NCBI RefSeq assembly: GCF_000710615.1 | Contig: NZ_JDTH01000001.1 | Coordinates: forward strand, 868,001-932,000 | Direction: 5' to 3' | Length of the DNA stretch: 64,000 bases | From: Haladaptatus cibarius D43 | GTDB lineage: Archaea; Halobacteriota; Halobacteria; Halobacteriales; Haladaptataceae | In this document: one piece after another, positions 1-64,000 of the stretch | Position numbering within the stretch: position 1 is the stretch's first letter | Layout of the letters: each line of letters begins with the position of its first letter | Translations under genes and position numbers: made by a program | Notes under the pieces: model-generated | Databases searched by the model: none | Told to the model about the DNA's origin: nothing | What the model saw: only the letters and a program-made list of their open reading frames with translations

Positions 1-475
1 ACGCCAATTTCTCGCGAGACATCTTCATCTCGTCTGCGATGTCCTTCATCGAACTGCCGACGATGGCGTTGTTGGCGTAATCGTCGAAGTTCCAAAGAAG
101 GCCGAGGAGCCACGTCGTAATTCCCGCCCTACGATGCGAGTCGATTCGCCGAGTGGCGAATCGCGTGATGGCAAACGCACCACCCAATTGCCAGATAAGT
201 GCAATCCCGGCCCCTATCAGCAGGGTAAAGACGAGAATTTTCGCGTTGAACGTACTATTGCCGATCGAATTGATAACCCAATCGAACATCTGCGCGACCC
301 CCGGACTTGTGGGTTCGAAATGGAAACCACCGACGAAGCTGACTTCGTTGACTATGATGATGGCGCCGACCCAGATGCCGATGAACAGCGACAGCATCGC
401 TCGGCGCGTGACGACGGCCAGTACGATGGCAAGTAGCGGCGGTACCAGCGACAGTGCTCCAAATTCCGATGCCAT
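1..475 (-). CDS. NhaC-type Na+/H+ antiporter, N-terminal part (runs off left edge)
   Basis: Only the first 158 codons are in the window; the rest lies beyond base 1. The reading frame from ATG at 475 is open to the edge and starts MASEFGALSLVPPLLAIVLA. It carries several hydrophobic segments (about residues 8-45 and 80-98), then a loop with NFDDYANNAIVGSSM followed by a charged stretch. The same order (double hydrophobic start, then DDYxNxxxVGSMM) occurs in the complete NhaC-like gene at 45382-47055, so the two are paralogues. The family exchanges Na+ for H+ across the cytoplasmic membrane. A T/A-rich box near 495-505 on the minus strand lies about 25 bases upstream of the chosen ATG, which supports this start. 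Confidence 0.8.
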   Translation of the reverse strand, partial: MASEFGALSLVPPLLAIVLAVVTRRAMLSLFIGIWVGAIIIVNEVSFVGGFHFEPTSPGVAQMFDWVINSIGNSTFNAKILVFTLLIGAGIALIWQLGGAFAITRFATRRIDSHRRAGITTWLLGLLWNFDDYANNAIVGSSMKDIADEMKMSREKLA

Positions 476-687
476 GCCAATTGCGTACACAGGGCATGGT
501 TAAAAACAATTATTCATGTCAAACTTACCAATTTTATTCAACAAATTGAAATAACGACCGAATCAACGCGCAGTGAAAAAGGGAGTTCAGTAAAAGATAA
601 CAAAGTATGCTCAAACCAAAACCGTGGTACGCGGTACGATGGTTTCGCAGTGAAACAGCGTGACAGACGCGTGAACTGCTGTTCTTC

Positions 688-1671
688 TTACTTTCGACCG
701 CGCGCCGCGAGTTGGTACGCCAGCACCGTCCGCATCCCATCGACGAATGCATTGAGGTCGATGCTGTCCGCCTGTTCCTGTCGCTCCCGCACAGCCTCGT
801 ATCGCCGTTCCCATTCGTTTATAAACTGGTCTTCGATGTCGTGTGACCGAATCTGTTCGGTCACTCGTTCGATGGCGTCGTCGTCGGTGGCATCTAAATC
901 TTCCAACGAGATGAAACCCTCTTGCAGACTGTAGATGACTGGCCCGGCCGTGTAATCTCCCTCGCCGAGTTCGCGCTCCCACGTCGTCGTCCAGTTGCCG
1001 ATTCGGGCCATCCGCTGTAACTCCCAGATGACCGACCGCAGTGTGGAAAGGTCGTTCGCGTCGAACGACGGCGAGAACATCAAATCGACGCCAGCGTACG
1101 GAAACATCAACATGTTGTGCGGATCATAATGCTCTATTCCCGCCATGTTGGCGATTTCGACGTGGTCGTTCAACACGCGAGAGTAGTCGATAGCAGTCAG
1201 TGTTTGGCGGAGGTCGCAGTCGAAAATGTCCCTGTGCTCGTCGTGTTTTGGTGCAACTTCGATACCTTCTTCGAACGCCGCCCAAACGCGTTTGATGAAC
1301 CGTAACTGCTCCGTTTTTACCCCCTCTCTGCCGGGGTTCACAGTTTCGGGACGATACGGAATCTGACACGCCTCTTCGAAGGTTTCTCGGTCGTTGCCCT
1401 TCTCCGCGAGGTCGTCCAATAGGGTCACGAACATCGTCAGAATTGTCTTCTGCGTCCGGGCCGTCTCCGCGTATTCCGCCGGAACGGACGAAAGGGTAAA
1501 CGATGGAAACAGCGTGTATATCCATTGCCAGAGGAACTCGTCTCGGTCACCAACGATAGTGTCGTATTCCTTCGATAGCGCCGCAATCGGCTCGGGAAGC
1601 GTCACCGCCGCAATCTCAGTCAGATGGTTTGAAGGAATTGGTAGCTCGTCGATGAGCTGTTGGCGGGGCAT
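688..1671 (-). CDS. Class I terpene-synthase-like protein
   Basis: A 327-residue, mostly helical protein without signal peptide or membrane segment. It carries the two Mg-binding signatures of class I terpene synthases in the right order and spacing: an aspartate-rich DDLAE at residues 86-90 (DDxxE) and N226-xxx-T230-xxx-E234 (NxxxTxxxE, the NSE/DTE triad) about 140 residues later. An Arg-Tyr pair (R290-Y291) follows, as in many microbial terpene cyclases. The length is typical for a single alpha domain. The expected reaction is ionisation and cyclisation of a prenyl diphosphate in the cytoplasm; substrate and product cannot be told. No prenyltransferase or P450 lies next to it. A TATA-like box (about 1694-1704, minus strand) lies 25-30 bases before the ATG. 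Assignment rests on motifs, not on a profile search. Confidence 0.65.
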   Translation of the reverse strand: MPRQQLIDELPIPSNHLTEIAAVTLPEPIAALSKEYDTIVGDRDEFLWQWIYTLFPSFTLSSVPAEYAETARTQKTILTMFVTLLDDLAEKGNDRETFEEACQIPYRPETVNPGREGVKTEQLRFIKRVWAAFEEGIEVAPKHDEHRDIFDCDLRQTLTAIDYSRVLNDHVEIANMAGIEHYDPHNMLMFPYAGVDLMFSPSFDANDLSTLRSVIWELQRMARIGNWTTTWERELGEGDYTAGPVIYSLQEGFISLEDLDATDDDAIERVTEQIRSHDIEDQFINEWERRYEAVRERQEQADSIDLNAFVDGMRTVLAYQLAARGRK

Positions 1672-1763
1672 TCTCGTGTCTTCTTTACTGTATGGATAAT
1701 AAAAACACTTCTGCTACATTTTCTAAGAATTGTCTAAAAGATGCCTACTCTCGGTACAAATAT

Positions 1764-2852
1764 ATGGTCAGCCTCTCGACTGTTTATCGAGACATGGTGT
1801 CCTCCGACCCAGCCATCTACAAGACCGCGTTTCGGGAGACGAGAAATCCCGCCGTCATCACCGACGCGAATTTCGTCATACAGGATGTAAATGAGGCCTG
1901 CGTCGATTTCACCGGCTACAGCAGGGACGAACTCGTCGGGGACACGCCGATGAGTCTGTTTAGCGAACCAGCCGTGTACGAAGCAATGATAGAATCGTTG
2001 TCGAAGGGCGAACCGTGGGTCGGTGGATTCGAGACGACGATGAAAGACGGACGGATGATTTACGGTCGAGGGTCGTGCGTCCCGATTCACACTGGTGGCG
2101 AACTGCGTGGATACGCCGGATTCTTCACAGACCTCACCGAGCGCCGCCAGTACGAACAGAGCTTGCGAATCCTGAACCGCGTCCTCCGGCACAACCTACG
2201 AAACGATGCGAACGTCGTCCTCGGACACGTGGATATAGTGGCCGACGAACTGGAGGACGAGGAATTAGTGGAATCCCTTTCGACCGCCCGCAAACGTATC
2301 GATTCCATCGTCAAGTACGCGGAAACCGCCCGAAATCTGGATGAACTGCTCTCCGAGCGAACTGACCCATCGCTTACGCCCATTCGCCTTGACGAACTCC
2401 TCCGAGCCGAACTCCGTGCCGCGCGGAAACGGTATCCGGAGGCCGAGTTCGCTGCCGAACTGGGTTCCGCTCCCGTCTTCGTCGCCGCCGATGCTGCCAT
2501 CGGAACTGCAATCGAGGCCGTGTTCGAAAACGCCGTCGAACACAACGATTCGTCAGTACCAACCGTTTCAGTCCAACTCGACGGCGACGAGTCGGCCGCC
2601 ACACTGACGGTTGCTGACGACGGCCCGGGAATTTCGGCGGACGAACGCGACCTGATTTTCGGTCGGGAGGAAATCAGCCCACTTCACCACGGACAGGGCC
2701 TCGACCTCTTTTTCGTCGACCGTCTGCTGGAGAAGTACGGCGGCGACATCTGGGTCGAAAACAGCGACGACGGCGCGGTGTTCAAACTCCAGTTCAGGGT
2801 GATTGCCGCGGACGATGCCGAAGCGGAGTTCGAAGGGTCGAACGCCGAATAA
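1764..2852 (+). CDS. PAS domain sensor histidine kinase
   Basis: From ATG 1764 this encodes 362 residues: one PAS domain (about residues 12-128, including NPAVITDANFVI and the PAC-like GYAGFFTDLTERRQYE), then a kinase core with the phospho-acceptor in RHNLRND (His143), an N box (FENAVEH), G1 (DDGPGI) and G2 (GQGLDLFFVD). No membrane segment is visible, so it is a soluble sensor; its ligand is unknown. The frame stays open upstream to an ATG at 1692, but bases 1690-1760 are AT-rich and hold the promoter of the divergent terpene-synthase-like gene, so I prefer 1764; 1794 is also possible. No response regulator is adjacent, as is usual for haloarchaeal orphan kinases. Confidence 0.85.
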   Translation: MVSLSTVYRDMVSSDPAIYKTAFRETRNPAVITDANFVIQDVNEACVDFTGYSRDELVGDTPMSLFSEPAVYEAMIESLSKGEPWVGGFETTMKDGRMIYGRGSCVPIHTGGELRGYAGFFTDLTERRQYEQSLRILNRVLRHNLRNDANVVLGHVDIVADELEDEELVESLSTARKRIDSIVKYAETARNLDELLSERTDPSLTPIRLDELLRAELRAARKRYPEAEFAAELGSAPVFVAADAAIGTAIEAVFENAVEHNDSSVPTVSVQLDGDESAATLTVADDGPGISADERDLIFGREEISPLHHGQGLDLFFVDRLLEKYGGDIWVENSDDGAVFKLQFRVIAADDAEAEFEGSNAE

Positions 2853-2932
2853 CCGATTTGACTGTCAAATAATCCGTTTAACCGCCGTATAATCTCGTTT
2901 TGGCATGCGATAATAAAGTAGCTTCGAGTCAA

Positions 2933-2949
2933 ACCAATTTTTAGTTGGT
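2933..2949. promoter_or_regulatory. Short inverted repeat just upstream of the beta-propeller gene
   Basis: ACCAA and TTGGT flank a 7-base A/T-rich centre and end 3 bases before the ATG at 2953. An AATAAAG TATA-like box sits about 40 bases before the ATG. The repeat could be an operator or simply a 5' leader hairpin; it is short and may be chance. Confidence 0.3.
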
Positions 2950-2952
2950 AGC

Positions 2953-4041
2953 ATGTCTCATAATACTCAAAAGTCATTTCTCGACACGGTCGGCGTCGCC
3001 GGTATCTCGGAAGTCGTCTCTTCCTCTCGTTCGACACTCTCCGCACCGACGTGGTGCTTCGATACGGGCAGTCCGGTTACCGCCGCACCCACAGTCGGAA
3101 CCGACGATGTGGTGTACGCCGCGAACGAAGATGGACGAATCTCCGCGTTCGAAGACGGACAGCTCCGCTGGCGGCATCACGCAGATGGAACTGTTACGGA
3201 AGACCTCGTTTTCCGTAACGACCTGTATGTCGTCAGTGACGACCGCGTGTTCGCTCTCGATTCGGAGACGGGAGAACGACGCTGGGAAACCGTGCTCGAT
3301 AGTTCCACGACGACCAGTCCGACCATCGTCGGCGAAACGGCCTACGTCGGCACGGAAACCGGTTTGGTCGCCCTCGACAGCGAGTCCGGCAACGAACGCT
3401 GGCGGTTCCACGGCCCGGCCTGCTCGACTGTCGTGGCCAGCGAACTGCGGGCCTACGCTGCTGGCGACGGCCGGGTGTGGGCACTCGACGGCGAATCGGG
3501 TCACCTCGAATGGTCGTTCGACCCCGGTTGCGGCGTCGAATCGCTCGCGTTCGAAACCGGTCGCCTGTACGTCGGCAGTGGCACCGAATCCGCCTGCGCC
3601 GGGTACAATCTCCACGCTCTCGGCATGGACGGGAGCGTCCTCTGGCAAACTCGAACCCGTGGTGACGAAGCAGTTGTACATCTCACCGTGACGAACGCCT
3701 CGCTCTACGCCGTCTGCGACACTCGATACGGCCACCCCGAAACCCGTGGCCAGCGACTCAGAAAGCTGTCGCCGTGGGATGGAACGATGGAATGGGTGTT
3801 CCAACCGGATACGTTCACCGCCGAGACCGAAAGCCTGCTCACACAACCGACGGCCGTCGTCGGAACGGTGTACGTCGGTGCGAGTGACGGCCGCGTCTAC
3901 CTGCTGGATTCGACGCACGGAACGGAACGAAGCCGTTTCGAAACGATGGCTGCAGTAAGAACACGTCCTGCCGCAAGCCACGAGCGCGTCTACACCGGTA
4001 GCGACGACGACAGTTTCTACGCCTTCGAACCGCAACGATAG
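2953..4041 (+). CDS. PQQ-type beta-propeller repeat protein
   Basis: A 362-residue protein built of repeated blades of the PQQ/quinoprotein type: motifs such as VYAANEDGRISAFE, VFALDSETGERRWE, LVALDSESGNERWR, VWALDGESGHLEWS and VYLLDSTHGTERSR recur about every 40-45 residues, giving around seven blades. There is no obvious signal peptide or lipobox, so it is probably cytoplasmic or leaves by an unclear route. The family covers both true PQQ dehydrogenases and non-catalytic scaffold or binding propellers; I see nothing that proves cofactor binding, so a binding or scaffold role is the safer reading. It follows the histidine kinase by about 100 bases on the same strand. Confidence 0.8.
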   Translation: MSHNTQKSFLDTVGVAGISEVVSSSRSTLSAPTWCFDTGSPVTAAPTVGTDDVVYAANEDGRISAFEDGQLRWRHHADGTVTEDLVFRNDLYVVSDDRVFALDSETGERRWETVLDSSTTTSPTIVGETAYVGTETGLVALDSESGNERWRFHGPACSTVVASELRAYAAGDGRVWALDGESGHLEWSFDPGCGVESLAFETGRLYVGSGTESACAGYNLHALGMDGSVLWQTRTRGDEAVVHLTVTNASLYAVCDTRYGHPETRGQRLRKLSPWDGTMEWVFQPDTFTAETESLLTQPTAVVGTVYVGASDGRVYLLDSTHGTERSRFETMAAVRTRPAASHERVYTGSDDDSFYAFEPQR

Positions 4042-4097
4042 CGGACGATGGTGTGGAACGGTAGGGGATTTTTATCGTTCGTTCAGCTACTTTTCAC

Positions 4098-4403
4098 ATG
4101 AACTACGACAAACTCGTCCGCGACCGAATCCCCGAAATAATCGAGGAAAACGGAGATACGCCGAAAACGCACGTCGTGGATAACGATGAGTACGAGCGCA
4201 GACTCGACGAAAAGTTGGACGAAGAAGTCGCGGAGTTCCACGAATCAGGTGACCCGGAAGAACTGGCGGACGTACTCGAAGTGGTGTACGCGCTGGCCGA
4301 CTGTGTGGATGTTTCGCCCGACGAACTGGAACGACTTCGGGCCGAGAAAGCCGACGAGCGCGGCGGGTTTTCCAACGGAATCGTCCTCGAACGAGTGGAA
4401 TAA
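4098..4403 (+). CDS. MazG-like/PRA-PH-like nucleotide pyrophosphohydrolase
   Basis: A 101-residue protein starting MNYDKLVRDRIPEIIEENG, the hallmark of a widespread small family related to phosphoribosyl-ATP pyrophosphohydrolase and MazG. The all-alpha EExxE...ExxD-like metal motif is visible as KLDEEVAEFHES...EELADVLEVVYALAD (about residues 36-68). It likely removes pyrophosphate from an unidentified nucleoside triphosphate, a house-cleaning role. It lies 56 bases after the propeller gene. Confidence 0.8.
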   Translation: MNYDKLVRDRIPEIIEENGDTPKTHVVDNDEYERRLDEKLDEEVAEFHESGDPEELADVLEVVYALADCVDVSPDELERLRAEKADERGGFSNGIVLERVE

Positions 4404-4460
4404 AAACGACCTGCGAATGCAACCCCGACGCGGATAGACGACTGCACGAAAGCAGTTCGT

Positions 4461-4772
4461 ATGTCACGAACGACCTACACGCTCGTCATTCGGGAAACCG
4501 AACCGGCCGAGGAAATCGTCGCGGAGGTCAGAAGCGACGGCACAATCGAGGAATCGACCAGTGTCGCGTACGCTGATTACGGACTGACCGCGGTACGCGA
4601 CGACTGGATTCCGGACGACCGGCGAACCGAAGTTACGGCCGACGTGATGACGACTCGACTCCAAACCGAACGGAACGGCGAAGGGTTTTCGTTCCGCCTG
4701 CTCGGCGACGGCGAAACGCTCGCAGAACAGCGCCTCACCGACGACGAGTGGAATGTCGTGTCGGTCGAATGA
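4461..4772 (+). CDS. Small conserved-looking haloarchaeal protein, function unknown
   Basis: A 103-residue acidic protein, MSRTTYTLVIRETEPAEEIV..., rich in predicted beta strands and without signal peptide or membrane segment. I do not recognise a domain. It lies 57 bases after the MazG-like gene and about 70 bases before the HAD gene on the same strand, which fits a short operon. Confidence 0.6.
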   Translation: MSRTTYTLVIRETEPAEEIVAEVRSDGTIEESTSVAYADYGLTAVRDDWIPDDRRTEVTADVMTTRLQTERNGEGFSFRLLGDGETLAEQRLTDDEWNVVSVE

Positions 4773-4845
4773 AAAGACAGCCGAAATCCGTACCCCAATA
4801 TCGAAACCACCAGCGATAACTTTTCTCCGTGCAATCGCTTCGAAA

Positions 4846-5502
4846 ATGAGCTACGATGCGGTGTTGTTCGACAACGACGGTGTGTTAGTGAAACCGCCGA
4901 ACGGAACCGCCCTCCGCGAGGCCGCGCTGTCCGCGTTTGCCGAGTTCGGCGTCGAACCCGACGACGACCATTTGGCTGCCGTCTCGCGCAGCGTTACTCC
5001 CGACGACCTGAAACGGGTGTGTGACGCCTACGATTTCGCCCCGGCCGAATTCTGGGAAGCCCGCGACACCGCGGCCTCCAACGCGCAACTGCGCGAACTC
5101 AAGGCGGGCCGTACCACGACCTACGACGACGTGGACGCGCTGAAGTCGTTTCCCCGCCCGATGGGAATCGTCAGCTCGAACCAGCACGCGACTATCGAGT
5201 TCATGCTCGACCACTTCGACCTCGGTCGCCATTTCGAAACGTACTACGGTAGACCGCCGACGCTGGACGCCTTCCACCGAAAAAAGCCCGAACCGTATTT
5301 CTTGGAACAAGCCCTCGCCGACCTCGGTGTGGACTCCGCCCTCTTCGTCGGTGACAGCGAAAGCGACGTGGTCGCGGCCCACAACGCCGACCTCGATTCG
5401 GTATTCATTCGCAGACCGCATCGTTCCGAGTACGACCTTTCGGTTGACCCAACGTATGAGGTGCAGGGGCTTCGGGAAATTCGGGAACTGCTCCGAGGGT
5501 GA
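4846..5502 (+). CDS. HAD-superfamily hydrolase (phosphatase-like)
   Basis: From ATG 4846 the protein is 218 residues. The HAD motifs are in order: motif I FDNDGVLV near the start, motif II VSSNQ, the lysine of motif III in KKPEPYF, and motif IV FVGDSESD. This is the layout of phosphoglycolate phosphatase-like HAD enzymes that hydrolyse small phosphate esters; the substrate is not evident. The frame extends upstream to 4753, inside the previous gene, but the added residues look non-coding and motif I would then be internal, so 4846 is preferred. Confidence 0.85.
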   Translation: MSYDAVLFDNDGVLVKPPNGTALREAALSAFAEFGVEPDDDHLAAVSRSVTPDDLKRVCDAYDFAPAEFWEARDTAASNAQLRELKAGRTTTYDDVDALKSFPRPMGIVSSNQHATIEFMLDHFDLGRHFETYYGRPPTLDAFHRKKPEPYFLEQALADLGVDSALFVGDSESDVVAAHNADLDSVFIRRPHRSEYDLSVDPTYEVQGLREIRELLRG

Positions 5503-5584
5503 TTTCGGGGATTTTTGCCAGATTTGAAGAGACGGAAATCTCGGGACTCGTCGAGAGTCTCAAATAGAGATATGATTTTGGTGC

Positions 5585-5615
5585 TTTGCTGAATACATCG
5601 CGCGGATTCAGCAAA
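5585..5615. repeat. Perfect 10-bp inverted repeat
   Basis: TTTGCTGAAT at 5585-5594 and ATTCAGCAAA at 5606-5615 form a perfect stem with an 11-base loop containing CGCGCGG. It lies in the 169-base gap between two converging genes and could act as a bidirectional terminator or be the remnant of an insertion element end. No other feature is seen in this gap. Confidence 0.45.
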
Positions 5616-5671
5616 CAGTCACTGTTCTCCGGTCTGTCTGGGACAAATAGTCGGTCGGTCGTGTACTTCTC

Positions 5672-6016
5672 TTACTGTAATCCCGACTGAAAGAAGGTGA
5701 GAACAATAACTGACCACAGAACCAGTCCTGCCCCATAGAAAAGCAGAATCGCACGAGCGCCAAATTCCCCCGGAGACGGAAGCAATTGCGTATCCTCGAC
5801 CATCATCCCGCTAATTTCTGCGTCTCCTGTCTCGACAGCGGATGCACCCACTGGCCCGCTCGCTGCGCCTCCGAGCACTATGAAAAGCAAACCGACACCC
5901 GTGACAACTAACGTGTAGAGTCCCGAGTAAGTCAGGAAATAGACGCCACCGACCGTGATAGCTCCCGCAAGTACAGTATAAAACGCTAATCCGCGGGCAA
6001 TAGGTCGAATGTCCAT
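5672..6016 (-). CDS. Small integral membrane protein, function unknown
   Basis: 114 residues with three predicted membrane segments (about 8-28, 31-52 and 88-110) joined by an acidic, Gly-rich loop. No family is recognised. It lies downstream of the SipW locus on the same strand, separated from it by 166 bases in which I see no gene, so membership of that operon is uncertain. Confidence 0.6.
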   Translation of the reverse strand: MDIRPIARGLAFYTVLAGAITVGGVYFLTYSGLYTLVVTGVGLLFIVLGGAASGPVGASAVETGDAEISGMMVEDTQLLPSPGEFGARAILLFYGAGLVLWSVIVLTFFQSGLQ

Positions 6017-6182
6017 AGCTGAACGTACTATTCAATCTGTATCAGTTTTGTGTTGATATTGACGTGAGCAGCCAGCGATTTACTACTCGGCCTCGGATAC
6101 AGCCTGTTGAACTCTTCTTCTGTATTCAGCACATCATTCGTATCATAGACAGAGGATTTCAACAGAGCCGAATCTCGTGATA

Positions 6183-6506
6183 CTAGCTCTTGGCGGACGA
6201 GTGCGCCGCACTCGAATTCGTCCTTTCGATAGTCGTCGTACTCTCTGTCGTCGCCGTCGTATTCTTCACACTCTCCGTCGTCGTCGCATTTTCCACAGTC
6301 GAATTCCCTTTTTCCGAAGTCGCGGTCGGGTTCGCGGCGACGACTTCGGTGGCCGATTCGGTACTCGTCCACGTTCCGGCACCGATGTCGCCGGAATCGA
6401 GCGTTTCGCTGTCGGAGAACACACCGAGTGACATATCGACTGTCGAGGCTCCAAGCGCGAGCAGTACCGCTAACACGAGAACGGCGAATTTTGTTTTTTG
6501 GCTCAT
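6183..6506 (-). CDS. Small SipW-type exported Ser/Thr-rich protein
   Basis: 107 residues. An N-terminal hydrophobic segment (about residues 7-24) is followed by LGVFSDSETLDSGDIGAGTW, which closely matches the SipW-dependent signal peptide pattern (FSDxE...GT) of TasA/CalY-like proteins. The rest is almost only Thr, Ser, Asn and Glu with many N-x-S/T sites, so it is probably a glycosylated extracellular stalk. Its ATG overlaps the stop of the signal peptidase gene (ATGA at 6503-6506), so enzyme and presumed substrate are translationally coupled. It is much shorter than usual TasA-like proteins; no downstream frameshift is evident to me. Confidence 0.75.
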   Translation of the reverse strand: MSQKTKFAVLVLAVLLALGASTVDMSLGVFSDSETLDSGDIGAGTWTSTESATEVVAANPTATSEKGNSTVENATTTESVKNTTATTESTTTIERTNSSAAHSSAKS

Positions 6507-7084
6507 CGAGTCCCCTCCACGGGTTCCGATTCGATTTCGTCCGGCGTCTCAGTTCCCTCCTCTTTTGACTCGTTCACGACCCCGAGAAGCGAGTGTGACT
6601 CAGAAATCACGAGGAGCACCGCCGGGACGATGATGAGCGCGAGAATGCCGAGTTTCGACTGGGCAAAGCTCAGCAAGTGGCCGACGAGGGGGATGTGGAA
6701 CCAGACCGCTCCGGTGACCTCGCCTGCCGACACTAACTGCTGGTCGGGTTCCTCGTTGGCGTCACCTTGGGTTTGAAACTGCGGTTCGCCGTCAGCGTGA
6801 ATCACCTCGACCACGCGGTGGGTCGTCGGAACCGAATCCTGTTCGCGCTGGAAGGTGATGACGTCTCCCGATTCGATGAATTCGGGGGCGACATCACGGA
6901 CGATGACGACATCCCCTGCGTCGATAGTCGGATTCATGCTCCCCGAAACGACGACGTAGCTGTGGTTCGCGCCGATAGCTTGCGGAAACGCGACGATGGC
7001 CATCGAAAGCACTGCAACGGCGAGCAGTGTCAACCCACCGACGTTGGCGGCCCGGCGTATCTCCGGATTAGCGATGGGGTTCAT
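6503..7084 (-). CDS. SipW-type signal peptidase I
   Basis: From ATG 7084 the protein is 193 residues with an N-terminal membrane segment (about 15-35), the catalytic serine in VVSGSMNPTIDAGD, the S26B-type histidine in TTHRVVE (His in place of the bacterial lysine), and a C-terminal membrane segment (about 140-165) before an acidic tail. It removes signal peptides at the outer face of the membrane. The frame is open upstream to 7183, but the ATGA overlap with the preceding gene (7081-7084) and the start of the membrane segment favour 7084. It is flanked by a membrane HTH gene and a SipW-type substrate, which suggests a dedicated peptidase rather than the housekeeping Sec11-like enzyme. Confidence 0.88.
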   Translation of the reverse strand: MNPIANPEIRRAANVGGLTLLAVAVLSMAIVAFPQAIGANHSYVVVSGSMNPTIDAGDVVIVRDVAPEFIESGDVITFQREQDSVPTTHRVVEVIHADGEPQFQTQGDANEEPDQQLVSAGEVTGAVWFHIPLVGHLLSFAQSKLGILALIIVPAVLLVISESHSLLGVVNESKEEGTETPDEIESEPVEGTR

Positions 7085-7662
7085 ACCGGTGGTTTTCCCT
7101 CCCTGCCGAGTCGGTTCCGCGTATCGTGGCGTTTGTGCGCGATTGCGGACGCGACGAACAGCGTCGTGACGATGAGTCCCCACGCGATGTCCGGCAGGAG
7201 CGTGAACGGAAACAGCCCGACCCCGGCAATCGCCACGAGGCTCGCGGAGAGCGCGCCGAGGCCGAGATAGTAGCTACTCCACGGAATCCCGTCGTGCGGA
7301 ACGATGTCCAAGTAGACTTCCAGTTTCGTCGCATCGTCCGTGAGACACACCGTGCCCGCGTTGGCGTCGAATGCCACGACGCCGCTGTCGTGCATCTTCG
7401 GGAGATGCGACTGTCGAATCGCCGTGTACACCCGGATTCGCTGTTTGTACGTGACTTCCGCCACCGGAACGTCGTTTTCCCACGCCGCGAGCTGTTTCGA
7501 CAACTCGTGGAGGGAGACGGAACTGCCCTGCTGGAGGAGGTAATGCATGACGTATCGCCGTCGCTGGCAACTCAACACCCGGAACGCGACATCCTGCGTC
7601 AAGTCGGTCGAATCACCGTCGAGCGATGGCGAGTGCGCCTGCTGAACGGCAGTCGCGCTCAT
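7081..7662 (-). CDS. Membrane-anchored HTH-domain regulator
   Basis: 193 residues. An N-terminal winged-helix-like domain (about residues 20-120: VLSCQRRRYVMHYLLQQG, then LHELSKQLAAWEND and VYTAIRQSHLPKMHDSGVVAFD) is followed by two membrane segments (about 130-152 and 155-175) and a basic tail. This architecture, a DUF7344-like HTH plus two membrane helices, is common in haloarchaea. It is the first gene of a three-gene operon with the SipW-type peptidase and its small cargo, so it probably controls them or senses an envelope signal. A TATA-like ATAAAAC lies about 30 bases upstream of the ATG. Confidence 0.75.
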   Translation of the reverse strand: MSATAVQQAHSPSLDGDSTDLTQDVAFRVLSCQRRRYVMHYLLQQGSSVSLHELSKQLAAWENDVPVAEVTYKQRIRVYTAIRQSHLPKMHDSGVVAFDANAGTVCLTDDATKLEVYLDIVPHDGIPWSSYYLGLGALSASLVAIAGVGLFPFTLLPDIAWGLIVTTLFVASAIAHKRHDTRNRLGREGKPPV

Positions 7663-8075
7663 CGCTCTCTATGTCCGTTCCAGCCCGTTTTATCATGGTT
7701 GTTCATTCAATAGTCACACACGTGGATGGGTGAACAGGACATTAGCTATACGCTCTCTAATCCGTTTTCTCGTCGTGGCCGACGGTGGTCTGTCCCTGCC
7801 GGAGACGGTTTCGTTTTTTCCCAACGGAAACGTATTCGCCATAATTCGAGTGCAATCGCCCCATGGCCGAGTGAAATCGTTTGCTATCAACCCTGAGAAC
7901 CGGTCGTTGAGGGCCAGAAAACACATATACTCTCTCTATGGCTCCCGAATACGTCGTCTATGGAACCATCAGCGAGTGTATATATACGCCCCCTACCGCT
8001 GAATGATGATTCGTTGTCCTCGGCCGACACGGGCTTCTGGGCGAAGTCGTCGGGCACGAGGATTACGAACCAATC
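7663..8075. promoter_or_regulatory. Divergent intergenic region of the SipW locus
   Basis: 413 bases separate the two divergent transcription units of the locus and hold no supported gene. A strong TATATATA box at about 7978-7985 points to the plus strand and would start RNA near 8010, giving a leader of about 65 bases before ATG 8076. On the minus strand an ATAAAAC box near 7690 serves the regulator gene. Confidence 0.5.
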
Positions 8076-8894
8076 ATGTCTGACAAAACGTACAACCTGA
8101 CTCGGCGAAAAGCGCTTCTCGGACTCGGCGGCATCGGTGCCGGTGCCGCACTCGGCGGCGCGGGCACGATGGCGTGGCTCAACGACCCCGAATCCATCGA
8201 GGAAAATATGATTACGGCTGGCGAACTCGACCTCAAACTCGACTGGGCGTGGTTCTACAAAGGGCGAAAATGGGAAACGGACTACCAACCGCTCGACGAT
8301 GACGACAACTTCGACGGCCCCATGATTCAGTTGGGCGACGTGAAACCCGGTGACTACGGCTGTGGCGTCATCAGCGTCCACGTCCACGACAATCCCGCAC
8401 ACGTCTGGTTCCGACTGAGCAACGCGATGGACAAAGAAAACGGACAGAACGAACCGGAGCTGAAAGCCGAAGGAAAAGACGCCGACGGAACGGGCGAACT
8501 CGACGACAGCATCCACTGGATTGCCGCTCCACTCGGCTGTCTCAAGAAACGCGAAACGGACGAAGACGACTCCATTCGCGCCCTCGGCGACCACAGGGAA
8601 CAACCGGTCGATTTGGACGAGTGGACGACGAGCGAGTCTGAAGCGAAAACGTCGGGTCGCCGTTACTGCTTCTCCAAGGGAACGCTCGCGCAGGCAATCG
8701 ACGGGTTGGGAGGCGGCGTCAACCTCGGTCGGCACGACAAAAACCACACGTGCTTCTACGGCTTCTGCTGGAAGATTCCGAAGGGCGTCGGCAACGAAAT
8801 CCAGACCGACTCCGTCTCGTTCGATTTGGACTTCTACGCGGAGCAGTACCGCCACAACGAACGTCCGAAGAATCCGTGGAAATCGGAGAACTGA
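8076..8894 (+). CDS. SipW-type exported protein, TasA/CalY-like (intact copy)
   Basis: 272 residues. The N-terminus LTRRKALLGLGGIGAGAALG plus AWLNDPESIEENMITAGELDLKLDW combines a twin-arginine-like start with a SipW-type signal (the D/E pair and TAGxLDL after the hydrophobic core). The mature part is acidic, with Cys residues at CGV, GCL, RYCF and CFYGFCW, and ends in the conserved DSVSFDLDFYAEQYRHN. TasA/CalY-like proteins form extracellular fibres in bacteria; a similar cell-surface role here is inference. The next gene is a frameshifted paralogue. Confidence 0.8.
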   Translation: MSDKTYNLTRRKALLGLGGIGAGAALGGAGTMAWLNDPESIEENMITAGELDLKLDWAWFYKGRKWETDYQPLDDDDNFDGPMIQLGDVKPGDYGCGVISVHVHDNPAHVWFRLSNAMDKENGQNEPELKAEGKDADGTGELDDSIHWIAAPLGCLKKRETDEDDSIRALGDHREQPVDLDEWTTSESEAKTSGRRYCFSKGTLAQAIDGLGGGVNLGRHDKNHTCFYGFCWKIPKGVGNEIQTDSVSFDLDFYAEQYRHNERPKNPWKSEN

Positions 8895-8987
8895 ACTACC
8901 GCGATAGCGGGCGGTGTCCGTCGAGGGCGGATTTCGTCGCTCACGAGGTTCGCCCATCACCGCCTTCACAAAGTATCCTGCTTACTC

Positions 8988-9802
8988 ATGTCACACGAAC
9001 CGCACCCGACGCGTCGGAGCGTGCTCGCCTCGCTGGCCACCCTCGGGTTCGGCGGCGCACTGGGTGTCGGTGGCGTGCTAAACATTTCGGGCATACAGGC
9101 CCGAACCGACGACCGAGCCGCAAAAACCGGTGCCGGGTTCACCGCGGACGAACTCGACCTCGCACTCGACTGGTGGGTCTTCTATCGCGGTCGCTGTCTG
9201 ACCGAAGATGAACAGCCAGCGTCCGATAACTCCGGCCCGATGATTACCCTCGCAGACCTCAAATCCGGCGATTACGGCGGGGGATGCATCGGGATTCACC
9301 TCCGCGGATCGCCCGCGCGGGTGTGGTTGAGCGGGTCGCTTCTCGCTAACGACGAAATAACCAACCGGAACCGGAGGCCGAAGTGGAAACCGACGGCCGT
9401 CTCGGAAAGGGCCACGGTGAACTCGCGGACGCGATTCAGTTTACGCTGTTCCCGCTGGGAGACTGTGATAACTGCGATGGAAAGACGGAAGCCGAGGCCC
9501 GGACGTTCGTCCGCGATTCGACGCCGGAGAACTCGCCGCACGGCGAGTTCGAACCGTTCGCGCAGGGAAGGCTCTGCGACGTGCTCGCCTCGACTTCGGG
9601 CGGCCACTTGCTTGACGATGCGCCGAAAACGCCCGGAACAAGCGGCCTTCAGCCCGGGCGAACGTACTACGTCGGGTTCCGCTGGTGGGTGCCGGAGACG
9701 GTGGACAACGAAATCCAAAGCGATTCCGTCTCGTTCGATTTGGAGTTTTACGCGGAACAGTGCCGACGTAACCCGAACCCGGCAAATCCGTTTGCGAAAT
9801 AG
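8988..9802 (+). pseudogene. Second SipW-type exported protein gene, frameshifted
   Basis: This is a paralogue of the gene at 8076-8894. The first part (TRRSVLASLATLGFGGALG, then GFTADELDLALDW and SGPMITLADLKSGDYGGGC) reads from ATG 8988 in one frame to about 9355. The homologous continuation (NQPEPEAEVETDGRLGKGHGEL, ending DSVSFDLEFYAEQCRRN, stop at 9800-9802) is in another frame. The switch lies in the A-run of GACGAAATAACC near 9351-9360; one extra A would restore a single reading frame of about 271 codons. It is therefore either a recent one-base deletion or a homopolymer sequencing error. Cysteine pattern and C-terminus match the intact copy. Confidence 0.8.
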
Positions 9803-9865
9803 CTCTTTGTCTATTTTCCGACTATTTGCCACACATTTTCGTGGCTGGACGAACAACAGTATCGT

Positions 9866-10084
9866 ATGGCATACGAATGGCAGTATTACGACCTCGTCCT
9901 GCTCGGTATCGCCGTCAGTATGTCGGTCGGGGCGGGTGTCGGATTTCTCACCTCGGTTTCGCTCCCGGTGGCGATTATCGGCGCGGGACTCGTTGCGTCC
10001 GCCATTATCGGCCACGGCCTGTTTATCAACGGCCCAGTCGATGAACCGCGGGATTTGACGAACGAAGTGGAGGCGCTGAACTGA
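9866..10084 (+). CDS. Small two-helix membrane protein
   Basis: 72 residues with two predicted membrane helices (about 10-30 and 34-54) and an acidic C-terminal tail. No family is recognised, though small haloarchaeal membrane proteins of this shape are common. It follows the frameshifted SipW cargo gene by 63 bases on the same strand. Confidence 0.65.
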   Translation: MAYEWQYYDLVLLGIAVSMSVGAGVGFLTSVSLPVAIIGAGLVASAIIGHGLFINGPVDEPRDLTNEVEALN

Positions 10085-10199
10085 GGCGATCCGACCGCGA
10101 ATTTCGACCTATCCTCAACAAAAATCCGGTTACGACGTTCATAACGGTCGCTTTATCCGGACTTCCGCGAGGTAAAACACTACCACGCAGGCCTCCGTC

Positions 10200-10631
10200 G
10201 TGAGCAGTATGTCCACACCCACGCTCCTACTGACGCATCGCCTCACACCCGACATCGCGTCCGATCTCCAGGCTGAACTCGACGACCACCTTCCCGACGG
10301 TGCCCTCGCTCGGGCGCGAACACCGGAAGAAACGTTCGAACTGCTTCCCGACGCTGTCCTCGTCAACATCGCCCGCGGCGACGTGGTTGACGAGGACGCC
10401 CTGATACGCGCGCTCCAGTACCGCCTGATTCGCGGTGCCGGACTTGACGTGTTTTCGACGGAACCGCTTCCGTCCGATTCGCCACTGTGGAATCTCTCGA
10501 ACGCGGTGCTCACCCCACACATGGCCGGTTCGACGCCGCACAAAGCGGAACGCTGGCGAGACATCATCGTGGAAAACTACGAGGTACTTGCGTCGGACAG
10601 GGTGGACGAGATGGTCAATCGAATCGTGTAG
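10200..10631 (+). pseudogene. D-2-hydroxyacid dehydrogenase with central domain deleted
   Basis: The 143-residue frame joins the N-terminus of a D-isomer-specific 2-hydroxyacid dehydrogenase (about residues 1-50, ending ARTPEETFELLPD) directly to its C-terminal third (AVLVNIARGDVVDEDALIRAL, GLDVFSTEPLP, NAVLTPHMAGSTP). The family is normally about 310-330 residues; the Rossmann GxGxxG motif and the catalytic Arg and Glu region are absent. The junction falls at LPDA, a motif found in both halves of intact enzymes, which suggests deletion between short repeats. The frame remains open, so a short protein may be made, but it cannot bind NAD in the normal way. ATG 10209 is an alternative start. 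Confidence 0.8.
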
Positions 10632-10645
10632 CCCGTCGTTTCAGT

Positions 10646-11179
10646 TCATTTCTTGCCGAGTTGCGCGAGAAACGCATCCCGTTGCGCATTCGAATCCAGT
10701 CTGATTACCGTCGTTTCCTCGTCCAACTCCGTGAATTTCCGTTCCATCGCCGGAATCTTTTCCGCGGGAAAGTTCCAGATGTAGCGGAGAAACGCCATAT
10801 CGACTTTCTCCTCGCACCCCTCGGCCATATCGGGGCGCGTCTGGCCGTAATTTCCGAGCCATCGTTTGATGACTCGGTAGAGACAGACGTACCGCGAGAC
10901 GGACAGCAAAATCACGGTGTCCGCGGCGTCGAGTCGCGCGTCGATGGTGCTTCCGTAATTTCCGTCGAGTATCCAGTTCGGTCGTTCGATGAGAGTTCGG
11001 TGCGTTTTCTCCCAGTCGTCGCTATCCGGTTTTTCCCACCCCGGTTCCCAAAAGTGGGTGTCGAGGTGCGTAACCGGTCTGTTTAGGATTTCACCCAACC
11101 GGGCGGCGAACGTGGATTTCCCTGCACCCGGCGGGCCGAGAACCACGATTCTGTTCATCGCGTTTGTTGTATCTGCCAT
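10646..11179 (-). CDS. P-loop kinase, adenylate-kinase-like (topology modulation/FlaR-like)
   Basis: 177 residues with an N-terminal Walker A GPPGAGKST (about residues 15-23) and the pattern HLDTHFWEPGW...WILDGNYGSTIDARLDAADTVILL, which is characteristic of FlaR/DNA-topology-modulation-type small kinases of the AAA_17/adenylate kinase group. It probably phosphorylates a nucleotide or small molecule; the substrate is not known. ATG 11158 (MNRIVVLG) is an alternative start closer to the P-loop. Confidence 0.75.
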   Translation of the reverse strand: MADTTNAMNRIVVLGPPGAGKSTFAARLGEILNRPVTHLDTHFWEPGWEKPDSDDWEKTHRTLIERPNWILDGNYGSTIDARLDAADTVILLSVSRYVCLYRVIKRWLGNYGQTRPDMAEGCEEKVDMAFLRYIWNFPAEKIPAMERKFTELDEETTVIRLDSNAQRDAFLAQLGKK

Positions 11180-11319
11180 CTTCGAACGGGAGCGCGAACT
11201 TATTCGACCACTGATAAGAACGTTTCGGTCGCGCGACCTGTATGGCCGCCGAACCCGTGCCCGGTGTGCATCGGCTCGACATTTGATTAGACTGCCCGTC
11301 GATTCTGGAAGGGGATAGA

Positions 11320-11771
11320 ATGTCCACGAAATCGAACACGGAACTCGTCCGGCGCGACGCTGAGGAAATCTGGTCGGAGGGGAACACCGAAGTCATCAAC
11401 GAGATATTCGATAAGGATTTGGTTCTTCACGACCCGTCGTCACCGGGCGAAGAAGGGGACGGGATGACTACCGTAAGTACGTGGAAACGTACCGCCGGGC
11501 CTTTCCCGACGCCGAGTACACGGTCGAAAAGGAGGTTGCCGAAGACGATTTCGTATCGGTTCGGTACACGGCTCGCGGCACCCACGAGGGCGAACTCATG
11601 GATATCGAACCGACCGGCGAGCGGGTAACCGTCTCCGGAATGGAGATGTATCGCGTTGAGGACGGGAAAATCGCCGAGATGTGGACGAACTACGACACGG
11701 TCGGCCTGTTACAGCAACTCGACGTGTTACCGTCACTCGACGCACTTGTTCGGGAGGCAAACGCCGATTGA
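11320..11771 (+). pseudogene. SnoaL-like/ester cyclase family gene, frameshifted
   Basis: The N-terminal part (SNTELVRRDAEEIWSEGNTEVINEIF...HDPSSPGEEGDG) reads from ATG 11320. The continuation (DYRKYVETYRRAFPDAEYTVEKEV...THEGELMDIEPTG...VSGMEMYRVEDGKIAEMWTNYD) is in another frame and stops at 11769-11771. Together they make a complete SnoaL-like protein of about 150 residues; the frame changes near 11463-11467, where one extra G in ATGACTACC would restore it. The fold is a cone-shaped alpha+beta barrel used by polyketide cyclases and NTF2-like proteins; the substrate is unknown. It is a pseudogene or a sequencing slip. Confidence 0.8.
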
Positions 11772-12438
11772 CGGTCGTTCCCCGAGAAAATCGAGGACAG
11801 GGCCGACGACTGCTTCCCAGTCCGGGCGTGCCCGACGTCCTTCGAGTCGAAGGGGTGCACCTTGTCCCGCCCCGTCGAAGACGAGACAGGCATAGCCGCG
11901 AGAGCGCCGTCGGGACGCCACAGAGGAAATACAGTTCCTCGGCAATCGAGTCGAACCCGCCGAGGCAGACGACGGTCGGAAACGATTGTTCGGAATCATC
12001 GTCGTCATCACCGCCCGTTTCGGGAGCGAACCAGTAGCCCGGAAGGGCGGTGTCTTCGTAGGGGATTTCGACCTGCTCGACAATTCTGTCGAGCAGGTCG
12101 AGCGCACTCGTAAACGTCTCCCTGCTCCGCTCGTACGTCGGACGCCGTCTCGGGTCGTCCGAACCGAGGAAAAACTCCGCGGTTCGATAGTAGTTGTGCG
12201 CTCGGAAGAATGCCCCTCGCGCGGTTTCGTGGTGTTCTCCGTCGAGTGCATCACGGGCCGTTTCGGCGACTCGGTCGGCGGTTCGCCGTCATTCGATAAA
12301 CCACTCCTCGAAATTTCCCTCGCCGATGTTTTCGACCGTAGTCAGACATTCGCCCGATTCGGCCCCGCCGTAAGTGGCGTAACTCATCGCCCTGAGCGTC
12401 TGGTAGTCGAAGGTGGCATCCTCGAAATGGACGTTCAC
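11772..12438 (-). pseudogene. Alpha/beta hydrolase remnant with stop, frameshift and 3' truncation
   Basis: Reading the minus strand from a GTG at 12438 gives VNVHFEDATFDYQTLRAMSY...GNFEEWFIE, a TGA stop, then the same frame continues RRTADRVAETARDALD...AHNYYRTAEFFLGSDDPRRRP...PGYWFAPETGG...PTVVCLGGFDSIAEELYF. After about 11900 the frame shifts to RGYACLVFDGAGQGAPLR...RPDWEAVVGPVLDFL. This order matches 2,6-dihydropseudooxynicotine-hydrolase/FrsA-like alpha/beta hydrolases of about 380-400 residues. The nucleophile elbow and the rest of the catalytic domain are missing: homology ends where the convergent SnoaL-like gene ends. Confidence 0.75.
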
Positions 12439-12572
12439 ATGCTATAGACGGGGTGGAAGACGATAGTCGATTCTCGGATGGTCAGTCGTCCGGCACAACA
12501 GTTACATACGACTTTTTATTCTCAAAAGCAACCGAAAACCGATTTCAGCTCGAAACCTCGTGAATGGGCAGT

Positions 12573-14087
12573 TCAGTAGACCGAGTCTCTGATGTCTTCG
12601 TCCAAGTCGTCGAACGTATCGAGATGTACCTGCCGTTCGGTGCGGAGGTTCTCCAGTTCGGCCTCGTAGTCGGTGACGTTGTCGGCAACGCCAAACTCTT
12701 CGATGTCGATGCCGGGCACCGAACTCGGAACCGTAAGCCCCGTCGCGTCGTCCGTCGTCCATTCGACGGTGTCACGGGCGATTTCTCGTAGCAGGGTTAC
12801 CGATTCGGTGACGCCAATGTCCTTGCCGCCGAGGTGGCCCGTGTTGAGGACGAAACAGTCTACGCCGAGGTCGTCGATGAGGTTTCGGAAGCGGTTTCCT
12901 TCCTCGCCTTTCGACCCGACGATGAACGGGTTGGTGCCGACCACGCGGATGGATTCGCCAGCCTTCGACGGGTCGCCAGCGCTGGTTTCGATGGATTCAC
13001 CGAGCATGAACGCCACGGCGGCCTCTTTCGAGGTGAGTTTGGCGACCGGCGGCATGACGGGATTGCGGGTGATGAAGAACACTTGGTCAACCCCATCAAG
13101 GTCGATGTCCTCACCCGAAGACGAGAGATAGTCGCGGAGGATGATTGCCCGACCGTTCGAGGTGTGGCGGTCGCTGTCAAAGTCCACGGTGCCGTCGTCC
13201 GCCACGTCCACGTTTTCGAGGACTGCGGAGTCGTGGGTCACGGCGTCGTACATGGCAGGCTGTTCCTCTGCATCGAGTCCGATAGTTTTGACGTACAGAC
13301 CGTTGCCTTCACTGCCCGCGATGGAGCCGTCGGGGAGGAGGGCGCACACGTCGTCTTGAAGCATCGTCGCCGTCTCGCCCTCGTCCTCGTTGAGCCAGAG
13401 GCCGTGAGCGGTCAGCGTCGATTTGCCGGTCGCGGAGAGGCCGAGGAACGCCTGTCCGACGTTTGTTTGCTCGCCGTCGTCGTCGCGGAGCGTGACACGC
13501 TTGCTTCCCGCGTGGAGGCCGAGGCCGCCCTTTTGCTTGGCGTGGAACATGAACAAACGGAGGAACGACTTTTTCGCCTCGCCGGTGTAATCGCTTCCGA
13601 GAACCGCAGTGAGACCTTCTTCGGGAAGGATTCGAACCGCGATTTCGTTCCATTCCGGAATCTGGACGGTGACGAAATCCGGTTCGCCCTCTCCCTCAGC
13701 GGGTTCGAACAATTTCGCCCATGCGAGGGCGATGCGACCGTACTCCTTCGGAACGTACAATCTGCATCGGTAGGAGTGCTCGGCATGGCGGCCCATCTGC
13801 CGGTCGATACAGAGGATTTCTTCTTCCTGTGCGTAGTCGAGTGCGTCTTGTATATGTCCGTAATCCTCTGAACCAAATCCATTGTCTATCGCGTTTTTCG
13901 TTTTATCCGAATTGCGCGAGCGTTCTCTGCTCACGTAGGACGGGGAACCGAACTCCGCCGTGGTTTCGAGCTCGCGCGAAAATTCGCGTAGCTCTTCAAG
14001 TGACGGATTGTAGATGACATTGTCTGCCTCTACCGGATTAGGGAGCGTCTCTTTCAGGGGTCGGACTGCCTGCCCACTGTCTGACAT
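12573..14087 (-). CDS. pckA: Phosphoenolpyruvate carboxykinase (ATP)
   Basis: 504 residues from ATG 14087. It converts oxaloacetate and ATP to PEP, CO2 and ADP, the entry step of gluconeogenesis. The kinase-specific P-loop is seen as GLSATGKSTL, followed by the metal/oxaloacetate region MLQDDVCALLPDGSIAGSEGNGLY. The KGGLGLHAGSKR stretch and the C-terminal NTGHLGG region also fit the ATP-type family. The frame is open upstream to 14117, but a TATA-like CATAATTATG near 14117 lies 25-30 bases before 14087, so a leaderless transcript from 14087 is likely. Together with malic enzyme (38574-40832) it connects the TCA cycle with glycolytic intermediates. Confidence 0.9.
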   Translation of the reverse strand: MSDSGQAVRPLKETLPNPVEADNVIYNPSLEELREFSRELETTAEFGSPSYVSRERSRNSDKTKNAIDNGFGSEDYGHIQDALDYAQEEEILCIDRQMGRHAEHSYRCRLYVPKEYGRIALAWAKLFEPAEGEGEPDFVTVQIPEWNEIAVRILPEEGLTAVLGSDYTGEAKKSFLRLFMFHAKQKGGLGLHAGSKRVTLRDDDGEQTNVGQAFLGLSATGKSTLTAHGLWLNEDEGETATMLQDDVCALLPDGSIAGSEGNGLYVKTIGLDAEEQPAMYDAVTHDSAVLENVDVADDGTVDFDSDRHTSNGRAIILRDYLSSSGEDIDLDGVDQVFFITRNPVMPPVAKLTSKEAAVAFMLGESIETSAGDPSKAGESIRVVGTNPFIVGSKGEEGNRFRNLIDDLGVDCFVLNTGHLGGKDIGVTESVTLLREIARDTVEWTTDDATGLTVPSSVPGIDIEEFGVADNVTDYEAELENLRTERQVHLDTFDDLDEDIRDSVY

Positions 14088-14177
14088 CGTACTAATGAGG
14101 CCGGCATAGACGACCATAATTATGCACGGTTTACACCGGCCTTAGTGGTGTCATAACACGCTTTTTAGCGGATTTTG

Positions 14178-14291
14178 GATTTCGGAAGTGAGTAAACATT
14201 TGTGGATTTTTGCCGTACAAGCGCAGTTCAGGCAGTTCTATTGCACACTATTCACACCCCGGAAGGCCCTGCCTGATTCACTTCCGAAATC
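14178..14291. repeat. 114-bp element with perfect 14-bp inverted ends (MITE-like)
   Basis: GATTTCGGAAGTGA at 14178-14191 is repeated in inverse orientation at 14278-14291. The 16-base sequence TGATTCACTTCCGAAA of the right end (14274-14289) recurs exactly at 51593-51608, far away in another intergenic region. A small non-autonomous mobile element or an insertion sequence scar would explain both observations. No target duplication was recognised. Confidence 0.45.
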
Positions 14292-14436
14292 GGTTCTTCA
14301 TCCGCCTCCAGCACCGATTTCAGTTCGCGTAGTTCCTTCCGAAGTTGTCGCGCCATCAGCCACTGCATAACCGGCCTGAACACGGTGAACATGAACTCCG
14401 TAAATCGACCATCTGCTTCAGTTGTCTATACTGTCG
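14252..14436 (-). pseudogene. C-terminal remnant of an SRPBCC (polyketide cyclase-like) protein
   Basis: The minus-strand frame reads DGRFTEFMFTVFRPVMQW, then LMARQLRKELRELKSVLEADEEP, and stops at 14252-14254. The FRPVMQxLMxxQLxxELxxLKxxLE pattern is the C-terminal helix seen in haloarchaeal SRPBCC-fold proteins. The upstream part of the domain is missing (a stop lies just before), and the last residues are encoded by the right end of the short inverted-repeat element, so an insertion or deletion event probably destroyed the gene. Confidence 0.45.
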
Positions 14437-14516
14437 GTTGTATCCCGGAGCCATGGCTTTCGGAGACGTAGTACGCTGAAAGAAATAAGGTGACGCTATA
14501 TCGCCTGTGCGAAATT

Positions 14517-14711
14517 TTAGCTACGAACGACGTTCGTCGCGCGTGGTCCTTTTGGTGCCTGTTCGATATCGAATTCGATTTCCGTACCTTCCGTCAGATC
14601 CTCACCGCCAACGTCTTCCATGTGGAAGAACACGTCGTCGTCAGCATCCTCAGTCGAAATGAAACCGTAGCCGCCTGTGTCGTTGAAGAAATCAACTTTA
14701 CCGTTTGCCAT
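14517..14711 (-). CDS. cspA: Cold-shock domain protein
   Basis: 64 residues from ATG 14711, MANGKVDFFNDTGGYGFIS. The two RNA-binding motifs are present: RNP1 (GGYGFIS) and RNP2 (VFFHM, shifted from the usual VFVHF by family variation). It binds single-stranded nucleic acid as an RNA chaperone in the cytoplasm. The upstream ATG at 14720 is possible, but the family starts at MAxGxVxFF. Confidence 0.92.
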   Translation of the reverse strand: MANGKVDFFNDTGGYGFISTEDADDDVFFHMEDVGGEDLTEGTEIEFDIEQAPKGPRATNVVRS

Positions 14712-15122
14712 TACAATCAAATACTGATGAGGGACACGGTTAAGGGTTCCGCATTCGTTTTCAAAACAGGATTTTTACTGTACGAATGTACTGATTAATG
14801 GGCTTTGGATGGCCATTTGGTTATCATTGAGAGGTTTTACGTTGATATACTGCTCTATCCGACACAACGAAGGGAAAATTCCGTACTATCCACAGCTTTC
14901 ATCTCGATACTGTGCCATGTTCTTGTTTCTCACTACTGACCAGCTTCGAAACGATAGTCTCGTGCTTTCGTAATCGGGTGGCCTCGGCACTCATAGGGTT
15001 CGTCACCACCAGCCGCCAGACTAGCTCGGAACGCCTGTTTTCGTCATCGGCCATGCCACGCTACACACCGGAGGGCAAAAAGTCACGCCAAAACACTTGC
15101 CGCCAGCCACCTTCTATCTCCC
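14712..15122. other. Gene-free gap
   Basis: About 410 bases between the divergent cold-shock and flavin-fold genes. I see no credible coding frame, tRNA or repeat. It is AT-rich close to 14721-14900 and must hold the promoters of both neighbours. Confidence 0.5.
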
Positions 15123-15512
15123 ATGTCAAACCCACTCCCCGACGAAGCGGAAACCCTTCTCACCGAAGAATCCGTCATGGCCCATCTCGCAACCAGTTCC
15201 GACGACCGGCCACACGTCGCGCCGGTCTGGTACCACTACGACGACGGAGTCATTTCGATTCTCACGGGCGGCCGAAAACTGGGGAACATCAGGAACAACC
15301 CGCGAGTCGCCGTCTCGTTCCAACAGGACACCGACGGAAACGCGGAGTGGATGGCGACCGTGCAGGGCACAGCCACCGTAATCGAGGACGAAGAAGAAAC
15401 CCACGAAGCGTCCGCCAAAATCAATCCTCGCTACGGAGCAAGCGAAACCGCCTATCCCGACAATACGCTCGTCAAAATCGAAATCGGGTCGGGAACGTTC
15501 ACGCGGTACTGA
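15123..15512 (+). CDS. Pyridoxamine 5'-phosphate oxidase-fold (FMN-binding-like) protein
   Basis: 129 residues. The split-barrel pattern LTEESVMAHLATSSDDRPHVAPVWYHYDDGVISILTGGRKLGNIRNNPRVAVSFQ is typical of the PNPOx-like superfamily (often F420- or FMN-dependent oxidoreductases or haem-binding relatives). The cofactor cannot be determined from the sequence. It is a single gene; a second member of the same fold is at 49774-50223. Confidence 0.8.
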   Translation: MSNPLPDEAETLLTEESVMAHLATSSDDRPHVAPVWYHYDDGVISILTGGRKLGNIRNNPRVAVSFQQDTDGNAEWMATVQGTATVIEDEEETHEASAKINPRYGASETAYPDNTLVKIEIGSGTFTRY

Positions 15513-15644
15513 ACTACTTGTCAGCGTCTTCTTACCAACTTACTCGATTCGCTCGCGTGCCGCCGCAACCACGAGTGGAAGCGTAATCGTCGCCGTGGTC
15601 GCTTATGTCCCACCCTGTGTGAGATATCGGCTTGAACGCCGCGA

Positions 15645-15761
15645 TTATTCCACGATGACGCGCCCGTCGCGCTCTACGGTCACGTCGTGACCGAGATAGC
15701 CGAACACCAGTCGCTTTGGGTTACTGAGTTCGGGGGGTTTATACGTCCGATGCAGAGTCAT
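15645..15761 (-). CDS. Short 38-residue protein overlapping the Bat-like gene
   Basis: ATG at 15761 lies inside the end of the HTH-10 gene in another frame (overlap of 23 bases) and gives MTLHRTYKPPELSNPKRLVF, then GYLGHDVTVERDGRVIVE, stop at 15645-15647. The overlap, balanced composition and clean beta-strand-like C-terminus suggest a real coupled small gene, but there is no recognised family. Confidence 0.45.
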   Translation of the reverse strand: MTLHRTYKPPELSNPKRLVFGYLGHDVTVERDGRVIVE

Positions 15762-16404
15762 CATCGATTTCGTACAGCGTACTTTCGAGCAGCGAATCCA
15801 ATCCGCGCCGATACCGGGCCGACAACGCCTGTGGGGTGATGTCGAGTTCCTGTGCGACCTCCGCCAACGTCGCTTGACGTGGTGTTCTAAAGAAGCCCGC
15901 TTGATGCGTCGAAACCAGCGCGTCGTACTGCTCGGACGTGAGGTCGTACTGTCGTTCGCGCATCTCCTGTACCGAATAAACGCGCATCACTTCGAAGGGA
16001 ATCGACCGCGCCGAAAGTTTCTCACGCAACCGACTCGCGGCGGCGTGGGTAGTAAATCGGAACTGGAAATACCAGCCGTCGGACGACCCACAGCCCCCGA
16101 GGAGCGTCGTCTGCCCATCCACGATGATGTCCTGTAATCCGGGTTGGTCGCGATTCCAAGTCATTCGGCAGAGCAACCCCTCGCCAGTATCGTCGAGGAC
16201 GGTGACGGATTCGAGTGCGGGCTCTTCTTCCTCGGTTTCGGCGATTTCGCCCGCACTGACGTTTCGAATCCAGAAAAACGGGAGCAAGCCGTCGTCCGCG
16301 GGGACGAACTGTTCGAGTTCGATATGTGCGTCCGGATACCGTTGGACGAGTTCTCCTAACGGAAATTCGTCCACTGGGATTTCGATTTCGACGATGAAAC
16401 TCAT
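15739..16404 (-). CDS. HTH-10 (bacterio-opsin activator-like) transcription regulator
   Basis: 221 residues. The C-terminal third contains the HTH-10 domain of Bat-like regulators: LTSEQYDALVSTHQAGFFRTPRQATLAEVAQELDITPQALSARYRRGLDSLLESTL (about 155-212). The N-terminal 150 residues form the usual GAF/BAT-associated sensor-like region rich in beta strands. It is a cytoplasmic DNA-binding regulator; targets are unknown. No sensor or opsin gene is adjacent. Confidence 0.88.
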   Translation of the reverse strand: MSFIVEIEIPVDEFPLGELVQRYPDAHIELEQFVPADDGLLPFFWIRNVSAGEIAETEEEEPALESVTVLDDTGEGLLCRMTWNRDQPGLQDIIVDGQTTLLGGCGSSDGWYFQFRFTTHAAASRLREKLSARSIPFEVMRVYSVQEMRERQYDLTSEQYDALVSTHQAGFFRTPRQATLAEVAQELDITPQALSARYRRGLDSLLESTLYEIDDDSASDV

Positions 16405-16479
16405 TCGAATACGCTAGTCTGTCTTCCTGCATAATCCCAATTTCGAGCTGTATGCTAGCTCTTTTCACGCCGTTATCGC

Positions 16480-16680
16480 TTGAGAAACTGTGTTGCCGAC
16501 TGCCACGAAGGGCGCGCGTGACGCGAAGTCAGACGCCAGAGACGCTTCGATTAGCCGCAACCCGAAGGCTCGGCTGTCGGGGCCGGTCGGCGGCGGCCCG
16601 TCTCCTGCAAGACCGGGACGTGACTCCGATAGTCCCGGCGGTTCTCTCGAACCGTTGAAACCCGCAGGACACGTCCAAAC
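16480..16680 (-). ncRNA. Candidate structured non-coding RNA
   Basis: No plausible protein is found in this GC-rich gap, but the minus strand forms many perfect stems: TCCTGC/GCAGGA (16603-16608 with 16664-16669) encloses a CGGTTC/GAACCG hairpin with a GAGA (GNRA) loop (16639-16654) and a 7-bp CCGGGAC/GTCCCGG stem (16613-16638). Next come GGGCCG/CGGCCC (16580-16599) and an AGCC..AGCC/GGTT..GGCT hairpin capped by UUCG (16553-16575). GNRA and cUUCGg loops occur only when read on the minus strand. A TATA-like TATTAAAAGG (about 16696-16705) lies about 20-25 bases upstream. It does not show the conserved cores of RNase P, SRP or tRNA that I know. The 3' end is a guess. Confidence 0.5.
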
Positions 16681-16757
16681 TCTCGTCGTCCCCCCTTTTA
16701 ATACCATCTGTTTCCACGAAATCGTATGACGATTTTCGAAAAATCAGGATGAAAAAT

Positions 16758-16850
16758 CAGGTAGTTCAGTCACCATCGTACAGTAGTTCAGTCACGATTC
16801 TACGGCGGTCATTCTATGGCGCTGTGGTGGTCATTGTATGGAAGTCATTC
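16758..16850. repeat. Short degenerate direct repeats
   Basis: AGTTCAGTCAC occurs twice about 24 bases apart (from 16763 and 16785), and GGTCATTSTATGG occurs twice a little further on. They fill the gap just downstream of the NIF3 gene. Function unknown; may be replication-slippage debris. Confidence 0.35.
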
Positions 16851-16887
16851 TCGGGAGTGCAGTGGAGATGTTCCGATCGATTCGCAG

Positions 16888-17649
16888 TCACAGTCCCGTC
16901 GGTTCGTCGATGAACGTCGTTTTCAGCCCCCATTCCTCCGCGAGCGACTGGAGCGACTGCACGCCGAACGTCTCGGTTGCGTAGTGTCCCGCGAGGAAGA
17001 CGTTGAGCCCGGCCTCTCGCGCCTCGTGGTACACCTTCTGTTTTCCTTCGCCGGTAATCAGCGCGTCAGCCCCCACGTCGATGGCTTCGTCCAGCCAATC
17101 CACGCCGCTTCCGGTGACGATGGCCACGTCCTCGACTGTTTCGGGGCCGAAATCGAACACCTGAATCGCTTGTCCCCCGGTGTCGAGTTCGTCGGCCAAT
17201 CGCTCCCGGATTTCCTCGACCGTCAGTTTGCCGCGTCCACGCTGGCCGATGTGCTCCGGCCCCATGCTCCCGAAGGGTTCTCTGGAATCGAGTTCGAGGA
17301 GGTCGGCGATTCCCGCCGCATTGCCGAGTTCCGGGTGCGAATCCAGCGGCAGGTGCGAAACGTACAGCGCCACGTCGCTTTCGATGAGCGATGCGATTCG
17401 GTCGTAGTCGCGCCCCGTCACGCGCTCGATGCCGCCCCACGACAGGCCGTGGTGGACGACCAGCGTGTCTGCATCCCACTTCGCGGCATCCTCGATGGTC
17501 TTCTCCGCGGCGTCCACGGCGAAGGCAACGCGCTCTACTTCTTTTTCGTCCGGGCCGACCTGTAATCCGTTCGCGCTCGCGTCCACGTCCGCGAAATCGC
17601 TCGTCCGGAGTCGGTCGTCGTACTCCTCGGTGAGTTCGGCGAGGTTCAT
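16888..17649 (-). CDS. NIF3-family dinuclear metal-centre protein
   Basis: 253 residues, typical of the short archaeal NIF3/YbgI form without the inserted domain. Metal ligands are visible in TLVVHHGLSWGG (tandem His), YVSHLPLDSHPELG, and the C-terminal GHYATETFG (His and Glu). The family forms a toroidal hexamer; its biochemical role is unsettled (GTP cyclohydrolase-like or phosphatase activity has been proposed). The gene stands alone. Confidence 0.9.
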   Translation of the reverse strand: MNLAELTEEYDDRLRTSDFADVDASANGLQVGPDEKEVERVAFAVDAAEKTIEDAAKWDADTLVVHHGLSWGGIERVTGRDYDRIASLIESDVALYVSHLPLDSHPELGNAAGIADLLELDSREPFGSMGPEHIGQRGRGKLTVEEIRERLADELDTGGQAIQVFDFGPETVEDVAIVTGSGVDWLDEAIDVGADALITGEGKQKVYHEAREAGLNVFLAGHYATETFGVQSLQSLAEEWGLKTTFIDEPTGL

Positions 17650-17779
17650 ATCACATTATCCACGCGCCGTCGGTTTGTATGTCCCGGCTTTCGCGCCAGC
17701 AGCCATCACGGTTAAGACTGTTCGCGGCCTATTTTTACTCCCCCTTACAGGGGATGAGCGGTAACCGAGGTGTTTGACC

Positions 17780-17878
17780 ATGGGCAAGTTCCGAAAAGCA
17801 ATGTTTACGTGGCGACGCCTGCCACGACGGTTCAGGCGACGTATCGTGAGCAAACTTCGGCGCGTGTTCAAGAGTTAA
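17780..17878 (+). CDS. 32-residue strongly basic protein
   Basis: ATG 17780 begins MGKFRKAMFTWRRLPRRFRR and continues RIVSKLRRVFKS before TAA. About 14 of 32 residues are Arg or Lys, which is striking in an acidic haloarchaeal proteome and would form a basic amphipathic helix. A GAGGTG sequence 6-12 bases before the ATG resembles a ribosome binding site. It could be a nucleic-acid-binding or ribosome-associated peptide; coding status needs conservation evidence. Confidence 0.45.
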   Translation: MGKFRKAMFTWRRLPRRFRRRIVSKLRRVFKS

Positions 17879-18002
17879 CCCCGCGCCGCTCGATTTCACG
17901 GACTACCTGACTCCACCTGATTTGATTTTCGAGACGGAGTTACGTCGAAAGCAGCGCAATTGCTATGGTGTCTGTGACATACTGAATCTGTACTAATTGC
18001 TC

Positions 18003-18290
18003 GGCGCGCGAATAACGCGCGAGGGATGAGTGAACGAACGTAGCGAGTGAGCGAATCGGTTGGGGAGGACGTGGTGCGGTTGGTGTGCGGTGGCGGTTTT
18101 CATTATTGTCGTGATTTGCTCACTCCTGTTTGAGAAGACTATGTCGAAGCAAATCACGACAACAAACGAAGCCCTCGCTTCGCTCGCCCTTCATCCGCCA
18201 AGAAACCGCCACAGCCACACCCTCCCAACCGACTGCGGTTCTCGGTCGCTCCGCTCCCTGCGATACTCATCGCTTGCGCGATAGTCAGCA
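18003..18290. repeat. Palindromic intergenic repeat, copy A
   Basis: Two inverted half-elements. Inner arms TTGTCGTGATTTGC (18106-18119) and GCAAATCACGACAA (18149-18162) are perfect. Further out are GGTTGGGGAGG...GTGCGG and its inverse CCTCCCAACCG, and the left outer edge is GGCGCGCGAATAACGCGCGAGG. Copies B, C and D share these blocks. The gap from 17879 to 18387 holds no supported gene other than this element. Confidence 0.65.
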
Positions 18291-18387
18291 AGGCTTCGGA
18301 ACCCTCAGCCCTGCTGACGCACGCGCCACGAGATTCTGGTGGGATTGCGTAGAAAACTAAAAATCCGACTTCGTCTCCGTTTCCCAG

Positions 18388-19194
18388 TTACCCATCGTGA
18401 GCCTGTGAAAACACGAATTCACGCAGTAGCTTCCCGCCGAGCGAAGCCGATTGGCCGTCGTCGCGGTCGTTGACTTCGACCACGTCGAATCCGACGACGT
18501 CGGTTTTTTCGGCTACGTCCCGAACCACGTCGCGCATTTTTCTGGGTGAAAGGCCGAAGGGTTCCATGGTTCCGGTACCGGGGGCGAAACCGGGGTCTGC
18601 ACCGTCGATGTCTACGCTGAGGTAGGCGGAACCGTCGAAGTCGGGTTCCCAGTCGGCGACTTCCTCGGGCGGGACGACGGTTACGTCGGATTCGGCGGCG
18701 CGGTTCCACTCTTCTTCGCTTCCGGTTCTGGCACCGAGAATGACGGCGTGGTCGGCGATGTCGAGGACGTGCCGGGTGACGGTCGCGTGGCTCAGGGGGT
18801 TGCCGTCGTAGGCTTCTCGCAAATCCAGATGGGCGTCGAGACAGACGAAGGTGTCCGGTTCTGTTGCCCGAACACCCGCCAGTGTGACAGTGTGTTCCCC
18901 GCCGAGGAGGAGGGGGTAGGCGTCGTCCCAGACGATGTCGGTGAGAACGCCTTCAACGTATTCGAGGTACTCTTCGGCGTCGTCCCATGCGTAGACGTCG
19001 CCGTGGTCGTGGACGTGGAGGTCTGAAAAGAACTGCCCGGTGCGATGGTCGTAGTCGTCGAACGTCCGGGAGAATCGTCGGATTCGTTCGGGACCGAATC
19101 GCGTTCCGGGCTGAAACGTGGTGGACACGTCGAGCGGCGCACCTACCACCACGAAGTCCGCTTGTCCGCGGTCAGTGGACGCGCCGGGAAACAT
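18388..19194 (-). CDS. Agmatinase-like ureohydrolase
   Basis: 268 residues with the binuclear manganese signature of ureohydrolases: GGEHT (His ligand), DAHLDLR (Asp, His, Asp) and SVDIDGADPGFAPGTGTMEPFGL (two Asp). The family hydrolyses agmatine or related guanidino compounds to release urea. It starts directly after the IF-5A stop codon with no gap, so both are co-transcribed. In Haloferax volcanii an agmatinase-like gene also neighbours the IF-5A gene and has been linked to deoxyhypusine formation; I infer the same role here, that is, processing of an agmatine-type intermediate on IF-5A. Confidence 0.88.
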   Translation of the reverse strand: MFPGASTDRGQADFVVVGAPLDVSTTFQPGTRFGPERIRRFSRTFDDYDHRTGQFFSDLHVHDHGDVYAWDDAEEYLEYVEGVLTDIVWDDAYPLLLGGEHTVTLAGVRATEPDTFVCLDAHLDLREAYDGNPLSHATVTRHVLDIADHAVILGARTGSEEEWNRAAESDVTVVPPEEVADWEPDFDGSAYLSVDIDGADPGFAPGTGTMEPFGLSPRKMRDVVRDVAEKTDVVGFDVVEVNDRDDGQSASLGGKLLREFVFSQAHDG

Positions 19195-19575
19195 CTAGCG
19201 TTCGATTTTGCGCTGGTCGTCCATTTCGAGGTACTCGATTTCGTCGTCGGGCGAGAGGCCCATTCCCTCGGGCGTCTTGATGGTGATGGTTTCGTAGGTT
19301 TCGAGGTCCATGACCTGTGCGACGGTTTCGCTCTCGACGCTGACGACTTGGCCCTGTTTCCGGTTGATAATCGGTACCCAAATCTTCGCGTCAACCGGTT
19401 GGCTGAGGCTGCGTTTTTTCTCGTCGAAAACGCCTTTGCCCTCGATTCGGGCTTTCGCACTGCCGTGTTTACCGGGCTTTGCAGTGCTGTAGGACTTGAT
19501 GACGCATGCGGCGTCGTCCATCATGACGTAGTTTCCTTCTTGGAGTTCGCGGACTTCCTTTTGCTCTTTCGCCAT
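19195..19575 (-). CDS. Translation factor aIF-5A
   Basis: 126 residues. The N-terminal SH3-like domain includes the lysine loop [11 protein letters not shown], where the lysine after PG is the site of hypusine-type modification. The C-terminal OB-fold includes [20 protein letters not shown]. It helps elongation and termination at difficult peptides. A TATA box (TTTATACC, about 19598-19606 on the minus strand) lies about 25-30 bases before the ATG, so the transcript is nearly leaderless. The next gene, the agmatinase-like enzyme, is in the same operon. Confidence 0.95.
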
Positions 19576-19627
19576 ACCGCGGGATTGCGTTCGCTCCGGT
19601 ATAAACCGTTTGGAACTGTCGCGCTGT

Positions 19628-19795
19628 CGCTCAGCAGTCGGTGTAACGAGAAAGCACGAGAACCGTGATTAGAACCCGGACGAGAGACGTTTTCCACGAC
19701 TCGTACGACCCTGCTGGCTTCCACCAGTTTCACGAACGCCGTTTTCACGCCGTCCGTTACTTGGTCTTCACAATCGTCCGCGTGGACGATTTTTT
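19628..19795 (+). other. Possible short transcript ending in a terminator-like hairpin
   Basis: The 390-base gap upstream of IF-5A holds no convincing protein gene. On the plus strand a TATAAACC box overlaps the IF-5A promoter (a palindromic TATA). A hairpin TCGTCC-GCGT-GGACGA at 19774-19789 is followed by TTTTTT (19790-19795), the layout of an intrinsic terminator with no plus-strand gene before it. A small RNA of about 165 bases would explain it. Confidence 0.3.
19774..19795 (+). terminator. Hairpin followed by six T
   Basis: A perfect 6-bp stem with GCGT loop and a T6 run directly after it, the shape of an intrinsic terminator on the plus strand. No upstream plus-strand gene is known, which is why a short RNA is suspected. 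Confidence 0.4.
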
Positions 19796-19996
19796 GAGTC
19801 GCTTCGGTTCTCCGTCGGAGCGTTGACCTCGGTGTCGTGTTACCGACCACTTGGTTTTTGCTCCGCGTCTACATTCAATCGAACGTAGACCGTCCGGTTT
19901 GTTCTCTCGGTTCCCGCGACAGTTGCTACTTGGCCATCAATCATTATAAATATTTTTCTGAGATTTGGTCATGACATGTGTGAGCAACTACCATAC

Positions 19997-20012
19997 GAGG
20001 GCTTTTGCCCTC
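19997..20012 (+). promoter_or_regulatory. Leader hairpin of the RNA ligase partner gene
   Basis: GAGGGC-TTTT-GCCCTC is a perfect 6-bp hairpin 19 bases before ATG 20031. A TATA-like TTATAAATATTTT lies at about 19943-19956, so the hairpin would be in a 5' leader of about 60 bases. It might affect translation. Confidence 0.4.
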
Positions 20013-20030
20013 TCACACGAATCGGTAATC

Positions 20031-20660
20031 ATGCCGGAACATCCGCTGAAACAGCGGTTCGTCCTCGATACGTCGGTGTTCCTCACGGAGGAAATTCGAA
20101 ACGAAGGCGAGGCGTTGGAGTCGGCCATCGACCGTCTGCTCGATGCGATTGCCCGGGCGAAACTTTCGCTCAACATCTCCTGTTACATCCCGCCCTCGGT
20201 TCACGACGAACTCACAGTCATTCTGCAGGAACGCAACGTCTCCGAACGCACCCTTTCGAAACTGGAAACGTGGGTCATCAAGAAAAACCCCGCTCGCTTC
20301 GAGGTGATGATTCCCGCCGAACTCGTCTACCGGTTCATCGACGAAATGAGTGGACGAGTTGACCGGGGGTTACGCGTCTCCGAAAACGCGGTTCGGGAAG
20401 CCTTCGACGACGGCGAGGCGAACGTCGGCGAGGTCATCTCCGACCTGCGAAGCGAGTATCGCTCGACCCTCCGACGCGGCGTCCTCGACTCCCGCGAGGA
20501 TTTCGACTTGCTCATCCTCGCCCGCGAACTCGATGCGGGCGTGGTCACCGAAGATACCGGCATCATCAGTTGGGCCGAGGATTTCGGTCTGCGCTACCTT
20601 CGAGGACGGGATTTTCCGTCGTTGCTCGAAGAGTATCTCGACGCTATCGAGGAGGAGTGA
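20031..20660 (+). CDS. RNA ligase partner protein (PIN-domain-like)
   Basis: 209 residues from ATG 20031. [12 protein letters not shown] near the start, the Glu/Asp residues in the middle, and the C-terminal [30 protein letters not shown] are the acidic centres of a PIN-like nuclease. The overall pattern matches the archaeal family named RNA ligase partner because it usually neighbours an ATP-dependent RNA ligase. Here no ligase is adjacent within this window. Upstream ATG 19971 would be leaderless relative to the TATA box and add 20 residues, but the family normally starts a few residues before RFVLDTSV. Confidence 0.8.
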
Positions 20661-20688
20661 CCGACCAACTTCCCGGTTGGATGCGTCT

Positions 20689-20900
20689 GGCGCGCGAGTA
20701 ACGCGCGAGGGGCGACTGAGTGACCGAAGGGAGCGAAGGAGTCGGTTGGGGAGGGCATGGTGCGGTTGCTGTGCGATAGCGGTTTCATTGTTGTCGTGAT
20801 TTGCTTAGTTTCGTTTGATTAGACTGTGTTGGGGCAAATCACGACAACAAACGAAGCCCTCAGTCGCTTCTTCGTCGCTCAGTCATCCCTCGCGCGCCTG
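20689..20900. repeat. Palindromic intergenic repeat, copy B
   Basis: Outer arms GGCGCGCGAG (20689-20698) and CTCGCGCGCC (20889-20898), inner arms TTGTCGTGATTTGC (20791-20804) and GCAAATCACGACAA (20834-20847). Between them lies GTCGGTTGGGGAGGGCATGG and GTGCGG as in copy A. The whole element is one large imperfect palindrome of about 210 bases between two convergent genes. Confidence 0.7.
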
Positions 20901-20920
20901 ATTTCATTCAAATATTCATT

Positions 20921-22006
20921 TCACGTCTGCCGATCAAGGAAGGATTCGATACGTCCCAGTCCTTCTTCCAACTTTTCCGAGGAAAGTCCAAACCCGATTC
21001 TAAAGTGTTGGTCAAATCCAAACAAATCGCCGGGTGCGAGAACGACACTCTCGCTTTCGACGACTTCTCGACAAAACTCCGTCCCATTCTCGAAGCCGTC
21101 CGGAATCGAGACGAAACCGTTCACGCCGACTGGGTCGTACCAATCGAGTCCATACTCACCGACAAATTCGCGCACTCTATCCCGATTCTGTTTCGCCAAC
21201 TCGCGGTTCTCGGCCAAAATCTCGTCTTCCTGTTCGCCCAGTGCTTGCCGAGCGACGTGCTGGTCGATGATACCCGGCGAGATGGTGGTGTAATCCTTCC
21301 ACTCCCACGCATTCTCGACAACCTCCTCAGAACCGACGAGCCACCCGAATCGCAGACCCGCCAGCCCGTAGGCTTTCGTCAGACTCGTCGTGCTGATGCC
21401 GCGTTCGCCCATGCTAGCGACGGGGGGCAGTGGGTCGTCCGCGAGGAGGCGATACACCTCGTCGCAGAGCAGGTACGCCCCCGAATCCTCCGCGAGGTCG
21501 TACAGGGCTTCGACTTTCTCCTGCGGATGATAGCGCCCCGTTGGGTTGTTCGGGTTGTTCAACACGATGACCTGCGTATCCTCCCGAATCGCGTCGGCCA
21601 CTGCGTCAACGTCGAGTTCCCACTCGGGCGGTTCGAGCGACACCCGAGTCACCTCTCCTAACGAGTCCAGGACAGCGTGGAGCGCTTGGTAAGTCGGCGT
21701 GACGACGACAGCGTGGCCATCCCCTTCTTTGTTTGCCTTGCCTAATAGGCTCAGAAACGCCAGAAAGTTCGCTTCTTGCGTCCCGCAGGTAAACAGCACT
21801 TCGTCGGCGGTTCGGTCGTAGCGCTCGCCGACTTCGGCGCGAAACTCCGGACTGCCATTGGTCGGGATGACGTAGCCCAACTCACCGGGATTGGTGTCGA
21901 AACGGTCTGCATCGAGGCTTCGGATGCCGCTCTCGGCCAGCATGATGTCCGCCTCGTGTTCGTATTCCGCGAACCAGCGTTCCAGTTTGAACGGGTCGAT
22001 TTGCAT
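20921..22006 (-). CDS. PLP-dependent aminotransferase class I/II
   Basis: 361 residues of the fold-type I aminotransferase family. The cofactor lysine is in TSLTKAYGLAGLRFGW, the Asp binding pyridine N in LLCDEVYR, and the Asn in NNPNNPTG. The short N-terminus and the order fit the AspC/HisC-like subgroup. It transfers amino groups between an amino acid and a 2-oxo acid in the cytoplasm; the amino acid specificity is not clear. Confidence 0.9.
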   Translation of the reverse strand: MQIDPFKLERWFAEYEHEADIMLAESGIRSLDADRFDTNPGELGYVIPTNGSPEFRAEVGERYDRTADEVLFTCGTQEANFLAFLSLLGKANKEGDGHAVVVTPTYQALHAVLDSLGEVTRVSLEPPEWELDVDAVADAIREDTQVIVLNNPNNPTGRYHPQEKVEALYDLAEDSGAYLLCDEVYRLLADDPLPPVASMGERGISTTSLTKAYGLAGLRFGWLVGSEEVVENAWEWKDYTTISPGIIDQHVARQALGEQEDEILAENRELAKQNRDRVREFVGEYGLDWYDPVGVNGFVSIPDGFENGTEFCREVVESESVVLAPGDLFGFDQHFRIGFGLSSEKLEEGLGRIESFLDRQT

Positions 22007-22074
22007 ACCGACTCTTGTTCGCGGGTGAGGGAAAAGCTACGGAACGTGGCAAGCGAAAACGGTCAAAGGGAAAA

Positions 22075-22455
22075 TCACGGCACGCCGACGTACTTGTGCC
22101 GCCGAAACAGATACAGCAGGGCGAGCGGAATGCCGATACCGAACCACATGGCGATTCCGAGGAGGATGTATTCAGACCGCGGTTCCCACGCCGACACGGA
22201 TGCGACGTATTTTCGGTCGAAGTGAATACCGATTGCCACGAGGGCGGGAGCGGTCAAGATGGAAACCATGACGATGAACGTGACGGGTGCTGGAAGCGAC
22301 GGCAGCGATTCTACGACAGCGGAACTAAACGCCATCGAGGAGAAGAACTGATACATCGCGGCGGCGATAGTCATTACCAATCCGGGGAGGATGAGCAGCC
22401 ACCACCCGCTTTCTCTGTCGGCTGCGGGTGCGGTAGACCGAACGTTAGAGGACAT
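22075..22455 (-). CDS. Four-helix membrane protein, function unknown
   Basis: 126 residues with predicted helices at about 19-40, 58-76 and 95-116 plus a weaker segment near 40-55, ending in a basic RRHKY tail. No family is recognised. It is 68 bases downstream of the aminotransferase start, but read separately. Confidence 0.65.
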   Translation of the reverse strand: MSSNVRSTAPAADRESGWWLLILPGLVMTIAAAMYQFFSSMAFSSAVVESLPSLPAPVTFIVMVSILTAPALVAIGIHFDRKYVASVSAWEPRSEYILLGIAMWFGIGIPLALLYLFRRHKYVGVP

Positions 22456-22542
22456 GGGTAGAATATCAAGTTAGAATCCTGAAAATGTTCCCAACAGTAC
22501 CTGGCAGTTGGAATCGAAAGCAGTCGCGGATAAAGCGGATGC

Positions 22543-24216
22543 TTACTTCCCACCGCGCCGGTCTCGAAGATTCTGCCGCGTGAACTGCGGCGTCGTCCGA
22601 ATCCCCTTTCGCTTGCGGAACGAGCGATAGAGCAGTCCGACGATGAACAGCGAAATCGCGCCCGAAATTGCGGCGGCGGGAACCGCCTCCGCCGCGTACA
22701 GCACCGCCGTCGTCAGGCCGCCGAAGGCGAGCAGAATGCCGTAGATGAGGCGTTTCGCCAGCAAATCGAACACGTCGTTGTCGTCCTCGATACTGACGCG
22801 GGCGTAGAAATCGTCGCGGTCGATGCGGTCTAACGTTCGCTCCAGTTTCGGTGGCGTTCTGATTATCGACTGGGCGGACGCTTGCAGTTGGTCGCCCGTC
22901 TCTGAAACATACTGTTTGATGGATTCCTCGCGGTAGCCCTCCTCGCTCAGGTACTCCGTCGCCACGGAGATGAAGTCGAAGTTCGAATCCAGGGTAACAC
23001 AAACGCCCTCGACGACCGTCGCCACGCGCAAGACGAGCGCGAGATTCGAGGGAAGGCGAAGCGGGAACTCGTAAATCGTATCCTCTACTTGCTCTATGAT
23101 TTGCTGGACGCGGTAGGTTTCGATGTCCTCCCCGCGAGCGTCCTCGATTGCGAGTTCCATCACTTTCCCCATCGTCGCCCGGTCGGCCTCCGGACTGAGG
23201 GTACCCATCTCGATGAGCGCGTCGAGAATCCCGTCGATGTCCTGATTCGCCACCGCGATGTAGAAATCCACGATTTTGTGCTGGATAAACTCGTCCGCCC
23301 GCCCGCTCATGCCGAAATCGTAGAAGACGATTGTGCCGTCGTCTTCCACCGCCAGATTGCCGGGGTGCGGGTCGGCGTGGAAGACGCCGTCCTCGATTAT
23401 CATCTGGAGGTAGGCTCGCTGGAGGGTGACTGCGAGTTCGTGCCGGTCGATATTCTTCTCGTCCAGTTCATCGACTCGGTTGATTTTCGTCCCGCCGATG
23501 TACTTCATCGTGAGGACGCGCGAACCAGAGTGGCTGTCGATGACTCGCGGAATGGCGATGCCGTCCTCGTCCTCGAAGTTCGACCGAATTTCTCGGAGCA
23601 TCGACGCCTCCCGACCGTAATCCATCTCCTCCCGAATCGTTCGGGCGAACTCGTCGGCGAGGTTTTCCAGCGAGAACGCTCGTCCTTGGCCGATGAATCG
23701 CATTAGAATCGGAAGCGACCAGCGAATCACCCGCAGATCGGCCTCGACCAGTTCCTCGATGCCGGGGCGGCGGACTTTCACGGCAACTTTCTCACCGTTG
23801 ATTTTCGCGGCGTACACCTGCCCGAGACTGGCACCGCTTATCGCCTCGGTGTCGAACTCCGCGAACTTCTCTTCTACCGGCCCGATTTCCGATTCGAGCA
23901 CTTTCCGCGCTCGCTCCCACTCTGCGGGCGGAACCTCGTCCTGTAGTTTCGAGAGTTCCTCTACGTACTCCGGCGGGAGGATGTCGGGACGGGTCGAAAG
24001 CAGTTGGCCGAGTTTGATGAATGTCGGTCCCAGCGTGAGAAGGGATTCAAGGAGCGTGTCCGCCCGCTCGATTCTCGTTTCACTGCTCACCTGCCGGGAG
24101 CGACCGAAGATGAAAAACCGATTCCGGTCACGGGCGTAGCTAAGCAGGAGCGGCAGGAAGTGCCATGCGACGACGAAAAACCGACGATACGCGCGAAGAG
24201 ATGCCAGAAAGACCAC
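22543..24216 (-). CDS. UbiB/ABC1 (AarF) family atypical kinase
   Basis: 557 residues. The family-specific KxGQ motif (FIKLGQLLSTRPDILP), the Ala-rich nucleotide loop (SGASLGQVYAAK), the catalytic ADPHPGN and the metal-binding FYDFGMSG are all present, and two C-terminal membrane helices (about 490-530) anchor it. UbiB proteins are ATP-dependent, lipid-linked atypical kinases needed for quinone biosynthesis or lipid transport; in haloarchaea menaquinone metabolism is likely. The Hsp20 gene upstream is only 6 bases away and probably co-transcribed. Confidence 0.92.
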   Translation of the reverse strand: MVFLASLRAYRRFFVVAWHFLPLLLSYARDRNRFFIFGRSRQVSSETRIERADTLLESLLTLGPTFIKLGQLLSTRPDILPPEYVEELSKLQDEVPPAEWERARKVLESEIGPVEEKFAEFDTEAISGASLGQVYAAKINGEKVAVKVRRPGIEELVEADLRVIRWSLPILMRFIGQGRAFSLENLADEFARTIREEMDYGREASMLREIRSNFEDEDGIAIPRVIDSHSGSRVLTMKYIGGTKINRVDELDEKNIDRHELAVTLQRAYLQMIIEDGVFHADPHPGNLAVEDDGTIVFYDFGMSGRADEFIQHKIVDFYIAVANQDIDGILDALIEMGTLSPEADRATMGKVMELAIEDARGEDIETYRVQQIIEQVEDTIYEFPLRLPSNLALVLRVATVVEGVCVTLDSNFDFISVATEYLSEEGYREESIKQYVSETGDQLQASAQSIIRTPPKLERTLDRIDRDDFYARVSIEDDNDVFDLLAKRLIYGILLAFGGLTTAVLYAAEAVPAAAISGAISLFIVGLLYRSFRKRKGIRTTPQFTRQNLRDRRGGK

Positions 24217-24222
24217 CTACCG

Positions 24223-24579
24223 CTATCGACCTTTGATAGGGATGGATTGGTCTGGTGCCGACGACCGTTTCGGGAGCGTAATTTCGAGAACGCCCCGCGA
24301 GACGGTTGCTTCCGCGCCCGAACCGGTCGAATCCGGCGGCAGCGGCAGTTCGGCGTCGAGGAACAGCGAACGCTCCTCGCTCAAGTAATCGAACTCCATG
24401 GGCACGTCTTTCTCGCGCCGCGCTTCGATTTGGAGGCGGCCATCTGTCACGTCAATATCAATCGTCTCTTCGGTGACGCCGGGCATGTCGACGACGAGGA
24501 GGTACGCGCCCTCGCTCTCTAACAAGTCCGCGAACACGGCATCCGGAAGTTCCCGCAACGCATCACGAAGCGCTGACAT
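24223..24579 (-). CDS. Small heat-shock protein, Hsp20/alpha-crystallin family
   Basis: 118 residues from ATG 24579. The alpha-crystallin core runs from YLLVVDMPGVTEETIDIDV through RSLFLDAELPLPPDS to SRGVLEITLPKR, with the final IPIKG as a degenerate IxI-like tail motif. It acts as an ATP-independent holdase. The frame continues upstream to 24690, but the added residues overlap a hairpin cluster and look non-coding. Confidence 0.88.
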   Translation of the reverse strand: MSALRDALRELPDAVFADLLESEGAYLLVVDMPGVTEETIDIDVTDGRLQIEARREKDVPMEFDYLSEERSLFLDAELPLPPDSTGSGAEATVSRGVLEITLPKRSSAPDQSIPIKGR

Positions 24580-24621
24580 GCTTCCACCTTGGGAGGCAAA
24601 GCCGAAAAAGGGTGCGGTCTG

Positions 24622-24765
24622 GGAGATGCGTAGAAGCGCATCTCCATGTGAGCGGTGTAACCGCGAACTGCGTTGTTCCTCTGGAACCACGGTGTGAATG
24701 GGGAGTGGTGTTCTCGTGAGCGACGTATGGAGTGAACGAGAACGCGGAAGAGCGCGCTCTTCCGC
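24622..24765. repeat. Cluster of perfect stem-loops upstream of the Hsp20 gene
   Basis: Four inverted repeats crowd into about 145 bases: GGAGATGCG/CGCATCTCC (24622-24645, 9 bp, loop TAGAAG), GTTCC-TCT-GGAAC, GTTCTCGT/ACGAGAAC (24710-24717 with 24736-24743), and a perfect 22-base palindrome at 24744-24765 centred on GAGCGCGCTC. The block could be a regulatory leader for hsp20, a small RNA or an element remnant. The gap 24580-24938 contains no other feature. Confidence 0.5.
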
Positions 24766-24938
24766 AACGACCCGTGAACTGGGAGATGCACGCCGAAAGT
24801 GGGGGGCATAGAAATCTCACCGGACAGCGATTCGGGTTCATCTTAGTGGTTCCCCCTCCCCCGACAGTTCGTCCCGATTAGTGTGTAGAAGCCAACCGAA
24901 AACCGCGAGAAAAACGAGTTGGACGAGTCGAAACGAGC

Positions 24939-25160
24939 GTGTTCGAAGTATCGACGAAAATCGCGCTCATCACCGTCGTCGCCTTCGGAATTACGACCGT
25001 CGTCGGAACTGCCTTCCTGACGCTGACCGAGTATGACAACACCGCACTGCTCGACCCGAAATTCTTCGTCTGGCTACTGTTCGGATTCGTCGTCATGTTG
25101 TCCGCGTCGACACACGAGCGCGATTCGGAGGACTCCGAAGTGCGCTCTCGAAACGAATGA
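24939..25160 (+). CDS. Small two-helix membrane protein
   Basis: 73 residues from a GTG start: helices at about 7-28 and 40-58, followed by a charged tail (STHERDSEDSEVRSRNE). No family is recognised. Confidence 0.55.
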   Translation: MFEVSTKIALITVVAFGITTVVGTAFLTLTEYDNTALLDPKFFVWLLFGFVVMLSASTHERDSEDSEVRSRNE

Positions 25161-25220
25161 GTTCGACCTTGGAGCAAAAACGTAACTTTCGGAACAACTA
25201 CTACCTGTTGGAACGATAGA

Positions 25221-25559
25221 TTGACCGTGAGATTCATCACCTCTTTCGCCCTCTGGGCCGCCATCTCCTACGTCAGTATCGTCGTTCTCGACACGTTTCT
25301 GATGGGGAAACCAGATGGTTGGCGTACAGCCCCTCCGCGGTCGGATGCGGAATCGGAATCTCAATCGCGCAAAAATCGAGCTTCCGTCTCTCGTTCTGAT
25401 TCGAGCGGCGACTACAACGACCCGACCAGCAAAAAGCCAGCAATCCCAAACAGTACGACGCCCCCGAAAGCATACGGCAGACCGCCCCACGCGACGCGCC
25501 ACGCCGCGCCGCGTTCGTCCGCGTCCGAAATGAGGAATCGCGGAGCGTTTTCGCCGTGA
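25221..25559 (+). CDS. Possible small membrane protein, 3' half antisense to the neighbour
   Basis: The first 35 residues (VRFITSFALWAAISYVSIVV and on to LDTFLMGKPDG) form a believable membrane anchor from TTG 25221 or GTG 25227. The rest is low-complexity and lies antisense to the end of the GIDE-like gene, so either the true gene is shorter through an unseen change or this is a chance frame. Confidence 0.3.
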   Translation: MTVRFITSFALWAAISYVSIVVLDTFLMGKPDGWRTAPPRSDAESESQSRKNRASVSRSDSSGDYNDPTSKKPAIPNSTTPPKAYGRPPHATRHAAPRSSASEMRNRGAFSP

Positions 25560-26212
25560 CCGATGACGGTGTTCACCTCTCCCGCCTCGCTTCCCGCCAT
25601 CGAATCGTAGCGCGCTTCGCCGAGGACGTGGACGCTTTCGCCCGAATCGAGGCGCTTCTCGATGTACTTTCTATCCTTTCCGGTTTTCAGTTCGAACAGT
25701 TTGAGGTCGAGTGTGCGGTCTTCCGAGTCTACATCCTTGTTCGCGGTGATGAACTCCCGCACTCGCTCGGGTGGTTTGTTCCCGCCGCGAACGTCGATTG
25801 AACGCTCCGATTTGAACCGAAAGTCCGCGGCGCGCGGGTCAACCAGCGCGCTGGCGGTTTCGTCCTCGATGCGAAACGGGACGTGGTTTCGGCCGGAATC
25901 GATGGTGCGCCAGTGGCGTCCGTTCTTGCTGTTTCGCTCCTCTTTCACTTCGTACTCGTATGCCACGCAGTCGCTTCCAGTGAACGGCGACTGGAGGACG
26001 CCGTTTTCGGGTTGTGCGATACCTTCCACTTCGACGGGAGTGCCGTCGCCGAGCGACTGAACGTCGTTCGGGTCGTTCGTCAGGATTCGGTAGGCAGTTC
26101 GGAGGTCTTTGCTTCCGTACCAGAACATGACGCTTCCGACGAAGGAACTGGCGCAGAAAATTGCCAGCGCGAACGGGTAATCGAGGAGGGACATACCGAA
26201 ACTGTTGTCCAT
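25412..26212 (-). CDS. GIDE/MUL1-like (E3 ubiquitin ligase-related) membrane protein
   Basis: 266 residues from ATG 26212. An N-terminal helix (about 10-30), then a soluble BAM/GIDE-like domain (VEVEGIAQPENGVLQSPFTGSDCVAYEYEVKEE...FRIEDETASALVDPRAADF...SVHVLGEARYD) and a C-terminal helix (about 240-262). The soluble part matches the GIDE domain of mitochondrial MUL1; there is no RING finger, so it is not itself an E3 ligase. In prokaryotes the role is unknown, possibly membrane stress. ATG 26194 is an equally good start. Confidence 0.75.
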   Translation of the reverse strand: MDNSFGMSLLDYPFALAIFCASSFVGSVMFWYGSKDLRTAYRILTNDPNDVQSLGDGTPVEVEGIAQPENGVLQSPFTGSDCVAYEYEVKEERNSKNGRHWRTIDSGRNHVPFRIEDETASALVDPRAADFRFKSERSIDVRGGNKPPERVREFITANKDVDSEDRTLDLKLFELKTGKDRKYIEKRLDSGESVHVLGEARYDSMAGSEAGEVNTVIGHGENAPRFLISDADERGAAWRVAWGGLPYAFGGVVLFGIAGFLLVGSL

Positions 26213-26266
26213 CCGATGATAAGTGTTCCCCGCTTCCTTTTTGCCCGGCGACTCGAACGGACGAAC

Positions 26267-27478
26267 ATGAGCGACCACCAGCCGGACAGAAAACAGTCCG
26301 GGTTCAAGGAGACGACTCGCGTGTCGGCCGCCCGCGAGCGACTCCGCGAGTCGGTTTCCGGGCACGACCGCACCGAATCCGTCCCCGTCGGTTCGGCAGA
26401 CGGGCGGATACTCGCCGAGGCGGTCGTCGCCCCGCGAAACGTTCCCCACTACCCGCGGGCCGCGATGGACGGCTTCGCGGTGCGAGCGCAGGACACCTTC
26501 GGCGCGAGCGGTCGGTCACCCGAAATTCTCCGGCAAGAGCACGAGATGGGCCCGAAAACCGCCGTTCGAGTCCACACCGGAAGCGAACTTCCCGGGGGCG
26601 CTGACGCCGTGGTGATGATAGAACAGACAGAGAAATTCGGCGAAGACGTCGAAATCTTCGACGCCGTCGCGGAGGGCGAAAACGTTGCCCCAATCGGCGA
26701 GGACGTAGAGAAAGGACAGTCGCTCTACGAACCCGGCCACCGACTCCGACCGTCCGACCTCGGCATGCTGAAATCGGTCGGCATCCGCGAACTGACGGTG
26801 TACGACCGGCCCACAGTCGCCGTGATTCCGACCGGCGAGGAACTGGTTCAATCCGACCCGGAACCCGGCGAGGTGGTCGAAACGAACGGATTGACCGTCT
26901 CGCGTTTCGTCCAACGGTGGGGTGGCGAGGCGACCTACCACGACGTGGTCACCGACGACGAAGACGCGCTCCGCGAGGCTATCGAATCGAACCTCGACCA
27001 CGACGTTGTCGTCACGACCGGCGGTTCGTCGGTCGGCGAGCGCGATTTGCTCCCCGAAGTCGTCGCAGAACTGGGCGAGGTTCTCGTTCACGGTGTCGCC
27101 CTCAAACCGGGCCATCCGGTCGCCCTCGGCGTCGTGGACGAAACACCAATCGTACTGCTTCCGGGCTATCCAGTCGCCTGTATCATCAACGCGATGCAGT
27201 TCCTCCGTCCGGCGATGAAGTGGGCGGGTCACCTCCCGGTCGATTCCTTCCCGACGACGACCGCAGAACTCAGCAGGAAAATCCGGAGCGAACCCGGAAT
27301 CCGGTCGTTCGTCCGCGTCACGATGGAAAACGGAACCGCGACTCCGACGCGCGCAAGCGGTTCCGGCGTGCTCTCCAGCGTCGCGCTGGCTGACGGATGG
27401 GTCGAAGTGCCCGAAGAACGCGAGGGGATTCCGGAAGGCGAGACTGTTTCCGTCACCAACTGGGAGTGGTCTGCATGA
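26267..27478 (+). CDS. moeA: Molybdopterin molybdenumtransferase MoeA (first copy)
   Basis: 403 residues. MoeA domains in order: N-terminal linker with VAPRNVPHYPRAAMDGFAVRAQD (the substrate-binding AMDG loop), the TGSELPGGADAVVMIEQTE lid, the MoCF-binding fold with IPTGEELV...VVETNG...TTGGSSVGERD, LKPGHPVALG, LPGYPVA, and a C-terminal beta-barrel. It inserts molybdate or tungstate into adenylated molybdopterin. Its stop overlaps the start of the second moeA (ATGA, 27475-27478), and start 26267 gives the normal family N-terminus. Confidence 0.92.
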   Translation: MSDHQPDRKQSGFKETTRVSAARERLRESVSGHDRTESVPVGSADGRILAEAVVAPRNVPHYPRAAMDGFAVRAQDTFGASGRSPEILRQEHEMGPKTAVRVHTGSELPGGADAVVMIEQTEKFGEDVEIFDAVAEGENVAPIGEDVEKGQSLYEPGHRLRPSDLGMLKSVGIRELTVYDRPTVAVIPTGEELVQSDPEPGEVVETNGLTVSRFVQRWGGEATYHDVVTDDEDALREAIESNLDHDVVVTTGGSSVGERDLLPEVVAELGEVLVHGVALKPGHPVALGVVDETPIVLLPGYPVACIINAMQFLRPAMKWAGHLPVDSFPTTTAELSRKIRSEPGIRSFVRVTMENGTATPTRASGSGVLSSVALADGWVEVPEEREGIPEGETVSVTNWEWSA

Positions 27479-29436
27479 GCGACCGCAAGGAGTTCCGCGA
27501 CCTCGCGGAACCAGACGCCGCCCGCGAAGCCATCGCGTCGCTCGACCTAACGCCCGAAACCGAGCGCATTTCGCTCGAAGACGCGCGAGGGCGAGTGCTG
27601 GCCGAGCGATTGGACGCCGACCGCGACGTGCCGGGATTCGACCGCGCGAGCATGGACGGCTACGCGGTGCAGGCGCGGGACACCTTCGGCGCGGACGAAG
27701 CCGACCCCGTGATTCTCGATCTCGTCGGGGAAGTTCACGCAGGAGTGGAACCCACTGTCGAAGTCGGTGAGGGCCAAGCAGTCGAAATCTCGACGGGGGC
27801 AGTGATGCCGCCGGGGGCGGATGCGGTAGTGATGGTCGAACGGACTGATGAACACGAGTCGCCACGCGACTCGGAACGAGCGAGCGGTGAAGCCGCGAAC
27901 CGCGTCGAAATCCGCACGTCGCTCGCGCCCGGCGACCACGTCATGCTCGCGGGCGCGGACGTTTCTGCGGGACAGCGCGCTCTCGGCCCCGGAACGCGAC
28001 TCACGGCGCGGGAAATCGGCCTGTTGTCCGCGCTCGGCGTGGACGAGGTTCCGGTTCGTGGAAAACCCAAAGTCGGCATCATCTCGACCGGAGACGAACT
28101 TGTCCGGCCCGGAAATCCGTTGTCCGACCAGTCCGGCCAGATTTACGACGTAAACAGCTACACCATCGCCACGGCAGTCGAGGAGGCGGGCGGCGAACCG
28201 ATTCTCTACCCCCACGCAGGCGACGACTACGACGAAATGGAACGGTTGCTGTTGGAGGCCGAAGAAGAATGCGACCTCGTGCTTTCGTCGGGTTCCACCA
28301 GCGCCAGCGCGGTGGACGTGATTTACCGCGTCATCGAATCCCAAGGAGAACTCCTGTTACACGGCGTGGCGGTCAAACCCGGTAAACCGATGCTCATCGG
28401 GCGGTTTCCGGATTCCGCCTACGTGGGCCTGCCGGGGTATCCCGTCTCCGCGCTGACCATCTTCCGAACCTTCGTCGCGCCAGCGATTCGAAACGCGGCG
28501 GGGCTTTCGGAACCCGCTACGGCCACCATCGAGGCTCGGATGGCAGTGGAAGAGCGCTACGGGGAGGGCAGAATGCGACTCATGCCAACCGGGTTAGTCG
28601 AAGATGAAAACGGTCGCGTGCTGGCCTACCCGGTTGACAAGGGAAGCGGCGCGACGACCAGCCTCGTGGAAGCCGACGGCGTGGTGACCGTCGAACCAGA
28701 TACGGCCTACCTCGCGGAAGGCGAGTCGGTCGAAGTACGACTGTTTTCGCCGGACGTGCGCCCGCCGTCCGTCTTCGGCGTCGGCGAGGACGACCCCGCG
28801 CTCTCGCGCCTCCTCGACAAACTCGACTCGCCGCGCTACCTCGCGCTCGGTAGCCGGGAAGGCCTCCGTCGACTCCGAAACGGCGTGCCGGATTTCGCGG
28901 TGGCAACGGGTGACGAACGACGTTCGTCATCCGATGAGAAATCGAAGACGCCGACGGATGCGAGTGAGGACACCGAACTCGCGTCCTACTCTCGCGAGTG
29001 GGGAGTGGTCGTCCCGACTGGAAACCCCGAGAAAATCGAGGGACTCGCCGATTTGGTCGAACGCGACCTCACGTTTATCAATCGTGGAACGGACTCCGGT
29101 CTGCGGACGACGCTCGGCAACGCCGTCGCTGACCTCGCGGAGGAGCGCGGAACGACCCGACACGAACTCGTCGAATCTATCTCGGGCTTCGAGATGACGG
29201 TCAAGGCCCACGAAAGTCCGGCCCGAAAAGTCGCCGCCGGATTCGCCGACGCCGGACTCGGTCTGCGCTCGACGGCCGAAAAACTGGATTTGGGATTCGT
29301 CCCGCTCGGCGAAGAACGCGTTCGCGTGCTGGCGAATCCAGCACGCGAACGCAAGGACGGGATGGCAGAATTACGGACTGCGCTCGATTCGGAGTTAGTC
29401 GGTGTACTCGGCGACCTGCCCGGCGTTCGACCATAG
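27475..29436 (+). CDS. moeA: MoeA fused to a periplasmic-binding (LysR-substrate-like) domain
   Basis: 653 residues. The first ~410 repeat the MoeA pattern (DVPGFDRASMDGYAVQARD, TGAVMPPGADAVVMVERTD, ISTGDELV, SSGSTSASAVDVIY, VKPGKPMLIG, LPGYPVSAL). After an acidic linker, a C-terminal domain of about 200 residues (LGSREGLRRLRNGVPDFAVATGDE...WGVVVPTGNPEKIEGLADLVERDLTFINRGTDSGLRTTL...AGFADAGLGLRS) has the shape of a type 2 periplasmic-binding domain known from archaeal MoeA fusions. It may bind molybdate or tungstate and choose the metal. Translation is coupled to the first moeA. Confidence 0.92.
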   Translation: MSDRKEFRDLAEPDAAREAIASLDLTPETERISLEDARGRVLAERLDADRDVPGFDRASMDGYAVQARDTFGADEADPVILDLVGEVHAGVEPTVEVGEGQAVEISTGAVMPPGADAVVMVERTDEHESPRDSERASGEAANRVEIRTSLAPGDHVMLAGADVSAGQRALGPGTRLTAREIGLLSALGVDEVPVRGKPKVGIISTGDELVRPGNPLSDQSGQIYDVNSYTIATAVEEAGGEPILYPHAGDDYDEMERLLLEAEEECDLVLSSGSTSASAVDVIYRVIESQGELLLHGVAVKPGKPMLIGRFPDSAYVGLPGYPVSALTIFRTFVAPAIRNAAGLSEPATATIEARMAVEERYGEGRMRLMPTGLVEDENGRVLAYPVDKGSGATTSLVEADGVVTVEPDTAYLAEGESVEVRLFSPDVRPPSVFGVGEDDPALSRLLDKLDSPRYLALGSREGLRRLRNGVPDFAVATGDERRSSSDEKSKTPTDASEDTELASYSREWGVVVPTGNPEKIEGLADLVERDLTFINRGTDSGLRTTLGNAVADLAEERGTTRHELVESISGFEMTVKAHESPARKVAAGFADAGLGLRSTAEKLDLGFVPLGEERVRVLANPARERKDGMAELRTALDSELVGVLGDLPGVRP

Positions 29437-30057
29437 TTCGTCGAAGGTGTTGACGCGGTAGTCGCCCAGCACGCACTGATTTCTGCGATGTGGGTCGTGT
29501 CGTTCGACGTGAATCGCATCTAGGCCCGCGTTCCACGCCGCGCCGATGTCGCTGGAACCGTCGCCAGCTAGAACGCCGCGACCACCCTGCCTGACGCCCA
29601 TTTCGGCCATCGCGTACTCGATTGGCGCGGGGTCGGGTTTCCATCCTAATCGCTCGTCACAGCAGACGACGGTGTCGAACCAGTCCCGAATTCCCAGTCG
29701 GTCGATGACGGGATCGGTGAGGAACTGCTGGCAGTGCGTGACCAATCCGACCGGGCAGTCCAAGTTGGCGACGAACGCGGCGTCGTCGTACAAAAACGTA
29801 TGCTCGGCGCGGAGTTGCGGGTCTTCTATCGAGTGGAATGCCTCCCAAAAGTTCGGGGGGTCGATGCCCCACTCGCGCAGTTGTGCGTCTCGCGACCCGC
29901 CCAGTCCGTGCCAGATGATTTCGGATTCGTACTCCGTAAACTCGCGACCGAGGCGGTCGCTCACGCGGTCGAATACCGTTTCGACGTAGGTTGGTTCGAT
30001 GTCGATGAGCGTCCCGTCCAAATCGAGAAGCCAAAAATCGTACTCGCCGGCGACCAT
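29395..30057 (-). CDS. HAD-superfamily phosphatase (Gph-like)
   Basis: 220 residues with HAD motifs in order: LLDLDGTLID at the start, motif II VTHCQ, the lysine in GWKPDPAP, and motif IV AGDGSSDIGAAWNAG. A helical cap is between motifs I and II. It is a small-molecule phosphatase, possibly phosphoglycolate phosphatase-like. Its 3' end overlaps the end of the convergent moeA fusion by 42 bases. Confidence 0.88.
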   Translation of the reverse strand: MVAGEYDFWLLDLDGTLIDIEPTYVETVFDRVSDRLGREFTEYESEIIWHGLGGSRDAQLREWGIDPPNFWEAFHSIEDPQLRAEHTFLYDDAAFVANLDCPVGLVTHCQQFLTDPVIDRLGIRDWFDTVVCCDERLGWKPDPAPIEYAMAEMGVRQGGRGVLAGDGSSDIGAAWNAGLDAIHVERHDPHRRNQCVLGDYRVNTFDELWSNAGQVAEYTD

Positions 30058-30174
30058 TGGGGTTTCTATAGTAGTGCCTCTTCGCTTATAACTCTTCGTC
30101 CGACATCGACGCTGAATCCGACAGAAAGACGATTCGAAAAACCGACCGAATCGGGGTAGTTGTCGCCCGTTCAG

Positions 30175-31488
30175 TCAGTCTGCGGACGATTCGATTCCGC
30201 GCTCGGACTCCGCCTGCGCCGACTCCGGTTGGTCGTAGAGGTGGCACGCGGCGGGATGGTCACGGTTTTGAAGCACCGGCCGTTTTCGCTCGCAAACGCT
30301 TTCGAACCGCTTTCTAAGCACTTCGATTGCACCGTCTCGGTCGCCGGAAACGACTCGGTCAAACGACTCCGCGACGGTGGCCCGATTTCCGCCTTCGAGT
30401 TGATGGGTGAACAGTTCGTTCCACAACTCGGTCTTGAGCGTCTCGTCGTCCAACTCCGCCGGATTTTCCTCCGGGCCAGCGGCCAGTTCGCGCACACCGT
30501 CCACGCTGAGTTCGTCCGATTCGAGTCGTTCGCGGTAATCCATCACCTCGCGGTAGGCAGACTGCTGAATCTCCACATCCTGCGGCGGAATAACGTTCGG
30601 ACATCGCGTTCGGAAATGGCACCCAGACGGGGGATTTCGCGGCGACGGCACGTCGCCCGAAAGCGTGTGGATTTCGCGCTCCTGCTCGCTCGTGTCCGCG
30701 CGTGGAACACTCTCCAGCAGTGCTTTCGTGTAGGGGTGCTGTGGGTCGGTGTAGATTTCGTCAACCGGCCCGACCTCCACGATTTCGCCGAGATACATCA
30801 CCGCCACGCGGTCTGAGATGTGGCGAACCACGGAGAGGTCGTGCGCGATGAACAGATACGTGAGGCCGAACTCGTTCTGCAGGTCTTGCAGAAGGTTCAA
30901 CACCTGCGCCTGCACCGACACGTCTAGCGCAGAAACCGGTTCGTCCAGCACGATGAAATCGGGTTCCAACGCGAGCGCCCGGGCAATCCCGATTCGCTGG
31001 CGCTGACCCCCCGAAAATTCGTTCGGATAGCGGTCGATCTGTCCCGCGGAAAGACCGACGCGCTCCATGAGTTCCTGTACGCGCTCCCTGCGCTCGTCCC
31101 GCGAGCCGACTTTGTGAACGTCGAGCGGTTCGCGGATGATTTCTCCCGCCGTCATTCTCGGGTCGAGGCTGGAGAAGGGGTCTTGGAAGACCACCTGCGC
31201 GCGCTTTCTGAACTCGGTCAAATCGTCCATCTCGTAGACGTTCTGGCCGTCGAACTCGACGCGCCCGTCGGTCGGGTCGCGCAGGCTCAGCAGGGTTTCG
31301 CCGGTCGTCGATTTTCCACACCCCGACTCGCCGACGAGACCGAGCGTTTCGCCCTCCTGAATGTGGAACGAGATGCCATCGACTGCTTTCACGCTTTTCG
31401 GCTCCCGTCCGAACAGGCGGTCGGTCAGCGTGTCCTGCTCGAAGTAGTACTTTTGAAGACTATCGACGCGAAGGAGTGGGTCAGTCAT
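30175..31488 (-). CDS. Oligopeptide/dipeptide ABC transporter ATPase (OppF-like)
   Basis: 437 residues. Walker [10 protein letters not shown], signature SGGQRQR, Walker B FIVLDEP and the C-terminal oligopeptide-type extension ([16 protein letters not shown]...[11 protein letters not shown]). It pairs with the OppD-like ATPase encoded just upstream (4-base overlap) to drive import. The C-terminal ~110 residues after the Cys motif are longer than usual and acidic, with a degenerate charged helix region; their role is unknown. Confidence 0.92.
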
Positions 31489-32687
31489 TTGGTTTCACCT
31501 CTGTTTTCGGCAGTTCCCGAGTTTCGTTCAAACCGGTCGCTCGCCAGCGCGCGAGATTCGTCGTACTCCATTTTCGTGAGCACACAGCGCGCTTCGTGTT
31601 CGTCGCTACCGCCCGCATCGTCCATCGACGGATGGGAGAGACACTCTTCCATTGCCTTCGGACAGCGGTCGGCGAAGTAACATCGGTCTTCCATCTCCGA
31701 ATCCAGCAGGTCGGGGACGTTCCCCTCGATTGGTTGGAGTCGCGGCGCGGGGTCTTCCAGATCCGGAAGCGACCCCAGCAGTCCCTTGGTGTAGGGATGC
31801 ACCGGTCTGTCGAACACGTCTTCGAGGCTCCCGCGTTCGACCAGTTCCCCGGCGTACATCACGCTGACGCGGTCGCACATCCGGGCGACGACGCCGAGGT
31901 TGTGCGTGATGAGCATGATGCTCATGCCTGTTTCCGTCTGCAAGTCGCGCAGAAGGTCTAAGATTTGGGCCTGAATCGTCACGTCGAGCGCCGTCGTCGG
32001 TTCGTCCGCGATGAGCAAATCCGGTTCGCCCGCGAGGGCTTGAGCAACCATCGCCCGCTGGAGCATGCCGCCGGAGAACTGGTGTGGATACTCCTCGGCG
32101 CGGTCTGCGGGGTCGGGGATGCCGACCTGCTCCAGCAGGGAAACTGCTTTCGCGTGACTTTCCTCGCTGACGTAATCCTGTGACGGGAGGACGGCGCTCG
32201 AAATCAGGTTGGCCAGTCCGTAGCCTTGCGTCCGCGAGCGCGTCGAACGCGGGTTCGACCGCGCTCGCTGTTGGACTTCGACCGCTTCTGCAATCTGTTC
32301 GCCGACCGTAATCGACGGGTTCAGACTGCTCATCGGGTCTTGGAAGATCATGCTGAACGACGGGCCGCGCAAGGCCCGTCGTTCCCGAACCGTCAACTGT
32401 CGAATGTCCACGAACTCGCCGTCAACTGCCTCCGGCCGGTCGGATTTCGTCTCCTCGGCGAGCGTCGGATTGCGATACCAGACCTCCCCCGAGGTAATTT
32501 TGCCGGGCGATTCCACGAGGTCGATGATGGACAGCGCGGCGACGCTCTTTCCCGACCCGGATTCGCCGACGACGCCGAACACTTCCTCCTCTCGAATGTC
32601 GAAGTTCAGCGATTCGCAGGCGTTGACCTGTCCTTTCTCCGTGAAAAAGCGCGACGAGAGGTCGCGGACGCGAAGCAGGTCGCTCAT
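31485..32687 (-). CDS. Oligopeptide/dipeptide ABC transporter ATPase (OppD-like)
   Basis: 400 residues with GESGSGKSV (Walker A), [14 protein letters not shown] (signature), [12 protein letters not shown] (Walker B) and the oligopeptide C-terminal motif with [14 protein letters not shown]. An insertion of about 40 residues rich in Arg and Ser (about 130-165) between Q loop and signature looks unusual but is frequent in haloarchaeal OppD. It overlaps both neighbours by 4 bases. Confidence 0.92.
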
Positions 32688-33700
32688 ACGCCACCTCCTT
32701 CGCCTTCGATACCGGGGTCAAGCGCATCGCGCAACCAGTCGCCGACGAGGTTGATTCCGATGACGGTGATGACGATTGCCACGCCGGGAACCGTCGAAAT
32801 CCACCACGAGGTTGCGAGATAATCCCGTCCCTGTGAGATGTCGAAGCCCCACGAGAGGCTCACCCCGGAGAAGCCGAGGTACGACAGCGCGCTTTCGAGC
32901 AGGATGATGGCCGCGATTTGGATGGTCGCCAACACGATAATCGGCGTCACGCTGTTCGGCAGGATGTGTTTGCGCAGGATGAACGAGTCGGGTGCCCCGA
33001 CGGAGCGAGAGGCTTTCACGTACTCTTCACCCGAGACGGTCAGCGCCTCACCGCGCGACACGCGGGCGAACCACACCCAGTTGACGAGCGCGACGACGAG
33101 GATGACCGTTCCCGGAAGCGCGATTTGCGCGGGCATTCCGGAGACGACCCCTAACGCCACGAGCGGGTCGGGGATGGTCAACACCGCGCGTTGGAACAGG
33201 CCGACCAGCGCGATTGCCAACACGAGCGACGGAAACGCCAACATAATGTCGGCGCTCCGCATCAGCGCGTCGTCCACGAGTTTGCCGTAGTACCCCGCGA
33301 CCAGACCGACTGTGACGCCGATTAGCGTGGCGAGCATGGTTCCGAACAGGCCGACGAGGAGCGAGGTTCGCGCCCCGTAAATCACCCGCGAGAGCATATC
33401 GCGTCCGAGTTGGTCAGTTCCCAGCGGGTGGGCCGACTGTGCTTCGACGTACGTCGTGTTGTTGATGATTTGTATCTCTCCATCGACCATTTGGGTGGTC
33501 GTTTCAGTCGTCTGTTTGCTGAATCCTAACGGCGGCAGATTGGAGTCGTCCAAATTCTGTCGGTGTGGATTGTGCGGTGCCAAAAGCGGTGCGAACGCCG
33601 CAATCAGAATGACGGTGACGACGACGACGATACCGATTTTGGCCAGCAAACTCTGTCTGTACTCGCGTTTGAGGTTCCGAAGCGTGCGCGGCGAAATCAT
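32684..33700 (-). CDS. Peptide/nickel ABC transporter permease (OppC-like)
   Basis: 338 residues. An N-terminal helix (about 20-40), a long periplasmic segment ending AHPLGTDQLGRDMLSRVIYGAR, and then five helices containing the EAA loop EYVKASRSVGAPDSFILRKHILPN. This is the OppC arrangement. It forms the channel with the OppB-like partner. Confidence 0.93.
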   Translation of the reverse strand: MISPRTLRNLKREYRQSLLAKIGIVVVVTVILIAAFAPLLAPHNPHRQNLDDSNLPPLGFSKQTTETTTQMVDGEIQIINNTTYVEAQSAHPLGTDQLGRDMLSRVIYGARTSLLVGLFGTMLATLIGVTVGLVAGYYGKLVDDALMRSADIMLAFPSLVLAIALVGLFQRAVLTIPDPLVALGVVSGMPAQIALPGTVILVVALVNWVWFARVSRGEALTVSGEEYVKASRSVGAPDSFILRKHILPNSVTPIIVLATIQIAAIILLESALSYLGFSGVSLSWGFDISQGRDYLATSWWISTVPGVAIVITVIGINLVGDWLRDALDPGIEGEGGGV

Positions 33701-34683
33701 TCGTACACCACCTGTGGGTTGATGTAGGCGTACAGCGCGTCCACGAAGATGTTGAGGACGACGAACCCGGTACCGACGACGATGAGCGACCCCTGAATCA
33801 GCGGCCAGTCACGTGCGTTGATGGCGTTGATGATGAGGGTGCCGAGTCCGGGCCACGCGAACACTTGTTCCGTGATGACGGCCCCGCCGATGAGCGTCCC
33901 CAACTGCAATCCGAGGACGGTGATGACGGGAATCAAGGTGTTTCTCAGCGCGTGTTTGTACCGAACCAGCGTCTCCGGGAGGCCCTTCGCCCGCGATGCG
34001 CGGATGTAGGTTTTCCCGAGTTCGTCCAACATGCCGCTCCGCGTCAGGCGCGTGATGAGCGCGGTGAAGTACGTCCCGAGCGTTATCGCCGGAAGGAAGA
34101 TGTGCTTCAGCCACGTTACCAGTCCGTTCACGTTCCCGCTGGTGAACAGCATCTCCACTGCGGGAACCAGTCCGATTCCGCGTTGACTCGTCGGAAGCGG
34201 CCCGCCGACGGCGAGCAGGAGCACCAGCATGATGCCGAGCCAGAAGTTCGGCGTGCTGATACCGACCAGCGAGAACGTCGTGGCTGCGTAGTCGGCCGGT
34301 TCGTGGCGTCGCGTTGCGCTTAGCACCCCGAGCGGAATCGAGATGATGACCGCGACGAGGCTCGCCGCGACTGCTAACTCCAACGTGGCTGGAAGACGGT
34401 TGAAGATTCGCGTACTCGCCTGTGTTCCCGAGATGTACGAATATCCCATGTCGCCCTGAAGGAGTCGGGCGAGATAGTCGAAATACTGGACGTACATCGG
34501 TTTGTTCAGCCCGAGTTCGACCGCGATTCGCTGTTTCAACTCCGGACTCGCGTCTAACGGTGCGATAAACGTAATCGCGTTGCCGGGCGTGATGAATCGA
34601 AGGAGAAACACCACGGTAACGACGCCCCAGATGACGAATATCCCCTGTAATCCTCTTCGAAACAGGAATCGACCCATCGACAT
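33697..34683 (-). CDS. Peptide/nickel ABC transporter permease (OppB-like)
   Basis: 328 residues with the usual six helices, first helix at about 12-30, the large loop GLNKPMYVQYFDYLARLLQGDMGYSY, and the EAA loop TYIRASRAKGLPETLVRYKHALRN. The order substrate-binding, OppB, OppC, OppD, OppF is complete and every inner junction overlaps by 4 bases, so all are one operon. Confidence 0.93.
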   Translation of the reverse strand: MSMGRFLFRRGLQGIFVIWGVVTVVFLLRFITPGNAITFIAPLDASPELKQRIAVELGLNKPMYVQYFDYLARLLQGDMGYSYISGTQASTRIFNRLPATLELAVAASLVAVIISIPLGVLSATRRHEPADYAATTFSLVGISTPNFWLGIMLVLLLAVGGPLPTSQRGIGLVPAVEMLFTSGNVNGLVTWLKHIFLPAITLGTYFTALITRLTRSGMLDELGKTYIRASRAKGLPETLVRYKHALRNTLIPVITVLGLQLGTLIGGAVITEQVFAWPGLGTLIINAINARDWPLIQGSLIVVGTGFVVLNIFVDALYAYINPQVVYE

Positions 34684-34713
34684 CTACAGACACCTCTTCG
34701 ATAACGCTGACAT

Positions 34714-36321
34714 CTAGTTCTGGGAGATTGCGTATGCTTCGATGCGTTCGTCGGCCCGTGCCGCCCACTGGAGGCGCTCGCTGACGCCGTAGACGCTGTA
34801 CTGCCGGTTCAGGAATATCCACGGTGCCTGGTCGTGGAGGAGTTGGTTCATCTCCTGTAGTTTGGAATTTCGTTCGTTCCCGTCCGGCATGTTTTGGGCT
34901 TCGTTCATCTGCGTGTCCACCTCTTCGTTACTGTAGGAGGTGAGTGCGCCGTCAGTCGTCAGCAGTGGGATGATGGTCTGGCTGGCGTCGAACGTCGCGT
35001 TCCCCCAACCGATGAGGTAGAACTTCGGACTCGTGTCGAGATTTCCGTCGGACAACTCGCCCGCGAGTGTGTTGAAATCCCGCTGTTGCACCGAACAGTT
35101 GACGTTGCTGAGCTGGTTTATCTGCTCGGACACTGCCTGTGCGATTTCAACGTCCTTCAGATACCGGCCGACCGGCGTGTGAAGCGTGATGTTCGCGCCA
35201 GCGTGGCCGCTCTCCTCGACGAGTCGCTCGGCTTGCTGTCTGTTCGTGCCGTATGGGTTGACGTTGGAATTGTAGCCGGTGAACCCGTCCAGCGTGGGCT
35301 GTCCGGTCGGGTCGGCGAAGCCGGAAAGGACGTTGTCGATGATGCTCGGCAGGTCGATGGCGAGGTTCATCGCCCGGCGGAACTGCGCGCTGGAGAACGG
35401 TTCCACGTTGTACCGCATCGCGTTGTAGATGACGCGCGTACTCGCCTTCGCGGCGAGTCGGGTGCTGTTCGACCCTCGCACACGCTCTGCATCCTGTGGC
35501 GGAACGTTGACGACGATGTCGGTTTCGCCGTTAATGAGTTGATTGACCCGCGTGCTCGACTCCGTCGCGGAGTTGAAAGTCAACTCCGAGACGGCGGCGG
35601 GTTCGCGCCAGTAGTTTTCGTTTCGCTGGAAGACGACACGAACGTCTTCCCGATAGTTCTGCAGTTCGAACGGCCCGGTGCCGTTCATATTCTTGGCGAT
35701 GAAGTTGCTGTTGTTGTTCTCTATCCACTGCTGTTGTACGATGTCACAGTAGGACGCGAACAGCGCGAACACGATAGGGTTGATGCCATCCGAGGACACC
35801 TGCACGTTGCCGTCCACGACTTCCGCGCCGGTCACGCCCGAAAGCTGGTCGCTCTGTGGGCTTTCCAACCCGCCGACGTCCGACTGCACGATGCGGTTGA
35901 TGCTGAACGCAACGTCCTCGGGCGTTAGGTCGTCGCCGTTGTGGAACTGCACGTCGTCGCGGATGGTGAACTGCACCGTCCCGTCGTTCACTCGTTCGTA
36001 CTCCGTCGCCAGACTGTTGGTGATTCCCCCTTCCGCGTCGCGCGAAAGCAAGCCCTCGTAGGCTTGTAGAACCACGTTGTCCGTCGTCGTCTCCCGGTGG
36101 TTGTGCGGGTCGAGCGTCGATGGCATCTGGCCCTGCGTGATGGTGACCGCGAAGTCACCCGACTGTCCGCCACCACCACCGCCGCCACCGTTTCCGCCGT
36201 CTCCGGTGTTCGTTCCGTCCTGATTTCCGTCGCCACCGGTACAGCCAGCGAGTGCTGCCGACGCCGCTGCGCCACCTGCAAATTTCAGATACGTCCGCCG
36301 ATTCATTGGTTCGTCGGGCAT
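34714..36321 (-). CDS. Peptide-type ABC transporter substrate-binding lipoprotein (OppA-like)
   Basis: 535 residues from ATG 36321: MPDEPMNRRTYLKFAGGAAA followed by the lipobox LAGC, a Tat-type lipoprotein leader. A Gly/Asp-rich linker follows, then the SBP_bac_5 domain (VTITQGQMPSTLDPHNHRETTTDNVVLQAYEGL...FTIRDDVQFHNGDDLTPEDVAFSINRI). It captures peptides (or nickel or other cargo) outside the membrane. The frame is open to 36453, but a TTATATAT box at 36345-36352 would then be inside the gene; from that box transcription would start close to 36321. Confidence 0.92.
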   Translation of the reverse strand: MPDEPMNRRTYLKFAGGAAASAALAGCTGGDGNQDGTNTGDGGNGGGGGGGGQSGDFAVTITQGQMPSTLDPHNHRETTTDNVVLQAYEGLLSRDAEGGITNSLATEYERVNDGTVQFTIRDDVQFHNGDDLTPEDVAFSINRIVQSDVGGLESPQSDQLSGVTGAEVVDGNVQVSSDGINPIVFALFASYCDIVQQQWIENNNSNFIAKNMNGTGPFELQNYREDVRVVFQRNENYWREPAAVSELTFNSATESSTRVNQLINGETDIVVNVPPQDAERVRGSNSTRLAAKASTRVIYNAMRYNVEPFSSAQFRRAMNLAIDLPSIIDNVLSGFADPTGQPTLDGFTGYNSNVNPYGTNRQQAERLVEESGHAGANITLHTPVGRYLKDVEIAQAVSEQINQLSNVNCSVQQRDFNTLAGELSDGNLDTSPKFYLIGWGNATFDASQTIIPLLTTDGALTSYSNEEVDTQMNEAQNMPDGNERNSKLQEMNQLLHDQAPWIFLNRQYSVYGVSERLQWAARADERIEAYAISQN

Positions 36322-36344
36322 GCCCTGATATGGCGCATAATCCA

Positions 36345-36352
36345 TTATATAT
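36345..36352 (-). promoter_or_regulatory. TATA box of the peptide ABC operon
   Basis: ATATATAA on the minus strand lies about 25-30 bases before ATG 36321, so the operon transcript would be leaderless or almost so. The divergent RNase H gene begins 100 bases away. Confidence 0.5.
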
Positions 36353-36451
36353 CTGTGGTACAAGTCATCATTCCCCGCGTCTAATAATCCCATGACATTT
36401 ACTACCGAACATAACCGCACAGTTAAGTAATCAGACACCGAACCGTTCTTC

Positions 36452-37084
36452 ATGGCCGTTCACGGCCGACATCCCTCATTGCGAGACTTGTTCGACGAGT
36501 CGCCCACACCGCATATCGCCCATCCACCGCACACACATCATCGTGATTTCTACGTCGCAACCGACGGCTCCTACAGTCATAACAGTGGAACGGGCGGACT
36601 CGGTGTCATCATCGAAACCCGCGATGGCAAACGCGTCGCCCGTCTCTCGATTCCGGACGACGTTCCGGACAACAACGTCGCGGAGTACCGAGCGCTTCAC
36701 CTCGGACTCGACGTGTTGGCGGCTCGCGCTCCTCCCGACGCGCGAGTTGGTGTGCTGGTTGACCACGACCAACTGGCTGCTAACGTCAACAATGCGGTGC
36801 TCGCGTCCAATCGGATAGATTGGCGACCGCCGAAACCGTTCTCGGTTCCGCCGCCGGGAAAGTTCCACTGGCGCGGCATCCGCGCTCGGATTGCCGGGTT
36901 CGGCGAACTCCGGGCCGCCCAAATCCGGAGCGACCGCAACCCCGCACATCCCTTGGCGAACGCGCCGGAGGAGTACGCCCACGTGAATCGGGAGCCTGAC
37001 CGATGTCTGCTTCCCGACGTTCCACAATCCAGCGAAACGCAGATTCCGCCACCGTCCCGGGCGAACAGACATGCAAGTGATTGA
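36452..37084 (+). CDS. rnhA: RNase H-like (RNase HI family) protein
   Basis: 210 residues. FYVATDGSYSHNSGTGGLGVIIE holds the first Asp, NVAEYRALHLGLDV the Glu and VGVLVDHDQLAANV the second Asp; the last acidic residue is probably in IRSDRNPAHPLANAPEEY, so a full DEDD-type active site is possible. It is the archaeal RNase HI (ribonuclease H/reverse-transcriptase-like) type, which cuts RNA in RNA-DNA hybrids. The N-terminal 30 residues and the Pro-rich C-terminal tail are outside the domain. Confidence 0.85.
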   Translation: MAVHGRHPSLRDLFDESPTPHIAHPPHTHHRDFYVATDGSYSHNSGTGGLGVIIETRDGKRVARLSIPDDVPDNNVAEYRALHLGLDVLAARAPPDARVGVLVDHDQLAANVNNAVLASNRIDWRPPKPFSVPPPGKFHWRGIRARIAGFGELRAAQIRSDRNPAHPLANAPEEYAHVNREPDRCLLPDVPQSSETQIPPPSRANRHASD

Positions 37085-37118
37085 TGAAGTGGTTGAGTGA
37101 AGCGTCCGTTAGACGCGT

Positions 37119-37235
37119 TCAATCCACGAGTCCTTGCTCGTGGATATGCTTCCGGAGTTCGTCCTCGGTGTCGAACGCCGCGCCGCACGCGTCACACCGG
37201 TAGTTGCTGTCCGTCTCGTCTGAACTATCGGACAT
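37119..37235 (-). CDS. 38-residue C2H2-type zinc finger protein
   Basis: Minus-strand frame from ATG 37235: MSDSSDETDSN, then YRCDACGAAFDTEDELRKHIHEQ, stop at 37119-37121. C-x2-C, the Phe and Leu of the hydrophobic core and the two His form one C2H2 finger (final spacing H-x-H is shorter than the usual H-x3-H). Tiny single-finger proteins are known in haloarchaea; it may bind DNA, RNA or protein. It converges with the RNase H gene, 34 bases away. Confidence 0.7.
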   Translation of the reverse strand: MSDSSDETDSNYRCDACGAAFDTEDELRKHIHEQGLVD

Positions 37236-37375
37236 TGCCGAACCGACGGGAGACACGCCAGTAACGTCTCGCCTCACCTTCGTGGCAGCTTCGGGAACAA
37301 AAATGTCGTCCGAGACGAAAACAAACTCCTGCGTCTCGGTGTCTCCTGCATACCGGTGTATTTCCTGCGTGTCGG

Positions 37376-37393
37376 TTTATATCCTTATAACTT
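37376..37393 (+). promoter_or_regulatory. AT-rich promoter of the 143-residue gene
   Basis: GTTTATATCCTTATAAC in an otherwise GC-rich region; a start near 37410 gives a leader of about 50-65 bases before 37463 or 37475. Confidence 0.4.
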
Positions 37394-37462
37394 ACATATC
37401 AGCAATCGACCTGATGCCGACAACGAAACGACTACAACGTCGCTCAGAGTGGGCACTCCAAG

Positions 37463-37894
37463 GTGTGGCACGCGATGGGCACGCGGATATTCGACTCGGT
37501 ACTGCGGTACTGGAAGCGCACGACAGACCAACCCGACTACAGACAGGCCTACGTCAAACTCCCGCTCAACACCAGCCTTCCACAACTGGCACACGAGTTC
37601 GAGGAAATCTGTGAGGGCCGACTCGACCGGATTCCACAGCGGGATTCGCTGGTCATCGAGACGGATTTCGTTTCGGAGGCGCGGTTCGACTCTGCGGGAT
37701 TCAGGGAGTTGGTGGACGAAATTCGGGAACGCTGTCCGAACGAGTACGTTTTACACTCGTCTTCTAAATGGCGGCGGCATGAGGACGGTGTTGCAAAGAC
37801 GCATACTATCGTTCCCGTGAAACCGCTGTATTCGGTGGACGAAGGGGAATCGGAGTCGGTTTCGAAGGAGCGCGTTTCTGGGCGTCCTCGGTAG
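37463..37894 (+). CDS. Hypothetical 143-residue protein
   Basis: A soluble, charged protein (VLRYWKRTTDQPDYRQAYVKLPL...ICEGRLDRIPQRDSLVIETDF...RELVDEIRERCPNEYVLHSSS) with alternating helices and strands. No domain is recognised. ATG 37475 is an alternative start. Its upstream AT-rich box makes expression plausible. Confidence 0.55.
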   Translation: MWHAMGTRIFDSVLRYWKRTTDQPDYRQAYVKLPLNTSLPQLAHEFEEICEGRLDRIPQRDSLVIETDFVSEARFDSAGFRELVDEIRERCPNEYVLHSSSKWRRHEDGVAKTHTIVPVKPLYSVDEGESESVSKERVSGRPR

Positions 37895-37966
37895 CTAATC
37901 TTCTGTTTTTGACTGGACAGCGCCCTTCGTTCCACAGTTGGATTTTTGCGTTCTGCTACCTCGTTG

Positions 37967-38331
37967 CAAGTCACGACTCCACTGAAACCGCACCGCCTCC
38001 GCAGGCCACACGACTCCCCAACCGATTCCCGTCACTCGCTGGCGCTCGTTTCGGTCATCCACCATCAGCGGCACGCTCTGATGAGCCGTTCGCTCGCTTC
38101 GCTCACGAAGACCTCGCGCGAACCCAGACAGTCTCTCGGATGTGAAATCCTCGGGACTGTTGGCGCACGCGCCACCGTGGTTTGTGTCTGTTCGAGATTC
38201 CGATTTCTCCACACGGCGCGCGCAGGCGAACCTGCGGTTCGCCCGCGCGAGGGACGCTTGCGCGAACAAAGTGAGCGCAAGTGTCGGTTGGGGAGGGAGT
38301 GGCCGAAGCGGGGCGGTGGCGGTATGATAGG
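37967..38331. repeat. Palindromic intergenic repeat, copy C
   Basis: The left arm (AAGTCACGACTCC...ACCGCACCGCC...CTCCCCAACCGA) and the right arm (TCGGTTGGGGAGGGAGTGG...GGGGCGGTGGCGG) are imperfect inverse copies. Between them lie perfect hairpins such as GGCGAACC-TGC-GGTTCGCC and CTTGCGC/GCGCAAG. The same blocks recur in copies A, B and D. The gap 37895-38573 holds no gene besides this element and the short malic-enzyme tail copy. Confidence 0.6.
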
Positions 38332-38413
38332 AGTCGGCAGTACCTAGCAACAAAACAACAGCACTTTCCACGAAAAAGGACGAAAATTCGAGATGTGCGT
38401 TCTCTCGTTTGCG

Positions 38414-38466
38414 CTATTCGTCTTTCTGGGCGTCAACCACAGCGACGCCAGCCAAATTGACGATAT
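38414..38466 (-). pseudogene. Orphan copy of a malic enzyme C-terminus
   Basis: The minus strand here encodes DIVNLAGVAVVDAQKDE followed by TAG, identical in protein to the last 17 residues of the malic enzyme gene that ends at 38574. The DNA of the two copies differs mainly at silent positions, so this is not a recent duplication; it looks like the surviving tail of a former tandem paralogue. Confidence 0.7.
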
Positions 38467-38573
38467 CGCTTGGACCTTTTTTCCGCTCGGGTGTCCTCGT
38501 GCCTTCGGCACTGCGGGTACCACTCGCGCAAAAAATCTCCACTAAAAAACGCCGCTCGCTTCGCTCGCGGGAG

Positions 38574-40832
<2,259 letters not shown>

Positions 40833-40904
40833 GCCCCCTATCTTCCTGCCCTCCGCTAAAAATCTATCCGAATCCGTCGAATTTGCCTTCGACGTTCGTC
40901 GAAA

Positions 40905-41984
40905 TCAAAGGTTCAACACCGACGGCCGCGGAATCGCACCGTCGCCACCGACCGCAGACACCGCCTCAATCGGCCAGTTACCAGTTTCGGTCAGGATTTC
41001 CATCCCGTTCTCGGTGACGAGGATGGTGTCCTCGCTTTTCGCACCTTGTACCGTCGGGTTCCACGCGAACGCCATCGGAAGCCGAATTTCGGCATCCGTC
41101 GTTGGCGTGGCAATCCACTCCCGTCCGGCGTAGCCTGCGGCCCCGCCCTGATGATGCTTTTTCCACTCGCCTTCGTGGCCGACTTCCTCATACGCCGACT
41201 GAATCGTCGAAAACACTTCGTTTCCTGTCCCTTCCTCGATGCCGGCCTGCTGGGTCGCCGTGAGCGCCGTCGCTTCGACCCTCGTGGCGGCGCGATGGCG
41301 CGATTCGAGCCATTCCGGCGGGTCGAACGCCACAGTTCGGGTCAGGCTGGCGTGGAGTCCCGTCCGTTCGGCCGTCACGGAAACGAGCGCGTAGTCGCCC
41401 AATTTCGACTCGGTCGGCGTGTAGTGGCGATATTTTTCTGCGCGCTCGCTTCCGCCGACCAGTGCGACCAGCGTCTCGATCCCTCTGGAATCGAGCGCGC
41501 CGCGAATTGCCGAGACGATTTCTCGCTCCGTATCCTCCGGTTCCAACTCTCGGCAGATGGTTTCGACTGCCGCCGCAGTTTCCTCGCCGAGGGAACGGTA
41601 GCTGTCGATGTCCGCCTCCGTCAGCGGTTGGCGCAGTGGCGAGGCATCAATTGCTTCGACGTTCGGAACGTCGAAATCCGCGGCCGCAGGGGTTTCCGCC
41701 CGTTCCTCGACCGCCTCCGCGAGCGACTGTTCGTACCAATTGTACTCACTGACTGGAATCTCGTCCGACAGTTCCTCGTCTCGAAGGCGCTGTGCTTCGA
41801 TATTGTTCGTGACGACCCGCAAGTCGTCGCCATCGTAGCCGACCGCGGCGACCCCCGCGTCGCCTTCGCGGTCGATGACGTTGTTCCCACCCGTGAGCCA
41901 CGCGAAACTGTTCGGGCGTGCGAACCAGACAGACCGGAGGTCGCGCGCGTCGAGGAGGAAGTCGAGACGAGCCAGTTTCGACAT
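40905..41984 (-). CDS. M24 (aminopeptidase P/creatinase-like) protein lacking metal ligands
   Basis: 359 residues from ATG 41984. The N-terminal creatinase-like domain (RLDFLLDARDLRSVWFARPNSFAWLTGGNNV) and C-terminal pita-bread domain are recognisable. However, the two Asp ligands of the DxG...DxTRT pattern are replaced in YALVSVTAERTGLHASLTRT, and the HE motif is changed to HHQGGAAGYAGREW; only the Glu of SEDTILVTENGME remains clear. The protein therefore probably does not act as a metallo-aminopeptidase. The ATG at 42014 is an alternative start. Confidence 0.8.
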   Translation of the reverse strand: MSKLARLDFLLDARDLRSVWFARPNSFAWLTGGNNVIDREGDAGVAAVGYDGDDLRVVTNNIEAQRLRDEELSDEIPVSEYNWYEQSLAEAVEERAETPAAADFDVPNVEAIDASPLRQPLTEADIDSYRSLGEETAAAVETICRELEPEDTEREIVSAIRGALDSRGIETLVALVGGSERAEKYRHYTPTESKLGDYALVSVTAERTGLHASLTRTVAFDPPEWLESRHRAATRVEATALTATQQAGIEEGTGNEVFSTIQSAYEEVGHEGEWKKHHQGGAAGYAGREWIATPTTDAEIRLPMAFAWNPTVQGAKSEDTILVTENGMEILTETGNWPIEAVSAVGGDGAIPRPSVLNL

Positions 41985-42309
41985 ACTCGGTTCGTCGCCC
42001 CCGACACCCTTCAACCTGTTTCCCTCGAAACCTGCCCAGTGTCAGACGACATATCATTCCCACAAAACTTATTACTCATTTACAGTAAATGGAGAGTGCC
42101 CACCACGGTGCCGCCCGTTGGTGGCCTCGCAACCCTGTTCGGTTCCCGCTGAACCCCGGCCTGCCCCCTGCTGTCTCACATCAGCCGTTTTCCGTTTCCT
42201 CCCCCGACTCCCAGTTTCCGGGAAAGTCGGACAGACCTAAGTACGACGCCTCCTAACCCACGGAAAAGGGGATTACCGTGATACGACACGACATCGAGGT
42301 GAACGCCTG
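41985..42309. other. Gene-free gap
   Basis: About 325 bases between divergent genes without a supported gene. An AT-rich box (TTATTACTCATTTACAG) is at about 42068-42085. No hairpin or repeat stands out. Confidence 0.4.
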
Positions 42310-42789
42310 ATGGGTTCTGGATTCAGGCGATTCGCCGCTTTTACAACGAGTTTGACGTTCGCCCTCATCCTGCTCGGCGTCTACACCGCCGCGGCAGGAG
42401 CGGGGCTATCCTGTAGCGCCCAGTGGCCGTACTGTGACGGCGGCCTGCTTCCGCAGACCATTCCGAGTTTCATCGAGTGGTTCCACCGCCTCGTGGCGAT
42501 GATGACCGGCTTCTTCATTCTCGGAACGACCGTCGGCGCGTGGAAATACTACGACAGCACCCGTATCCGGGTCGCGTCCACCATCGCGCTGGTCGTCCTT
42601 CCCATTCAACTACTGCTCGGTGGGGCAACCGTCCTCATCTACGGTCCCGCCTCGCAGGTGGCTCACCACGCCGCCGCGATGGTCATCTTCGCAGCACTGC
42701 TAGCGACGACACTGTGGGCCTACGAGGAACCAGACAAAAACGCGTCTTCGGCCAGCGAATCGACCGCTGGTTATCCGTCGGACGACTAA
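42310..42789 (+). CDS. ctaA: Short CtaA/COX15-like haem A synthase
   Basis: 159 residues with four membrane helices, half the size of bacterial CtaA. Helix-linked histidines are in EWFHRLVAMMTG and AHHAAAMV, and the CSAQWPYCDG loop carries two Cys, as seen in archaeal half-size CtaA that probably works as a dimer. It oxidises haem O to haem A for cytochrome oxidase. No ctaB or oxidase gene is adjacent here, so the partners are elsewhere. Confidence 0.85.
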   Translation: MGSGFRRFAAFTTSLTFALILLGVYTAAAGAGLSCSAQWPYCDGGLLPQTIPSFIEWFHRLVAMMTGFFILGTTVGAWKYYDSTRIRVASTIALVVLPIQLLLGGATVLIYGPASQVAHHAAAMVIFAALLATTLWAYEEPDKNASSASESTAGYPSDD

Positions 42790-42883
42790 CAGCTCCCGCC
42801 GAAACTTTTAGCGAAATCGGTCGAGAAACCGATAGTAGCTTTCTATACGATGATTGACCATGTAGTATCGGGGGAGAACCACA

Positions 42884-43720
42884 ATGCACAGACGGACCTT
42901 TCTCAGGGGAACCGGCGGAGCTATCGCTGGCCTGACGCTCGCCGGGAACGCGAGCGCTCAGGACGGCGGCCCGGTCAGAATCGGTTCCGACATTCCGTAT
43001 CGACCGTTCGAATACCGAACCACGGGTGGGGAACTCGTTGGCTTCGACGTGGACATCGCCGAGGCGATTTTCCAAGGCCAACTGAACAGGGGTTACGAGT
43101 TCGTCCAGACGAGTTTCGACACCATCATCCCGAGCCTCAACAACGGGAATTTCCGCGTCATCATGAGCGCGATGACGATCAACGAGGGACGAGAACAGCA
43201 GGTCGATTTCTCCGACCCGTACTTTACGGCGTATCAGACGATTCTCGTGTTGCGAGACGGTAACATCAACGAAGTCGCAGACCTGCGGGGCACGACGGTC
43301 GCGGTTCAGAAGGGAACGACCGGCGAAGAGGCGGCACAACAGTTGCGACAGGAGTTCAACGGCAACCTCACTATCGACAGTTACGACCAGATTCCCGGCG
43401 CGTTTTCGGCCCTCGGGAACAATCAGGCCGCCGCAGTTATCAACGACAATACGGTCAGCGCCGAGTTCGCCGACCAGAACGAGAACGTCGTCTTCCTCGA
43501 AGCGGAAGAAGACTCCGCGGCGACGGGCGAAGACGCGCCGCCGTACCACACGCTCACCGTCGAAGAATACGGCATCGCGTTCCGGCAGGACGACGACCAG
43601 TTCCGCCAGCAGGTCAACGACGCACTGGCGACGATTCAGGAGAATGGAACCTACGACGAAATCTACTCGGAATACTTCCAGCCAGTAGAGGGAACCGACG
43701 GAGGCACGACCAGTGGCTAA
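42884..43720 (+). CDS. Polar amino acid ABC transporter substrate-binding protein
   Basis: 278 residues. Tat leader RRTFLRGTGGAIAGLTLAGNASA with cleavage after ASA, then the SBP_bac_3 pattern (RIGSDIPYRPFEYRTTGGELVGFDVDIAEAI...FDTIIPSLNNGNFRVIMSAM...DPYFTAYQTILV). It binds a polar amino acid (glutamine- or histidine-like) and feeds the permease and ATPase that follow on the same strand. Confidence 0.93.
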   Translation: MHRRTFLRGTGGAIAGLTLAGNASAQDGGPVRIGSDIPYRPFEYRTTGGELVGFDVDIAEAIFQGQLNRGYEFVQTSFDTIIPSLNNGNFRVIMSAMTINEGREQQVDFSDPYFTAYQTILVLRDGNINEVADLRGTTVAVQKGTTGEEAAQQLRQEFNGNLTIDSYDQIPGAFSALGNNQAAAVINDNTVSAEFADQNENVVFLEAEEDSAATGEDAPPYHTLTVEEYGIAFRQDDDQFRQQVNDALATIQENGTYDEIYSEYFQPVEGTDGGTTSG

Positions 43721-43738
43721 TCGCCACGGGAGAACGTG

Positions 43739-44572
43739 ATGGCCGAGACGTACACCGAAGACCGGGGAATCGAACGTTCGAGACAGTCCGAGGAGGGGTT
43801 GCTGACAGACCGCCGCGTCAGATGGATTGGAATGGCGATTGCTGGCCTCTTTGCGGCCGGTGTCGCCTTCTTCCTGTACCTGATTCTCACCGATTTCGTG
43901 GATTACGACCTGCTCATAACGGTTCTGCCGCAGTTCGTCGAGGCGCTGTTTCTCGTCTTACAGATAATCCTGATTGCGGGGGCACTGTCGCTCTTTTTCG
44001 GTGTCCTCGTCGGATTGGGTCGCGTCTCCAATACGACGTTTACGCAGTCAATCGCCACGATGTACGTGGAGTTCTTCCGCGGGACGCCGCTGCTGTTCCA
44101 GCTGTTCGTCATCTACCTCGGCGTTCCGGCGTTCTGGCCGCCGGGGGAGTTCCCGCTCCAGAACTGGAGTTTCGCCGCGGCGATTATTGGCCTGACGCTG
44201 AACCACACGGCATACATCGGCGAGGCGGTGAAAGGCGGCATTAATTCGGTTGCGGAGGGCCAAACCGAGGCGGCGCGGTCGCTCGGCATGTCGTACATCG
44301 ACTCGATGCGGTTCGTCATCCTGCCGCAAGCGTGGCGGAACGCGCTGGCGGCCATCGGCAACGACCTCGTCATCCTCGTCAAGGACACGTCGCTGTTGAC
44401 GGTGCTGGCGATTCCCGAACTCATCAGCGTCTTCCGGAACGTAAACAGCACGACGTTCGACGCGTGGACGCCCATCGTGGTCGTTTCGGTCGCCTATCTC
44501 GTCATCACGCTCCCGCTCGGGAAACTGGTACGGACGATGGAAACGCGGTCGATGTGGGGGACGGAACGATGA
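43739..44572 (+). CDS. Polar amino acid ABC transporter permease
   Basis: 277 residues from ATG 43739 (a GTG at 43736 is adjacent). HisM/GlnP-type with helices from about residue 35 and the EAA loop [51 protein letters not shown] is typical for the subfamily. It overlaps the ATPase gene by 4 bases. Confidence 0.93.
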
Positions 44573-45306
44573 GTTCCGTCCCCGAGGTCGAGTTCGACCA
44601 CGTTGACAAGTATTTCGGCGAGACGCACGTCCTGAAAGACGTGAGCCTCGCCGTCGATGACGGCGAAGTGGTCGTCGTCGTCGGGCCGAGCGGAAGCGGG
44701 AAATCGACGCTCCTTCGGTGCACGAATCGACTCGAAGAGATTCAAAACGGCGAAATTCGAATCGAGGGACAGGCCATCACCGACCCGGACGTGGACGTGA
44801 ACCAACTCCGTCAACACATCGGAATGGTGTTCCAGAGTTTCAACCTCTTTCCGCACAAGACCGCGATGGAGAACGTCGCGCTCGGCCCGAAAGTCGTCAA
44901 GGACTTTTCGGACGACGACGCCGAAAAGTGGGCGAAAGCCATGTTAGACCGCGTCGGACTCTCCGACCAAGCCCACAAATATCCGAATCAGCTTTCGGGC
45001 GGCCAACAGCAACGTGTGGCCATCGCCCGCGCGCTGGCGATGGACCCGAGCGTCATGCTGTTCGACGAGGTGACCAGCGCGCTCGACCCGGAACTGGTCG
45101 GGGAAGTCCTCGAAGTCATGCGGAATCTGGCTGAAGAGGGCATGACCATGCTCGTCGTCACGCACGAAATGGGTTTTGCCCGCGAAGTCGGCGACCGCGT
45201 CGTACTGATGTCGGAGGGGCGTATCGTAGAATCGGGGCCGCCACGGGACTTTTTCGCCAATCCGGAAACCGACCGTGCGAGACAGTTCCTCGCACGAGTC
45301 CACTAA
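44569..45306 (+). CDS. Polar amino acid ABC transporter ATPase (GlnQ-like)
   Basis: 245 residues from ATG 44569 inside the ATGA overlap. Walker [11 protein letters not shown] loop [19 protein letters not shown], signature SGGQQQR, Walker [20 protein letters not shown] and H loop VVTHEMGFA. It energises amino acid uptake by the two preceding gene products. Confidence 0.94.
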
Positions 45307-45354
45307 GAGATAATTTTTCATTTCGAGGGATTGGTTACCACACGTCGAAACCCA

Positions 45355-45360
45355 TTTATT
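45355..45360 (+). promoter_or_regulatory. TATA box of the NhaC gene
   Basis: TTTATT ends 21 bases before ATG 45382, which implies a leaderless transcript and supports that start over the upstream GTG 45331. Confidence 0.45.
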
Positions 45361-45381
45361 CGACTGTTCGGGACACATGGT

Positions 45382-47055
45382 ATGGCTCTCGACCAAATCA
45401 GTGCGGGTTGGCTGTCCGTCGTCCCGGCCCTCCTTGCGATTAGTCTCGCGTGGTATTCACGTGACGCTATCATCGGCTTGTTCGTCGGCGTCGCCAGCGC
45501 CGGGGCGGTGTACGGCGCACTAAAACCCGCGTCTGCGGGCGTCCCACAGGATATGATTGGCGGAGCGTTCGGCCCGACTCTCGGCGCGATATTCGGCCTG
45601 AAACACGTCCCGACCATCATCGCAACCTCTCCACTCTTTTCCGACGCGGGGTACGTCGAAAACGTTCTGCTCGCCATCTTCGCCATCGGCGGCATGATCG
45701 GCTTGATGATTCGCTCCGGCGCGATTCAGGGCGTCCTCGAAGCGCTGGTGAAACGGGCAGATTCCCCCGAAGACGCCGAGAAAGCGGCGTTTCTGGCGGG
45801 TATCGCCATCCACATTGACGACTATTTCAACTGCCTCGTGGTCGGGTCGATGATGCGCCCGCTAACTGACAAATACAACATTTCGCGGGCGAAACTCGCC
45901 TACTACGTTGACAGCGCCGGAAGTCCGGCGGCCCGCCTCGCCTTCTACTCGACGTGGGGCGTCGCGCTCATCGGTTTCATCGGGGGCGGCCTCGAACAGG
46001 CCGCGGCGCAGAACGCGCTCCCGTCCGACATGAGCGGCTACGTCGTCCAGAACGGCGATTCGGTGCAGGCCGCAACTGACCAAATCTGGCCGCTGTTTTT
46101 CAACAGCCTCGCGTTCGGCTTCTATTCGTGGACTGCCCTCATCATCGCCGCACTGGTCGCGTGGCAGGTCGTTCCCAACATCTTCGGCATGCGCGACGAA
46201 GAAGAGCGCGCCAGAAACGGCGGCGGCGTCATCGGCGAGGACGCCGACCCCATGATTTCCCGCGAGATGGACGAGTACGAGATGGCCGAGACGGCGACTC
46301 CCGATTGGCGGAACTTCGCCATTCCAATCGCCACGATGATTCTCGTCGGCCTCGGTGCGATGTTCTGGCGGCCGAATCCGGTCGTCTCCGCCCCGCAGAT
46401 GAACACCCTGCTCTCGCTCGGCGGCTACCAACTCATCCTCCCGGCGGGTGGTCAGTGGTCGTTCGACATCGGCGGCGTTCGACTCGGCCTCGCGTCCTTC
46501 GCCGCGCTGGTCGTCGCGTTCGTCCTGTACCGCGTGAAAGGCGACATCCCGAGCAACAAGGACGCGACGGAGGCCATGACGCGCGGATTCAAGGGTATTC
46601 TGCTCGCGGCGGTCATCCTGATGTTCGCCAGTTCCATTCAGAACGCCGTGACGATTCTGGGTATCTCCGATTTCGTTACGGACTGGTTCTCCGGCGTTCC
46701 GGCCTTCCTCGTGCCAGTTGCCCTCTTCGTCGTCACCAGCATGGTGAGCTTCTCGGACGGTAGTTCGTGGGCGACCTACGGAATCATGTTCCCGATTGCG
46801 ATTCCGGTGGCGTTCTCGACGGGCGCGAACCTGCCACTCGTCATGGGTGCCGTGTTCAGCGGCGGTATCTTCGGCGACCACAGTTCGCCCATCAGCGACA
46901 CCACGGTTCTCGCCTCCTCGACCAGCGGGAGCGACCACCTCGTCCACGTCAAAACGCAGATTCCCTACGCGATAATTTGCGCCACGATTGCGGGCACGAT
47001 GTTCCTCCTCCTCGGAATTACGCTTCCGGAGGGCTTCCGCATCTTCCCGTACTGA
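45382..47055 (+). CDS. NhaC-type Na+/H+ antiporter
   Basis: 557 residues with about 11-12 membrane helices. The family marker IAIHIDDYFNCLVVGSMMRPLTDKYNISRAKLAYYVDSAGSPA and the C-terminal MVSFSDGSSWATYGIMFPIAIPVAF...GGIFGDHSSPISDTTVLASS fit NhaC. It extrudes Na+ in exchange for H+, or in some members transports lactate or malate. It is a paralogue of the partial gene at the left edge. Confidence 0.9.
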   Translation: MALDQISAGWLSVVPALLAISLAWYSRDAIIGLFVGVASAGAVYGALKPASAGVPQDMIGGAFGPTLGAIFGLKHVPTIIATSPLFSDAGYVENVLLAIFAIGGMIGLMIRSGAIQGVLEALVKRADSPEDAEKAAFLAGIAIHIDDYFNCLVVGSMMRPLTDKYNISRAKLAYYVDSAGSPAARLAFYSTWGVALIGFIGGGLEQAAAQNALPSDMSGYVVQNGDSVQAATDQIWPLFFNSLAFGFYSWTALIIAALVAWQVVPNIFGMRDEEERARNGGGVIGEDADPMISREMDEYEMAETATPDWRNFAIPIATMILVGLGAMFWRPNPVVSAPQMNTLLSLGGYQLILPAGGQWSFDIGGVRLGLASFAALVVAFVLYRVKGDIPSNKDATEAMTRGFKGILLAAVILMFASSIQNAVTILGISDFVTDWFSGVPAFLVPVALFVVTSMVSFSDGSSWATYGIMFPIAIPVAFSTGANLPLVMGAVFSGGIFGDHSSPISDTTVLASSTSGSDHLVHVKTQIPYAIICATIAGTMFLLLGITLPEGFRIFPY

Positions 47056-47177
47056 AATCGGTTTTGGGCGGCTTTTCGATTGTCTGTTTTTCGACCACTG
47101 CGAAAACAGCGTTCAGTGGTACGTTTTGATTGTGTGTGATTACGGCCATCAAACACGACAACAAAAGAATCGCAGGG

Positions 47178-47200
47178 CGGGCAGGCCGCTGGCCTGCCCG
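47178..47200. terminator. 10-bp GC-rich hairpin between convergent genes
   Basis: CGGGCAGGCC-GCT-GGCCTGCCCG is a perfect stem-loop between NhaC and rfcL, without a T run. It may act as a bidirectional terminator. The 15-base GCTGGCCTGCCCGTC of its right half recurs exactly at 47266-47280 within the end of rfcL. Confidence 0.5.
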
Positions 47201-47247
47201 TCCAATCCAAAGTGACCTGCCGATTTCGATGCAGAGATTCGTCCTGC

Positions 47248-48720
47248 CTACACGAAGTCGCCAAAGCTGGCCTGCCCGTCGTCTCCGCCCGCATCTCCCT
47301 CGTCCTCGCTTTCGGCTTCTTCAGGCTCGTCGTCGGCCGAATCTTCGCCTTCCGACTCGGCTTCGACTTCCGAATCATCCTCTCCTTCATCGTCCGATTT
47401 CGAACCGAATCCACCCTCGAACGCGCCGCCTGAATGCTCGACTGCGGCTTGCTCTTTCAACTCCTCTGCGTCCTCCACGATTTGTTGGACTTTGTTTGTC
47501 GTCTTCCCGCTTCCCGTGACGAACGAAACGTGTTTTTCCTCCAAATCGTAACGCGCCGCCATCGCCACGGTCAACTCTCGATTCTTGCAGTGGTGGGTCA
47601 TCTCCGCGAGGTACGGCATGACCTCGCGTCTGGCCGTACTCATGCTGATGCCACTCTCTTCGGCGATTTGCCGGGCGATGTAGTCGCGGGTGTTGCGCGC
47701 GCCTTTCGAACTCCCGAGTTTGCGCCAGTAGCTCGGCGGGCCGTAGCGCGTCCACCCACTTTTCTTTCCACGGCGCGAGGCTGCGACCCCGGCAGTCGCG
47801 TTGTCGGTCGCGTAGCGCCAATAGCGGTAGTTCTGCGTGGCCCGAACCCGGCCCAACCAGCGGTCTGCGTTGGCCATGAAGCCGTAAGCGTCCGCGAGTT
47901 CCGCCCCTTGGTAATCCTTCGGGACGTTGTCTTCCACCCAGTTGAGCAGGTTGTCGGGCGTTTCGTCCACGTCGTAGGAAGCCTTCAGCGCGCCCTCCGC
48001 GTCCTGCTCTTTGATGAGGTCGTCCAGAAAGTCGAAGATGCCGCTCGTCGTATCTCGCTGGCCTGTCACCACGTCGTCGGCGGTGAGTTTTCCGTTCGAC
48101 GCCGCAACCGCTTGCAGGTCGTTCACGGCGGAGCGCAGGTCGCCGCTGTCATTCTCGGCGATGGCCTCCAGCGCTTCCGGTTCGTACTCGATGTTCTCTT
48201 GGCGGCAGATGTCGCGGAGAACCGGCGTGATGCTCCGGGCCGACACGTCGCGGAACTCGATGGTTTCACAGGCGTTTCGCAGGGAGTTCGACATGTCGTA
48301 AAACTCGTTTGCGATGAGGATGAGCGGTTGGTTCGCCGATTTTACGACATCCGTAATCGCCCGCGAGCCACCGCGGTCTGCGTTGTGCGTCAGGTTGTCC
48401 GCCTCGTCCATGATGACGATGCGCCTCCCCGACGTGCCTCCTGTCAGGGTGCCGCTTTTCGCGGCTTCGCCCGCGACGCGTTTTATCACGTCGCCGGTTC
48501 GCTGGTCGCTGGCGTTCAGTTCGATGGTCGGCCATCCCATGTCGTTCGCCAGCGCGTGGGCCGCCGAGGTCTTCCCGACACCGGGGCTTCCGTGGAGGAT
48601 GACGGCGTCCCCGTGTTCGTCCCACGTCTTTGCCCACTTGTGGAGGTTGTCCCGGGCCTTGTTGTTCCCGCGCACTTCAGAAAGCGTGCTCGGACGATAC
48701 TTCTCCGTCCAGTCTACCAT
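47248..48720 (-). CDS. rfcL: Replication factor C large subunit
   Basis: 490 residues. RFC box TEKYRPSTLSEV, Walker A GSPGVGKTS, Walker B IVIMDEADN, and sensor 1 LIANEF are visible in the AAA+ part. The C-terminal collar is followed by a long acidic tail (EDDSEVEAESEGEDSADDEPEEAESEDEGDAGG) and the final QASFGDFV, a possible PCNA-interacting (PIP-like) end. It loads the PCNA clamp with RfcS. No intein is present. Confidence 0.95.
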   Translation of the reverse strand: MVDWTEKYRPSTLSEVRGNNKARDNLHKWAKTWDEHGDAVILHGSPGVGKTSAAHALANDMGWPTIELNASDQRTGDVIKRVAGEAAKSGTLTGGTSGRRIVIMDEADNLTHNADRGGSRAITDVVKSANQPLILIANEFYDMSNSLRNACETIEFRDVSARSITPVLRDICRQENIEYEPEALEAIAENDSGDLRSAVNDLQAVAASNGKLTADDVVTGQRDTTSGIFDFLDDLIKEQDAEGALKASYDVDETPDNLLNWVEDNVPKDYQGAELADAYGFMANADRWLGRVRATQNYRYWRYATDNATAGVAASRRGKKSGWTRYGPPSYWRKLGSSKGARNTRDYIARQIAEESGISMSTARREVMPYLAEMTHHCKNRELTVAMAARYDLEEKHVSFVTGSGKTTNKVQQIVEDAEELKEQAAVEHSGGAFEGGFGSKSDDEGEDDSEVEAESEGEDSADDEPEEAESEDEGDAGGDDGQASFGDFV

Positions 48721-48794
48721 TACCTCGTTCTATGCAGGTGGTGCGTTTAGTGGTTGCGAAGGCTGAACCGAGCGACGCCAAAACGCTCGACGTC

Positions 48795-49685
48795 TCACAG
48801 CAGATTTCCTTCGGCAACCGGTATCACTTTCCCGCCGACCCGCACCTCGATTCCATTTTCGTCCTCGCCTCCCGACGCCCGAAGGTGGAGCAGCGAGGGC
48901 CGTCCCATCTCGTATCCTTGCTCGACTCGCACGTCGATTTCGTCCGAATCGAAGTAGTTGTGCTTAACCAGATATGCGGCCAGACATCCGTTCGAAGACC
49001 CGGTTGCCGGGTCTTCGGGGACGCCAGCGCAGTCGGCGAACACTCGCGCGTGCAGGTCGTTTTCGTCTTCGGTTTCCGGCGCGAAGAGCAGCACGTTCAG
49101 ATTTCCGTGCGGGCCGATGAGTTCCTCGTAGTACGGTTCGTGGTTCGTCTGCGCTCGCTTGACGGCGTCAAGCGAGCGCAGTGTCACGACGAGCGTCGGT
49201 AATCCGGTCGAGACGAGTTGAACGGGATACGCTTCGTCGATGTCGTCTTCGTTGAGAGAAAGAACGCGGGCCGCGAGCGAATGGTCGAACGTTTTCTCGA
49301 AGGTCGGCGGAATTTGGCGCATCCAGAACAGTTCAGTTCCGTCTTCGTCTCGCTCGACGTGAACCGGAATCTGCCCCACGCCGAGGTTCAGTGTCAGTTC
49401 GTCCGGTCTATCGTCGCGGACGAACTCACGAATCACGAACGCGGTGCCGAGGGTCGGATGCCCTGCGAACGGGATTTCCTCGGCCGGGTCGAAGATTCGA
49501 ACGTCGTAGCCGCCGTTTCCGTCTGCCGACTCGATGAACGTTGCTTCCGAGAAGTTGGTTTCTCGGGTGATTATCTGCATTTCCTCGTCGGACAGGGCCG
49601 CGGCGTCGTGGACGACTGCGAGTTGGTTGCCCGCGTATTTCTCCTGTGCGAACACGTCCACGACGTGCAATGGATTGGTGGGCAT
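48795..49685 (-). CDS. PhzF-family isomerase/epimerase-like protein
   Basis: 296 residues from ATG 49685. VVDVFAQEKYAGNQLAVV at the start, NFSEATFIE (the Glu that acts as acid/base in PhzF), PFAGHPTLGTA and the C-terminal DPATGSSNGCLAAYL are diagnostic for the PhzF fold. The natural substrate is unknown. The alternative start at 49775 lies in the promoter of the next divergent gene. Confidence 0.92.
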   Translation of the reverse strand: MPTNPLHVVDVFAQEKYAGNQLAVVHDAAALSDEEMQIITRETNFSEATFIESADGNGGYDVRIFDPAEEIPFAGHPTLGTAFVIREFVRDDRPDELTLNLGVGQIPVHVERDEDGTELFWMRQIPPTFEKTFDHSLAARVLSLNEDDIDEAYPVQLVSTGLPTLVVTLRSLDAVKRAQTNHEPYYEELIGPHGNLNVLLFAPETEDENDLHARVFADCAGVPEDPATGSSNGCLAAYLVKHNYFDSDEIDVRVEQGYEMGRPSLLHLRASGGEDENGIEVRVGGKVIPVAEGNLL

Positions 49686-49773
49686 AGCTGAATCTGCAGT
49701 CCGAAACGACAAATATGCATCTCCGATTTCCGCCCCGCACCTTTTTCGCTCGATAGGGCGTACTTTCTGTGCC

Positions 49774-50223
49774 ATGGGGGATACCGAAGCAGTGCAGATG
49801 GACGAGGAGGAACTGGAAGCGTTTTTGCAGACTGGAGGAACCGGCGTCGTCTCGTTTGCGGCGGGAACCGACGAACCGCCGCACTCGATTCCGGTTTCGT
49901 ATGGCTACGACGCAGCGACCGAACACTTCTATTTCCGGTTCGCAGCCGGGCCGGACAGCGAAAAGTCGGAACTCGTCGGGCGACCCATCTCCTTCGTCAC
50001 CTACGACGACGGTAACGGGGGATGGCGGAGCGTCATCGCCTCCGGGGAACTGGACGACGTGGAAGAGGCGGACATCGACTCGGAAATCGTGCAGGGAATG
50101 CGCCGAGTGGATATTCCGCTGGTCGATATTTTCGACCGGCCGTCGCGGGAGGTTTCGTTTCGGTTCTTCCACCTCGTGCCCGACGAACTGACGAGTAGAA
50201 AGGAGGTTCAGGCCGAAGACTGA
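49774..50223 (+). CDS. PNPOx-fold protein, pyridoxamine 5'-phosphate oxidase-related
   Basis: 149 residues from ATG 49774. LEAFLQTGGTGVVSFAAGTDEPPHSIPVSYGYDAATEHFYFRFAAGPDSEK is the split-barrel core. It likely binds a flavin or F420; the reaction is unknown. It is divergent from the PhzF-like gene. Confidence 0.8.
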   Translation: MGDTEAVQMDEEELEAFLQTGGTGVVSFAAGTDEPPHSIPVSYGYDAATEHFYFRFAAGPDSEKSELVGRPISFVTYDDGNGGWRSVIASGELDDVEEADIDSEIVQGMRRVDIPLVDIFDRPSREVSFRFFHLVPDELTSRKEVQAED

Positions 50224-50307
50224 ACGTTGGCAGAGGAGAATCGTTAGCGTGCAAGAGAATATCTAACTGTCAGAATATTTTTGTCCTTGTGATTTGTCGT
50301 CCATGCT

Positions 50308-50934
50308 ATGTTCCCCGAACGCATCGAGACGGAACGCCTCGTACTGGAAGCGCTGACGCACGAGAACGTCGATGTGTTCAATCTGTACCGGCACATCGCC
50401 CACGACGCGCCGAACATCGACGAGATTACGAAACACGTCTCGTGGGAGCCACACGCCACGCCCAAGGAGACGAAGGATTTCATCGACGCGATGGAGAAAA
50501 GCCGCGCCGACGGAAACGGTGCGGAGTTCGTGATTCGCTTGCAGCAGGGCGAAGAAGGTGCGTTCGAAAATGAAGACGATGATAGCGAAATCGTCGGCTT
50601 GACCGGGATAAACATGGATTGGGAGCGTCGAACCGGCACTCTCGGCTTGTGGATTCGCAAACCGTTCTGGGGTCGCGGCTACTCGGGTGAACGCGCCGCC
50701 GCGTTGCTGGAACTCGCGTTCGAGACGCTCGACCTCGAACTCGTTGCCGTCGAATATCTCGACGGCAACGAAAAGTCGGAGCGAGCCATTCGAAAATATA
50801 TCGACGCACACGGCGGCCAGTACGACGGCATCCTCCGCAACTGGCATCCCGACGGGGACGAGGTTCGTGATTCGCATCGCTACACCGTCACGCGCGAACA
50901 GTGGCAGGCGAACCACGGAGGTAATCGACCGTGA
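50308..50934 (+). CDS. GNAT acetyltransferase, RimJ/RimL-like
   Basis: 208 residues. ETERLVLEALTHENVD at the start and GTLGLWIRKPFWGRGYSGERAAALLELAFETLDLELVAVEYLDGNEKSERAIRKY with the acetyl-CoA pyrophosphate loop (FWGRGYSGE) match the ribosomal-protein N-acetyltransferase type. The target is unknown. Its stop overlaps the start of the next small gene by 4 bases. Confidence 0.88.
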   Translation: MFPERIETERLVLEALTHENVDVFNLYRHIAHDAPNIDEITKHVSWEPHATPKETKDFIDAMEKSRADGNGAEFVIRLQQGEEGAFENEDDDSEIVGLTGINMDWERRTGTLGLWIRKPFWGRGYSGERAAALLELAFETLDLELVAVEYLDGNEKSERAIRKYIDAHGGQYDGILRNWHPDGDEVRDSHRYTVTREQWQANHGGNRP

Positions 50935-51167
50935 CCGACCGATTCGACGTTCACGCGATGCGCCACCGCCTGAAACTAAAGCGGGACGCCGGACATACCT
51001 CGCTGTTCGAAAACCGCGACTCCGTGGCCTGTCCGGCGTGCGAGGAATCGTTTACCGAGGTACTGCTGACGGAACAGCGAGAACACAGCTTTCAACCGAC
51101 CGGGTCGATGCCGTTCTGTATCGTTCGAGAAGACAACCGGATTCTCCTGTTCACGCACGAATCGTGA
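50931..51167 (+). CDS. Small zinc-ribbon-like protein
   Basis: 78 residues. FDVHAMRHRLKLKRDAGHTSLFENRDSVACPACEESF holds one CxxC knuckle; only one more Cys (PFCIVRE) is found downstream, so zinc binding would need a partner or a non-Cys ligand. It is translationally coupled to the acetyltransferase. Similar proteins are common in haloarchaea, but I do not know a function. Confidence 0.65.
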   Translation: MTDRFDVHAMRHRLKLKRDAGHTSLFENRDSVACPACEESFTEVLLTEQREHSFQPTGSMPFCIVREDNRILLFTHES

Positions 51168-51193
51168 AAATCGTCTTTTTGATTGCTCGCTGG

Positions 51194-51421
51194 TTACGAC
51201 TTGTACTTCGCAATCAACGTCCACAGACCAAAGCCCATCCCGGTTCCGGCCGCCGAAGCGGTCAGTCCCATCGAGAGAAACGCCAGCGTTTGCACGAACA
51301 ACACGGCTACTGATGGAACACTGGTTCGAAGCGGTACCTGTGCCTCTTCGTCCCGAATCGTCGGAACGAGCGAAATCATGATGACGATACTACCCGCTAG
51401 GAAGACGTACTCTTGCCACAT
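51194..51421 (-). CDS. Small membrane protein, function unknown
   Basis: 75 residues from ATG 51421 (MWQEYVFLAGSIVIMISLVP) with helices at about 5-20 and 35-60 and a C-terminal AKYKS. No family is recognised. Longer upstream readings enter AT-rich non-coding DNA. Confidence 0.6.
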   Translation of the reverse strand: MWQEYVFLAGSIVIMISLVPTIRDEEAQVPLRTSVPSVAVLFVQTLAFLSMGLTASAAGTGMGFGLWTLIAKYKS

Positions 51422-51592
51422 TCGTTTCTCACCTCCTGCCGCGCCCCGGGGAGAGAGTAACGGGGGGTTGGCAGGCGTTATACAGAGATTAACTCGGAGT
51501 CGAATAAATATCTCGGTTTGGGATGAGTTCTTGGATGATTTATAATTCTGGAGGTGTGCTATCGAGTCCCGTGCAACTATCCGTTTCGAGGT

Positions 51593-51608
51593 TGATTCAC
51601 TTCCGAAA
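51593..51608. repeat. Second copy of the 16-base element end
   Basis: TGATTCACTTCCGAAA, identical to 14274-14289. Here no inverse partner is found nearby, so it may be a solo end or coincidence. Confidence 0.3.
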
Positions 51609-51617
51609 CTTCTCAAT

Positions 51618-52133
51618 TCACAACGTTCGGGCGACCATCTCGCCCCAATGTTCGAAACCGTGGCGGTCGTAAAACGCCTTCGCGCGGTCGTTTTCCCGAT
51701 CAACGTCGAGAACGAGTCTGTCCAACGGCAGCGGTTGGTCGCGTGCGAGTTCGACTGCGGCATCCATCAGGTCGTCCGCAACGTCGGTTCCGCGGTACTC
51801 CGGTCGGACGAAAATCTCGTTGAGGACTGCGGCGTCCCAGATAAACGCGAGTCGAGCGGGCAAAACGAAGACATAGCCCGCGAGTTCGCCATCCGTTATT
51901 TCGTTATCTTTCCCATTCGCGTCTGCAACCGTAACACAGCGTTCGTCGTCCGCTCCGCATCGCCCGACCCAGTTCAGATACTCCTCGCGGTAGTCGTCGG
52001 TCAGTTTCTCGCTGTAGACCTCGGCTTTGTCGTCCGCGCCGGTTCCCTCCCCGAGTCCGAGTTCGAACCCGCGTTTGAGTTCCCACAACTGTTTTGCGTC
52101 GGATTCGGTTCCGTCGTAGGGTCTGATTTCCAT
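51618..52133 (-). CDS. GNAT-family N-acetyltransferase
   Basis: 171 residues. The core NEIFVRPEYRGTDVADDLMDAAVELAR (acetyl-CoA-binding, variant of RxxGxG) and RENDRAKAFYDRHGFEHWGE near the C-terminus are typical GNAT. The substrate is unknown. Confidence 0.85.
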   Translation of the reverse strand: MEIRPYDGTESDAKQLWELKRGFELGLGEGTGADDKAEVYSEKLTDDYREEYLNWVGRCGADDERCVTVADANGKDNEITDGELAGYVFVLPARLAFIWDAAVLNEIFVRPEYRGTDVADDLMDAAVELARDQPLPLDRLVLDVDRENDRAKAFYDRHGFEHWGEMVARTL

Positions 52134-52157
52134 ACCCTCTGTCGAGAGGGAAGCGGC

Positions 52158-52769
52158 TTACTTGTTGCGTGACTCCCACATTCGAAAGCCGACGATACCG
52201 AAACTCATCGCGCCCAGCAAAAGCTGTCGGCCACTTTTGACGATTGGAAAGACGCGCTCTTCTTTCGCCGGGTCAGGCCCTCTTGCGAGGTCAAAGCCGG
52301 TTCCGTAGTGCGTATTTTCCGTTGAACCGCGAGCCTCTGGTTCGATGAACGTCTGGACGACGCCTTCCTGGTTCGAAACCTCTACTTTCCCGGAGACGCT
52401 GTAAAACTGGTCGTGAACCGGATAGAACACGTTGACACCGTTGGTGACCAAATCCAATCCGATTCCCGCGACGAGCAGTGCGACGAGACTCACCCACGCG
52501 ACTCGAACTCCGTAGGCTCCCCAGCGCCGACGAATCCAACTCCCGCCGATTTTGTCCGTGAACAGCAGTAGACCGATTCCCGCCGGGAGGAGAAGCGTGT
52601 GAAAGACGGCTCTGTGTCCCCCCGGAATCCACAGTCCGACCAGCGTGTCGAGGTCGGGTATCGCGGCGGCGACCATTACGATCATCGCGGCTCGATTGTC
52701 GAAATGGTCGGAAAGCAGTGACGTGGCGAGCAGTCCCGCCACCGCAACGTGTACGACCACTGATGGCAT
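52158..52769 (-). CDS. Membrane-bound metal-dependent hydrolase (YdjM/DUF457-like)
   Basis: 203 residues from ATG 52769. MPSVVVHVAVAGLLA, AAAIPDLDTLVGL and GGHRAVFHTLLLP hold the His and Asp residues of the YdjM-type active site, spread over four membrane helices (about 5-20, 30-45, 55-75, 85-110) and a further one near the C-terminus. The hydrolysed substrate is unknown. Confidence 0.82.
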   Translation of the reverse strand: MPSVVVHVAVAGLLATSLLSDHFDNRAAMIVMVAAAIPDLDTLVGLWIPGGHRAVFHTLLLPAGIGLLLFTDKIGGSWIRRRWGAYGVRVAWVSLVALLVAGIGLDLVTNGVNVFYPVHDQFYSVSGKVEVSNQEGVVQTFIEPEARGSTENTHYGTGFDLARGPDPAKEERVFPIVKSGRQLLLGAMSFGIVGFRMWESRNK

Positions 52770-52958
52770 CACACGGTGGATGACAGGGTTACGGATAGTA
52801 ATTGTCCGACAACGGGTGCGGTAGGTTCGCCGTACTTCACGCTATGGAGTCGGTACGTGTTGGTTACTCTCTTCTGGATTTGGTGTAACAGTGGTTTGGA
52901 GGTTTATCGGGTGGTTTTTGAGTCTCGGTTGCCGATTTTCTCCGGAGAGTTTCGTTCA

Positions 52959-53235
52959 AATCACGACTCTACATAACCGCCCCCGCACCGCAACCGTCCA
53001 CATACCTACCCAACCGACTCCTTCACTCACTTTGTTCGCTCAGTCGCCCCTCGCGCGGGCGAATCGACGTTCGCCTTCGCACGCCACAGAACTTGATCAC
53101 TCAGGCGGAAGGATGCGCCAGCGCGTTCGCACGAATGCCGAACGCTAGTGAGGCATGGGTGCAACTTCCGCGCTGGCGGGGAGGAGTGGGGAAACTGCGG
53201 TTGCAATTCGGGGGCGGTTATGTAGAATCGTGATT
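52959..53235. repeat. MITE-like element, copy D, with 26-bp terminal inverted repeats
   Basis: The ends 52959-52984 and 53210-53235 are inverse copies with 25 of 26 matches (outermost AATCACGA, innermost ACCGCCCCC). The 277-bp body contains CCCAACCGAC, nested hairpins such as GGCGAA/TTCGCC and no frame for a transposase. This is the clearest transposable-looking copy of the family A-D. The gap 52770-53451 holds no gene apart from this element. Confidence 0.75.
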
Positions 53236-53451
53236 ACCGAGCGCGAACTTCTCAAACCAAAGGAAAAAGCACTACTCTCACAAAAACAAAAATAACTCCC
53301 AATTGGTCTGTTTGTTCTCAAAATCTGGAGGATGGTTAAAACGAGTCTCATCACTGCAAACAATCAACCCACTCACTCGTCCACGTAGTTTCGACGGGTG
53401 TCGAAGGGGGCTTTCGATACGTTTTTCTGTGCCACTGCCACATCCAAATTC

Positions 53452-54159
53452 ATGACAGATGCGCGCCGGACGCTCGCGGAACAAATCGCGGGTGAAATCA
53501 CCTTGAGCGACGACCCCGGGGCGACCCTGAGAAAGTGGCGCACGGATTTCGACGTGTCTCAGACCGCGCTCGCAGACCACCTCGACGTTTCCTCGTCGGT
53601 CATTTCTGACTACGAGAGCGGGCGGCGCGAAAATCCCGGCATCGGCGTCGTTCGCCGAACCGTCACGGCGCTGTTGGACATCGACCAACAGCGCGGTGGC
53701 AACCGAATCCGGCAGTACGCCCGCGTCCTCTCCGCGGGGTTCGACAGCACCATCGTCAACGATTTGCGCGAATATCCGACGAGCGTTCCGCTCTCTCGGT
53801 TGTACGACGCCATTGATGCCACGGAAATCGCGTCGGGCGCGAAAAACGAAATCACGGGCCACACCGTCATCGACAGCATCGAAGCCATCACCCGACTCTC
53901 TAGCGAGGAGTTCTACCGCCTCTACGGCCAGAGCACGAGTCGCGCGCTCGTCTTTACGAACGTCACGCGCGGGGAATCCCCGCTGGTCGCCATGCGCGTC
54001 GTCAACCCGACGCCGAACGCGGTCGTCCTCCACGGACTCGACGCTGACGACCTGTGGGAACACGCGTCGAAGATGGCCCAACTCGACGGCTTTTCTTTGG
54101 CCGTCACCGACTGCGACAAAGAAATCATGGTCGATGCCATGCGCGACCTCGCCGTGTGA
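53452..54159 (+). CDS. XRE-type HTH transcription regulator
   Basis: 235 residues from ATG 53452. The HTH (about 30-62) reads WRTDFDVSQTALADHLDVSSSVISDYESGRRENPG, typical for the XRE/Cro superfamily. The C-terminal ~150 residues (RLYDAIDATEIASG...EEFYRLYGQSTSRALVFTNVTRGESPLVAMRVVNPTPNAVVLHG) form an archaeal ligand-sensing-like domain. Targets are unknown. Confidence 0.85.
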   Translation: MTDARRTLAEQIAGEITLSDDPGATLRKWRTDFDVSQTALADHLDVSSSVISDYESGRRENPGIGVVRRTVTALLDIDQQRGGNRIRQYARVLSAGFDSTIVNDLREYPTSVPLSRLYDAIDATEIASGAKNEITGHTVIDSIEAITRLSSEEFYRLYGQSTSRALVFTNVTRGESPLVAMRVVNPTPNAVVLHGLDADDLWEHASKMAQLDGFSLAVTDCDKEIMVDAMRDLAV

Positions 54160-54245
54160 AAAACAGGAAATAACCGACGGGGTATGTAAATGATGGCGTT
54201 GTGAAGGCGAGAATTGAACTCAATTAGATGTGTCTGATTGATTTA

Positions 54246-54524
54246 ATGAGTGCAGAGAAATCCCACGAGGGTGTCGCCTCAAACTGTCCGACGTGCCCGT
54301 GGTGTGCAGAACGTATCGACCAACAGACTGATGATGTTCGTATCTCTTCTCCCGGTCGCTGTCCGCCGAGCCATACGTGGCACCTCCACGTCGATTGTGC
54401 TGGCCAGTGGCGGGATTTCGTTTCGAACCTCCGAACTCTCGCCGGACGCGGCGCGTTTGGAACACTCGTGGAGGGGCCGCTTTCCGGCGACGTGAACGAG
54501 ATGGTCGAATGGAACGATTCCTAA
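54246..54524 (+). CDS. Small Cys-rich protein, possible zinc binder
   Basis: 92 residues from ATG 54246 (a longer start at 54228 is possible). NCPTCPWCAERID provides three Cys, and HTWHLHVDC adds His and Cys, so a zinc site is likely. The role is unknown. It precedes the proteasome operon by about 60 bases. Confidence 0.6.
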   Translation: MSAEKSHEGVASNCPTCPWCAERIDQQTDDVRISSPGRCPPSHTWHLHVDCAGQWRDFVSNLRTLAGRGAFGTLVEGPLSGDVNEMVEWNDS

Positions 54525-54530
54525 CACGAA

Positions 54531-54546
54531 CTAAAATATATTTTAG
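54531..54546 (+). promoter_or_regulatory. Palindromic TATA region of the proteasome operon
   Basis: CTAAAATATATTTTAG is a perfect 16-base palindrome whose centre is a TATA box. It ends 36 bases before ATG 54583, leaving a leader of about 10-20 bases. A symmetrical box could bind TBP in either orientation or serve as an operator. Confidence 0.5.
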
Positions 54547-54582
54547 CTAACACTTTTCCGAACGTGGAACTTTCGTTTTGTT

Positions 54583-55281
54583 ATGTCCGAATCACTAGCC
54601 GATTCGATAACCAAGACCGGGACGACCACGGTTGCTCTGACGACCGAGGACAGCGTTCTACTCGCCGCAGACCGCCGCGCCAGCCTCGGCGGCCGGTTCG
54701 TCTCGAACAAGGAAATGGTAAAAGTCGAGCAGATTCATCCGACCGCCGCGATAACGCTCGCCGGTGCAGTCGGCGACTTACAATCGTTTGTCCGCACGCT
54801 CCGGGCTGAAACAAGCCTCTACGAAACGCGGCGGGACACGACCATCGACATGTCCGCCCTCGCAACGCTCACTGGGAATCTCCTCCGAAACGGCCCGTTC
54901 CGCGGCGCACACCCGACCCTTGGCGGGGTCGATGCGACAGGCCCGCACGTCTACGAGTTGGACGCGGGCGGGAGCGTCATGGAATCCGACTACGTCGCGG
55001 GCGGAAGCGGAATGCAACTCGCCTACGGTGTCTTAGAACGCGAGTTCGAACCCGGACTCTCGACTGACGCCGCCCGCAATGTCGCTGTTCGCGCAATCGA
55101 ATCCGCGGCGGAGCGAGACACCGCGAGTGGCAACGGAGTCACCATCGCCACCATCACGAGTGACGGGGTCGAAATCCGTAGTTACGACGGCTACGACGAC
55201 CATGAGGACGACGGGGACGACGAGGTCAGTGATGGCCATGACGGCGACGACGATTCCGGTTCCGAGGGGGTGTCGGCATGA
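54583..55281 (+). CDS. psmB: Proteasome beta subunit (catalytic, accessory operon)
   Basis: 232 residues. A short propeptide (13 residues) ends in TKTG before the catalytic Thr14 (TTTVALTTEDSVLLAADRR). Asp30 and a Lys at 47 match the Asp17 and Lys33 of mature archaeal beta subunits (with one extra residue in the loop), and the Ser region SGMQLAYGVLE is also present, so it should be active. The C-terminus is a very acidic tail (HEDDGDDEVSDGHDGDDDSG). It forms the inner rings of the 20S proteasome. The stop overlaps the start of the alpha subunit gene by 4 bases. Confidence 0.93.
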   Translation: MSESLADSITKTGTTTVALTTEDSVLLAADRRASLGGRFVSNKEMVKVEQIHPTAAITLAGAVGDLQSFVRTLRAETSLYETRRDTTIDMSALATLTGNLLRNGPFRGAHPTLGGVDATGPHVYELDAGGSVMESDYVAGGSGMQLAYGVLEREFEPGLSTDAARNVAVRAIESAAERDTASGNGVTIATITSDGVEIRSYDGYDDHEDDGDDEVSDGHDGDDDSGSEGVSA

Positions 55282-56024
55282 ACGGCCAGCAACAGCAGGC
55301 CTACGATCGCGGGACGAACATCTTCTCGCCCGACGGCAGACTGTATCAGGTGGAATACGCCCGCGAGGCAGTTCGCCGGGGGAGCGTCAGCGTCGGGGTT
55401 CGCGGCCACGACGGCGTCGTGCTGGCCGCGAGCAAGCGCGTCCGGTCGCCCCTGCTCGAATCGAAGGGTATCGAAAAGCTCCACAAAATCGACGACCACC
55501 TCGGGGTTGCAAGTGCGGGCCACGTCGCGGACGCCCGCCAACTCGTTTATTTCGGCAGACGACGCGCCCAAACCGACCGTCTGCGCTACGACCAACCGAT
55601 GGCCGTCGAACCGTTCACCAAAGCCGTCACCGACCACGTACAGGAGTACACCCAACAGGGCGGCGCGCGACCGTTCGGTGCGGCCCTGTTAGTCGGCGGA
55701 GTGGACACGAATGCCGAGGGTGAGGTACATCCCCGTCTGTTCGAAACCGACCCGTCAGGGACGCCCTCCGAGTGGCAGGCGACTGCAATCGGCGCAAACG
55801 ACGACGTGGTTCGTGAGTATCTCGAAACGAACTACGATTCCGACCCGTCGGTCGATGCGGGCGTCGAACTCGCGCTCTCCGCGCTCGCGGTGGCGCGGGA
55901 GGAACCCCTCTCGCCCGAAGAAGTCGATGTGGTGGTTATCGACCCGACCTACCGCGAACTCGGCGTCGGTGCTCGTCGGGAAACCCTAAAATCGCTTGAC
56001 CTGCTCGCCGACGGAGCATCGTAA
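55278..56024 (+). CDS. psmA: Proteasome alpha subunit
   Basis: 248 residues. The alpha signature YDRGTNIFSPDGRLYQVEYAREAVRRG (N-terminal gate and H0 helix) is followed by the typical VGVRGHDGVVLAASKRVRSPLLE and IDDHLGVASAGHVADARQLV. Alpha rings cap the beta rings and dock the PAN/Cdc48 ATPases. The two subunits are translationally coupled, so they probably assemble with each other; in many haloarchaea the housekeeping psmA and psmB lie apart. Confidence 0.93.
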   Translation: MNGQQQQAYDRGTNIFSPDGRLYQVEYAREAVRRGSVSVGVRGHDGVVLAASKRVRSPLLESKGIEKLHKIDDHLGVASAGHVADARQLVYFGRRRAQTDRLRYDQPMAVEPFTKAVTDHVQEYTQQGGARPFGAALLVGGVDTNAEGEVHPRLFETDPSGTPSEWQATAIGANDDVVREYLETNYDSDPSVDAGVELALSALAVAREEPLSPEEVDVVVIDPTYRELGVGARRETLKSLDLLADGAS

Positions 56025-56050
56025 ACAGTCGGACTCGATTTTCGTTTTGG

Positions 56051-57004
56051 CTACGACGCGGCCCCCGAAACCGTCGTCTCCTGCACCGTCACCACGTCCA
56101 GATTTTCCGCGACGAACAGCGCGAGAACGTTGCCGTCTAGCTCCGTCGAAACCCGAACACACCACGGCTCTTCGGAGACGACCGCTTCGCGCCACTCCTC
56201 GCCGACGTTCCAGACGGGACGCTCCCGGATGTCGATGCCGTGGCGGTGATAGAACGAGATTACCTCGGGATGTTCGAGTACCGTCAAGGTCACCGGCGAG
56301 TGAAGGCGACAGCCACAGCGGTCACAGTCGAAGCGAACCTGCGGTCGCCCGCCGTGTGAGCTGTCCGATTGCTCGTCCGCGTCGAAATAGCCTACTTGAG
56401 CCTCCGCCGGGGCGCTACATTCCGGACACACCTTATCGGCCATGAGCGATAGGCGATGGCGGTGATGGCGGTCGAACGCCGTCAGCAGGCCATCGCGGTC
56501 GTGCGCGCGGTGGCCGCCGGGCGGAAACGGAAGCGTGAGCGTCGGCCTGTCGCAGGCCGAACATTCGATGGCGACGTAGTTGTCCTCGCCATGGGCAGTC
56601 AGTGATTCTTCCCGGCAGAAGGGGCATGGGTCTGGGATTTCTATCGGGTCGAAATCCACGCTGTCCGTGTAGGTTCCCGCCCGAATCGCGCGGGCGATTT
56701 CGCGCCCGGCGTAGGTCAGGGTGTAGCCCCCCTCGGTTTTCCGGATGAAATGGTCGGTCAACTGCCGGAGGTGGTAGGAAAAGCCCGCCGTGTTGTCGGC
56801 GCTGGTCGCCTCGAACAGTTCTGAGAACGCGAGGGTGTCTTTGCCGCCTGTTTCGGCGTCCACGAGCGCGCGAAGGACGGTCATTCGAACTTCGTTGCCG
56901 AGAACCGAGAAGGCGTCCGTCGGGTCTACCTGCTCGTCGTTCTCGGGAAATGTGATATCGGGGAGATTCTTTGCCGACTGTGTTTCTGATTCGGCTTCTG
57001 TCAT
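56051..57004 (-). CDS. ArsR-like HTH protein with two zinc-ribbon-like domains
   Basis: 317 residues from ATG 57004. The winged helix is seen in DAFSVLGNEVRMTVLRALVDAE...LAFSELFEATSADNTAGFSYHLRQLTDHFIRKTEGGYTLTYAGREIARAI (about 30-112). Cys pairs CPFCREE...CSACDRP and CPECSAP...CDRCGCR follow at roughly 128-165 and 195-250, so two metal-binding modules are expected. It is likely a DNA-binding regulator. It converges with the proteasome operon, 26 bases from its end; the target is not known. Confidence 0.82.
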   Translation of the reverse strand: MTEAESETQSAKNLPDITFPENDEQVDPTDAFSVLGNEVRMTVLRALVDAETGGKDTLAFSELFEATSADNTAGFSYHLRQLTDHFIRKTEGGYTLTYAGREIARAIRAGTYTDSVDFDPIEIPDPCPFCREESLTAHGEDNYVAIECSACDRPTLTLPFPPGGHRAHDRDGLLTAFDRHHRHRLSLMADKVCPECSAPAEAQVGYFDADEQSDSSHGGRPQVRFDCDRCGCRLHSPVTLTVLEHPEVISFYHRHGIDIRERPVWNVGEEWREAVVSEEPWCVRVSTELDGNVLALFVAENLDVVTVQETTVSGAAS

Positions 57005-57206
57005 TTTGGTAGTGCGGATTTTCGATTGGCGCGCGGTTCCGGGTGTGTTCCTTGGTTGCACAGTGGGTGCCGACTCGGATAAATCGTTTGTCCACGGAAA
57101 CGTTCGAGAAAATGGTGAGGGAGAGCAGTTCTGTCCTATGGTCTGTCAGGTGAGCTTACTACGAGACTGGCTTCTGGTTACGTTTTGACTCCTGATGCCG
57201 ACTCCA

Positions 57207-57348
57207 AGTCACGCCCCCGCTCTTGCAGTCACTCGTTCCTTCGGGCGAAGCGAGGACTGAGCGCTGCAAGGAGCGAATGACGAGCGAGGGCCGGGGAAAA
57301 TCAAAGATTTTCTGGGCCGCGAAAGACGGAGTCTTTCGCAGGCGTGAC
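57207..57348. repeat. Nested inverted-repeat region between two minus-strand genes
   Basis: Outer arms GTCACGCC (from about 57209) and GGCGTGAC (to about 57348). Inside are CTTGCAGTC against GACTG...CTGCAAG, the hairpin AAAATC-AAA-GATTTT, and the perfect 9-bp stem GCGAAAGAC-GGA-GTCTTTCGC at 57319-57339. The gap 57005-57465 contains no supported gene. It could be an element related to copies A-D, but the sequence blocks differ. Confidence 0.5.
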
Positions 57349-57465
57349 CTATTGCCTGCATCTGCAGTCAGCACACCAGAACCAACCGTCTGGGTAGCTC
57401 AACTACGCGAAAAACCAAAATCACAACTCGAAAAACTGGAACGACACTTCACCGTCTTCGTCGCC

Positions 57466-58803
57466 TTATTCGACGTACTGGTAGGTTCGTTCGTCCATCT
57501 CGCCGCGACCCGTGAAGACGAACTCGTCTTCCGGTTCCGTGAAGTCGTCCAGCTCGACGCGCTTGTCGTGGTTGTGGCGGTCGTGAACCTGCTCGTACTC
57601 CGCAAAGGAGAGGTCGTAGCGGTCACGAATCTGTTCGTCGATGGTGGAGTCGTTGATTTCTTCCTCCCAACTGTCCTGTATGGTTTCAGCGTGAATTTCG
57701 GCTTGCGCGCCACTGCCGTAGGAGCCGACGAGGAGTTGCTTGCCGGTGACGTCGATGTCGTTCTCGCTGGCGTACTGGAGCGCCGAGGCGCGGGCGATGT
57801 GAACCGAACCGGTGTACCAGTTGCCGACCTCGCGGGAGATGCTGAGCGTCGGGTCGATGGTTTCGCCGTACCAACTTTGGTACTGGTCGGTGGATTTCAG
57901 TTCGTCCATGTACCCGAGGATGGCCTCTTCGTAGGCCTCGCGGTCGTCGTACTCCTCCTCGCGGGGTTGGCGTCCGATTTCCTCCGCCAACTCGTCTTCG
58001 ACGTTCGTGCCCCGAATCATGTGTCGGTAGCCGAGCAGACCCGCTTTTCGAACCATACCGGGGAACGGTGTGTGGAACGGGATGTACTCGAAGTCGTCGG
58101 GGTGCGTGTCGCCGGAAACGCTCTCGAAGTCTTCGAGGGCTTCGCGCATCCGCGCGAGGTACACCTGCATGGAGCGTTTGCCGTCTACGCTCGGGAACTG
58201 CTGGTTCGGCTTCAGGAAGTCGGTTTCGTCGGCGCTGCCGTAGCCCTGTTCCGTAGAGAGTTCCACGAGACTCGGGTCTTCGCTGATGAGCATGGCGACT
58301 GCGCCTGCTCCCTGCGTTGCCTCTCCGGGGTCGCCACGCGCGTAGAGTGCCGTGTCGGTGGCGATGACGAGCGCGGAGCGCCCGCGGTTCCGGCCCGCTT
58401 TAATCCAGTTGTAAGCGTCGTCCAAACTCTGCGTTCCGGCGATGCAGGCGAACTTTCGTTCCCCTTTGTTCGCGTGGTGGAAGTCGCCGTCGTACACCTG
58501 TTCGAGACAGCCCGCGATGTACGTCGAAACGGGCTTGGAGTTGTCGAACGCGCTTTCCGTTGCCACGTCGATGCGACCGATGTCCTCCGGCGTCAGGCCT
58601 TTTCTGTCCATCAGACGATAGGCCGCGTTCGCGCCCATCGTCACGATATCCTCGTGCGCGTCGGGGAACGAACTAGCGTACAGTCCCAGTCCTTTCGTGT
58701 ACTTTTCCGGGTCTTCGTCCTTCACGGGAGCGAAGGTTTCCGGCAGGTCGAGTTTCAGCTTCCCAGTCCAGATTTCGATGGCGTCGATACCGACGGCTGT
58801 CAT
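57466..58803 (-). CDS. Hydroxymethylglutaryl-CoA synthase
   Basis: 445 residues from ATG 58803 (archaeal type). The nucleophile Cys is in ERKFACIAGTQSLDDA, the general-base region in DVATESAFDNSKPVSTYIAG, and the catalytic His in YIPFHTPFPGM. It condenses acetyl-CoA with acetoacetyl-CoA, the first committed step of the mevalonate route to archaeal lipids, carotenoids and any terpenes. Two upstream ATGs (58815, 58812) are less likely. Confidence 0.94.
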   Translation of the reverse strand: MTAVGIDAIEIWTGKLKLDLPETFAPVKDEDPEKYTKGLGLYASSFPDAHEDIVTMGANAAYRLMDRKGLTPEDIGRIDVATESAFDNSKPVSTYIAGCLEQVYDGDFHHANKGERKFACIAGTQSLDDAYNWIKAGRNRGRSALVIATDTALYARGDPGEATQGAGAVAMLISEDPSLVELSTEQGYGSADETDFLKPNQQFPSVDGKRSMQVYLARMREALEDFESVSGDTHPDDFEYIPFHTPFPGMVRKAGLLGYRHMIRGTNVEDELAEEIGRQPREEEYDDREAYEEAILGYMDELKSTDQYQSWYGETIDPTLSISREVGNWYTGSVHIARASALQYASENDIDVTGKQLLVGSYGSGAQAEIHAETIQDSWEEEINDSTIDEQIRDRYDLSFAEYEQVHDRHNHDKRVELDDFTEPEDEFVFTGRGEMDERTYQYVE

Positions 58804-58922
58804 TCTTGCCATCACGTTGTCTGACTTGGTATAAGTGTTTGTCGATGGAAGTATCGACAGTCGTCGAAATCATTCGGAGTCGGTCGGAGTCATTCGAAAC
58901 CGACCGGAATCGCTCGCAACCG

Positions 58923-61574
58923 CTACGGGTCGGTATCGTCCGCGGTGTCCGTGATGGTTTGCGTGTCCACGACGATACCGTCCCCGTCGAGTACCCGAAC
59001 GATGATTTCGTAGTCGTCTCGCGCGGTTCCGCCTCGTCGATACCAGATATTTCCGTTTCGTTGACCCGCTGTTTCGGTTTCCGTCGCCCACTCGTTGTCG
59101 AGATTTCGGAACTCCACTTCGACGGCGTCGAAGGTGCCGCTGTTGGACACATCGTAGAACACCTGATACCTGCCTTCGTCCTGTCGAACGTTCGTTCTGT
59201 CCCTGATATCGACGTTCTGAACTTGTGGACTCGATGGCGTGGACAAGTCGTCTCCGGGCGGACTCTGGCCGTCCACGGTGTCCGTCACGCGCTCTTCGCC
59301 GAGGACGTTCCCGCTGGCGTCGTAGGCCGTCAGCACGATTTCGTAGTCGTCGCCCATCGTTCCGCCCGCGGTGAACACGTTGGTTTTCCCGCGCGAATCG
59401 GTGGTTTCGTAGCGGCCACTCGCCGCGTCGTAGTTCTCGTCCAGATTGTTGTACCTGACTTCCAACCGGTCGAAATCGTTCGTTTCCGTCACGTCGTAGG
59501 ACAACTGGTATCGTGCGTTATTGTTCCTGCTCGTGTCCGAAATGACGTATTCGATGTTCGCGCTCGGTTGATTTCCATCGCCACCGTCGCCATCCTGTTC
59601 GTTCACAGTGAACTCGACCGGGTCGTGGTCTTCGAAGTACAGCGTGATGTCCACCGCCTCGTTCGTCATACCGACCGGATTCTCGTTTCGCTCGAACTGA
59701 TAGAGATAGAACGTCGCGGTTCCACCGTCGCCGCCGATTCTCGGTTCCTGTCGGAGCGGCGCTTCGTAGGAGAACTGTTGGCCATCCCTGTCGATGTCGA
59801 TGGTCGCCGGAAGCGAGACGCCGTTGCCGACGTCGCTCGTTCCGTCGCTCTCGGCTTCGACGTGGAGTTCGCTTTCGTACCGACCCTCTCCGGTTGACGG
59901 GTCGCTCAGGACATCGATGGACGTATCTTGCGGGTCGATTCGAACGTCCGTGAGGGTCACGTCCTCCGGTAGTTGGTTCGTGACGCTGAACTCGAATCCG
60001 GACTGCGGGCCACCGCCGCGATTTCCGCGGGTCGGCGTCGCGTCCTCGTTATAGACGATTCCCGGCAGTTCGCCCGACTGGGTGACGCGTATTACCACCG
60101 GGTCTGCATCGCCGCCGCTCGCGGCGAACAGCCGCACGGTTCCCGTCTCGCTTGCACGAATCTCCGTTTCGACGCGGCCGTTCGAATCGGTCGTCTCCGC
60201 GTTTGGCGTGGTCGTGATGATACCCGTCTGGTTCAGACCGAAATCGACGGCGGTGTCGGTCACCGGTTCCCCGCCGTAGGTGACGTCGGCAGTCAGCGTC
60301 GCACCGCGACGCTGACTGCGATTCAGGACACAGACGGTGAACTCGTCGTCGCAGTCCAGTCCGGTTTCTGCAATCCACTCCACGTCGTAGGTTCCGCCAG
60401 CGCCGCCACCAGCAGTCGCCTCGATTTCGAAGTTCACACGCTCGCGTTCCTCGCTCCCGTCGTCGATGGCGAGCATCACCGTCTCCGTTCCCGGGGTGTC
60501 CGCGGTGTACGAGAACCGAACCCGGCCCTGTTCGTCGGTCCGCGCGCTCGTCGGCGTCACGCCACCGCTCGCGTTCACCCGCACTCCGCTCACCGGATTG
60601 TTGTACCGGTCGCGGACTTCCGCCACGAGCGTGGTCGGTTCCCCGACGGAAGCGCCACCGCCGCCGCTGACGTTCGTGATGTACGTCGCGTTCGTTTCGC
60701 TCGTCTCCGACCCGACGCCGACCTTCGCCATGCGAAGGTCGTAGGTGACGGATTCCCCATTCGAATCGGTTCCAAGGAGCGTTAGCCGAAGGATGCCGTT
60801 TTCGACGCTCACGTCGGCCACGTACCCGCCCGGCTTTGAAACTATCTGGTCGGCGAGCAGGTCGTTCCATTTTTCCTCGCCGAGGCCGGTCGAAATCCGA
60901 ACGGTCACGTTTCCGTTCCCGGTCGATTCCACCGGAATCGACCGGGTTTCCGTAGTCGATGGGCTAAGCGCCCGCGGGTCGATACTTGCCGTGGTTGACT
61001 GGGATTTCGACAGCGACCCGTCGAGCGTGACGAGTGAAATGCTTCGCCCCTGCACGAGTTGCTGGCCGGTCAAGGTCGCGTTCCCCTCGCCAGCACGGTT
61101 GTAGATGACCGTATTTTCGAGGACGGTGTCGGGCGCGTTTCCGTACTGATTGTAGTTCGGCGCGTACACCAGCGCGCGCGTAGAAAACGAGAGGTTTGTT
61201 TGACTGCTGTCCAGATAGTCCGCCGTCTCGGGCGCGCGTGCAGTGACGTTTTCGATGCCGACCGCGCCCAAATCCGTCGTTCGCAGCGTTCCCGAGGACG
61301 GTGGCGGATTGATGAAAAACATCCGACTCGGATACTGCGTCCCGAGGGTTATCGAGGTCGGTTGGCTGGTTCCGGTCGTGCTCGTCCGAATCACGGCGTT
61401 TCGCACGTCCTGCATCTGGCCCTGTAACTCCTCGTTGTGTCGAAATTCGATTTCCGCGTTCTGGCTCGGAATCGCCGTCGCTTGATACACCGACATGGCG
61501 ACGATGAGCGTGGCGAACAGCAAAATCGTCCCTACCTGCACGGTCACCCCCCGCTCGTCCGCCCAAAACGTCAT
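58923..61574 (-). CDS. Large pilin-like surface protein with Ig-like domains
   Basis: 883 residues. The N-terminus DERGVTVQVGTILLFATLIV and following SVYQATAIP is a pilin-like helix seen in many haloarchaeal surface proteins (DUF7289-like), placing the rest outside. The body has an invasin/Big_1-type Ig-like domain (PTTLVAEVRDRYNNPVSGVRVNASGGVTPTSARTDEQGRVRFSYTADTPGTETVMLAID), a second similar copy (GATLTADVTYGGEPVTDTAVDFGLNQTG...), a central pilin-derived beta domain and two related C-terminal modules (VEYVISDTSRNNNARYQLSYDVTETNDFDRLEVRYNNLD and VDIRDRTNVRQDEGRYQVFYDVSNSGTFDAVEVEFRNLD). The very acidic C-terminus has no clear anchor. Probably an adhesin-like component. Confidence 0.75.
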   Translation of the reverse strand: MTFWADERGVTVQVGTILLFATLIVAMSVYQATAIPSQNAEIEFRHNEELQGQMQDVRNAVIRTSTTGTSQPTSITLGTQYPSRMFFINPPPSSGTLRTTDLGAVGIENVTARAPETADYLDSSQTNLSFSTRALVYAPNYNQYGNAPDTVLENTVIYNRAGEGNATLTGQQLVQGRSISLVTLDGSLSKSQSTTASIDPRALSPSTTETRSIPVESTGNGNVTVRISTGLGEEKWNDLLADQIVSKPGGYVADVSVENGILRLTLLGTDSNGESVTYDLRMAKVGVGSETSETNATYITNVSGGGGASVGEPTTLVAEVRDRYNNPVSGVRVNASGGVTPTSARTDEQGRVRFSYTADTPGTETVMLAIDDGSEERERVNFEIEATAGGGAGGTYDVEWIAETGLDCDDEFTVCVLNRSQRRGATLTADVTYGGEPVTDTAVDFGLNQTGIITTTPNAETTDSNGRVETEIRASETGTVRLFAASGGDADPVVIRVTQSGELPGIVYNEDATPTRGNRGGGPQSGFEFSVTNQLPEDVTLTDVRIDPQDTSIDVLSDPSTGEGRYESELHVEAESDGTSDVGNGVSLPATIDIDRDGQQFSYEAPLRQEPRIGGDGGTATFYLYQFERNENPVGMTNEAVDITLYFEDHDPVEFTVNEQDGDGGDGNQPSANIEYVISDTSRNNNARYQLSYDVTETNDFDRLEVRYNNLDENYDAASGRYETTDSRGKTNVFTAGGTMGDDYEIVLTAYDASGNVLGEERVTDTVDGQSPPGDDLSTPSSPQVQNVDIRDRTNVRQDEGRYQVFYDVSNSGTFDAVEVEFRNLDNEWATETETAGQRNGNIWYRRGGTARDDYEIIVRVLDGDGIVVDTQTITDTADDTDP

Positions 61575-61618
61575 GGATGGGACAGATACAGGAAAAGGAT
61601 AAAAAACCTGTTACTCGA

Positions 61619-62200
61619 TTACTCGTCGTCTTCCTCGACCACTTCGGGGTCGCTCATCGCGCTAAGGAGGCTGTCGAGGCCGTTTACCCACTCCGTCACC
61701 AGTCCGTAGTCCATATCCTCGGTGACGGACATGTCGAGTTCGTCACCATCAATGATTCGCGTTCCACCGGCGGAGACGAGTCCGAGCGCGGAGTCCAAAT
61801 CCTCCGCGGCTTCGGCCTTCTGGGCTTCGAGGATGTACTCCTCGACTTCCGCGTCCTCTGCTGGCCCGTGTGCCACGTACTCCTCCGAGGCGTAGAATAC
61901 ACAGAGCAGGCTCGTCTGGACGCCGTCGATGAGCATCGCTTTTTCTTCGTCCTCGAACTCGACTTCCGCGAGAACGGTTTCGCGGATGTCCGTGAGTTCG
62001 TCGAGGGCCGTTTCCTCGTCGATGTTGTCATCGTCGTAGGCGGTGACGATTTTGGCGACGGCAATCGCTACGTCGTCTTGCAGGTTGAGGAGCAAGCGTG
62101 CGGAATCTTCGTTCTCCGGGTCGATGTCCTCGTCCTTGATTCTGTCCAGCCAGTTCTGCCAGCGTTCTTCGGAGTAGAACTCCTCTGGAGGAGCGCTCAT
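61619..62200 (-). CDS. DUF2150 family protein
   Basis: 193 residues. The start EEFYSEERWQNWLDRIKDEDID and later TDIRETVLAEVEFEDEEKAMLIDGVQTSLLCVFYASEEYV are typical for the archaeal DUF2150 family, a very acidic helical protein of unknown function. The gene lies 44 bases upstream of the pilin-like gene start on the same strand. Confidence 0.85.
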   Translation of the reverse strand: MSAPPEEFYSEERWQNWLDRIKDEDIDPENEDSARLLLNLQDDVAIAVAKIVTAYDDDNIDEETALDELTDIRETVLAEVEFEDEEKAMLIDGVQTSLLCVFYASEEYVAHGPAEDAEVEEYILEAQKAEAAEDLDSALGLVSAGGTRIIDGDELDMSVTEDMDYGLVTEWVNGLDSLLSAMSDPEVVEEDDE

Positions 62201-62249
62201 ACCTTTCCCCTGCGTAGCACGATAAATAGGCCTTTCCTTCGGTCGGCGT

Positions 62250-63098
62250 CTATCGGGAGAGCGTTTCGAGCGTGTCTACCCCGTACACTCGCTCTGGCGT
62301 GGACACGTGGGCCGTTCGAATGCCGTCGTCGTACCCCTGCTCTTGCATCCATCTGACGCGGCGCGGAACCGTTTTCGGTCCCATCACTGCACCCGGTCTA
62401 TCGGGGTCATCGACGAAATCCGTCTCCATCAGGAACGGTTCGCCACGCTCCACGGCAACGGTTAGCCGCTCTTTCTCGCTCATCACGCTCGGCGTCACGC
62501 CCGCCAACTTCCCACCTGCGTAATGTTTCACGACTCGCTCGGGCGCGAGCCCAGCATCTTCTGCCCACCCAGCAACGTCGGTGAGGTCGTCGGTTCCCTC
62601 CGTGTGCAATTGAACTGCACAGCCAGTTTCCGCTCCCAACTCCAGTGCGCGCCGAAGCACCGCGTTCGAAGCATCCCACACCTCGTCCCTCACGTCGTAG
62701 TGTGGCCGTCCGGATTTGAGTGCGATAGCCGAACCGTCCGCGACGTACTCGCTTGCGACTTCGAGTCCGGCCTGCATCAGGTCGCGCGCGTCCGCAGGCG
62801 CGTATTCGCGGTCGTCTACCGCCTTCGAAATCAGACCGGGATGGACGCCGAGGACGGGCCACGCTTTTCCGGGCAAAATTTCGTTCGCGCGCGTGACGAC
62901 ATCGACGGTGGTGTCGAACACTTCCCTGAAATCATCGCCGCGCTCGGCCTCGACGCCGAGCAACCACGAGGGCTTGTTGACGACGAAGAGATGTGTCCCG
63001 CCGCTTCGTGCGAAATCCTTGACCGCTTCGATGCCCCGTCCGTGTTCCGGGTCTAAATGCAGATGATTGTCGAGTACCGGTGTGCCGAGGTCGTTCAT
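62250..63098 (-). CDS. TatD-like metal-dependent hydrolase
   Basis: 282 residues from ATG 63098. DNHLHLDPEHGRG gives the first HxH metal pair, GVHPGLIS and CAVQLHTEGTDDLTD further ligands, and VVKHYAGG another His; the last Asp is in FLMETDFVDDPDR. This is the TIM-barrel amidohydrolase layout of TatD, likely a 3'-5' DNase or peptidase-like enzyme. The frame upstream to 63212 lacks homology. Confidence 0.85.
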   Translation of the reverse strand: MNDLGTPVLDNHLHLDPEHGRGIEAVKDFARSGGTHLFVVNKPSWLLGVEAERGDDFREVFDTTVDVVTRANEILPGKAWPVLGVHPGLISKAVDDREYAPADARDLMQAGLEVASEYVADGSAIALKSGRPHYDVRDEVWDASNAVLRRALELGAETGCAVQLHTEGTDDLTDVAGWAEDAGLAPERVVKHYAGGKLAGVTPSVMSEKERLTVAVERGEPFLMETDFVDDPDRPGAVMGPKTVPRRVRWMQEQGYDDGIRTAHVSTPERVYGVDTLETLSR

Positions 63099-63129
63099 AC
63101 CTAGCCGTCTCGCTCCGGGGAAAAAACGC

Positions 63130-63621
63130 CTACTCTTCTTCGATAACGAACGCGTCGTGTGCCGCGTTTTGGAGCGCATCCGAGCGTCCGTACTCGCCGG
63201 GTGCGATGGCAACAGTTCGGATACCGTTTCGCGCCGCTTTCTCTAACACCGGTTTGAAATCCGTATCTCTCGATGCGATGGCGAGCGCGTCAACGCGCTC
63301 GTCCAGCGCGAGTTCGGTCGCGTCGATGGCGAGTTTCACGTCCACGTCGCCGCTCGTGATTACGACTTCGAACCCTCGCGCTTCCGCCGCCTGAATCAGG
63401 CCGGGTGTCGCGTGCTCGTCGAGATACAATCGAGCGACGACGAGTTGCCCGAGCTTCCGTCCTGCCGCTCGAACGTCGTCCAAATCCACGTCGAACTCGT
63501 CGCGGAGCACGTTCGGGCCATCGACGAACAGCGCGACGGTCGTGTCATCGTCGTCACTCGTTCCGCCGAGTACCGACCGCAAGCCGCCAGTCATGCGTCG
63601 AACTAACGGATACCCGGACAT
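63130..63621 (-). CDS. NYN-domain (LabA/PIN-like) nuclease
   Basis: 163 residues. VALFVDGPNVLRDEFDVD carries the first Asp, SGDVDVKLAIDATELALDERVDALAIASRDTDFKPV the rest of the acidic centre. NYN domains are single-strand RNA nucleases. ATG 63594 is an alternative start closer to the domain. It stands next to the TatD-like gene on the same strand. Confidence 0.85.
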   Translation of the reverse strand: MSGYPLVRRMTGGLRSVLGGTSDDDDTTVALFVDGPNVLRDEFDVDLDDVRAAGRKLGQLVVARLYLDEHATPGLIQAAEARGFEVVITSGDVDVKLAIDATELALDERVDALAIASRDTDFKPVLEKAARNGIRTVAIAPGEYGRSDALQNAAHDAFVIEEE

Positions 63622-63784
63622 AGCCGTGGCGATTCTCCCTGCTGTCGGAGTCGTTTAGAACGCATCCGATTGTGGTGTCTCTCTACATTTAAAATTGTTA
63701 ATTAACCTCTCTATCAATTACTACCAGACAGGTTCACTTTTATTTATTAGTATAGTTTTACAGATTTTCAAACTAAATAGATAA

Positions 63785-63798
63785 AATTTAAATATAAG
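63785..63798 (+). promoter_or_regulatory. TATA box of the halolysin-like gene
   Basis: An AATTTAAATATAAG stretch about 25-35 bases before ATG 63822, inside a long AT-rich zone (63680-63800) that is free of genes. A leaderless or very short-leader transcript would follow. Confidence 0.5.
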
Positions 63799-63821
63799 AG
63801 GGCGGTTTGTTAGCGTGCTGT

Positions 63822-64000
63822 ATGGCAGACGACAACACATCTCGATTTGACAGGCGGACGTTCCTGAAAACGACCGGCGCAGTCGGTGCTGCTGCAGCCC
63901 TTGGTGGGGTTACTGCGGCGACTCCGGGCCGTGAACCAGGACCCAAAAAGGACGAAGTGCTGGTCGGTATCTCTGCGGGTGAAGGGGACATCGAACAGAA
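63822..64000 (+). CDS. Halolysin-like subtilase, N-terminal fragment (cut by right edge)
   Basis: The first 59 codons are in the window: DRRTFLKTTGAVGAAAALGG is a Tat signal peptide with cleavage around GGVTAA. It is followed by PGREPGPKKDEVLVGISAGEGDIEQ, which closely matches the propeptide start of haloarchaeal halolysins (S8 serine proteases). The protein would be folded in the cytoplasm, exported by Tat and matured outside. The active site is outside the window, so the assignment rests on the propeptide only. Confidence 0.7.
   Translation, partial: MADDNTSRFDRRTFLKTTGAVGAAAALGGVTAATPGREPGPKKDEVLVGISAGEGDIEQ

Follow-up and report, generated by a model that had tools for sequence, protein, structure and literature searches.

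Within the window, a 64,000-nucleotide stretch of the Haladaptatus cibarius D43 genome, genes for a DUF7344 protein, a signal peptidase, and a small FSDSE protein form one operon on the minus strand, and a cargo gene, P0005, runs divergently from it (Table 1). The start and stop codons overlap as ATGA at both operon junctions, indicative of translational coupling; together with the family matches given below, this confirms the earlier note in its claim of a coupled operon of a membrane HTH gene, a SipW-type peptidase, and a small FSDSE protein. The locus is part of a conserved haloarchaeal module. The span first assigned to the system, 5672–9802, holds this core, but its left end is an unrelated membrane ORF (P0004, 5672–6016). 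A profile search with P0004 found no homolog in 65 related loci and matched only itself in 66 sources, and the ORF was ruled out as a part of the system.

Table 1. Features of the locus, in window coordinates.
Feature	Position	Strand	Evidence
DUF7344 protein, likely regulator, first operon gene	7081–7662	-	PF24035
SipW-type archaeal signal peptidase I	6503–7084	-	TIGR02228, NF046067, motifs
Small secreted protein P0003, candidate TapA-like partner	6183–6506	-	Sec-like leader, FSDSE...AGTW segment
TasA-like cargo P0005	8076–8894	+	TIGR04088, TasA profile and fold
Second TasA-like cargo, frameshifted (pseudogene or sequence error)	8988–9802	+	Frames compared with P0005
Divergent intergenic region, 413 bp, between operon and cargo	7663–8075
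TATA-like element GTGTATATATAC, upstream of cargo	7976–7987	+	Invariant across aligned loci
Imperfect dyad ATAC-N3-GTCTATG, candidate regulator site (weak lead)	7949–7962	+

The peptidase scores above the cutoff of the archaeal-type signal peptidase I family TIGR02228 (E = 1.2e-31) and below that of the SipW model NF046067 (E = 6.9e-32, 110.5 bits against a cutoff of 190); by these matches, it is a SipW-type relative and not Bacillus SipW itself. SGSM, THR, and GDAN motifs are present, with a hydrophobic segment at each end of the protein. His and GDxN patterns occur in all 68 peptidase ORFs compared, and SxSMxP, a simple pattern that we chose for the catalytic serine, is absent in 14 of them. 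The earlier note had asked whether this might be the only signal peptidase of the cell, and three others are encoded in the same genome.

The intact cargo P0005 is a 272-residue protein that matches TIGR04088 ("cognate SipW") above the cutoff and contains a twin-arginine leader, a SipW-type cleavage region, and KPGD and EIQTDS...AEQ motifs. Searched alone against the PDB, its sequence gives no meaningful match, which counts against a relationship to TasA, and a profile of P0005 and its nearest kin (A1) does not retrieve TasA there; its only matches are the leader of 9p0a and a sialoadhesin (E = 1.3). A second profile (A2), built from 38 of the 62 nonredundant cargos (150–330 residues, leaving out those with divergent leaders and some long ones), matches TasA over the mature domain at E = 5.6e-11 (8aur) and 6.4e-11 (5of1). 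When the predicted structure of P0005 was submitted to Foldseek, TasA 8aur was the top match (E = 1.1e-4) and the sole one under E = 0.001. Fold comparison of the model gives Z scores of 7.9 to TasA 5of2, 6.4 to AbpA of Pyrobaculum calidifontis (7ueg), and 6.5 to the first unrelated chain, values below 8 being such as can reflect a common arrangement. The pLDDT of the model is below 50 up to residue 39, that is, in the leader and donor segment. On profile match and modeled fold, P0005 is a homolog of TasA and the archaeal bundling pili. A scan of viral contigs with the A1 profile, in search of a viral origin, found no relative of the cargo.

Our chief new observation is that the TasA-like cargos of haloarchaea have Tat leaders and that homologs elsewhere do not. 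Of the 205 haloarchaeal cargos, 204 have an RR leader (194 if the pattern is made stricter), versus 1 of 30 homologs outside haloarchaea, counts that skip the matches lacking a matched N-terminus (20 of 225 and 2 of 32, respectively) as well as the small P0003-type proteins, which have no RR; an RR protein served as the seed of the cargo profile, and the A2 profile also retrieves non-RR homologs. In P0005, TRR is located at residue 9, ahead of the hydrophobic leader stretch. Judged by this leader, P0005 seems to be exported via Tat and to be folded before export. The earlier note overlooked the Tat leader, the feature that separates this system from that of TasA.

The small operon partner differs from the cargo in this respect. 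P0003 has a Sec-like leader, followed by the FSDSE...AGTW segment and a low-complexity tail of T, S, N, E, and A residues, and it has no family match in NCBIfam or Pfam. In 23 of 66 sources, the peptidase gene is followed by a similar small gene. The likeness of P0003 to TapA consists in gene position, overlap, and the FSDxE segment, and by this analogy the protein is perhaps a TapA-like initiator.

Peptidase and SipW-type cargo are inherited together. Among 293 genomes of the order, 105 have both, 179 have neither, 4 have the peptidase alone, and 5 the cargo alone (Fisher P = 1.2e-67, with the genomes treated as independent and relatedness ignored). The cargo is thus not widespread without the peptidase, the circumstance against which the earlier note had weighed its proposal: it lacks the peptidase in 5 of 110 cargo genomes, and in those 5 there are weaker peptidase matches. 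The comparison of gene order that the note had suggested likewise finds cargo, peptidase, and HTH gene together across haloarchaea. A DUF7344 gene is present in 39 of 66 loci, where 4.5 would be expected, and an independent set of 70 haloarchaeal loci collected by cargo alone has one in 68; the first set, whose 65 neighborhood loci are the top of the peptidase match list plus genome G001, is not a random sample.

TasA assembles by strand donation according to one source (PMC9674648), and the N-terminus of TapA is sufficient according to another (PMC10151520). We propose, with a probability of about 0.6, that the locus encodes a haloarchaeal fiber module related to TasA and the archaeal bundling pili, the subunits of which would be exported by Tat and cut by the SipW-type peptidase, with a DUF7344 regulator of its own and maybe a TapA-like starter. 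P0005 would leave the cell through Tat, and the co-encoded peptidase is predicted to cut it at a TasA-like site. The cut would release an N-terminal stretch corresponding to the donor strand of TasA, so that the subunits could polymerize through donated strands. P0003 would leave by Sec; with the same FSDxE donor-like segment retained and no folded body, it may act like TapA in initiating or capping the fiber. The fiber, in turn, may serve in biofilms or in cell–cell contact. We advance a more detailed version only tentatively, and it is open to considerable doubt: self-complemented, Tat-exported subunits would be joined to a Sec-borne starter, both would meet a single SipW-type peptidase that exposes the donor strand, the uncut leader would block polymerization inside the cell, DUF7344 would couple transcription to how the system stands at the membrane, and the shift of an ancestral Sec-exported TasA system to Tat would be an adaptation to high salt.

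A Tat leader would also suit cargos that retain the TasA fold and no longer polymerize, namely monomeric adhesins or surface decorations trimmed by SipW. Folded proteins are Tat substrates, as stated in PMC12186497; the cargos are anywhere from fewer than 200 to more than 700 residues long, and vWA domains are annotated in some of those that lie in larger clusters. We nevertheless regard this as rather unlikely, in that the cargos still have the AGxLDL and KPGD motifs, a Q-rich C-terminal strand region, and an N-terminal segment like that of TasA, and they are co-inherited with a peptidase that would release this segment.

The second cargo bears on whether the locus is in decay. The earlier note described two larger SipW-type cargos sharing a divergent promoter, which holds for P0005 and not for 8988–9802: the first and second halves of the latter align with P0005 in two separate frames, the break lying near 9345–9365, and it has no recognized SipW-type leader. 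Because it follows P0005 in tandem after a 93-bp gap, only the first cargo adjoins the divergent region. No intact close ortholog of the second cargo was found, the best match reaching ∼41% over the first piece and 35–45% over long stretches of the second. The broader idea of an archaeal biofilm-fiber counterpart with a regulator stands as to TasA homology and gene linkage and needs trimming to one intact large cargo, without the unrelated ORF. The frameshift could mark the locus as a decaying or strain-specific remnant, a reading to which the patchy distribution in the genus (4 of 9 genomes have neither cargo nor peptidase) and two stop codons in the peptidase match of G001 lend themselves. 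We judge it improbable, as the peptidase, P0005, DUF7344, and small genes are intact, their starts are coupled, and the promoter element described below is conserved.

The first gene of the operon encodes a protein with a clear match to Pfam PF24035 (DUF7344; E = 1.9e-27, 95.9 bits against a gathering cutoff of 27.8), in which a predicted winged-helix domain precedes a membrane segment made up of two long helices at the C-terminus, with a hydrophobic stretch at 132–175. The best Foldseek rows for its AlphaFold model (pLDDT 85) are winged-helix regulators such as YodB and HlyU, all above E = 0.001. In the cargo-proximal promoter, GTnTATATATA does not vary among the 11 aligned loci, which are drawn from 13 loci with a DUF7344–peptidase operon; of the two left out, L057 and L085, the former has only a partial match, TATATAC. 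The element GTGTATATATAC has 0.01 expected occurrences in the window, and with its CCC extension the TATA-like element occurs once in the genome; the strict extension TATATACRCYCC precedes only 2 of the 205 cargos. The dyad ATAC-N3-GTCTATG is enriched, yet it is present in few leader regions, and we keep it as a weak lead. The DUF7344 membrane protein is likely the regulator of the module itself and probably acts on the divergent promoter. The genome encodes 38 DUF7344 copies and 27 of the 66 loci have none in the stretch fetched, so that a chance neighbor, or one serving other genes, might be supposed, leaving the module with no dedicated regulator. The enrichment in both sets of loci makes this very improbable, as does the tree, in which 13 operon-linked genes form one side of a branch apart from the other copies of the genome; by this grouping, the HTH gene belongs to a lineage dedicated to the module. 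That the cargo is a camelysin-type metalloprotease is barely credible, since the similarity to Pfam M73 is weak (E = 0.0091, short of the cutoff) and confined to residues 22–56 in the leader region, and TasA homologs are themselves named camelysins in PMC10151520.

The tapA-sipW-tasA operon of Bacillus subtilis resembles the module in that a SipW-type peptidase adjoins a TasA-fold cargo, as judged by family profile and fold match, and in the overlap of a small partner gene with the peptidase gene at its start or stop (PMC10151520). It differs in that the haloarchaeal cargo leader is of the Tat type, the small partner shows no TapA homology in the NCBIfam and Pfam searches, and the DUF7344 gene lies inside the operon, whereas SinR controls tasA in Bacillus (PMC9674648). 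The bundling pilins AbpA and AbpX are also TasA homologs, AbpX being a weak match to the A2 profile (E = 0.005 and 0.053), but belong to hyperthermophiles. TasA-type fibers bind bacterial biofilms, and related bundling pili are made by hyperthermophilic archaea. For haloarchaea, PGAP names TIGR04088 homologs on plasmids "SipW-dependent-type signal peptide-containing protein", a name that rests on the leader; the signal class is known, and the papers searched describe neither a system nor a function for it. Literature searches whose coverage lacked most subscription papers and all of bioRxiv found nothing on SipW in haloarchaea including Haloferax, nothing apparently relevant on TasA in haloarchaea, and nothing on DUF7344 or on Tat-dependent archaeal pilins, pili, or donor-strand fibers.

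Our analysis extends the TasA family across haloarchaea, with what is probably another export route, a dedicated regulator-like DUF7344 member, and a minimal partner. It raises, for genetically tractable organisms, the questions of whether a donor-strand fiber can be built from Tat-exported subunits, what DUF7344 proteins, with their many copies per genome, do, and what purpose such a fiber has in haloarchaeal biofilms or cell contact. We note that the solved "Pilin" 9p0a has an RRNVLVGLGT-like leader that resembles the cargo leader (E = 0.12, with the match confined to the leader), and by this likeness archaeal pili with RR leaders may already be known.

P0001 (a DUF7344 protein), P0002 (a SipW-type signal peptidase) and P0003 (a small partner) are encoded in one operon, at both junctions of which the downstream start lies on the upstream stop as ATGA; 413 bp separate it from the plus-strand gene of the TasA-like cargo P0005. 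An earlier note had proposed a SipW/TasA-type locus with a helix-turn-helix gene and three cargo proteins. Homology and gene association bear out its core idea, and the three cargos are revised to one large and intact, one broken, and one small and different in kind. The broken gene may be a pseudogene or reflect a sequencing error, both being compatible with the sequence. A membrane ORF downstream of the operon gave no match in a family search and has no homolog among 65 related loci.

Features of the locus and its intergenic region
Feature	Position	Strand	Length	Remark
Membrane ORF	5672-6016			downstream of the operon
P0003, secreted protein	6506-6183	-	107 aa	third in operon order
P0002, signal peptidase	7084-6503	-	193 aa	second in operon order
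P0001, DUF7344 protein	7662-7081	-	193 aa	first in operon order
Dyad	7949-7962			~20 bp upstream of GTnTATATATA
GTnTATATATA	7976-7987			
P0005, cargo	8076-8894	+	272 aa	
Second large cargo gene	8988-9802	+		halves in two frames, 93 bp past P0005

The locus falls within the TasA/ABP kind, as a haloarchaeal variant, and does not make a new category. A profile built from 38 haloarchaeal cargos, P0005 being its first row, finds TasA across the mature domain (8aur, 5.6e-11; 5of1, 6.4e-11) and, weakly, the archaeal fibre protein AbpX; an excerpt of PMC11952670 describes ABPx as a donor-strand fibre of Pyrodictium. Sequence searches with P0005 alone, or with its closest kin, did not reach TasA. When the AlphaFold model of P0005 (53 sequences, mean pLDDT 76, pTM 0.74) was searched with Foldseek, TasA was the best match and the sole one with E <0.001. 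VIA-align also placed TasA first at Z 7.9, where a Z <8 is by itself not decisive, with the first unrelated chain at 6.5 and the Pyrobaculum bundling pilus at 6.4. From profile and predicted fold, the haloarchaeal cargo is a relative of TasA.

P0002 passes TIGR02228 (archaeal signal peptidase I), and the Bacillus SipW equivalog model matches it at E 6.9e-32, yet under that model's cut-off. It has a hydrophobic segment at each terminus and SGSM, THR and GDAN motifs, which we take to have catalytic roles. Two objections anticipated in the earlier note, that P0002 might be the only signal peptidase and that cargo might occur widely without it, do not hold. Three other SGSM-bearing open frames (256-267 codons each) lie elsewhere in the genome. 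Of 293 genomes of the order, 109 have a P0002-like peptidase (E ≤1e-25) and 110 have TIGR04088 cargo: both in 105, peptidase only in 4, cargo only in 5, neither in 179. Even the 5 cargo-only genomes have weaker peptidase matches (2.7e-9 to 3.4e-17). The distribution is as patchy among the nine genomes of the window's genus, with both in G000 (the window's own), G001, G007 and G008, neither in four, and cargo with a weaker peptidase match (3.2e-14) in G005.

Gene order also keeps peptidase, cargo and helix-turn-helix protein together. Over 66 sources (the window plus 65 loci picked by peptidase), the cargo profile picked up 225 ORFs, spread over 65 of the sources. DUF7344 was present in 39 of the 66, where the DUF7344 density of each genome would predict 4.5, and in 34 of the 39 it lies ≤500 bp from peptidase or cargo. 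Among 70 haloarchaeal loci fetched by cargo pattern alone, 68 carry DUF7344 (122 copies in 1.22 Mb) and 61 the peptidase. DUF7344 is a large, regulator-like family (38 copies in the window's 3.9 Mb genome, up to 73 in a relative) for which a literature search gave no paper. In a tree of 64 domains, a single branch splits off the 13 peptidase-operon genes (SH-aLRT 86 by a quick method; 0/500 label shuffles as low), the 15 other copies included from the window's genome fall outside it, and P0001 groups with 5 other operon copies (support 97); operon-linked DUF7344 is thus its own lineage. The predicted fold of P0001 has a helix-turn-helix domain and two-strand wing, then two long C-terminal helices. 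Foldseek ranked winged-helix regulators on top (YodB, HlyU; haloarchaeal RosR lower), and because all have E >0.001 we grade DNA binding only as likely. Upstream of the lead cargo, GTnTATATATA (chance expectation in the window 0.01) is invariant in all 11 regions aligned from 13 DUF7344-peptidase operon loci; the form with the CCC extension is found at a single place in the genome. The dyad recurs in nearest relatives and is weak overall.

As judged from its sequence, the Tat-type leader of the haloarchaeal cargos is the new point. The twin-arginine motif (RR) precedes the hydrophobic stretch in 204 of 205 haloarchaeal cargos with matched N-terminus (194 by a stricter pattern), and in 1 of 30 homologs outside haloarchaea (10 same-phylum and 3 CPR loci). 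Haloarchaeal secretion relies heavily on Tat, according to an excerpt of PMC12186497, and rerouting of the cargo to Tat therefore fits haloarchaeal biology. Archaeal pili exported by Tat may be known already, since the solved 'Pilin' 9p0a has an RR leader. P0003 is without RR and retains FSDSE...AGTW; T, S, N, E and A make up 80% of its 60-residue C-terminal tail, which has four N-glycosylation sequons. In 23 of 66 sources the peptidase gene is followed by a comparable small gene, in most cases overlapping it by the same 4 bp. P0003 could be read as TapA-like, by analogy and not homology, because in B. subtilis secretion of TapA residues 44-57 alone suffices for proper biofilm and tapA and sipW codons overlap (excerpt of PMC10151520), as the P0003 and peptidase genes likewise do. 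Most likely, P0005 would be folded in the salty cytoplasm, exported via Tat and anchored by its leader till P0002 releases the N-terminal strand, the freed subunits then polymerising through strand donation. P0003 would perhaps start polymerisation and the DUF7344 protein tune expression; we infer a cell-surface or biofilm function.

Three loci of CPR bacterial MAGs (Campbell-, Shapiro- and Buchananbacteria; L177, L184, L185) have TasA-like cargo with Sec-type leaders adjoining a SipW-type peptidase, and DUF7344 is absent. Larger haloarchaeal clusters hold vWA-annotated genes among SipW-type cargos (L249, 11013-14799; L250, 9001-10533), whose products are possibly tip adhesins. In the Halomicrococcus locus L019, the region right past the main cargo (region 9855-10382) adds another SipW-type peptidase and a short ORF resembling a cargo, the one RR-less exception among the 205.

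Follow-up and report, generated by a model that had tools for sequence, protein, structure and literature searches.

A stand-alone omegaRNA-like guide RNA gene and a co-inherited nuclease-dead TnpB in Haladaptataceae: a probable TldR-like system with its guide encoded in trans

TldRs are a recent discovery. A study of them (PMC13418256) concerns bacteria, and the TldR guide RNA lies in the tldR cassette. The layout of haloarchaeal omegaRNAs is already published as well: the RNAs of IS200/IS605 TnpB elements (omegaRNAs or reRNAs, in haloarchaea sotRNAs) consist of a hairpin scaffold, a pseudoknot of the P2 loop beside the guide and a 3'-terminal guide (PMC12558985).

The locus presented here resembles both. 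With TldRs it shares a TnpB relative with a ruined RuvC site that is vertically kept, and an omegaRNA-like guide RNA which here apparently serves the dead TnpB. In contrast to TldRs, the guide RNA gene is located ~824 kb from the protein gene, the host is an archaeon, and flagellin or another known target partner is absent. With the omegaRNAs of IS200/IS605 elements it shares the scaffold, the pseudoknot and the position of the guide. However, the RNA has neither tnpB nor transposon ends and does not overlap a tnpB 3' end, it has its own TATA promoter and occurs as a single copy at a conserved chromosomal site, and its guide is conserved between species. The literature searched held no report of an archaeal TldR, nor of a TldR with its guide RNA as a separate gene under its own promoter.

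The RNA gene: place, promoter and structure

The window, i.e., the whole stretch of 64,000 nucleotides that was analysed, is part of a haloarchaeal chromosome (G000:C1:868001-932000). The gene, which was delimited by alignments of 28 homologs, the covariance model R1 and covariation, and its surroundings are as follows (positions in the window):

15739..16404, minus strand: Bat-like regulator (BAT + HTH_10), flanking the RNA on the side away from NIF3
16482..16673, minus strand: omegaRNA-like stand-alone guide RNA gene, ~192 nt
16696..16703, minus strand: TATA element (TATTAAAA) of a separate promoter for the RNA, its centre ~26 nt before the RNA 5' end
16888..17649, minus strand: DUF34/NIF3 gene (Pfam PF01784), conserved upstream neighbour of the RNA

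BLASTN revealed homologs of the RNA in all 28 Haladaptataceae genomes examined, which belong to Haladaptatus, Halomicrococcus and Halorussus, with one copy per genome at the same place beside NIF3 in the three genera. The NIF3 gene is found on the 5' side of the RNA and on the same strand in 27/27 near-complete genomes, the gap between them reaching ~4 kb in some; it is a neighbour and not itself part of the RNA system. The Bat-like regulator accompanies the RNA in only part of Haladaptatus (tblastn). Neither tnpB nor a transposon-end sequence was seen near the RNA.

The original prediction of a structured non-coding RNA on the minus strand was borne out by the homologs, the compensatory changes and the conserved promoter element. 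The TATA box, which had been said to lie at the right distance, is conserved in 28/28 homologs (variant TACTAAAA in two), and the putative 5' end of the RNA, at 16673 on the minus strand, lies ~26 nt downstream of it. The statement that no protein frame covers the RNA agrees with our analysis as well, the only minus-strand ORF across it being an 80-aa frame, and none was convincing. The stems with GNRA and cUUCGg loops are present on the minus strand, the GNRA-type loop being GAGA; relatives do not share these loop sequences, which are thus not key evidence for the RNA. The folding energy was unremarkable (z = -0.77 for the minus strand and -1.10 for the plus strand), and because the genome is GC-rich it fails by itself to single out the RNA.

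The structure derived from the 28-sequence alignment consists of eight helices, one of them a pseudoknot. Its elements are the following:

16663-16673 with 16599-16609, minus strand: P1, closing the junction (region 16599..16673), 96% of cells paired, compensatory changes
16639-16654, minus strand: P1a hairpin inside the P1 junction, 97% of cells paired, compensatory changes
16613-16638, minus strand: P1b hairpin inside the P1 junction
16581..16598, minus strand: P2 hairpin, invariant
16586-16591, minus strand: P2 loop, the 5' strand of the pseudoknot (GCCGAC), pairing with 16495-16500
16553..16575, minus strand: P3 hairpin (AGCCGAGCC/GGUUGCGGCU), fully paired (100%), both partners changed in two pairs
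16514..16545, minus strand: P4 hairpin (16542-16545 with 16514-16517 and 16534-16538 with 16519-16523), CG/GC swap at columns 134/165
16495..16500, minus strand: 3' pseudoknot strand (GUCGGC), immediately before the guide, paired in all 28 sequences (100%)

Standard pairs fill 98.7% of cells (49 pairs, 28 sequences), and changes on both sides were found at 14 of the 49 pairs. None of 500 shuffles reached an equally high value on four of the five covariation measures, and sliding the partners lowered the pairing to 29–38%. A compensatory GC/AU pair occurs within the pseudoknot at columns 87/181: its strands read GCCAAC/GUUGGC in Halorussus and GCCGAC/GUCGGC in Haladaptatus and Halomicrococcus. 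The other partner proposed by RNAalifold for the 3' strand (columns 96-100) was rejected, as it is without compensatory change, unlike the P2-loop pseudoknot.

No Rfam family matched the RNA at the gathering threshold, and searches up to E = 10 gave only chance-level matches outside it. Its identification as tRNA, tmRNA or an Rfam family was rejected after these searches; the RNase P RNA (RF00373) and the SRP RNA (RF01857) were each found once, elsewhere in the genome, in line with the earlier remark that the RNA could not be matched to either of these or to a tRNA. The same window carries a box C/D sRNA of the sR-tMet family at 14980-15052 on the minus strand (RF02163, 54.9 bits, above threshold).

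A haloarchaeal H/ACA guide of pseudouridylation has two hairpins with a long spacer (PMC2584109), and the RNA recalls such a guide in its two-part layout and in the ACA that many members have close to the 3' end. However, the ACA is replaced by ACC in 10/28 sequences, and we reject the H/ACA reading since this ANA box is not conserved. For a house-keeping RNA of this or another kind, the RNA also lacks an Rfam match and has full-score homologs in one family only, while RNase P and SRP RNA are encoded elsewhere, so that we find an explanation of this type barely credible.

Kinship with TnpB omegaRNAs

The covariance model R1 was built from the stand-alone RNAs alone and run over 293 genomes of the order. 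It gave 186–222 bits in the near-complete Haladaptataceae genomes, and full-score homologs were present in that family only. Outside the family the matches were weaker, and some are located at canonical tnpB 3' ends. In G103 the match (E = 3e-8) overlaps the 3' end of a tnpB whose protein ends in an ADYNAAKNIG motif; matches at tnpB 3' ends were also obtained in G003 (2.8e-5), G041 (0.0025), G033 (3e-4) and G045 (4e-4). The loci concerned are L068, L096, L100, L135 and L136. Those canonical elements that could be parsed have a P2-like hairpin with the loop GUCAAC, then GUUGAC and then a guide specific to the copy. Set beside the pairs of Halorussus (GCCAAC/GUUGGC) and Haladaptatus (GCCGAC/GUCGGC), the GUCAAC/GUUGAC pair of the insertion sequences shows that two positions of the pseudoknot change in step. 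These matches, together with the published layout of pseudoknot and guide, identify the window RNA, as judged from its sequence, as an omegaRNA relative without tnpB or transposon ends. The original prediction of a new RNA is therefore right in that no Rfam family covers it, but the kind is already known, being a relative of TnpB omegaRNAs separated from its transposon.

Elements that carry an omegaRNA of the same type without tnpB were also observed outside the family. At L064 (2506-2830), L065, L066 and L067 the left ends are IS200/IS605-like (TTCAACTG...GCGGAGTCC), the right end holds the pseudoknot strand and the guide, and no tnpB was found; they are non-autonomous transposons carrying a guide RNA. 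Like the window RNA they have an omegaRNA without tnpB; unlike it, they have retained the motifs of the left end (TTCAACTG...CGCGGAGTCC) and of the right end, and each copy has a different guide.

The existence of such elements in other families would allow the window RNA to be what is left of a decayed transposon, or else a non-autonomous element like them. This is already contradicted by the conservation of the RNA, which is kept as one copy per genome at the same NIF3-adjacent place in three genera, with pairing intact across divergent sequences, a promoter of its own and no transposon-end sequence seen; we regard a remnant as very improbable.

Shorter omegaRNA-like RNAs of ~165 nt were detected as well, at L069 (2524-2691), L070 (2506-2670, minus strand) and L075 (2560-2723, minus strand). 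A genome holds up to four of this type (in G139), and the sequence after each of them is different; a tnpB upstream was not found at the three loci, and a tRNA gene lies nearby in two. They possibly represent another stand-alone or mobile family of guide RNAs.

A nuclease-dead TnpB in the same genomes

The genome of the window contains only one gene of the TnpB family (PF07282), ~824 kb from the RNA:

G000:C1:59710-60948 (locus L106/L107): dead TnpB gene, the sole TnpB-family gene of the genome

Its product has GVALG instead of GVDLG in RuvC-I, AFGEL instead of AFEDL in RuvC-II and NDHYNAA instead of NADYNAA in RuvC-III, i.e., the RuvC-I Asp, the RuvC-II Glu and the RuvC-III Asp are all replaced. 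One ortholog, 63–100% identical, is present in each of the 27/27 near-complete genomes of the family, and the RuvC-II Glu is changed to Gly in all 27. In a profile alignment to solved TnpB/Cas12f chains this Gly falls on the catalytic Glu. All nine Haladaptatus orthologs lack the RuvC-I Asp as well, and four of the nine have in addition lost the RuvC-III Asp. The active site has thus decayed in steps, beginning with the Glu (absent in all members), continuing with the RuvC-I Asp (Haladaptatus) and reaching the RuvC-III Asp in only some. The nearest canonical TnpBs retain Asp-Glu-Asp, and the 27 dead TnpBs form one clade (98/100) beside canonical TnpBs.

The surroundings of the gene are conserved too, with an M50/CBS protease gene upstream in 26/27 (the protease being named from sequence) and a cupin gene downstream in 24/27 (cupin by Pfam). 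To judge from these sequences and their context, the dead TnpB is a domesticated, vertically inherited protein encoded at a stable locus outside a transposon.

As the RNA is found in all 28 genomes examined and the ortholog in the 27 near-complete ones, the RNA and the dead TnpB share one family. In G025, the genome of which is 62% complete, the RNA is present and an ortholog of the dead TnpB was not detected. G019 likewise holds exactly one PF07282 gene, so that for the RNA of G000 and of G019 no TnpB partner other than the dead one is possible. Co-occurrence, together with the apparent derivation of both parts from TnpB and omegaRNA of one lineage, leads us to infer a partnership between the RNA and the protein.

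Since the two genes are far apart and their partnership is deduced, the RNA might be a regulator that no longer needs TnpB, the dead protein being kept for another reason. Against this, the protein-binding scaffold and the pseudoknot of omegaRNAs are retained, and the RNA and the protein are confined to the same family. Moreover, eight of the dead tnpB genes were searched with R1, which gave no match at their 3' ends, so that with no omegaRNA detected beside them the protein would have no guide. An RNA working independently of TnpB therefore seems quite unlikely to us, and a joint system of both parts is the reading that we prefer.

The guide, its possible targets and the proposed mechanism

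The sequence that follows the pseudoknot is the putative guide:

16483..16494, minus strand: 12-nt guide (AACACAGUUUCU), conserved in 28 genomes

The consensus of the family is [A/G]NYAC[A/C]GYUU[U/C][U/C], and across the 28 genomes conservation ends abruptly after position 12. Species vary within the guide at positions 1-3 (AAC, ACC, ATT and ACT, among others) and at position 6 (A or C). The T-rich end of the guide may also serve termination.

The exact 12-mer occurred only at the RNA itself in 6/8 genomes, with one extra site in each of the other two, and k-mers of the guide, searched around both loci (up to 1.5 kb away) in the 27 genomes, revealed no conserved target. Matches of 10 nt were not conserved among Haladaptatus genomes; a single site, the promoter of an alcohol-dehydrogenase-type gene, was shared by G002 and G007. 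At the TATA position of this gene most orthologs of the family (L177-L193) have ACAGTTTTA, which resembles guide positions 4-11. This promoter was rejected as a target, since ACAGTTTTA does not co-vary with the changes in the guide.

In a related group of insertion sequences, TTCAAC directly precedes the left end upstream of tnpB (L206, L212, L216, L217 and L218), and it may be regarded as a candidate TAM of this TnpB lineage. A search of nine genomes with a TAM-like TCAA(N) followed by a 6-nt seed (AACACA) gave no site that was conserved when 30 loci were compared; nor did the matches clearly exceed a reversed-pattern control. A seed or guide of 6 nt suffices in known TldRs (PMC13418256); a target that is short or mismatched would accordingly be missed by such searches.

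The lack of a conserved chromosomal target in the guide searches, and the abundance in haloarchaea of related active TnpBs and omegaRNA-bearing elements, would suit a device against transposons, in which the RNA and the dead TnpB act on invading IS200/IS605 elements, by occupying or competing for their sites and guide scaffolds, instead of regulating a host gene. However, within a genus the guide stays conserved; in transposons, by contrast, the guide is dictated by the insertion site and is different in each copy. Dozens of TnpBs, moreover, are still present in several members of the family. A role of this kind is, in our opinion, unlikely.

The reading that we favour, and hold to be probable, is a vertically inherited TldR-like system in which a nuclease-dead TnpB uses a domesticated omegaRNA encoded in trans, with a guide of ~12 nt. 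The guide RNA would have escaped from its IS200/IS605-type transposon to form an independent gene of the chromosome under its own promoter, and it would load in trans onto the only TnpB-family protein of the genome, encoded ~824 kb away. The dead TnpB would hold the P1–P4 scaffold and the P2-loop pseudoknot, and the ~12-nt guide right after the pseudoknot would steer the complex to matching DNA beside a TAM. Without a working RuvC site the complex would bind its target but leave it uncut, and would thereby repress it or regulate it in another way.

With somewhat less assurance, we think it likelier than the contrary that archaea possess here an RNA-guided transcription factor of their own, built from two loci, the dead TnpB and a remote short-guide RNA, which has been inherited jointly in three genera and regulates either a host gene or DNA outside the chromosome. 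Species of Haladaptatus and Halorussus are culturable, and the reading can be tested there. If true, it would represent an independent domestication of TnpB, with protein and guide now encoded separately, as effector and guide loci are in other RNA-guided systems.
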